Virus record (IMG/VR): IMGVR_UViG_3300028388_004553
Coordinates: 1-23,812 of that record
Direction: 5' to 3' (one strand)
Origin: a virus
DNA length: 23,812 bases
Part shown: positions 1-23,812 of the stretch, piece after piece
Layout: each line of letters starts with the position of its first letter
How positions within the stretch are numbered: the first letter of the stretch is position 1
Translations under genes and position numbers: made by a program
Notes under the pieces: generated by a model
Told to the model about the DNA's origin: nothing
Databases searched by the model: none
The model's input: the letters and a program-made list of their open reading frames with translations, nothing else

Positions 1-124
1 GGTTTTATATTAAGCACGTTATGCTATTTGGTCAAATGAGACTTACGCAATTCGCATTCTGTCAAAATTAGTATGTACACGCTTAAAATTGCGTATGAAT
101 GATACAAACTTTTTTTTGTTAAAT

Positions 125-148
125 AAGTTTATAAATGTTTATAAACTT
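125..148. repeat. 24-bp near-perfect dyad
   Basis: AAGTTTATAAA (125-135) and TTTATAAACTT (138-148) are perfect 11-bp inverted arms around a TG centre. It could be a protein-binding site near the phage end. Its core GTTTATAAAC (137-146) recurs inside the palindrome at 13537-13558. Confidence 0.6.
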
Positions 149-214
149 GTTTAAACCCTTCTTTTTTAAACCAAACCTTTATTTTTTTGCCCGTCGTTTC
201 ATGATGCTTTTTAA

Positions 215-271
215 ACTTCGTTTTTCAGAGAAGTGACAAATGGAAGTGACAAATAAAACGAAGTGACAAAT
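215..271. repeat. Three direct repeats GAAGTGACAAAT within an inverted repeat
   Basis: GAAGTGACAAAT occurs exactly at 230-241, 243-254 and 260-271. Overlapping them, ACTTCGTTTT (215-224) and AAAACGAAGT (255-264) form a perfect 10-bp inverted repeat with a 30-nt loop. The position just beyond the repressor stop codon suggests either transposase-binding sites of the left end or a regulator array. The structure could also end repressor transcription. The function is inferred from position only. Confidence 0.6.
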
Positions 272-276
272 GGCTT

Positions 277-741
277 TCATTTCTTATCCTCCTTTTCATG
301 TTTTATGCTGGCAGCGGCGGCCGCCGCTGCCGCTGTTATTTTCAGGTTTGTTAGCGTCATATTAATTAACTCCTTATTCCCGCTCTGTAGTATTTTTTGC
401 AACAGTTGTACACCCTCCCCCAGTTGCGTTGCGTCCTCGCCGTTTATATTTATATAGTTCCCATCCCCGCTGCTGGCAACGGCTATATGCCCGTTGGCAA
501 TAGATGTATTGCCCCACCTCTCCCCGGTTCCGGTTATCATGCTCCTCTCGCCAGTCAGTAGCCAGTGCATATCCACTGATTGGTTTACTGCCATTTCTAT
601 AATCAATGGTAACAGAGTACCCCTCTTTTTTCTATTGCTAAAGTCTTTATCAGATATACCCAGCTCTTCCGCAATTTTTTTTTGAGTTTTAACCCCTCGA
701 AATTCTTTAAATCTGTGTATTATTTTTTCTAAATCTATCAT
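277..741 (-). CDS. CI/Mu-type phage repressor (helix-turn-helix)
   Basis: This 154-aa leftward protein should be the lysogeny repressor that silences the rightward early promoter. The first 70 or so residues form a CI-repressor-like helix-turn-helix (KKIAEELGISDKDFSNRKKR, then a conserved MHWLLTGE-type segment), the pattern of the Bac_CI_repr family. A glycine/asparagine-rich linker follows, then a helical tail (VQLLQKILQSGNKELI). There is no S24/LexA-like peptidase domain, so classical RecA-stimulated self-cleavage is not expected. Nine alanines in a row lie near the C terminus, followed by a charged end. It is the only convincing minus-strand gene in the window and is divergent from the Ner-like gene 80 bp away. 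No strong ribosome site precedes the ATG at 741. Confidence 0.85.
   Translation of the reverse strand: MIDLEKIIHRFKEFRGVKTQKKIAEELGISDKDFSNRKKRGTLLPLIIEMAVNQSVDMHWLLTGERSMITGTGERWGNTSIANGHIAVASSGDGNYININGEDATQLGEGVQLLQKILQSGNKELINMTLTNLKITAAAAAAAASIKHEKEDKK
310..331. repeat. 22-bp perfect GC-rich palindrome in the repressor gene
   Basis: The stretch 310-331 is its own reverse complement, centred on GGCC, and contains a GCGGCCGC core (317-324). It encodes part of the nine-alanine run of the repressor. In RNA it would form an 11-bp, nearly all-GC foldback, unlike the AT-rich surroundings. Confidence 0.85.
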
Positions 742-757
742 AAAGTGTATTTTTTTC

Positions 758-805
758 TTGACAGGTATCTACGATTTAGTTTATTGTGTCCGTAACACTG
801 ACACA
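758..805 (+). promoter_or_regulatory. Rightward early promoter with operator-like dyad
   Basis: TTGACA (758-763) is a perfect -35 box, followed after 16 nt by TTTATT (780-785, 4 of 6 matches to a -10 box). Just downstream lies an inverted repeat, TGTGTC (785-790) and GACACA (800-805), that overlaps the expected start of transcription. The position between divergent repressor and Ner-like genes fits the early lytic promoter and its operator. Confidence 0.5.
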
Positions 806-820
806 CGGGGTAAATGATAA

Positions 821-1042
821 ATGAAATTACAAAATATCACAAGCGAAAAATTGAGAGCGATACTTCTGCTGAATGGACTGAACTACAGCGTCCTTGCCGA
901 AAGGCACGGGTTTAACAAGGATGCTGTACACAAAGCCGTTGTCAGATATGTTGGCAAAAAATGTCCCCCGGTACCAAGGGGACAGAAGACAAAAGCTATT
1001 CTGAACATTCTTGAACAATACTGCGCCGATTTCAACGGCTGA
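821..1042 (+). CDS. Small Ner/Cro-like DNA-binding protein
   Basis: A 73-aa protein read divergently from the repressor. Residues 10-45 (LNGLNYSVLAERHGFNKDAVHKAV) look like a helix-turn-helix of the Mu Ner type, in which a short basic protein turns down the repressor and early promoters. The C-terminal part (KTKAILNILEQYC) is helical. Position as the first rightward gene after the repressor and the small size match ner in Mu-like phages. The assignment rests on the motif and synteny, because overall similarity to Mu Ner is low. A 16-bp palindrome lies 6 bp after its stop codon. Confidence 0.65.
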   Translation: MKLQNITSEKLRAILLLNGLNYSVLAERHGFNKDAVHKAVVRYVGKKCPPVPRGQKTKAILNILEQYCADFNG

Positions 1043-1048
1043 TTAAAA

Positions 1049-1064
1049 GTCTCCAATTGGAGAC
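1049..1064. promoter_or_regulatory. 16-bp palindrome GTCTCCAATTGGAGAC (copy 1)
   Basis: A perfect palindrome directly after the Ner-like gene, repeated exactly at 4123-4138. Its position makes it a candidate operator for an early-region regulator. The function is not shown by the sequence. Confidence 0.6.
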
Positions 1065-1081
1065 ACAAATGTTCTTTGACA

Positions 1082-1191
1082 ATTTGGTCGTGAGTCGCAA
1101 GGCATAAGGGCGACAGAGAGTAAAGCCAAAAACCTACATGACCGAATATTCGTCCTGCGAACCCGCCAAGTCTGGTTAAGACCGGCTTGGC
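1082..1191 (+). promoter_or_regulatory. Structured 5' leader of the antirepressor gene
   Basis: Positions 1082-1092 (containing GGTCGTG) pair with 1137-1147 (containing CATGACC) as an 11-bp helix with two G-U pairs. This encloses a smaller hairpin GTCGC (1094-1098)/GCGAC (1110-1114). A second hairpin, GCCAAG (1165-1170)/CTTGGC (1186-1191) with an inner GGT/ACC, follows immediately before the terminator at 1194. Such nested pairing in a 213-nt leader suggests a cis-acting RNA that controls read-through. I do not recognise a known riboswitch family in it. Confidence 0.5.
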
Positions 1192-1193
1192 AA

Positions 1194-1240
1194 GCCGATT
1201 TTGGTTCCCAGGGGAGATGAAAACAAATCGGCATTTTTTT
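1194..1240 (+). terminator. Intrinsic terminator before the antirepressor
   Basis: GCCGATTT (1194-1201) pairs perfectly with AAATCGGC (1225-1232), followed by A and seven Ts (1234-1240). It lies between the early promoter and the ribosome site of the next gene (AAGGAGA, 1244-1250). It therefore either ends the ner transcript or acts as a regulated attenuator for the antirepressor. Confidence 0.7.
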
Positions 1241-1255
1241 CATAAGGAGAAGAAC

Positions 1256-1834
1256 ATGAAGAACTTTTTCTACAATGACCACCCGGTCAGGCTGGTGACC
1301 GACACCAGCGGCGTTCCCTGGTGGGTCGCCGCGGATGTATGTGCGATTCTGGAAATTGCAAATGTAAGCCAAGCTGTTGCCGCTTTGGATGATGATGAAA
1401 AGGGTATATGTAAAATATATACCCATGGCGGTCCGCAAGAAATGATCACGGTCAATGAGTCTGGTCTCTACACCCTGATTCTGAGGAGCAGCAAACCAGA
1501 GGCAAAGCCGTTCCGGCGGTGGATTACCCATGAGGTACTTCCGAGCATCAGAAAGACCGGAGCGTATCAGGCCAAGCCAAAGCCAAAGCCAAAGCGCGGA
1601 AGCAAAGCCCGGACAATCCGGTTTCCGGACGGGGAAGTGATCACGTATGAGCCGGTTCCGTTCCGGATGTACATAGAACTCAATTCTCTCAAAGAGATGA
1701 TGCAAGCCGGAGTCCCCCGTGTCGTAATGGCATATGAGATGGGGATAAGCATGAGTACGCTGAAGCGCTGGATCGCCAAACTGACAGAGCCGGAGCCTTG
1801 CAAGCCCGGCTGGCTCGGTCTCAGTAACAACTAA
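1256..1834 (+). CDS. BRO-N domain phage antirepressor
   Basis: This 192-aa protein has an N-terminal BRO (Bro-N) domain over about residues 3-105. It shows the family signatures PWWVAADVCAILEI, VNESGLYTLILRS, FRRWITHEVLPSIRKTG and DDDEKG. BRO proteins of phages usually act as antirepressors or DNA-binding modulators that favour lytic growth. A hinge with repeated KP (KPKPKPK, coded by a 6-bp repeat at 1570-1596) joins it to a C-terminal region ending in a helix-turn-helix-like segment (VVMAYEMGISMSTLKRWIA). The ATG at 1256 is chosen because AAGGAGA stands 5 nt upstream; the reading frame is open further upstream but lies inside the leader and terminator. Expression is probably governed by that leader. 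Confidence 0.85.
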   Translation: MKNFFYNDHPVRLVTDTSGVPWWVAADVCAILEIANVSQAVAALDDDEKGICKIYTHGGPQEMITVNESGLYTLILRSSKPEAKPFRRWITHEVLPSIRKTGAYQAKPKPKPKRGSKARTIRFPDGEVITYEPVPFRMYIELNSLKEMMQAGVPRVVMAYEMGISMSTLKRWIAKLTEPEPCKPGWLGLSNN

Positions 1835-1868
1835 CAACAAAAAATAAACAAAGAGGAAAAAAAACGCC

Positions 1869-2069
1869 ATGAGAAAAGGTCCTATGCCCCTTGCAAAAGA
1901 GGGGATTACAGTAACGCTTCCAAGTTATTTGGTATCCATATTGGATGCCCATTGCCAGCGTTTCAGAATGAAACGTTCTCACGTTGTAACAGAAGCTCTT
2001 GAAATGTACATTCTGCTAAAGCTGGACACTCCCGAAGTCTGGGAGCGTTTATATCAGGATGCAGCGTAA
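1869..2069 (+). CDS. Ribbon-helix-helix (CopG/Arc-type) protein
   Basis: A 66-aa protein with the ribbon-helix-helix pattern: a beta strand (EGITVTLPSYLVSILDAHCQ) followed by two helices (RMKRSHVVTEALEMYILLKL). Dimers of this fold bind DNA operators, so a regulator role in the early region is likely. An alternative start at 1884, also in frame, has AAAAGG just upstream and would give a 61-aa protein. The gene follows the BRO gene by 34 bp, so they are probably co-transcribed. A structured intergenic stretch follows it. Confidence 0.75.
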   Translation: MRKGPMPLAKEGITVTLPSYLVSILDAHCQRFRMKRSHVVTEALEMYILLKLDTPEVWERLYQDAA

Positions 2070-2098
2070 CAGTCATTAGACGAAAAATTATTATCTAT

Positions 2099-2245
2099 CC
2101 AAAAAAAATATCGCTGTCCCATCTTCGGGACAGGCTGATGAGCCTCTTTTGGCGCGGGCCGGAACGCGCAGCCAACAAAATTTCCCTCGGATTCATCAGC
2201 CTCCGCGTTTTTGCCGAAAGGGAAATATCCGGCTTTTTCAGATAA
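2099..2245. other. Structured intergenic region with several hairpins
   Basis: The 216 bp between the RHH gene and the next gene holds no gene but many pairings. CTGTCCC (2114-2120)/GGGACAG (2127-2133) is a perfect hairpin preceded by an A run, so on the minus strand it looks like a terminator. AGGCTGATGA (2132-2141) pairs with TCATCAGCCT (2193-2202). TTTCCCT (2181-2187) can pair with AGGGAAA (2219-2225). A weak GCCG/CGGC hairpin before TTTTT lies at 2213-2238. Some pairings exclude each other, as in attenuators. I do not recognise a known RNA family. Confidence 0.45.
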
Positions 2246-2285
2246 TTAAAAATAGTATGAAAAAATATGTATGAAGGAGAAGCAA

Positions 2286-2918
2286 ATGCTGCGGGTAACA
2301 AACAAACGGAGTGGCAAATCCGGCACACTCGTAAAAATAGAGAACGGACTCATCCACGTCAGAATGGAGAACAAAGTCGGCAAAAAGATTGTCATCGGTC
2401 TTGTATCAAACTATGACTTCTCCCAGCCCGATATTCCTCTCTGCACGCGATGCGGCAGGATGTCCGCGGAACTGACAAGCGACTGGCGGGATAGGAGATT
2501 TGGGACAATCGTCTCCGAGCGGGATGCATTCTGCAAAGACTGCACGGATCTGATCATATCAATCCGCAAAGATGTTTTCGTAGGATGCAGGAAACATGAG
2601 GATACCATCACCCGGCGGCTCCTGGACGCGCTGGCGGACAAAAACACCACCCTTCGGGAAATCTGTTTTTTGTACCGGAGCGGGATGGAATCGGCGGACA
2701 ATGATATGAGTCAGACAGATTGGCGTCGGATAAACATCATCGCGATGGAAAGATATGGCGTGCTGTACGATAAGATACGGCAGTTTTCAATAGCAGAGAC
2801 AATGGCTGAGGCACTCGCAGTACTGGATGATCCTCCGGAACAGGGAATATGGGATCCGTTCTGCGATGATGACATAGAAGAGCAGATTCGTTGGATCGGC
2901 GAAAGGAGCGAGCTGTGA
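2286..2918 (+). CDS. Unknown early protein with CxxC zinc-binding pairs
   Basis: A 210-aa protein I do not recognise. It has a beta-rich N terminus (residues 1-45) and then two cysteine pairs, LCTRCG (about 53-58) and FCKDCTD (about 82-88), that could hold one zinc ion. The C-terminal half is helical, and the end is acidic (WDPFCDDDIEEQIRWIGERSEL). The ATG at 2286 is preferred to the one at 2271 because AAGGAG lies at 2274-2279, between the two. Its stop overlaps the GTG start of the next gene, so the pair is translationally coupled. An early accessory or regulatory role is likely from position only. Confidence 0.7.
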   Translation: MLRVTNKRSGKSGTLVKIENGLIHVRMENKVGKKIVIGLVSNYDFSQPDIPLCTRCGRMSAELTSDWRDRRFGTIVSERDAFCKDCTDLIISIRKDVFVGCRKHEDTITRRLLDALADKNTTLREICFLYRSGMESADNDMSQTDWRRINIIAMERYGVLYDKIRQFSIAETMAEALAVLDDPPEQGIWDPFCDDDIEEQIRWIGERSEL

Positions 2919-3193
2919 AACGCAGACGTAAGAAAAAACGTATGACAAAACGCTCATTGGTTTTGTTAAAGGAACTGAATCACAGGGAACGGGCATGTGT
3001 GGGAAAAGTCAGGCACACGACAAGGCAGGAAGCGGAATGTTCGCGAGCCTGCACTGCCGGCGGTATGGAGAATCTGAAAAGTTACAGATGCCAATACTGC
3101 GGATATTGGCATATCGGACACCCACCTGGGTTTTCGACATGGGGAAAGGAGAGTAAGAAACGGCATGTATCGGCATTATCGAAGGAGATTTGA
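2915..3193 (+). CDS. Small basic zinc-ribbon-like protein
   Basis: A 92-aa protein beginning with a very basic stretch (KRRRKKKR). Near its C terminus is YRCQYCGYWHIGH, a short cysteine/histidine motif seen in many small phage and plasmid proteins of unknown role. An upstream CSRAC may add ligands. The GTG start at 2915 overlaps the previous stop (GTGA) and has AAAGGAG about 8 nt upstream; an upstream TTG in frame is less likely. Nucleic-acid binding is a reasonable guess from the charge and the zinc-type motif. Confidence 0.7.
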   Translation: MKRRRKKKRMTKRSLVLLKELNHRERACVGKVRHTTRQEAECSRACTAGGMENLKSYRCQYCGYWHIGHPPGFSTWGKESKKRHVSALSKEI

Positions 3194-3222
3194 AAGGAAA
3201 AGGGAGACATGGCAATCGGACC

Positions 3223-3256
3223 GTCAAAAAACCAATTCTGTCCCAGGTTTTTTGAC
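3223..3256. repeat. 11-bp inverted repeat upstream of a small gene
   Basis: GTCAAAAAACC (3223-3233) and GGTTTTTTGAC (3246-3256) pair perfectly around a 12-nt loop. It lies in the 136-bp gap before the gene at 3330. Its T run is inside the stem, so it is not a typical terminator. A second small hairpin, ACACC (3312-3316)/GGTGT (3324-3328), brackets the ribosome site of that gene and could limit its translation. Confidence 0.6.
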
Positions 3257-3329
3257 CGAAGCCGGGGGTCTTTGCGCAATCGCTATCGAAATTTATCTGC
3301 TTTGGTGCATGACACCGTAGGGGGGTGTG

Positions 3330-3713
3330 ATGGTTTTCATAGATCACGAGGGAAGAAGGATCCGTGTTTTCGAGGGTCTCGGCGGGGGAACTTGGATGTC
3401 AGGACGGAAAACGAAAAGTGGTGGGAATCGTAGGATAAAAAGCCCTTATCTGCCTGTCCGGGACAATTTTGATCAGGCTGCGGATGATTTGAAAGCGTAT
3501 GCGCAATGGAGAGGGTGGGAGCTATTGGAGAAGGAACGCTATCCTGATTGCAAAGAGTACGCAGCGTGTCTTTCGAGGTACGCGTATGGGGACAGGCAAT
3601 TCACCTGTCAGGGTTGCGAACGATATGAGCAGGATTGCTATGGCATGTTCGCGGAGGATGACATGACAGGGATCTATTCGCTGCTGGTCGCGCTCTTCGT
3701 CCCTCGGAGATGA
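3330..3713 (+). CDS. Unknown early protein with cysteine cluster
   Basis: A 127-aa protein that I do not recognise. The N-terminal half (FIDHEGRRIRVFEGLGGGTW, then SPYLPVRDNFDQAADDLKAYAQWRGWELLE) is a small alpha/beta unit whose pattern is repeated in the next small ORF. The C-terminal half has cysteines (CKEYAAC, CQGCERYEQDCYG) able to bind a metal. The ATG at 3330 follows a G-rich ribosome site; a GTG sits one codon upstream. The start codon falls just after a small hairpin. An ORF in another frame at 3209-3433 overlaps it and is judged spurious. Confidence 0.6.
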   Translation: MVFIDHEGRRIRVFEGLGGGTWMSGRKTKSGGNRRIKSPYLPVRDNFDQAADDLKAYAQWRGWELLEKERYPDCKEYAACLSRYAYGDRQFTCQGCERYEQDCYGMFAEDDMTGIYSLLVALFVPRR

Positions 3714-3750
3714 AATCAAGGTTTTCGAGGGGCTCGGATGAGGAGTATGG

Positions 3751-3930
3751 ATGTCAGGCAGGCGGAACGGACTGGCATTTCACAGAGTCCGGATCCCCTC
3801 GCTTCCGCTTGGGAATACACAAGAGGAAGCCGAAGCGGATTTGGCTATCTATGCTAAGAAAAAAGGATGGAAGGATGAACACACAAAAATATGTCCCCCC
3901 CCTGAGCCACGCTCAGAGAAAACGGCTTGA
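3751..3930 (+). CDS. Truncated paralogue of the preceding gene
   Basis: This 59-aa ORF is similar to the N-terminal half of the preceding protein: the pattern MSGR, then LPLGNTQEEAEADLAIYAKKKGW, matches MSGRK, then LPVRDNFDQAADDLKAYAQWRGW. Upstream in the same frame the sequence still reads IKVFEGLG, but a TGA stop at 3739-3741 stands where the sister gene has glycine. TGAGGAG at 3739-3745 is a good ribosome site for the ATG at 3751, so a short protein may still be made. Its 3' end overlaps the next gene in another frame by 56 bp. It is either a minimal gene or a remnant of a tandem duplication. Confidence 0.5.
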   Translation: MSGRRNGLAFHRVRIPSLPLGNTQEEAEADLAIYAKKKGWKDEHTKICPPPEPRSEKTA

Positions 3931-5065
3931 AGATCTTGAAGGCATTGTCCGTGAGAATCTCAGAGCATTTTTCGAAGTCGGCAAGGCACTCATGGAGATC
4001 AGAGGTGCCCAGTTGTACAGGGAGAAATACGAACGCTTTGACGATTATTGCAAAGAAGAATGGGGACTTGGCAAGGCACATGCTTATCGTCTGATTGAGT
4101 CTGCACAGATTGTCTCCAATTTGTCTCCAATTGGAGACATCCCGAAAAACGAGAATCAAATCAGACCTTTGACCCGGATTAAGGACACAAAAAAGCAAAT
4201 CGATATATGGAAGGAGGTCAACAAACAGGCAGCAGAAAAAAACATCCCGGTAACCGGGAGATTGGTCGAGGATGCGGTAAAAGCGGTCATCGGTGGGAAG
4301 CGTGCCAAACCCGCACCCAAACCCAAACCGACACCTGGACAGGCGCACCCCGCGCCTGTCCAGGTGCTTCCCCCGGAGCCGCCGGATGAGCCGGAGCCGG
4401 ATGACATAGATGATACTTTCGGAATCGGCGCGGATGCGGAGAATGCGGAGAATGCGGACGAGGTCATACAGCCGCCGATCCCGGAGTTGGTTGTCATTCC
4501 CAAAAAGGATGTTCCGGATGTAACCACCTGGTCAGGCCCCCCACCGCATGGCCTGCCGGATGTCTATGAAACATCGCTGACAGCGATCCTGGCAGAGATA
4601 GCTAAGAAACAACTCACACCGGAGCAGAAGGAGTTTTTGGGATATCAGATTTATTGTCTGAAAATTCTGCTGTCAGAGGCTGAGACAACATCCGCGGGAA
4701 AAAAGAAAGAGAGCTTTGTCTCCCCGCAGACGATTGCGGATTTGTATCATTCATGCCTTCCGGAGCTTGAATCCGTTCGGATTCTTTCAGATGAGATTTG
4801 CCGGAATGCAATCAGCCGCCAGAAAGAATCAAAGGAACGGAGGACATTGGCGTTCTGGGAGGAGTTTTTCGCAAGCGTGAAAAACTCCGCATTCCTGACA
4901 GGGCAGAATAATCGGGGATGGAGAGCCAACCTGCGTTGGCTCCTCAAGAAACAGAACTTTGAAAAAGTTCTGAACAATGAGTACGGAGGACACAATGACG
5001 ATAGTAGCGGAGAGAACCAATATGACAAACAGCTTGATGATGCTCTCGCAAAATTCGGCGGATAA
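3875..5065 (+). CDS. Replisome-organizer-like early protein
   Basis: A 396-aa protein in three parts. Residues 1-130 are helical, with a segment typical of phage and plasmid proteins (VGKALMEIRGAQLYREKYERFDDYCKEEWG, AYRLIESAQIV, RPLTRIKD). Residues 140-230 are a proline- and acid-rich linker. The C-terminal 70 residues contain FWEEFFASVKNSAFLTG, GWRANLRWLL and NFEKVLNNEY, a pattern found at the end of phage replication proteins that work with a helicase loader. It overlaps the DnaC-like gene by about 70 bp, which supports a shared role in loading helicase. The ATG at 3875 is preferred to the upstream ATG at 3710, whose extra 55 codons would run across the paralogous ORF in the wrong frame. 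Confidence 0.6.
   Translation: MNTQKYVPPLSHAQRKRLEDLEGIVRENLRAFFEVGKALMEIRGAQLYREKYERFDDYCKEEWGLGKAHAYRLIESAQIVSNLSPIGDIPKNENQIRPLTRIKDTKKQIDIWKEVNKQAAEKNIPVTGRLVEDAVKAVIGGKRAKPAPKPKPTPGQAHPAPVQVLPPEPPDEPEPDDIDDTFGIGADAENAENADEVIQPPIPELVVIPKKDVPDVTTWSGPPPHGLPDVYETSLTAILAEIAKKQLTPEQKEFLGYQIYCLKILLSEAETTSAGKKKESFVSPQTIADLYHSCLPELESVRILSDEICRNAISRQKESKERRTLAFWEEFFASVKNSAFLTGQNNRGWRANLRWLLKKQNFEKVLNNEYGGHNDDSSGENQYDKQLDDALAKFGG
4112..4138. repeat. 16-bp palindrome (copy 2) plus half-site
   Basis: GTCTCCAATTGGAGAC at 4123-4138 is identical to 1049-1064. A further half-site GTCTCCAAT lies at 4112-4120. All lie inside the replisome-organizer-like gene and encode part of its NLSPIGD segment. Confidence 0.85.
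4332..4366. repeat. Perfect 15-bp hairpin in a coding linker
   Basis: CACCTGGACAGGCGC (4332-4346) and GCGCCTGTCCAGGTG (4352-4366) are exact reverse complements with a 5-nt loop. It falls in the proline-rich linker of the replisome-organizer-like protein, a place that tolerates insertions. Confidence 0.9.
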
Positions 5066-5789
5066 AACGCCGAATCCGTGTAACCATTGCGGGCTGCCGA
5101 AACTGCCGCATCATTACACTCTGTTAGGAGAACAGAGAGTCATTTATTTTCCGCAATGTAATTGCGAGAAGGAACTCAGAGAGCAGGAGAAAAAAGCCAA
5201 AGTTCTTTCATACAGAAAGAAGATGTTAAGGCAGGCCGGCTTCGATCTCCCCCTTTACAAGGGGATGACACTTGAAAGCTGGGAAAAGAACGGATGCGAA
5301 GCCCTGTATGATCGTTTCGTGGGCAGTCTTTATGGCTTTAGGAACTGGTGTTTCCTTTTTGGGGACTACGGACTCGGGAAAACACACATGGCAGTAGCCA
5401 TGGCCCGATCCGTTACTCTCTGTTTTGGCATGAGGCCGTGTATTCTCCGCTGGGCAGAATACTGTTCGAAAACCCAGGCATCCTGGTCTGACAAAGAGAT
5501 CAGACCGGATTGGATGGCTGGGGGGGATGCGGATATCCTTGTCATAGATGATTTGGACAAACGCGCACTAACACGATGGTCAATGGAAAAACTCTATGAA
5601 GTCATTGATTACCGTTATGTGTATGACAAGCCCCTGATTTTGACTGCCAACAGGAGTCTCCGTCAGTTGAGACTCCTCTGGAAAGGGGAGTTGAAAGACG
5701 CCGGGGCTGCCGTGTTATCACGGATAGCAGCGAAGATATGTGAGGCACGGGAATTCAGAGGAATCGACTACAGGCTCAGAGACATATGA
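4995..5789 (+). CDS. DnaC/IstB-type AAA+ ATPase (putative helicase loader)
   Basis: This 264-aa protein opens with a cysteine cluster (CNHCG, then FPQCNCEKE) that may bind zinc, as in many phage DnaC-like proteins. It continues with an AAA+ core: Walker A GDYGLGKTH, Walker B ILVIDDLDK, and a sensor-like strand LILTANRS followed by LSRIAAKICE. DnaC proteins load the replicative helicase, while IstB proteins of this fold assist IS21 transposases. Overlap with the replisome-organizer-like gene favours helicase loading; the transposase immediately downstream leaves the IstB-like role open. The ATG at 4995 is chosen for GGAGG 5 nt upstream; an ATG at 4977 is in frame. Confidence 0.8.
   Translation: MTIVAERTNMTNSLMMLSQNSADKTPNPCNHCGLPKLPHHYTLLGEQRVIYFPQCNCEKELREQEKKAKVLSYRKKMLRQAGFDLPLYKGMTLESWEKNGCEALYDRFVGSLYGFRNWCFLFGDYGLGKTHMAVAMARSVTLCFGMRPCILRWAEYCSKTQASWSDKEIRPDWMAGGDADILVIDDLDKRALTRWSMEKLYEVIDYRYVYDKPLILTANRSLRQLRLLWKGELKDAGAAVLSRIAAKICEAREFRGIDYRLRDI
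5652..5677. repeat. 9-bp intragenic hairpin with GTCTC/GAGAC arms
   Basis: AGGAGTCTC (5652-5660) and GAGACTCCT (5669-5677) pair perfectly around an 8-nt loop near the end of the ATPase gene. The arms share GTCTC/GAGAC with the 16-bp palindromes, which may be chance. Confidence 0.5.
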
Positions 5790-5802
5790 GCAAGAGGGCG
5801 TT

Positions 5803-7746
5803 ATGGCATGGCTTACGCTGGAAACGGAAAGCACGGATGACAATTCGGAGAAGGAAAAGGAGCCTGCTTATCGCCCCGAGTGTCCGATGCTGTCAGTTCG
5901 TCAGATATCGGAACTGACAGGGCTGACAAAGCAGGCTATCATAGCCCGTGCGAAATCCGAAGCATGGGAATCGGAAGAGCGGATATGCCAAGGCGGAAAA
6001 CGCAGTGTCTATCGCCTGGACAGCATATCCGGCGACATAAGGGATATGTACTATCAGACAAAAATATGGGCGGATACAGGCGAGAGTGTTTCCGAGTATG
6101 CCCAAAGGAACAGGATATTCACGGATATGAGGACACTCAGAGAATCCGCCGACAAAATCGACTGCTACAGGCGGCTGGAGTCCGCGCCAAAGGGGACGCG
6201 GACAAACGTCGCCAGAGGATTGGCGAAAAAATATGAAGTTACGCTGGCAACCGTATGGCGATGGCGGAAAGCCATCGCGAATCTCAAAGAAAAGCCTTGC
6301 TCTGACGTGCTGTTGAAAGGCAGCCGTGTCAGGCTTCCGCACACACGGAAGTTTGACACAGAGGCAGTCAGATACGGCATTTCTGTCTATGTCGCGCATC
6401 AGCAGAATGGCATCCGTCCCGCATATGAGAAAATGCGGGAGAAGGCATATGAGGAAGGCTGGAGAATCGGGGATTACAGCAATTTCACACGCCTCATAAA
6501 GAAACTTCCCCGGGAGATTCTCACAATTGGGGAGAAAGGATTTGACGGATTCAGAAATTCGGATGCATTCAAGTTGCGCCGGGATTGGCTGCAAGTGCCG
6601 GTTTATACTGTTTTGTGCGGCGATCAGAAAGTCAATGATTACTACACTATCGACCTACACACCGGGCGCGTCTATGCCATGAACTGGTATATTTTCATGG
6701 ATTGTACATCGACATTTTGGTCCGGGGTGTATCCGGCTTTCGGCCCGTACAATCGTTATACATTTGGGGCAGCGCTCCGGGAGGCGTGCAGGATTGCCAT
6801 CCCGGATGAGATATATGTGGATCAGGGCGGCCCAGAGAACAGCGGCTACGCAGGGCAGATACAAAAACGGCTGTCCCAACTCGGACAGCTTGTCAGGCTT
6901 TCGGATTATGATGAATTCGCGACAATCTATGGCGGATTTTCCGATGTCGGCAAACATGTCGCCAAAACAGGGAATCCGTCTGCAAAGCCTATCGAAAACC
7001 AGATGAACATTTTCGAACGGGAACTCAGGCGGCGGTTTGTCGCCGGATTCCGCAAGAAAGACGCGGATTCATGGATAAACAAGCAACGGAATGCGGAGCT
7101 AAGGAAACTCCGCATGTCAGGGCAGCTACTCTCTACAGAGGAATGGATGGAGATAATCCTTGACGTTGTGGAATCCCACAACACGAATTTCGGAAGTCGG
7201 CAGGGGCATGAAGGGAAATTCTCCCCTGCCCATGTGCTTTTATCCGGATTACAAGGACGTTTCACAGTGCCGGATGATGTCCTGGAACAGTTGTTTATGC
7301 CCGTCTTTGAACGGGTATTGCATCAGCGGGAGGTTCGCGTGAAAGTTGCAAAGGATGACATAAGGCGGTTCTTTGTCAAGGATCCTTTTGTCCGCAATGG
7401 CACAAAAGTGCGGGTCGCAGTTGATCCGTTTGACATTGAAAAGCCGGCGATCATCTCCACGCTCGAAGATGAAATCATCTGTCATGCGCCAGCGGTTCCG
7501 TTTCTGAATCCGGCATCAGACGAGGCAGAATTAAAGCGCCAACAGAGATTCCAGAAACAATACAACACCTTTTGGAGAGAGGCATACAGGGGCATGATAG
7601 ATAGGCAGATCGGAGAATCCGTGAGGAGAGTCGGGGTTCCGAATGCCGCTTCGGAAAGTTCCGGCCATGCCGCGGATGTGATTGATTTGGATCGCGGGCA
7701 AAAACATGCCGCGTCAACATTGGAAAAAATATGGCAGGATGCATAG
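5803..7746 (+). CDS. MuA-family DDE transposase
   Basis: A 647-aa transposase that would join phage ends to target DNA for integration and replicative transposition. The N terminus holds a Mu-type winged helix (MLSVRQISELTGLTKQAIIARAKSEAWE, then GGKRSVYRL). A second helix-turn-helix follows (LAKKYEVTLATVWRWRKAI). The catalytic triad can be read as D274 (VLCGDQKVN), D340 (YVDQGG) and E398 (KPIENQMN); spacings of 66 and 58 residues agree closely with D269, D336 and E392 of Mu A. The length is close to Mu A (663 aa). A beta-barrel region and a basic C terminus that could contact MuB follow. The ATG at 5803 has AGAGGG just upstream and lies 13 bp after the DnaC-like stop. Confidence 0.95.
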   Translation: MAWLTLETESTDDNSEKEKEPAYRPECPMLSVRQISELTGLTKQAIIARAKSEAWESEERICQGGKRSVYRLDSISGDIRDMYYQTKIWADTGESVSEYAQRNRIFTDMRTLRESADKIDCYRRLESAPKGTRTNVARGLAKKYEVTLATVWRWRKAIANLKEKPCSDVLLKGSRVRLPHTRKFDTEAVRYGISVYVAHQQNGIRPAYEKMREKAYEEGWRIGDYSNFTRLIKKLPREILTIGEKGFDGFRNSDAFKLRRDWLQVPVYTVLCGDQKVNDYYTIDLHTGRVYAMNWYIFMDCTSTFWSGVYPAFGPYNRYTFGAALREACRIAIPDEIYVDQGGPENSGYAGQIQKRLSQLGQLVRLSDYDEFATIYGGFSDVGKHVAKTGNPSAKPIENQMNIFERELRRRFVAGFRKKDADSWINKQRNAELRKLRMSGQLLSTEEWMEIILDVVESHNTNFGSRQGHEGKFSPAHVLLSGLQGRFTVPDDVLEQLFMPVFERVLHQREVRVKVAKDDIRRFFVKDPFVRNGTKVRVAVDPFDIEKPAIISTLEDEIICHAPAVPFLNPASDEAELKRQQRFQKQYNTFWREAYRGMIDRQIGESVRRVGVPNAASESSGHAADVIDLDRGQKHAASTLEKIWQDA

Positions 7747-7749
7747 CCA

Positions 7750-7782
7750 AAAAAAAAATGCCTGGCATGGATGTGCCAGGCA
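7750..7782 (-). terminator. Hairpin with A tract between MuA and MuB
   Basis: TGCCTGGCA (7759-7767) and TGCCAGGCA (7774-7782) form a perfect 9-bp stem with a 6-nt loop. A run of ten As lies directly on the left side (7749-7758), so on the minus strand this reads as a GC-rich hairpin followed by Ts, a textbook intrinsic terminator. It would stop antisense transcription towards MuA. On the plus strand no T run follows, so MuB should still be reached. Confidence 0.6.
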
Positions 7783-7834
7783 ACAGAAGGAAAACACAAA
7801 AAGAAACAAAATACAGATAAGGATGAATAACACA

Positions 7835-8716
7835 ATGGAAAAAAATTTGCAAGAGAAATTTAAGGAGATCGGCATGACGGCCGCGGCTATTGCGGAGCGT
7901 AGCGGTCTGAGCAAAACAACCGTCTCTCTCGTGATTGCCGATAAATATAACGGTGCCCAGGAGACCGTGAAAAAGGTGGAATCCGTGATCAATGAGCTAT
8001 GGGAAGAGCGGGCAGAACCGGAAACCCGAACCTCGCCGTTGTTCCGACTGACCCCCGGTCAGAAGCAGGCCGGAGGAGTGATCGAACTCCTCTGGCGGAA
8101 GAAGAAATTCGGAATGGTGGTGGGGCCGTCCGGGGGCGGCAAGACAACGCTTGTGAGGGAAGTCATGCAAAAACACCCCTCGATTCGCTCTTATACGGCG
8201 ACAGCTGGCATATCCATGTCAGGGATGCTGTCTGATATTTGCGGAGTTTTCGAAATTCAGACAAGCGGAACAATTGACCAACGGCGCAATCGGCTTATTG
8301 GGCTGGCACCGGGGCAGTTTCTCATCATAGATGAGGCAGACAATCTGACAAGAGGCCGGGAAGTCCGGCATGTTCTCAGAATGATAGAGGTCTTTAGAAA
8401 AATGTATGATGCCGGCACCGGCATCTGTCTTGTCGGTCTCCCCAGTCTGTACGAGGACGTCTGCAAAGCCGGCGAGACGTATGTTTTTAGCCGCATCCGT
8501 TATATAAACCGCTTTATCCCCCCTGACAAGGCGTTTTTGCGCGCTGTCTGGAAACAAAAGACAAACGGACTGAAGATAACAGAGGCGCAGACAGAGAGTA
8601 TTTTGTCTGCGGCTCCGAGGTCCGGCTTTTTCAGATACATAGAGGAGCTTGCCGACACAGCAATGGAGCTCCAAGATATTGACGCTGCCTTGGCAGTGTC
8701 TTTTATAGCGAAATAA
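7835..8716 (+). CDS. MuB-family target-selection ATPase
   Basis: A 293-aa AAA+ protein of the MuB type. The first 60 residues form a helix-turn-helix (MTAAAIAERSGLSKTTVSLVIADKYNG), as in Mu B. The ATPase core shows Walker A GPSGGGKTTL and Walker B FLIIDEADNL, with ICLVGLPSLYE and a sensor region after it. MuB coats target DNA, delivers it to the transposase and mediates target immunity. The C terminus (RSGFFRYIEELADTAMEL) matches the helical end of the family. It lies 88 bp after the transposase gene. The ATG at 7835 is chosen because AAGGA lies at a workable distance; the in-frame ATG at 7823 would add four residues. Confidence 0.92.
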   Translation: MEKNLQEKFKEIGMTAAAIAERSGLSKTTVSLVIADKYNGAQETVKKVESVINELWEERAEPETRTSPLFRLTPGQKQAGGVIELLWRKKKFGMVVGPSGGGKTTLVREVMQKHPSIRSYTATAGISMSGMLSDICGVFEIQTSGTIDQRRNRLIGLAPGQFLIIDEADNLTRGREVRHVLRMIEVFRKMYDAGTGICLVGLPSLYEDVCKAGETYVFSRIRYINRFIPPDKAFLRAVWKQKTNGLKITEAQTESILSAAPRSGFFRYIEELADTAMELQDIDAALAVSFIAK

Positions 8717-8769
8717 AGATCTGCCACAGCAGGGCTTGGTAATGCGATGGCATAAGTACCGCCAGGGCG

Positions 8770-8889
8770 ATGCAGAGTTATGACGCTGCAAAGCTACGGC
8801 GTGGCATAGCGCGGCGGCGGCGTGGCATAGCAAAGCAAAGGCGAAGCACAGTGTTGCCATGTACTGAACGATTTGGCAGCATGGCATAG
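8770..8889 (+). CDS. Possible 39-aa arginine-rich microprotein
   Basis: A short ORF in the repeat-rich region encodes a strongly basic peptide (KLRRGIARRRRGIAKQRRS). AGGG lies 2-5 nt upstream of the ATG, which is closer than usual. The arginine/alanine bias arises directly from the GGCATAGC-type repeats, so it may be a by-product of the repeats rather than a gene. Confidence 0.2.
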   Translation: MQSYDAAKLRRGIARRRRGIAKQRRSTVLPCTERFGSMA

Positions 8890-8930
8890 GCGAGGCTGGG
8901 TTATAAGGCGTGATTGCGGAGCAAAGCAAA

Positions 8931-9093
8931 GCGAGGCGAAGTAACGTAATGTCACAGCACCGTCATGCGTTGGCAAAGTTATCCATTGCTGTGTGAAGGC
9001 GAGGCGAAGTAACGTAATGGCAGAGCACCGTCATGCGTTGGCAAAGTTATCCATTGCTGTGTGAAGGCGAGGCGAAGTAACGTAATGGCAGAG
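8931..9093. repeat. 68-bp tandem repeat, 2.4 copies
   Basis: Units start at 8931, 8999 and 9067 with GCGAGGCGAAGTAACGTAAT. The first two are complete and differ by two bases; the third stops at 9093. Each full unit contains TTATCCATT, 7 of 9 matches to the DnaA box TTATCCACA, and a 15-codon ORF with its own ATG and TGA. The period is not a multiple of three, so the array does not encode a repetitive protein. Confidence 0.9.
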
Positions 9094-9098
9094 AGAAA

Positions 9099-9146
9099 AA
9101 AGGCAGGCATGGCTGTCTCGCCGGTGAGTGCCGGTTACCTGCCTTT
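9099..9146 (+). other. Hairpin downstream of the tandem repeats
   Basis: AAAGGCAGG (9099-9107) pairs with CCTGCCTTT (9138-9146). Inside the 30-nt loop, CCGG (9121-9124) and CCGG (9131-9134) can pair. An A run lies on the left side, but only three Ts follow on the right, so it is at best a weak terminator of the MuB transcript, or a leader structure for the next gene. Confidence 0.45.
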
Positions 9147-9193
9147 CACATCACAAAATACATCACGGCAACACGCTGAAGGACACCAATGGC

Positions 9194-9514
9194 GTGAAGG
9201 TCAAAAACCTGAAGTCGAAAATAGATAGATTTGTCTTTGTGGAACCTCGCTATATCTGGCTGAGAGAGAAAACAGACGGAATCTTCGAAAGGCCTTTGCG
9301 AGCGATGACAGCCCAAGGCCCCAGGGTTGCAATGGCTTATTCCGAGTATTTGGATGTCCCTTTGGAGTTCCGGGTATCCATAATCCTGATAGAACACAGA
9401 GAGCTGACGTTCAAAAAAATCGAGCGTCTGCTGGACTATGGCAAATACAAGGGAATTGGCCAATGGAGAAACGGAGGTTTCGGGGCCTTTACATGGGAAC
9501 GGATAAAAAAATGA
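9194..9514 (+). CDS. Conserved phage protein of unknown function (middle region)
   Basis: A 106-aa protein in the usual place between MuB and GemA. The C-terminal half (RAMTAQGPRVAMAYSEYLDVPLEFRVSIILI, then LLDYGKYKGIGQWRNGGFGAFTWE) has a pattern I recognise from uncharacterised phage proteins; its activity is unknown to me. The start is uncertain: the GTG at 9194 has GAAGGA about 10 nt upstream and clears the preceding hairpin, while a GTG at 9128 would begin inside it. Its TGA overlaps the ATG of GemA, so the two are coupled. Confidence 0.65.
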   Translation: MKVKNLKSKIDRFVFVEPRYIWLREKTDGIFERPLRAMTAQGPRVAMAYSEYLDVPLEFRVSIILIEHRELTFKKIERLLDYGKYKGIGQWRNGGFGAFTWERIKK

Positions 9515-9948
9515 GTCGCAACAAACAGCTTGCCAAAATCCATATCGGAATCAAGAATTCAGGGATTCCCAAAGAGGATTTCCGAGAAGTGTTCGGGCAG
9601 ATCACAGGAAAGCGCCAGTGCCGGGAGATGAATCCCACGGAACTGGCAAATCTTGTAAAATACTTTGAAAAACAGGGGTATCTGGAAAAGCCAGAAAAAC
9701 GACCCCCCACTTCGGCAGCAGACAAGCCAAATCCGAGAATCACGGATAAGCAGTGGCGGTACATCTGTTTTCTGAAAAGAGAATTGCGTTTGGATGATAC
9801 ACACTTCGGAAACTACTTGAAGAAGGTGTGCAAAGTGGACAATGAGCGATTTCTGGATAACGAGACAGCCAAAGACCTGATTACCGGTCTGCGGCAATGG
9901 GTGAGACATGAAAAAAAAGTACGCGAAGGCAATCGGAAGAATCGATGA
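9511..9948 (+). CDS. gemA: GemA/gp16-family protein (DUF1018)
   Basis: A 145-aa protein whose opening MSRNKQLAKIHIGIKNSG, followed by FREVFGQITGKRQCREMNPTELANLVKYFEKQGY, is the hallmark of the Mu GemA (gp16) family. A second conserved half, ITDKQWRYICFLKRELRLDD, follows. In Mu, GemA modulates host gene expression and DNA topology; the biochemical activity is unclear. The ATG at 9511 overlaps the previous stop (ATGA) and begins exactly at the conserved motif. The upstream ATG at 9493 would add six residues. The gene overlaps the next by 41 bp. Confidence 0.88.
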   Translation: MSRNKQLAKIHIGIKNSGIPKEDFREVFGQITGKRQCREMNPTELANLVKYFEKQGYLEKPEKRPPTSAADKPNPRITDKQWRYICFLKRELRLDDTHFGNYLKKVCKVDNERFLDNETAKDLITGLRQWVRHEKKVREGNRKNR

Positions 9949-10390
9949 CGATTCAGGACTGGAGGTTCGGATAGGCAGGGAGACAAGGCACGTATCGAAT
10001 GCACATCTCGCGGATCTTATCCGAGCAGGATACGAGCTAAAAAAAGCACTGACGGAAATAAAAGAGGAGCTTGGTAGCGTAGAACGTGATATATGGGAAC
10101 ACGCTGCCAGATTCATGAGCGGCTCGGATGTCGGGACGATCCATATCTCAGCCGGAGAAATAACATGCACGGCAAAAGATACGAACAGAGTTGTGATCGC
10201 AGAACCTGGTTATCTTCGGGAATATCTCGGGGATGACCATTTCGGATTGCTTGTCAGAACAAAGACAACATATGCTCCCGAACCCAAATTGATTGAAATG
10301 GCCGAAGAGAAAAAGGAGATCGCAAAATGCTTGAAAATGAAGGAATACAAGCCGAGCATGACATACAAGGAGAAGGCTTGGCACAAGTGA
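9908..10390 (+). CDS. Unknown middle-gene protein
   Basis: A 160-aa protein that I do not recognise. It is rich in charged residues. Residues 30-65 look like a coiled coil (LIRAGYELKKALTEIKEELGSVERDIWEHAARF). A small beta-rich part follows (TIHISAGEITCTAKDTNRVVIAEPGYL), then a basic helical C terminus. Both ends are embedded: its start lies inside gemA and its end overlaps the Com-like gene by 64 bp, the packing expected of an early/middle phage operon. Confidence 0.6.
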   Translation: MKKKYAKAIGRIDDDSGLEVRIGRETRHVSNAHLADLIRAGYELKKALTEIKEELGSVERDIWEHAARFMSGSDVGTIHISAGEITCTAKDTNRVVIAEPGYLREYLGDDHFGLLVRTKTTYAPEPKLIEMAEEKKEIAKCLKMKEYKPSMTYKEKAWHK

Positions 10391-10527
10391 GGTGTCCTGT
10401 GTGTCATAAGCAGATCGGGAAACTGAGGATAGGTCGGCGGACATTTTGCGAGATGGAGATAAAATGCCCCCGGTGCAAGTCATATTTCAAAAAAAGATAT
10501 GAATACTTGACAGAATCCTGTCCATGA
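10327..10527 (+). CDS. com: Com-like zinc-finger translational regulator
   Basis: A 66-aa protein with two CxxC knuckles, VRCPVCHKQ and IKCPRCKSYF, spaced as in Mu Com. In Mu, Com binds the mom mRNA and opens its ribosome site so that the DNA-modification enzyme is made. The family resemblance is in the cysteine framework and the EIKCPRCK segment. The ATG at 10327 has GGAG 8 nt upstream; the first 20 residues lie in the overlap with the previous gene. No mom-like gene follows; the next gene encodes a membrane protein and is separated by a terminator, so the target RNA of this Com is unknown. Confidence 0.75.
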   Translation: MLENEGIQAEHDIQGEGLAQVRCPVCHKQIGKLRIGRRTFCEMEIKCPRCKSYFKKRYEYLTESCP

Positions 10528-10535
10528 TGTAAATT
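10507..10535 (+). promoter_or_regulatory. Possible promoter before the middle/late boundary
   Basis: TTGACA (10507-10512), 17 nt, then TAAATT (10530-10535; 4 of 6) resembles a sigma-70 promoter. It overlaps the end of the Com-like gene. Transcripts would start just before the terminator at 10565-10613, so it could make a short RNA or an attenuated late message. A chance match within coding sequence cannot be excluded. Confidence 0.3.
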
Positions 10536-10564
10536 GACAAAAAGAATGCCGCGAGGCTACTGAT

Positions 10565-10613
10565 AGCCCGTTTGTTTTTCGCCCACCGGAGCGAAGACAG
10601 ACGGGCTTTTTTT
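10565..10613 (+). terminator. Strong intrinsic terminator closing the middle genes
   Basis: AGCCCGTTTGT (10565-10575) pairs with ACAGACGGGCT (10597-10607) over 11 bp with one G-U. An inner stem TTCGC (10578-10582)/GCGAA (10591-10595) extends it, and seven Ts follow (10607-10613). It stands between the Com-like gene and the first late gene. Confidence 0.88.
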
Positions 10614-10626
10614 ATTCCGGAGGCGC

Positions 10627-11181
10627 ATGAAAAACATATTGCAAATAATGACGGTCATTGGGATGTTTGTCGGATTCTACCTCACGCTCCGTGAGAAGAA
10701 TTTCAACATAGACATCTTCCAGTCGCCGCTTACATATGTCAACATTGCCTTATATCTCCTTATTCTTCCCCCCGTATTCCTTGTTATGTTTACGGTGCTG
10801 ATTCTCAAGGAAAGAAGAGACAAACGGCTATGCCTGACAACGGCGCAATCAGTCTGCCTTGCGGGTTTTTTCATCTCATGTTGTTACGGAATCCTCACAT
10901 GGGACTGGCTCGCTGTGCAACTGAGCGGGAACTTCGATCAGGCAAAGAACACGATGTGGAAATTAGTCGATATGTTGAACGGATTCGGATGGTTCGCTGT
11001 CGTCGTCATGATCAGTCTCTTTTTCTTTGGCTACTTCCCTCTCCTGAGCGTCAAAGAAAAGAAGCCCGTAGGGGAGTACGTTCGGGAGCTATCATGGAAA
11101 TATGGTTTGTCGAAGGATGTGGCAGATAGTATGATGGATGAAGCGTATAAAAAACAGCAGGATGATTTTAGGAAAGGGTGA
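10627..11181 (+). CDS. Phage membrane protein with four predicted helices
   Basis: A 184-aa protein with four clear hydrophobic segments: near residues 3-21 (ILQIMTVIGMFVGFYLTL), 36-60, 73-95 and 117-142. It ends in a charged cytoplasmic-looking tail (YGLSKDVADSMMDEAYKKQQDDF). I do not recognise the family. As the first gene after the terminator it might be a holin-like or other membrane factor, but the size and helix number are not diagnostic, and the only muralytic gene in view lies almost 9 kb away. GGAGG is 3 nt before the ATG, and the stop is 4 bp before the protease gene. Confidence 0.65.
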   Translation: MKNILQIMTVIGMFVGFYLTLREKNFNIDIFQSPLTYVNIALYLLILPPVFLVMFTVLILKERRDKRLCLTTAQSVCLAGFFISCCYGILTWDWLAVQLSGNFDQAKNTMWKLVDMLNGFGWFAVVVMISLFFFGYFPLLSVKEKKPVGEYVRELSWKYGLSKDVADSMMDEAYKKQQDDFRKG

Positions 11182-11185
11182 TAGG

Positions 11186-12157
11186 ATGACAGAAATACAA
11201 ATTTTCCGAACCGGGAAGCACACGGATCGGAATGGAAACACAAGGGAATGGACAGAAGCGGACTTGGACGAGATTGTCCATTTGTACAATAACAGAGGGG
11301 ATAAGCCGGAGGCACCGATAGTGTTTGGGCATCCCAAAGATGACACCCCGGCCCAAGGCTGGGTCAGATTCCTTACGAGAAAAGGCGATGCACTTTTCGC
11401 CAAGCTGCATCAGCTGTCAGACGATCTGGTGTCCGGTGTCCGAAAGGGCGCGTGGAAATACGTCTCAATCGCATTGAGACCGGATAGGACATTCCGGCAT
11501 TTGGGCTTGTTAGGGGGGGCAACTCCGGCTGTGTCCGGCCCCCCTGTCGAGTTTGGCAATGATGATAAGGAATATTCAGAATGGAGAGTGGAAATGACAG
11601 AAAAGCAAGAAAGCTATGGAAAGAATGACACGCCGGACAATACGCAGGACAATGACGCGTTTTCGGAAATGAAGGCGCGTATCCGGGAACTCAGTCAGCA
11701 AATGAACGGTTTGGACAGGGCAAACAAACGACTTGAAAAGGATAACACGCTCCTGAAGGCTCGTCTGGCAAGTTCGGAATTCTCAGAAACACTGGAAGGG
11801 TATATAGCAGACGGCAGAGTACTGCCTTCGGAGCGGGAGCCTCTGATGGAGGAATTCAGGGACCTGAGGTTCGCCGAGTCAGGGATGGAGTTTGCCGAGG
11901 GGGAGAAAACACTCACGGAAAAGTTCAAAGAGAGACTGGCCGCGCGCCCTGTGCTGTCAGAGCCTCAGCCAAAGAAGCATTTTGCTACGCAGAATACCGC
12001 AGCGGAGTTTTCATGCGATTTCACTGCCTATGCCGGCATTCCGAATCTGGATCCCTACGGCGCGGATCTGGATGCAAAAGCGCATGAATATATGGAAAAA
12101 CACCCGGATGTTTCTTATGAACAGGCTGTCATGGCAAGTATGACAGGCATGAGATAG
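11186..12157 (+). CDS. Mu I-type head maturation protease with scaffold domain
   Basis: A 323-aa protein. The first 130 residues follow the Mu I (phage protease) pattern: IFRTGKHTDRNGNTREWTE, then APIVFGHPKDDTPAQGWV, ALFAKLHQLSDDLVSGVRKGAWKYVSIAL and LGLLGGATPAVSG. The protease trims capsid parts during head maturation. A gap and a coiled-coil-like stretch follow (about residues 155-200, LSQQMNGLDRANKRLEKDNTLLKARL), then a C terminus typical of internal scaffolds. An in-frame internal start may yield the scaffold alone. The ATG at 11186 is preferred over upstream codons because the protein then begins at the conserved motif. Portal, MuF and terminase genes, normally just upstream, are absent. 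Confidence 0.85.
   Translation: MTEIQIFRTGKHTDRNGNTREWTEADLDEIVHLYNNRGDKPEAPIVFGHPKDDTPAQGWVRFLTRKGDALFAKLHQLSDDLVSGVRKGAWKYVSIALRPDRTFRHLGLLGGATPAVSGPPVEFGNDDKEYSEWRVEMTEKQESYGKNDTPDNTQDNDAFSEMKARIRELSQQMNGLDRANKRLEKDNTLLKARLASSEFSETLEGYIADGRVLPSEREPLMEEFRDLRFAESGMEFAEGEKTLTEKFKERLAARPVLSEPQPKKHFATQNTAAEFSCDFTAYAGIPNLDPYGADLDAKAHEYMEKHPDVSYEQAVMASMTGMR
11462..11480. repeat. 8-bp intragenic hairpin with GTCTC/GAGAC arms
   Basis: GTCTCAAT (11462-11469), CGC, ATTGAGAC (11473-11480). Its arms resemble those of the 16-bp palindrome at 1049 and 4123. It lies inside the protease gene. Confidence 0.5.
11594..12157 (+). CDS. Possible internal in-frame scaffold product (Z-like)
   Basis: Codon 137 of the protease gene is an ATG with GGAG 7 nt upstream (11583-11586), right at the end of the protease domain. 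Initiation there would give a 187-aa scaffold with the coiled coil and C terminus. In Mu, the I gene contains a similar nested scaffold gene, Z. The ribosome site is good but expression is inferred. Confidence 0.4.
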   Translation: MTEKQESYGKNDTPDNTQDNDAFSEMKARIRELSQQMNGLDRANKRLEKDNTLLKARLASSEFSETLEGYIADGRVLPSEREPLMEEFRDLRFAESGMEFAEGEKTLTEKFKERLAARPVLSEPQPKKHFATQNTAAEFSCDFTAYAGIPNLDPYGADLDAKAHEYMEKHPDVSYEQAVMASMTGMR

Positions 12158-12165
12158 GAGGGAAA

Positions 12166-12522
12166 ATGGTTTTCAATACGGATAATCCGAAAGACGTCAT
12201 AACAATGCGGGCAGACGGCGCGATAGTCGGCAAGCGTTTCGTAACACATGCAGGCGTCCAGTCAACAGCGGGTGATGCCGCCATCGGGGTCTCTCATTAC
12301 GACGCGGCAGACGGAGAGGAGGTCGCCGTCATAACAAGCGGCATATCTGTCATAACAGCAGGGGGTGTCGTAGCTATCGGAGACAACGTGGCTTCCGATG
12401 CAGTCGGCAAGGCAGTCGTAGCGACTACGGGGAATTCGATAAACGGAACAGCTATGACGGCTTCGGCAGAAGCTGACGATGAGATAACAATCATACTGAA
12501 GGCGGCCCCTGTATCAGCGTAA
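12166..12522 (+). CDS. Head decoration-like protein
   Basis: A 118-aa protein that is rich in valine, alanine and glycine, with repeated short beta segments (SGISVITAGGVVAIGDNVAS, then GKAVVATTG). This is the profile of DUF2190-like capsid decoration or stabilising proteins. Location between the protease/scaffold and the major capsid gene is the standard place for them. AGGAGGG precedes the ATG at good distance. The assignment is by composition, size and synteny; no catalytic motif is expected. Confidence 0.65.
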   Translation: MVFNTDNPKDVITMRADGAIVGKRFVTHAGVQSTAGDAAIGVSHYDAADGEEVAVITSGISVITAGGVVAIGDNVASDAVGKAVVATTGNSINGTAMTASAEADDEITIILKAAPVSA

Positions 12523-12540
12523 CATTCGGAGGATGATATT

Positions 12541-13509
12541 ATGCCAACACCTTATTTTTCATTTGTGCATGAGGGCTACAGCGTCCCTCTGACAAAGATC
12601 GCTGCCGGCTATTCGCCGGTCGGCCTGGTCGGGGACAAAGTGTTTCCTTTTGTTACACATGTCCTTGAATCCGGGAAAATCCCCATTTTTGGAAAGGACA
12701 GTTTCAAAATATACGACACAACTCGCGCGATGCGGGCAGAGACTAATTTTATCCGCAGAGATCCTGGGGAATGGAAGCCGTTTCAGTGCGAAGAGCATGA
12801 TCTTGCGGAAGCGATTGACTACAGAGAATTGCAAGCGATTGCGAAATTGCCGGCACCCGGTCTCTCTTACTTCAATCTCCAAAAACGGGCAACAGCGAGG
12901 CTCCAGTGGAACATGGCTTTGGAACGGGAAAAGTCCGTTGCAAGTACGATAACAGACACAGCGACATACCCGGTCGGCCATTATGAAACATTGTCCGGGA
13001 CAGACCAGTGGACGGATTACGCGAATTCCGATCCGATAGTCGTTATCGAAGATTCAAAAGAGGTAGTGCGGTCTGCCATCGGACGAGAGCCAAACTCATT
13101 GCTGATAGGCGCGAAAACATGGAATACATTGAAGTTCCATCCGAAATATTTGGACAAACTGTCTCTGACAAAAGACAAAAAGAATTCGGCTGAGTTCATG
13201 AAGGCGGAGCATGAACTGGATAATATTTTTGTCGGGAAAACAATGGCTGTTGACAAGGACGGAGCGTTTGTCGATCTCTGGGGGGACTTCGCGTTGCTGT
13301 TCTATCTTCCCCAAGGCGGCACGCCGGAAATAGATTCCCCGTGCTTTGCCTACAGCATTCGTCCCGAAACGCGTCCCGGGGGCTATCCTTACGCCGACAT
13401 TTACACGAAAGAGAATGGGAAACTCGTTATTGTAAGAAATACGGATTGCTACACATCAGTCGTTGTTTTTCCTCACGCAGCGTATCTTATTTCGGATGCC
13501 AGTGGTTAG
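12541..13509 (+). CDS. Major capsid protein
   Basis: A 322-aa protein with the features of tailed-phage major capsids: FPFVTHVLESGKIPIFGKDSF near the N terminus, an extended RRDPGEWKPFQCEEHDLAEAIDY segment, a long helix (FNLQKRATARLQWNMALEREKSVASTI), NSLLIGAKTWNTLKFHPKYLDKL, and a C-terminal beta part (YADIYTKENGKLVIVRNTDCY). The size fits HK97-fold capsids of Mu-like phages, and the order protease, decoration, capsid, DUF1320 is conserved. GGAGG lies upstream of the ATG. A palindrome follows the gene. Confidence 0.85.
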   Translation: MPTPYFSFVHEGYSVPLTKIAAGYSPVGLVGDKVFPFVTHVLESGKIPIFGKDSFKIYDTTRAMRAETNFIRRDPGEWKPFQCEEHDLAEAIDYRELQAIAKLPAPGLSYFNLQKRATARLQWNMALEREKSVASTITDTATYPVGHYETLSGTDQWTDYANSDPIVVIEDSKEVVRSAIGREPNSLLIGAKTWNTLKFHPKYLDKLSLTKDKKNSAEFMKAEHELDNIFVGKTMAVDKDGAFVDLWGDFALLFYLPQGGTPEIDSPCFAYSIRPETRPGGYPYADIYTKENGKLVIVRNTDCYTSVVVFPHAAYLISDASG

Positions 13510-13531
13510 CCATGGTCATATATGGATATGG

Positions 13532-13558
13532 AAAAAAACAGCGTTTATAAACGCTGTT
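13532..13558. terminator. 22-bp perfect palindrome with A tract after the capsid gene
   Basis: Positions 13537-13558 are a perfect palindrome centred on TTTATAAA, with arms AACAGCG/CGCTGTT, preceded by a run of seven As (13532-13538). On the minus strand it reads as hairpin plus T run. On the plus strand it could slow polymerase or cap the 3' end of the capsid message, lowering expression of the following connector genes. Confidence 0.6.
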
Positions 13559-13578
13559 AAACTGTTTAATGGACGAAT

Positions 13579-14007
13579 ATGTATTGCAGCATAGATGACA
13601 TGATCGGCATGCTCCCGGAGCAGACAATCATCGAATTGTCAAGCGATACGCATCCATATGCGTCTCCGGACATGGGCAACATTGGGAAGGCAATCGGGCT
13701 GGCAGACGGCGTGATCGATGGCTATCTGGCGCGAAGGATGCCTGTTCCCTTGTCAGACGTCCCCAGGCTGATACGCAATCTGAGCGCGAAAATGGCGATC
13801 AGGTTCCTGCATGTCAGAAAACATATCTTTTCCGAAATATGGGAAAAGGAATATGACAATGCGGTGAAGATTCTGAAGGCGATTTCCGACGGGAAAATGG
13901 GGCTGGGACAGGACGAGGATACGGAGCCTGCCAAGTCCGAGCCTGTGCTGCCGCATGTTGCAAGCAGGAAACGCAAGTTCACAAAGGAATTTTGGGAGAC
14001 GTTCTGA
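13579..14007 (+). CDS. Head-tail connector, DUF1320 (Mu gp36-like)
   Basis: A 142-aa protein with the DUF1320 pattern: YCSIDDMIGMLPEQTIIELS at the start, then IGKAIGLADGVIDGYLARRMPVPLSDVPRLIRNLSAKMAIRFLHVRK. This family supplies the head-completion/adaptor protein of Mu-like heads. The acidic C-terminal tail is short. It follows the capsid gene after 69 bp containing the palindrome, and its TGA overlaps the ATG of the next gene. Confidence 0.85.
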   Translation: MYCSIDDMIGMLPEQTIIELSSDTHPYASPDMGNIGKAIGLADGVIDGYLARRMPVPLSDVPRLIRNLSAKMAIRFLHVRKHIFSEIWEKEYDNAVKILKAISDGKMGLGQDEDTEPAKSEPVLPHVASRKRKFTKEFWETF

Positions 14008-14432
14008 TGGATCGTACGATAACGATTTCCGAACTGACAAGCCGGATAAAAGCGGAGATTCCGGAATTCCGGCTTGTCAAGGCATACGAGGGCGAGTTTG
14101 CCGGAGGGGATGAACGCTTTCTGGCAAACATCCGCGGGCTGCTGCCATGCTGCCTTGTCGTATCAGAGTCAGTGGAAAAAAAGGATGGCGGAGGGCGACG
14201 GCTGGAGCTGCGACAGGAGATCGCGCTGATAGTCGTGGAAAAGGACTTTACGGGGGCTGACGAAGTGCCGCGGATATATGATCTGCTGGATCAGCTTATC
14301 GAAGTCTTGCACAATCATCCCGTCGGCGCGTCAAACTACGGAATGTTCCGATTTATGAGGGATAGGCACATCGGACATAACGATTATTTCACAGCGTATG
14401 AACAAAGCTACGGTGTCGATTTCGTAGCTTAG
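14007..14432 (+). CDS. DUF1834 protein (Mu gp37-like tail terminator region)
   Basis: A 141-aa protein matching the Mu gp37/DUF1834 family in size, position and pattern (ISELTSRIKAEIPEFRLVKAYEGEF, LLPCCLVVSESVEKKDGGGRRLELRQEIALIVV, then an alpha/beta C terminus). This class lies at the head-tail joint. The ATG at 14007 overlaps the stop of the DUF1320 gene (TGATG), with GGAG 9 nt upstream; the in-frame TTG at 13992 is an unlikely alternative. Confidence 0.8.
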   Translation: MDRTITISELTSRIKAEIPEFRLVKAYEGEFAGGDERFLANIRGLLPCCLVVSESVEKKDGGGRRLELRQEIALIVVEKDFTGADEVPRIYDLLDQLIEVLHNHPVGASNYGMFRFMRDRHIGHNDYFTAYEQSYGVDFVA

Positions 14433-14440
14433 GAGAGAAT

Positions 14441-15208
14441 ATGCCAGCATATCAGGAAACACTTGCCATTTGGGCGGGGGATGTTTTTTTCGACGTATAT
14501 GAGGCCGGTGTAAGGACAGGAGAAAGAGACGTGGGACACGCTCCCGAATTTCTGATCAATGCGCCGACTTTGGAAAAGAAAGAGGAGACAGGACGGCGGC
14601 GGCAAAACTACGGCGAGACAATAAAGTCGATTGTAACAAAGACGGAACAGATGTTCAAGACAACAATAAAGGACATCAATCGCCATAATCTCGCAGTTGC
14701 CATGCTCGGAGAGGACGTGGTTTACAGTCAGGCAGCCGGGGACAATACGGCATCTCCGGAGTCCGTAACAGCAAGGGCCGGTCGTTGGGTAAAATTGGCG
14801 GCACGGAATCTGGATCCGGGAAATCCCCCTGTGGTTCAGGACGATACAGACACAACGACATATGTCGAGAATACGGACTACGAGATCGATTACCAGGTCG
14901 GCAGAATCTATGTTCCTGAATCCGGATCGTCAATAGCCGACGAGGATGTGTTGCATGTCGCTAGCACATGGCTACAGCACACAGGTTACAAAGTTCTTGC
15001 CAACACGGACATGACAAAGGAGATCGCCGTCAGGGTAATCGGGTATGACAAAGCAAATGACAGAAACGGAGAACTTCTGATCCATAAAGCCAGAATCGAG
15101 CCTTCGGGTGATTTGGCTTGGATTAACGAGGAGTTCATGTCAGTCGAGGTGACTGGGGAGATACTCAGGACATCAGACGGATTCTGGGAGGCCTACGTTT
15201 ATGAGTAG
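14441..15208 (+). CDS. Major tail (tube) protein
   Basis: A 255-aa protein, mainly beta. Its features include AIWAGDVFFDVYEAGVRTGERDVGHAPEF near the start, a segment mentioning inner strands (YEIDYQVGRIYVPESGS), and VEVTGEILRTSDGF near the end. Its place after the connector genes and before the chaperones and tape measure is that of the tail tube. No tail sheath gene lies before it, so a non-contractile tail is likely. AGGAG lies 5 nt before the ATG. Confidence 0.7.
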   Translation: MPAYQETLAIWAGDVFFDVYEAGVRTGERDVGHAPEFLINAPTLEKKEETGRRRQNYGETIKSIVTKTEQMFKTTIKDINRHNLAVAMLGEDVVYSQAAGDNTASPESVTARAGRWVKLAARNLDPGNPPVVQDDTDTTTYVENTDYEIDYQVGRIYVPESGSSIADEDVLHVASTWLQHTGYKVLANTDMTKEIAVRVIGYDKANDRNGELLIHKARIEPSGDLAWINEEFMSVEVTGEILRTSDGFWEAYVYE

Positions 15209-15389
15209 AATGTTTATCGTAATCGGGATGATGATGATGACAATGACATCATGTATGTGCAGAAGCATCGTATTGACAAGGGATGAGCTAAGAGAGGCAT
15301 ACAGGATGTCTCTCTCCCGTGGGCTCGGAGATACAGTTTACAAAACAAAAAACGGGACTGAGATCCATTTGTCAAAGGGAGAAAAATGA
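15201..15389 (+). CDS. Small putative lipoprotein inside the tail operon
   Basis: A 62-aa protein with a short N terminus (MSRM), a hydrophobic stretch of about 12 residues rich in methionine, and TMTSC at residues 14-18, a lipobox-like site with Cys18 as lipidation candidate. The rest is polar. It would be exported and anchored in a membrane. The start overlaps the tail-tube stop by 8 bp with GGGAGG upstream, and its stop overlaps the next ATG, so it is fully coupled. Cor-type lipoproteins of lambdoid phages block reinfection and lie in tail clusters; this one may act similarly. That is inference from position and signal. Confidence 0.5.
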   Translation: MSRMFIVIGMMMMTMTSCMCRSIVLTRDELREAYRMSLSRGLGDTVYKTKNGTEIHLSKGEK

Positions 15390-15730
15390 AGAAATATCTG
15401 ATAGATGATCTTGAATATGTCCTTGTGCCGCTGTCATATTTCGACTTGCTGGACTTGCCGGAAATATTTATCAATGCGTTGAAAGCATACCCGGATGACG
15501 GGCAAATGACGCCGGATATGCTATATATGGCATTGAAAGATCAGATAAAAATCCTGATAGCTCGTCAGCTTGGAATAGCCGTACAGGATCTGAAGGTCAT
15601 TCCGGCTGACGTGGGAATGCAAATCACGGCAGACTTTTTGGAGATGAATCTGAACGAAAATTTTACCAGTGCCCTGTCAAGAGCCATAAAAGCGGGCAGG
15701 GCGATATATTCCAAATTACTCAGTTCCTAA
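15386..15730 (+). CDS. Putative tail assembly chaperone
   Basis: A 114-aa, largely helical acidic protein (LVPLSYFDLLDLPEIFINALKAYPDDG, then a helical C terminus ending in GRAIYSKLLSS). It lies directly before the short ORF and the tape measure gene, where tailed phages encode the chaperones that hold the tape measure. No sequence family was recognised. Start and stop overlap both neighbours (ATGA and TAATG). Confidence 0.6.
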   Translation: MKKYLIDDLEYVLVPLSYFDLLDLPEIFINALKAYPDDGQMTPDMLYMALKDQIKILIARQLGIAVQDLKVIPADVGMQITADFLEMNLNENFTSALSRAIKAGRAIYSKLLSS

Positions 15731-15834
15731 TGTATCACGGACATGATTTGTCCGATATCAAGCAATACACTCTCCGACAAATTGACAATTTCGCAAAGGC
15801 AATAGAATGGCATCATCAAACAAGCTCGAAATAA
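15730..15834 (+). CDS. 34-aa second chaperone-like ORF before the tape measure
   Basis: A short ORF starting at ATG 15730 in a TAATG overlap with the preceding stop. It encodes YHGHDLSDIKQYTLRQIDNFAKAIEWHH, a helical pattern common in the small downstream chaperone of tail operons (roughly the T part of lambda G/GT). It overlaps the tape measure start by 28 bp. I see no slippery sequence at the junction, so re-initiation rather than frameshifting is likely. Confidence 0.5.
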   Translation: MYHGHDLSDIKQYTLRQIDNFAKAIEWHHQTSSK

Positions 15835-18800
15835 TCATAAAAGCCGTAACAAAGGACTTTGACAAGGGACTTGGCAAGGCTGTCAAGGGATTGGACACGC
15901 TAAAAGACGGCGCGGACAAAGTGGCTTCCACGGTACTGAATCTGAAAAATGCCATGGTGGGGCTGGTCGGTGCTTTTGGGTTGGGGAGCGTGCTGCATGA
16001 GTTTGCGGCATTTGACGATATGATGCGTCAAGCTGCCGCGGTATCAAATGCAACTGGGGCCGAGCTTGCGGATATGACGGACATAGCGCGCAAAATGGGT
16101 TCGGAAACACGATACACCGCAACCCAGGCAGCGGATGCTCTTGTCAAGTTGGGCATGGCCGGACTGGACGCGCACCAGCAAATGAAGGCTCTGCCATCTG
16201 TATTGCAAATGTCCGCGGCTGGGAATCTCGATCTCGCGACCAGCGCGGACATTGCCACGAATGTCATGTCCGCCTACGGAATGCAAGCGGAGAGTCTGGG
16301 GCGAGTAAATGACGTTCTGACAAAAGCGTTTACGTCAAGCAACTCCACACTACAGGAGCTGGGGGAAGCCTTCAAGTATGTTGCTCCGATTGCCAAGGGC
16401 GTGGGCGTGGAATTCGAGGGGCTCGTGGCCCCTATGGCGCTGTTGCATTCCTACGGAATCAAGGGGAGCATGGCCGGAACGGCATTGCGCGGGGCCATTG
16501 ACGGGCTTATGAATCCTACGGAGCAAGAAGCACTGCTCATGGATAAGCTATCCAAGCGGATGGGTGGTGTTACTTTGAAAATCAAGGATTCCGAAGGCAA
16601 GTTCCTTGGCTTTACGAGTGTCATCGGGCAGTTGGAAAAAGCCGGAATAAGCGCGGACGAGGCGCTGAATCTTTTCGGACTCAGAGCAGGCCCCGCCATG
16701 GCCGCGCTGATCCAAGGCGGGAGCAAGGCTGTAGAGGACATGCGGTTGAAACTCAGAGCCTCCGGAGGAACCGCAGAGCGTGTTGCAAAGCAGATGGAAG
16801 CCGGACTTGGCGGAGCATTCCGTTCCCTTGGCTCTCGTTGGGAATCATTGAAAATCACGCTCGGCTCCGGCTTCGAGGATACAGCGCTGATCGCGGTGCG
16901 ATTTTTCATCGCGCAACTGGACACTGCCCGCAATGTCATAGAATCGCTGATAAAATCAGGGAATCTGGGCGAATGGGCGGGCCGGTTCCAGGAGTCTTTT
17001 CTGAAGTCATATGAGGCCATCAAACTTCTGATAAAGGGTCTTTTCTGGGCAGCGGATGCTACCGAGCCGTTGATCAAAAGGGCGATTGCCCTGGCACCGT
17101 ATCTGATTGGGCTTGCTGCCGCGGCAAAAACAGCAAGCATGGCACTCGGAGCTTTGAAGGCGATTCTTATTCTGACGCAATCTGCCATGGGCGTAGCCAC
17201 AATCAGCACATGGATTAAGCACGTACAATTGTCTTCCAAAGCTATCGGAATGGCGAGTGTGGCTACGGCAAGTTGGCAGACCGCCCTGACAAGCATTGCG
17301 GCCGTAGGCGCGGCAGCTTTCGTGGGTTGGCAGGTCGGCAAGCTGATCGGAGAGATGAAACTTTTCGGGAACGGCACAGTGAGTGTCAATGAAAAAGTTC
17401 AGCAATTGTACGCCAGTTTATCCGGAATGACAGAAGAACTGCAAGCCAACACAGATCACGTGCTAAAGAGTGTTCAGAAATTCAAGGAATTTGCAAATAT
17501 CAAAATCGAAGGGGAAGTATCCGAAAAGACCCTGGGCGACTTGGAAGATTTACAAAGCGGATTACAGAAAGCATATACTTATAATCTTGCTTTGCGGAAC
17601 AGTTTGGAGCAGAAGTTATCCGAGACAGGACTTGACAAGACTTCGGCAGAAGCCAAGGCATGGCAAGCCGAATTGGAGCGTGTTCAGACCCGTATCAAAG
17701 AAATACAAGGCGATCAGCAGAAAGTAAACGAGGCGATCGGTATTGCCAAGATCAAGGCAGGAGAGGCAGCCGATGCTATGGAAAAACCCGCGGCAGTTGC
17801 CGAGATGTCCGCTCAGCAAATGCTCGATTTCGAAGAGGCAGCGAAAAAGGCATACCGAACCGCCAAAAAAGAGGCAGAGGAATACGGAAAAGAGGTTCTG
17901 GAATGGGAAGAAAAGATCCGGTATGCCCGGATGAGTACGGAGGACAAACTCCGGGAACTTGGCAGAAAAGGGCTTTCAGAAGAGGAACAGTGGAATGACA
18001 AGAAACTTCAGGCCGAAGAGAAAATGGCGGCCGCCAAAGCCGCATTAAAGAATAAGGATTATGATCTGGCAGAAAAGCTGGCAAAGCAGACAGAGTCGCT
18101 TTATGCGGATTTGGCTACGGAAGTCAGAAATCAGGGCCAAGGCGATGCCGGTATCGCGAAAAGCATTGAGGATACAAAGGAAGTAGCCATGGCCGGAGTC
18201 ACGGAAGTAGGCAAACTCACGGAAAAAATCTATCAGGAGCAAAAAGAGGCAGCACAGAAAACAGCCGATCAGTACAATCAGACAGCGGAGAATATCAAAG
18301 CGGGCATGGATAAGATTGACGAATCCCGTGAAAAGAAGATCGGCATTACTCTGGACGATGCGACAATGCAAACTGCCCAGGCGGCCATCAATGAGTTTAC
18401 AAAGCCCGGGGAAAAGCCGATTGCCATATTCCCCGAGCCATCCAGCATATCAGGGACAAAGCAGGCAATCGCCGAGCTTGTCAGACCGGAGACCAAGACA
18501 GTATATGTCGAGACTGTCGAGAAGAAGGCAAACGGCGGGCAGGTCGGTCTTGCAAGAGGCGGAAGGCTCCCCGGATTCGGAGGCGGAGATAGAATAAGCG
18601 CGCTACTGGAGGCTGGGGAATATGTGATCAACAAATTCGCGGTTCGGAAATATGGGAGCGGATTGTTTCACGCGCTAAATCAGATGAGCCTTCCGAGCCT
18701 TGGACAAATCAGGATGCCCCAAGCCCCGGAAGTTCCCAGAGTAGCGTATCAGAGCGGCGGTTTTGCGAGCGGCGGACTGAACATGGAATTTGACAGCCTT

Positions 18801-18929
18801 TTCAGGGATATGGGAAAAGTCGAGATCGGCGTTGGCAACAGACAATTCCCTGTCTTTTCAAAAAAGGATGTCATTGAGGCACTGAAACAGGAACTATTGA
18901 AAGAACGGAAAATGAGGACAAACAGATGA
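15807..18929 (+). CDS. Tail tape measure protein (TP901 type)
   Basis: A 1040-aa protein that sets tail length and is injected with the DNA. Residues about 70-330 are the TP901 core: MTDIARKMGSETRYTATQAADALVKLGMAG, ATNVMSAYGM, VLTKAFTSSNSTLQELGEAFKYVAPIAKG, LLHSYGIKGSMAGTALRGAI. Hydrophobic stretches near 430-460 and 490-515 (APYLIGLAAAAKTASM, SIAAVGAAAFVGW) may cross the membrane. A long coiled-coil region spans about 560-870. The C terminus has the usual glycine-rich GGRLPGFGGGDRISALLEAGEYVINKFAV. The length predicts a tail of around 150 nm at 1.5 Angstrom per residue. The start overlaps the 34-aa ORF. Confidence 0.92.
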   Translation: MASSNKLEIIIKAVTKDFDKGLGKAVKGLDTLKDGADKVASTVLNLKNAMVGLVGAFGLGSVLHEFAAFDDMMRQAAAVSNATGAELADMTDIARKMGSETRYTATQAADALVKLGMAGLDAHQQMKALPSVLQMSAAGNLDLATSADIATNVMSAYGMQAESLGRVNDVLTKAFTSSNSTLQELGEAFKYVAPIAKGVGVEFEGLVAPMALLHSYGIKGSMAGTALRGAIDGLMNPTEQEALLMDKLSKRMGGVTLKIKDSEGKFLGFTSVIGQLEKAGISADEALNLFGLRAGPAMAALIQGGSKAVEDMRLKLRASGGTAERVAKQMEAGLGGAFRSLGSRWESLKITLGSGFEDTALIAVRFFIAQLDTARNVIESLIKSGNLGEWAGRFQESFLKSYEAIKLLIKGLFWAADATEPLIKRAIALAPYLIGLAAAAKTASMALGALKAILILTQSAMGVATISTWIKHVQLSSKAIGMASVATASWQTALTSIAAVGAAAFVGWQVGKLIGEMKLFGNGTVSVNEKVQQLYASLSGMTEELQANTDHVLKSVQKFKEFANIKIEGEVSEKTLGDLEDLQSGLQKAYTYNLALRNSLEQKLSETGLDKTSAEAKAWQAELERVQTRIKEIQGDQQKVNEAIGIAKIKAGEAADAMEKPAAVAEMSAQQMLDFEEAAKKAYRTAKKEAEEYGKEVLEWEEKIRYARMSTEDKLRELGRKGLSEEEQWNDKKLQAEEKMAAAKAALKNKDYDLAEKLAKQTESLYADLATEVRNQGQGDAGIAKSIEDTKEVAMAGVTEVGKLTEKIYQEQKEAAQKTADQYNQTAENIKAGMDKIDESREKKIGITLDDATMQTAQAAINEFTKPGEKPIAIFPEPSSISGTKQAIAELVRPETKTVYVETVEKKANGGQVGLARGGRLPGFGGGDRISALLEAGEYVINKFAVRKYGSGLFHALNQMSLPSLGQIRMPQAPEVPRVAYQSGGFASGGLNMEFDSLFRDMGKVEIGVGNRQFPVFSKKDVIEALKQELLKERKMRTNR

Positions 18930-18988
18930 AGGTCAGAACAAACGTGAAAGCAGGCGGCATGAGCCGATGCTTCGAAAGGCTTGAATAA
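18926..18988 (+). CDS. 20-aa microprotein coupled on both sides
   Basis: The ATG at 18926 overlaps the tape measure stop (ATGA), and its TAA overlaps the ATG of the next ORF (TAATG). GAGG lies 8 nt upstream. The peptide begins MKVRTNVKAGG and has one cysteine. Short proteins starting with KTNVKAGG-like sequence occur in other bacteria as uncharacterised, possibly peptide-precursor genes; whether this is related is unknown. The double overlap argues for real translation. Confidence 0.45.
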   Translation: MKVRTNVKAGGMSRCFERLE

Positions 18989-19164
18989 TGCTACGGACAT
19001 ACAGAGATGAATTCTGCAAAGATCTGCCATGCCCGTCTTATGAGCCGAAGAATGAAAGCCTCGGAAAGTGTGATAAGACTTGTCATATCCATATGTTTAC
19101 AGAATATTTGGAAAAGAACGGATGGCAGATACTGAAATTGACGGATGAGTTTGAAAGCAAATGA
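18988..19164 (+). CDS. 58-aa cysteine-containing protein
   Basis: A small ORF overlapping its neighbours at both ends (TAATG at the start, ATGA at the end), with AAAGG 8 nt upstream. Cysteines and histidines are clustered (FCKDLPCP, then GKCDKTCHIH), which could bind a metal. I do not recognise the family. Its place between the tape measure and a minor tail protein suggests a structural or assembly part. Confidence 0.55.
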   Translation: MLRTYRDEFCKDLPCPSYEPKNESLGKCDKTCHIHMFTEYLEKNGWQILKLTDEFESK

Positions 19165-19535
19165 ATCGGATTGCAGACATACCTTTGCCGGATTTGGCAA
19201 TCATGGGCGAGTTTGCCATGCCCGTCGTCGATGCTGTTGTAAAGACAGCATTGGCGGGCAATAAGATCGTGTGGGAGCAACCGGCTGCCAACACAGCATA
19301 TGATCTGGGCGGGACGGATAGCACAGCGTGGATTAGCCGTTCCGCTCTGTCATCGCTCAGAGAGATTGCATCCGTGCCAAATGCGACATATGAATGGGAA
19401 TATGAGGGGACAATCCGCAATGTCAGATTCCGTCATGAGGACGGAGCGATTGAGGCAACGCCTGTGCGGGATTTGGCGGATCCGGAGGGCGCGGACTGGT
19501 ATGCAAATGTGACAATCCGGCTGATGGAGGTGTGA
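19161..19535 (+). CDS. Putative minor tail protein
   Basis: A 124-aa, beta-rich protein: WEQPAANTAYDLGGTDSTAWISRSALSSLREIASVPNATYEWEYEGTIRNVRFRHEDG, with a C terminus ADWYANVTIRLMEV. Proteins of this size and look follow the tape measure in siphophages and form the distal tail. No catalytic motif is visible. The start overlaps the previous stop, and the M15 peptidase gene begins 2 bp after its end. Confidence 0.55.
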   Translation: MNRIADIPLPDLAIMGEFAMPVVDAVVKTALAGNKIVWEQPAANTAYDLGGTDSTAWISRSALSSLREIASVPNATYEWEYEGTIRNVRFRHEDGAIEATPVRDLADPEGADWYANVTIRLMEV

Positions 19536-19536
19536 T

Positions 19537-19854
19537 ATGACACTATCGTTGGGTGAAAAACAAAGAAAATTCGCTCTGATGATAGGCAAACTGATCCGGT
19601 TTGCCTATCAGGAAGGTTATGAACTGAGTTTCGGGGATGCCTATCGTGATCCGCGGTGCCCCTACGGTCACAAAAAAAGTTTGCACAGGCTCCGGCTGGC
19701 AGTGGATTTCAATCTTTTTTCGGACGGAGAATATCTGACAGAAACAGAGGATCACAAACCCCTCGGAGAGTATTGGGAATCCATGGGCGGCACATGGGGG
19801 GGGCGATTCGGGGATGGCAATCATTACAGCTTGGAACATGAGGGAATGAAATGA
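19537..19854 (+). CDS. M15-family peptidoglycan peptidase (endolysin)
   Basis: This 105-aa protein carries the M15 zinc-peptidase signature. SLHRLRLAVDFNLF provides H50 and D57, and RFGDGNHYSLEH provides D93 and H96, matching the His-Asp-(Asp)-His set of L-alanyl-D-glutamate peptidases such as the T5 endolysin. It would cut the peptide stems of peptidoglycan. There is no signal peptide, so it needs a holin for lysis or acts as a tail-borne lysin. It sits inside the tail operon between minor tail and fibre genes, with GGAGG before the ATG, and overlaps the next gene (ATGA). Confidence 0.85.
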   Translation: MTLSLGEKQRKFALMIGKLIRFAYQEGYELSFGDAYRDPRCPYGHKKSLHRLRLAVDFNLFSDGEYLTETEDHKPLGEYWESMGGTWGGRFGDGNHYSLEHEGMK

Positions 19855-21302
19855 CAATTTCAAAAACGGTCACAGGCTTTTTCAAGGCTGAGACAGTAAA
19901 CAATCTGAGTACGAACGGCGGGAGAGCAGGGTATGTCCCTGTGATACATGCGGCAAAAAACAATCTTTTCCCGCGGGTAACAAAAGCGGAGCGCACATCC
20001 GGGATAACGCGCTATCGCAAAGAATTCTGGAAAAACAGAGCCGCGAATAATGACGCAGCCTATGGTGTCAAAGTAGCCATCGGAAAACCGTCGAATGCCG
20101 GAGACAGAATGGCAATCAGCTTGGGAACCCAGTCCGACAGACAGTCGGATTGGGTGAGTAATCCGCCGCTTTTCATGGGGTGTGGCAGTTTGAACACAGC
20201 CTTGGCTGGCGGAGAGACAAAGGTTGCTTTGCTGATGGAAGCAAACGATTGCGCTGTTATCCCCGGCGGATTTTTTTTCATACATAACAAAGTAAGGCTG
20301 AGTCAGACAGTGGCATCGGATGTGGCAAACGGGGATTCCGTGCTGTACTCCGGAGGAACATGGATTAAGACAACAGCAACGGATGACATTGCCTATCCCA
20401 AGGGCATCTATCTGGGGGATGACAAAGTATATACGGAAGAGACTGGCGCTTATACGGAAGAGTATCTGAAGACTCAGACCTATCTGAACGAGGAAGTCAT
20501 CGGGACAGGAGATGGCGCGGATACGTCACCGCTCTTGGCGGATTTGGCCGAGGTTGTCAAAGACGATGTTACGATGGGGGTGGTAGGACATCCGGATTAC
20601 GCTCCGGTAGTGACTGCCACATGCGGCGGGGTTACACGGACAATCACGATTGACAAGGATGGCAACTGCTCGGGGTATTGCACGGCAGGAGAGATTGATC
20701 TGAGTGACGGAACGTGGATTACGGAAATAACATTCACTACGGCTCCGGACAGCGGAAGCGATATAACAATCACTTATTATACGAAAAATTACTCATATTC
20801 CGGAAACGTGATGCAAGTGCATTTGGAGGATAGCGTATCCAACGCCTATCTGACAACAAACACATATGGTGCCGGATGTATCGGCGATGATGACACAGAG
20901 GTCGTGGCAACATATTCTGATTTCGCGGTTACAAGCAGTGGCGGCAGTTTCAACAATGCAACATATCCGATTGTCATGGATAATCGGGGGGCTGTCGAAG
21001 AGACGTGGACACTGACAATGACATCCCCCACGACTTTCACGGCTTCCGGTGCAAACGAGGGGAGCGTGGGGACCGGGGGGTTCGGCGCGGGGTATTCTGA
21101 TTTCTCCCCCGTCAATTCCAATACGGGTCATCCCTATTTCACTCTGCCAAAAGCCGGCGCGTCCGGGTCATGGCTAAGCGGCGACAAGATTGTGTTTAAG
21201 ACACATCCGGCCTTCATGCCGATAGTCTGGCGGGAAATCGTCCCCGCGGGGACAGCTGCGGAATCAATCAATATGACAATCGCCGAGGTCGTTTGGGAGT
21301 AA
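19851..21302 (+). CDS. Large tail structural protein
   Basis: A 483-aa protein that I cannot assign to a named family. Residues 1-190 have a mixed fold and a GTQSDRQSDWVSNPPLFMG segment. The middle (about 215-310) looks like an Ig- or fibronectin-type beta domain (TATCGGVTRTITIDKDGNCSGYC, then TFTTAPDSGSDITITYYTKNY). The C terminus holds asparagine/glycine-rich beta repeats. Composition and place after the tail genes suggest a baseplate or fibre-base protein. A strong hairpin lies at 20127-20155. The ATG overlaps the peptidase stop. Confidence 0.55.
   Translation: MTISKTVTGFFKAETVNNLSTNGGRAGYVPVIHAAKNNLFPRVTKAERTSGITRYRKEFWKNRAANNDAAYGVKVAIGKPSNAGDRMAISLGTQSDRQSDWVSNPPLFMGCGSLNTALAGGETKVALLMEANDCAVIPGGFFFIHNKVRLSQTVASDVANGDSVLYSGGTWIKTTATDDIAYPKGIYLGDDKVYTEETGAYTEEYLKTQTYLNEEVIGTGDGADTSPLLADLAEVVKDDVTMGVVGHPDYAPVVTATCGGVTRTITIDKDGNCSGYCTAGEIDLSDGTWITEITFTTAPDSGSDITITYYTKNYSYSGNVMQVHLEDSVSNAYLTTNTYGAGCIGDDDTEVVATYSDFAVTSSGGSFNNATYPIVMDNRGAVEETWTLTMTSPTTFTASGANEGSVGTGGFGAGYSDFSPVNSNTGHPYFTLPKAGASGSWLSGDKIVFKTHPAFMPIVWREIVPAGTAAESINMTIAEVVWE
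20127..20155. repeat. 12-bp intragenic hairpin
   Basis: ACCCAGTCCGAC (20127-20138) and GTCGGATTGGGT (20144-20155) pair over 12 bp with one G-U and a 5-nt AGACA loop. It lies inside the large tail protein gene. Confidence 0.8.
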
Positions 21303-21305
21303 GCT

Positions 21306-21719
21306 ATGATTACAACTGTTTCGAATGAGTATAAGTACAGACTTTTGAAAGCAACAGAAACGGATACTCACAAAATCATCCTGATGCAGACCGGATTCAC
21401 GTTTGACAAAGACGCACACAGCATATATGCGGATGTATCAGCGTCTGAATTAACAACGGCTAATGGCTACACTACAGGGGGGGCGACTCTGACGGGAGTG
21501 GTTGTTACTAAGGATAATGCAAACGATAAGGCTATTCTGAGCGCTAATGACGTGCAGTGGACAGCTTCCGGAGGAACAATCGCGACATCCGGGGCTATCA
21601 TATATAATGATACGATGCCGGATGATCCCATTGTCCAATTTCTGGATGCGGAAGGGGCATTGAGTACGCCGGATGGGATTGTCTTTCAAATAAATGACAT
21701 TGCTCTGGAGATTGCGTAA
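21306..21719 (+). CDS. Small tail/fibre accessory protein
   Basis: A 137-aa, beta-rich protein: KIILMQTGFTFDKDAHSIYADVSASELTTANGYTTGGATLTGVVV and QFLDAEGALSTPDGIVFQINDIALEIA. I recognise the pattern (a fixed DKDxH..YADV.A.EL..GYT.GG motif) from uncharacterised proteins beside tail fibres of many phages. A role in the fibre or the distal tail is likely. GGGAG lies 6 nt before the ATG. The TAA overlaps the next ATG (TAATG). Confidence 0.6.
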   Translation: MITTVSNEYKYRLLKATETDTHKIILMQTGFTFDKDAHSIYADVSASELTTANGYTTGGATLTGVVVTKDNANDKAILSANDVQWTASGGTIATSGAIIYNDTMPDDPIVQFLDAEGALSTPDGIVFQINDIALEIA

Positions 21720-22999
21720 TGGCATATTTGGTGGGTTGGTCAAAGTTTATAGAAGGAACGATAGCGGATGCGGATATGCCGTCCGCGCTATCCGGCTTTC
21801 CGATTGCCGTAAAAATCAGCACGGCGAGCGGTCTGTCAAATCAGGATGTGTCCGCTGTTTTTGACGAGATCGGAAGCAACTGGAAGAAGGTAACTTTCCA
21901 GCTTGGCGAATCCGAGACAGAATCCTACGCCGAGATGGAAATGTGGGATGCTGTGAACGAGGTCGGTCTGTTTCACGTCAAATTTGATCTGTCCTCTGGT
22001 GAAAACAAGTTCAGGATGTATTATGACAGTACACATGCTGACAATGACCCATATGTCGGGGCCGTAGGCAGTACTCCGGCGCAATCTGTCTGGAATTCGG
22101 ATTATGCGGCGCGTTACGGATTCGCACAGGACCCGACCGGGGGAACGATTTACGATAGCACGGGGAATGCAAATAACGGCACACCCAGTGGGGGGATGAC
22201 GTCTGCTGATCTCGTTGACGCGGGTATCGGCAAGGGGCTTGATTTTGACGGTGCGGACGACTGTATATTGGTCGGGGATACTGCGTCATTGTCAGGTCTG
22301 ACGGCAATCACATTTGAACTTCAGTTTTTTCCACGATTGCTTTCTGGAGACAGAGATGTGTTTGCAAAGTGGTCCCCGGGTAATCAGGAGTGGCTCTTTC
22401 GGACTAGTGGCTCGTCTTATTTTAGCGCAATTTATGGACAGCTAAATTCTGCTGGGTCTGCTACAACAGACACTTTGCAGACAATGACTGTTTTATGGGA
22501 TGGAGGCGGGGCGCCAAAGATATATAAGGACGGAAATTATGTCGCAGATTTTCCGTTTACGCCAGGGACACCGGCAGATACGGGTTCCCCGGTTTACATT
22601 GCCCGATTTTCAGGCAGTGCGGCGAATTTTTTCAACGGGATTCTGACGGAACTCAGAATGAGTTCCGTAGCCAGAAGCGAGGCTTGGATCGCAGCGACGC
22701 ATAAATGCCTGAATGATGAACTGATAACGTACACCGGCGAGCAGTTCCCAACGACCTATGAAATTTACGGGATTGCCCAAGCCGGCGGCACAGCCAGCCC
22801 CGGGTCAAAAATTTTGCTTATTGACAGAGTTACACTTGAACTTGTAGCGACTGCAACCGCCACTGATGTAACGGCAGAGTACGCTTTCACAGGCTTGCCC
22901 AGCGGTGATGCAGGTCGGTACGCTATTCACATGATAGACCCGACGAATACGTATAACGATGTTGCTGTTTCGGCGATAACAGCGGAATTGGAAGCCTGA
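21719..22999 (+). CDS. LamG-like tail adhesin with DUF2341-type N terminus
   Basis: A 426-aa protein. The first 115 residues resemble DUF2341 (FPIAVKISTASGLSNQDVSAVFDEIGSNWKKVTF, then FRMYYDSTHADND). Residues about 135-330 look like a concanavalin/laminin-G fold (YDSTGNANNGTPSGG, LDFDGADDCILVGDTASLSGLTAITFELQFFPR, then IYKDGNYVADFPF, GILTELRMSSVARSEAWIAATHKCL). The C terminus is an Ig-like beta domain. Such proteins bind surface sugars, so it may be part of the receptor-binding apparatus. The stop is 2 bp before the next gene. Confidence 0.7.
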   Translation: MAYLVGWSKFIEGTIADADMPSALSGFPIAVKISTASGLSNQDVSAVFDEIGSNWKKVTFQLGESETESYAEMEMWDAVNEVGLFHVKFDLSSGENKFRMYYDSTHADNDPYVGAVGSTPAQSVWNSDYAARYGFAQDPTGGTIYDSTGNANNGTPSGGMTSADLVDAGIGKGLDFDGADDCILVGDTASLSGLTAITFELQFFPRLLSGDRDVFAKWSPGNQEWLFRTSGSSYFSAIYGQLNSAGSATTDTLQTMTVLWDGGGAPKIYKDGNYVADFPFTPGTPADTGSPVYIARFSGSAANFFNGILTELRMSSVARSEAWIAATHKCLNDELITYTGEQFPTTYEIYGIAQAGGTASPGSKILLIDRVTLELVATATATDVTAEYAFTGLPSGDAGRYAIHMIDPTNTYNDVAVSAITAELEA

Positions 23000-23001
23000 C
23001 T

Positions 23002-23812
23002 ATGGATACAATTTCCGGCGCAAATCTAAATCCGAATTTTCTGAACAATTATCAGATTGTTTCAGGAGAATCTCTCAATCCGGACTTCATATCCGGAGGA
23101 GTAGCATTCCCCTCCGGCTATGTTGACGCTTCCGGAAGTTTTGGCGGATTGACGAGCTCGGATTTTCCCTCGGGGCATATCACAGCCTCTGGTGGATTTG
23201 ATTATCTCATATCCGCTCTCGTAAGTTTTCCAGTCGGGCAGGTTAACGCTTCCGGAAGTTTTGGCGGATTGATAAGCGCGGATTTCCCCGCGGGGCAGTC
23301 CGCGGCGGTCGGTGGCTTTGGGTATCGGCAGTACGGAAAGTCTTGGAAAAGCATCATGTGGGGGATTTGCGAAGGCACGGTCACGTCTGTTCTCATATCA
23401 ATGTCCTTTAGGCAAAGGACGCTATGTCGGAAAAACACTTTGTCTGATTCTGACAGTGCTTTGCAAACTGTGTCATTCGTGCTTTCCGATTCCGAGAAGT
23501 CTTTGCAATCGCTTGTCGTCGCGATTCTTGGAAGCAGTGTTCATGCGCTTGTCAGCAGGCTCAGCGATGCAGAGGTCAGGGGAATCAGCATGAAACAGAA
23601 CATTCTTTCCGGTTCCGAGTCAGGCTTGCAAGCCGTTTCCGGGGTGTTGTCGGATTCTGAAAAAGCATTGCAAAGTCTTGTCAGTACGCTTCTGGAAAGC
23701 ACAATCCAGGCGATTGTCAGCAGAATCAGCAATATGGAAGTCCGGGGAATCAGTATCAGACAGAACACGCTATCCGGTTCCGAGTCAGGCTTGCAAGCCG
23801 TTTCCGGTGTGC
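23002..23812 (+). CDS. Repeat-built tail fibre-like protein (3' end beyond window)
   Basis: An ORF open from the ATG at 23002 to the edge, at least 270 residues and truncated by the window. Residues 35-110 contain four copies of an approximately 20-residue motif (FPSGYVDASGSFGG, FPSGHITASGGF, FPVGQVNASGSFGG, FPAGQSAAVGGF). After a short transition, a 55-residue unit is repeated (two full copies and a partial third), with LSDSE, LQSLV and IVSRIS segments suggesting helical, coiled-coil-like fibre shafts. Position after the adhesin suggests a long fibre. The 165-bp DNA repeats keep frame and could allow length changes by recombination. Confidence 0.7.
   Translation, partial: MDTISGANLNPNFLNNYQIVSGESLNPDFISGGVAFPSGYVDASGSFGGLTSSDFPSGHITASGGFDYLISALVSFPVGQVNASGSFGGLISADFPAGQSAAVGGFGYRQYGKSWKSIMWGICEGTVTSVLISMSFRQRTLCRKNTLSDSDSALQTVSFVLSDSEKSLQSLVVAILGSSVHALVSRLSDAEVRGISMKQNILSGSESGLQAVSGVLSDSEKALQSLVSTLLESTIQAIVSRISNMEVRGISIRQNTLSGSESGLQAVSGV
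23437..23812 (+). repeat. 165-bp in-frame tandem repeats
   Basis: Units at 23437-23601 and 23602-23766 are complete, and a third begins at 23767 and is cut at the edge. Each encodes 55 residues. The shared peptides include SGSESGLQAVSGV, LSDSEK.LQSLV and EVRGIS. Leucine spacings inside the unit (14, 15, 11, 15) suggest an older internal repeat. Confidence 0.9.

Follow-up and report, generated by a model that had tools for sequence, protein, structure and literature searches.

The window, which is the whole stretch of DNA that we analyzed (23,812 nucleotides), belongs to a viral record of 33,262 bases. By its gene content, the phage is a transposable one that encodes a CI-type repressor, MuA, MuB, GemA, and Mu-type head genes. 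We found no close relative in the collections searched with its 73-amino-acid early open reading frame, MuA, or capsid protein. The genes and elements at the locus are as follows:

277-741, minus strand: CI-type repressor gene with a Phage_CI_repr HTH (Pfam PF07022, E 4.7e-9; PHROG transcriptional repressor)
758-787, plus strand: promoter-like site TTGACA-18-TATTGT (consensus scan, 10/12 matches)
821-1042, plus strand: first early gene, 73 amino acids, in a Ner-like position (weak likeness to the BcepMu gp16 family)
1049-1064: 16-bp perfect palindrome GTCTCCAATTGGAGAC, predicted operator of the 3710-5065 protein
1069-1107, plus strand: possible leader peptide MFFDNLVVSRKA of 12 codons with GGAG upstream (weak)
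1082-1092/1137-1147, plus strand: long-range helix of 11 pairs (pair probabilities 0.88-1.0)
1165-1191, plus strand: strong hairpin GCCAAGTCTGGTTAAGACCGGCTTGGC (-15.0 kcal/mol)
1194-1240, plus strand: terminator-like stem-loop (arms 1194-1201/1225-1232), followed by an A and T7 at 1234-1240
1244-1249, plus strand: Shine-Dalgarno sequence AAGGAG of the BRO gene, from the sequence, with the ATG at 1256
1256-1834, plus strand: Bro-N antirepressor-type gene, BRO (Pfam Bro-N, E 3.5e-23; PHROG 130 anti-repressor Ant, E 7e-48)
3710-5065, plus strand: gene for the predicted palindrome-binding protein, with a ParB/Noc-like HTH close to the N terminus and a replication-initiator (O/DnaD-like) C-terminal region (PHROG 5810/345/10469)
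4112-4138: half copy GTCTCCAATTT of the palindrome at 4112 and full copy at 4123-4138, in linker codons of 3710-5065
4977-5789, plus strand: DnaC/IstB-like helicase loader gene (Pfam PF01695, E 2.7e-10; PHROG 50)
5797-7746, plus strand: MuA-type transposase gene (PHROG 310, E 3e-46; Pfam HTH_Tnp_Mu_2)
7787-8716, plus strand: MuB-type ATPase gene (AAA_22, E 1.3e-12; tblastn to Mu/D108 B)

We presume 758-787, the only plus-strand promoter-like match between 290 and 2066 in the consensus scan, to be the early promoter, divergent from the repressor gene. The first early gene matched NCBIfam TIGR04111 at E 8e-4, which is below the family cut-off, and PHROG 8503 at E 2e-4. The Bro-N domain (PF02498) of BRO scored 82.5 bits against a gathering cut-off of 25.6, making the product antirepressor-type by domain, with inactivation of the repressor as a putative function. 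Within 3710-5789, MuA is directly preceded by genes for an O/DnaD-like initiator and a DnaC-like loader, which is an unusual mix of replication modules for a transposable phage. Three further sequence features were observed. Just left of the repressor gene, GAAGTGACAAAT occurs in three direct copies (230-271) that are possible transposase-binding sites at the left end of the phage. A 22-bp perfect palindrome, GGCAGCGGCGGCCGCCGCTGCC at 310-331, codes for a poly-Ala stretch near the repressor C terminus. Just past the MuB gene, a 68-bp tandem repeat spans 8931-9093 (2.4 copies, 97% match).

The gap upstream of BRO is 213 nt long (1043-1255), as the sequence-only reading had stated. The whole leader (1043-1258) folded far better than chance, with a z of -4.80 and none of 200 shuffles as good, and ranked 3/154 among folding windows of the record. 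Segment 1076-1258 alone, with the first 33 nt removed, gave a z of only -2.19, indicating that the excess comes partly from the palindrome at 1049-1064 and from a predicted closing helix (1069-1077/1249-1257) that covers the BRO start codon and was absent from the sequence-only reading. The RNA structures listed in that reading are present where it placed them, yet not all of them exceed chance, so that its description of the leader was confirmed in part.

The palindrome at 1049-1064, which had also been missed, starts 6 nt past the stop codon of the first early gene. An exact second copy, with 0.04 expected, lies at 4123-4138 inside the ParB/Noc-like HTH gene. Searching viral contigs for exact matches to it, we found 25 stretches, many of them in homologues of 3710-5065 and at the same linker. 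One homologue (L052) carries the exact palindrome at the linker in a different reading frame, which argues that the palindrome is kept as DNA rather than as a protein motif. In the library searched, no paper was found for the palindrome sequence.

We then analyzed homologues that were fetched by protein alone, regardless of palindromes, plus 8 plasmids, giving 77 nonduplicate sequences including that of this phage. Linker codons contained a strong inverted repeat in 64 of the 77 sequences versus 2 of 77 in an N-terminal control stretch of the same genes. The core of the family palindrome is often CAATTG or CCATGG, and the arms vary between homologues, tracking residues of the recognition helix. 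An Arg in the helix went with C at half-site position -2 in 36/36 cases, and a Gln at the same place went with A (17 cases) or G (6 cases). A Tyr one residue earlier in the helix went with T at -5 (36/36), and an Arg four residues earlier went with G at -4 (19/19). Covariation z values against shuffles, uncorrected for relatedness, were 25.6 for Arg/Gln with -2, 20.3 for Tyr with -5, and 13.7 for Arg with -4. The helix of this phage has Ala, Tyr, and Arg at the three columns, a combination that homologues pair with C at -4, T at -5, and C at -2, and both palindrome copies of this phage carry these same three bases. The palindrome is very probably the own DNA site of the 3710-5065 protein, a prediction made by computation only, and the simplest reading of the in-gene palindromes across the family is that each would be the cognate site of the HTH protein encoded around it. 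As the linker codons would thus contain the site that their own product reads, protein specificity and site would change together. Some homologue palindromes have asymmetric centers (AACT, AAAT, and AAATT), so that on symmetry alone an RNA hairpin would be compatible. The pairing of Arg-G and Gln-A with the recognition helix favors a duplex DNA site instead. In ParB and Noc, respectively, R173 and the Gln at that place have been reported to make Arg-G and Gln-A contacts (PMC7383237), and the residue position in our family may be an equivalent one. We found no description of a family with such embedded sites in the literature searched, although one may exist elsewhere.

The AlphaFold2 model of the 3710-5065 protein had a pLDDT of 89.7. 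VIA-align comparisons of its HTH model gave Z scores of 9.1 for Raf1, 9.0 for Noc, 8.9 for ParB, and 7.0 for SopB-DNA over about 100 residues, where helical folds need caution, and Foldseek matches of the HTH model were not significant. The modeling is suggestive of, but does not prove, a ParB/Noc-like HTH. For the ParB CTPase (ParBc) domain, we detected no Pfam family in the 3710-5065 protein and none at a meaningful score in the HTH region of its homologues.

A general arrangement that would include the copy at 1049-1064 was not supported. Within about 12 kb, the in-gene cognate palindrome recurred in 3 of 49 homologous loci versus 1.4 expected by control, and we dropped recurrence elsewhere as a rule for homologous loci. 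Since most homologues have the site only in the gene, the second copy before the antirepressor gene is particular to this phage. Another phage contig of 44.7 kb (IMGVR_UViG_3300042934_000692) carries the exact palindrome four times: one copy falls within the HTH gene, two closely precede gene starts (one of these genes is predicted to be small-terminase-like), and the last forms part of a terminator-like stem lying between convergent genes. Such a layout is reminiscent of dispersed operators or of parS sites.

Alternatively, 1049-1064 could be a second site for replication, partition, or transposition that serves genome handling near the left end of the phage, similar to the lambda O iterons or to parS, with the proximity of BRO being incidental. 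The other copy of the palindrome lies in the linker of a gene with an O/DnaD-like C terminus that is followed by a DnaC-like gene, much as the lambda O iterons (ori) lie within gene O (PMC7466680). Furthermore, homologues of the 3710-5065 protein occur on cyanobacterial and Streptomyces plasmids, and a MuA-type transposase (PHROG 310) was present in 19 of the 22 records with a family member that were checked. The likeness to lambda O and ori, with an origin function that is putative here, consists of an initiator-type protein, sites in the middle of its own gene, and a helicase loader gene next to it. Unlike the lambda case, the sites here are near-perfect palindromes, usually in one to three copies, the HTH is ParB-like, the gene family is also found beside MuA in transposable phages, and an extra copy stands before an antirepressor gene. 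One in-gene site suffices in most homologues, however, and it is precisely the gap separating the first and second early genes that holds the extra copy. We consider incidental placement of such a site rather unlikely as the explanation of 1049-1064, but a replication or transposition role of the palindrome would be compatible with the other readings and does not exclude them.

Downstream in the leader, the terminator-like element at 1194-1240 had been described as a perfect terminator with seven Ts. The T7 and the coordinates are correct, and the element is not random: an 8-bp perfect stem with a loop of at most 25 nt and at least six Ts occurred once on the plus strand of the 33-kb record and in none of 40 shuffles, and the 5' part of the stem paired with a probability of about 0.87. 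The description as perfect was overstated, as the stem is 8 bp and half A-T, the loop is 23 nt, one A precedes the T run, and the energy is about -10 kcal/mol, all indicating a weak, long-looped element. Its position directly before the ribosome site was verified, with the T run ending 3 nt upstream of the Shine-Dalgarno sequence. The consensus scan found no separate plus-strand promoter-like site for BRO between 787 and 2066. Because of this lack and the 3-nt distance between the T run and the Shine-Dalgarno sequence, BRO expression probably needs read-through, and transcripts that carry the BRO ribosome site have very probably passed the terminator. The proposal that BRO is gated by read-through thus holds insofar as polymerase heading into BRO must cross a terminator-like element, but regulation of that read-through was not supported. 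In the Mu-like phage Fc02, RNA-Seq revealed an early transcript burst from pE that starts at the ner-like gene and dwindles distally (PMC9936078).

These features could also reflect a plain terminator at 1194-1240 that ends a short first-early-gene transcript or a small RNA at constant low read-through, with no switch and with a palindrome unrelated to BRO control. Among the premature terminators covered by a survey (PMC2965389), some at 5' positions serve to end small RNAs and others were exapted from the 3' ends of prophages. The comparisons among relatives also fit such an element, as do a long helix and a leader peptide that are no better than chance. A comparable terminator between repressor and transposase was absent in 19 related loci, and inspection by eye of 19 Bro-N loci for a terminator-like leader found none alike. 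Searches for homologous leaders were likewise negative: querying 50,697 phage records with 1043-1256 by blastn yielded chance hits only, the 16-mer GACAGAGAGTAAAGCC had six hits in IMG/VR that were all unrelated, and a single-leader covariance model run over 121 related sources (about 1.2 Mb) recovered only itself. A separate observation was made at one locus (L011), where another Bro-N gene has a consensus-like promoter upstream, together with a branched, compact RNA fold at about 3860-3983 that lacks a terminator T run. Against a plain terminator are the fold of the whole leader, which is far from chance, and the adjacency of the terminator to the Shine-Dalgarno sequence; so placed, a plain terminator would nearly silence the antirepressor gene and perhaps the transposase operon. 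We regard this explanation as unlikely.

The sequence-only reading had interpreted the leader as an attenuator. In such an arrangement, alternative folds (1165-1191 versus 1183-1197), driven by a ribosome on the open reading frame at 1069-1107 or by a ligand, would choose between termination and read-through. The hairpin at 1165-1191 was confirmed and is unusual, with the best hairpin of the leader equaled in 2 of 150 shuffles. The alternative hairpin at 1183-1197 (-6.2 kcal/mol) overlaps it, making the two mutually exclusive, and if formed would sequester the terminator's 5' arm, but its probability in the ensemble is about 0. The 11-pair long-range helix is present, two of its pairs being G-U, but is at chance level, as a helix of 11 pairs with a span of up to 70 was found in 29 of 300 shuffles. 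It does not enclose a hairpin of note as had been claimed, since the minimum-energy fold has only weak 3-bp hairpins inside. The leader open reading frame, which the sequence-only reading did not mention, overlaps the first helix, but an open reading frame of this kind with GGAG occurred in 265 of 2,000 shuffles (13%), and we dropped the leader peptide as evidence for a sensor. Consistent with the statement that no known riboswitch is recognizable, our Rfam search of the leader, C4 included, found no family at the gathering score and only two chance hits up to an E of 5. Given that no homologous leader was found and that the early regions of the 19 related phages are without such a terminator, an RNA switch is unsupported. 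With the helix and the peptide at chance level and no homologues to show conserved pairing, the attenuator remains improbable despite the mutually exclusive hairpins and the strong overall fold. On its own, the attenuator part would be ordinary.

The antirepressors of P1/P7 and P22 are controlled by antisense RNAs, C4 and sar, respectively. The leader here is similar in having possible RNA-level control at an antirepressor gene and dissimilar in its lack of an Rfam match and in a complementarity to the BRO start of only 8 nt. A block of BRO translation by pairing of 1069-1077 with 1249-1257 is highly improbable, because the exact 8-nt complementarity over the start codon, even with the closing helix predicted there, is of a kind that we estimate to occur about once by chance in 400 nt, and C4 was among the families without a match.

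Our favored interpretation, held at somewhat less than even confidence, combines a partial terminator resembling lambda tR1 after the first early gene with an operator for the ParB-like protein of the phage. The gap would be the intercistronic control region of the early operon, in which the intrinsic terminator at 1194-1240 would be partial, so that only read-through transcription would reach the genes for the antirepressor-type protein and the replication, MuA, and MuB proteins. The operator at 1049-1064 would be bound by the ParB/Noc-like HTH protein encoded later in the same operon (3710-5065), and once bound, the protein would act as a roadblock or a silencer that reduces or times the transcription entering the leader. 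The elements themselves, their departure from chance, the exact second palindrome copy, and the covariation with the recognition helix are established by computation. We infer that termination is partial, that 1049-1064 is bound in vivo, and that antirepressor expression is lowered upon binding. The weak stem and long loop of 1194-1240 count against this interpretation, as do the absence of the terminator from the 19 related loci and the usual restriction of the palindrome to the gene.

Lambda tR1 lies between cro and cII in the PR operon and is Rho-dependent, being overcome by N at nut sites. The element in this phage is similar in being a terminator after the first short early gene and upstream of regulator and replication genes, and it differs in having a stem-loop with a T run and no recognizable N or nut. 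For the operator, the comparison is with ParB, Noc, SopB, and KorB and their sites (parS, NBS, sopC, and OB, respectively). The nearest predicted fold of the phage HTH is Noc/ParB, tied with Raf1, and the shared features of the sites are a palindrome of 16-18 bp and specificity set by a few helix residues through Arg-G and Gln-A (PMC7383237). The phage protein differs in lacking a Pfam CTPase domain, in having its site in its own linker codons, and in its replication-like C-terminal part. Two ParB relatives are described as able to silence genes in their vicinity, KorB on RK2 (PMC11790492) and SopB close to sopC (cited in PMC5002424). For the 3710-5065 protein, in which no ParB CTPase domain was found, a sliding mechanism of silencing is doubtful.

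A terminator and an operator are each of a known kind, and their combination here is new. We tentatively propose a wider arrangement, in which a ParB/Noc-like family of transposable phages and plasmids carries the cognate site in its own gene and, in this phage, a second copy at the start of a terminator-gated leader would make both the antirepressor switch and the transposition operon depend on how much of the protein is present. As far as the sequence indicates, the antirepressor may be under feedback by a DNA-binding protein of the phage, instead of or besides an RNA switch. If this is true, the lysis-lysogeny switch would be tied to the abundance of the ParB-like protein through one short site, and genome maintenance would be linked to induction; the literature examined describes no such link for Mu. 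The family-wide residue-base pairing amounts to a readable specificity code with dozens of natural protein-site pairs and could be used to predict binding sites from sequence.
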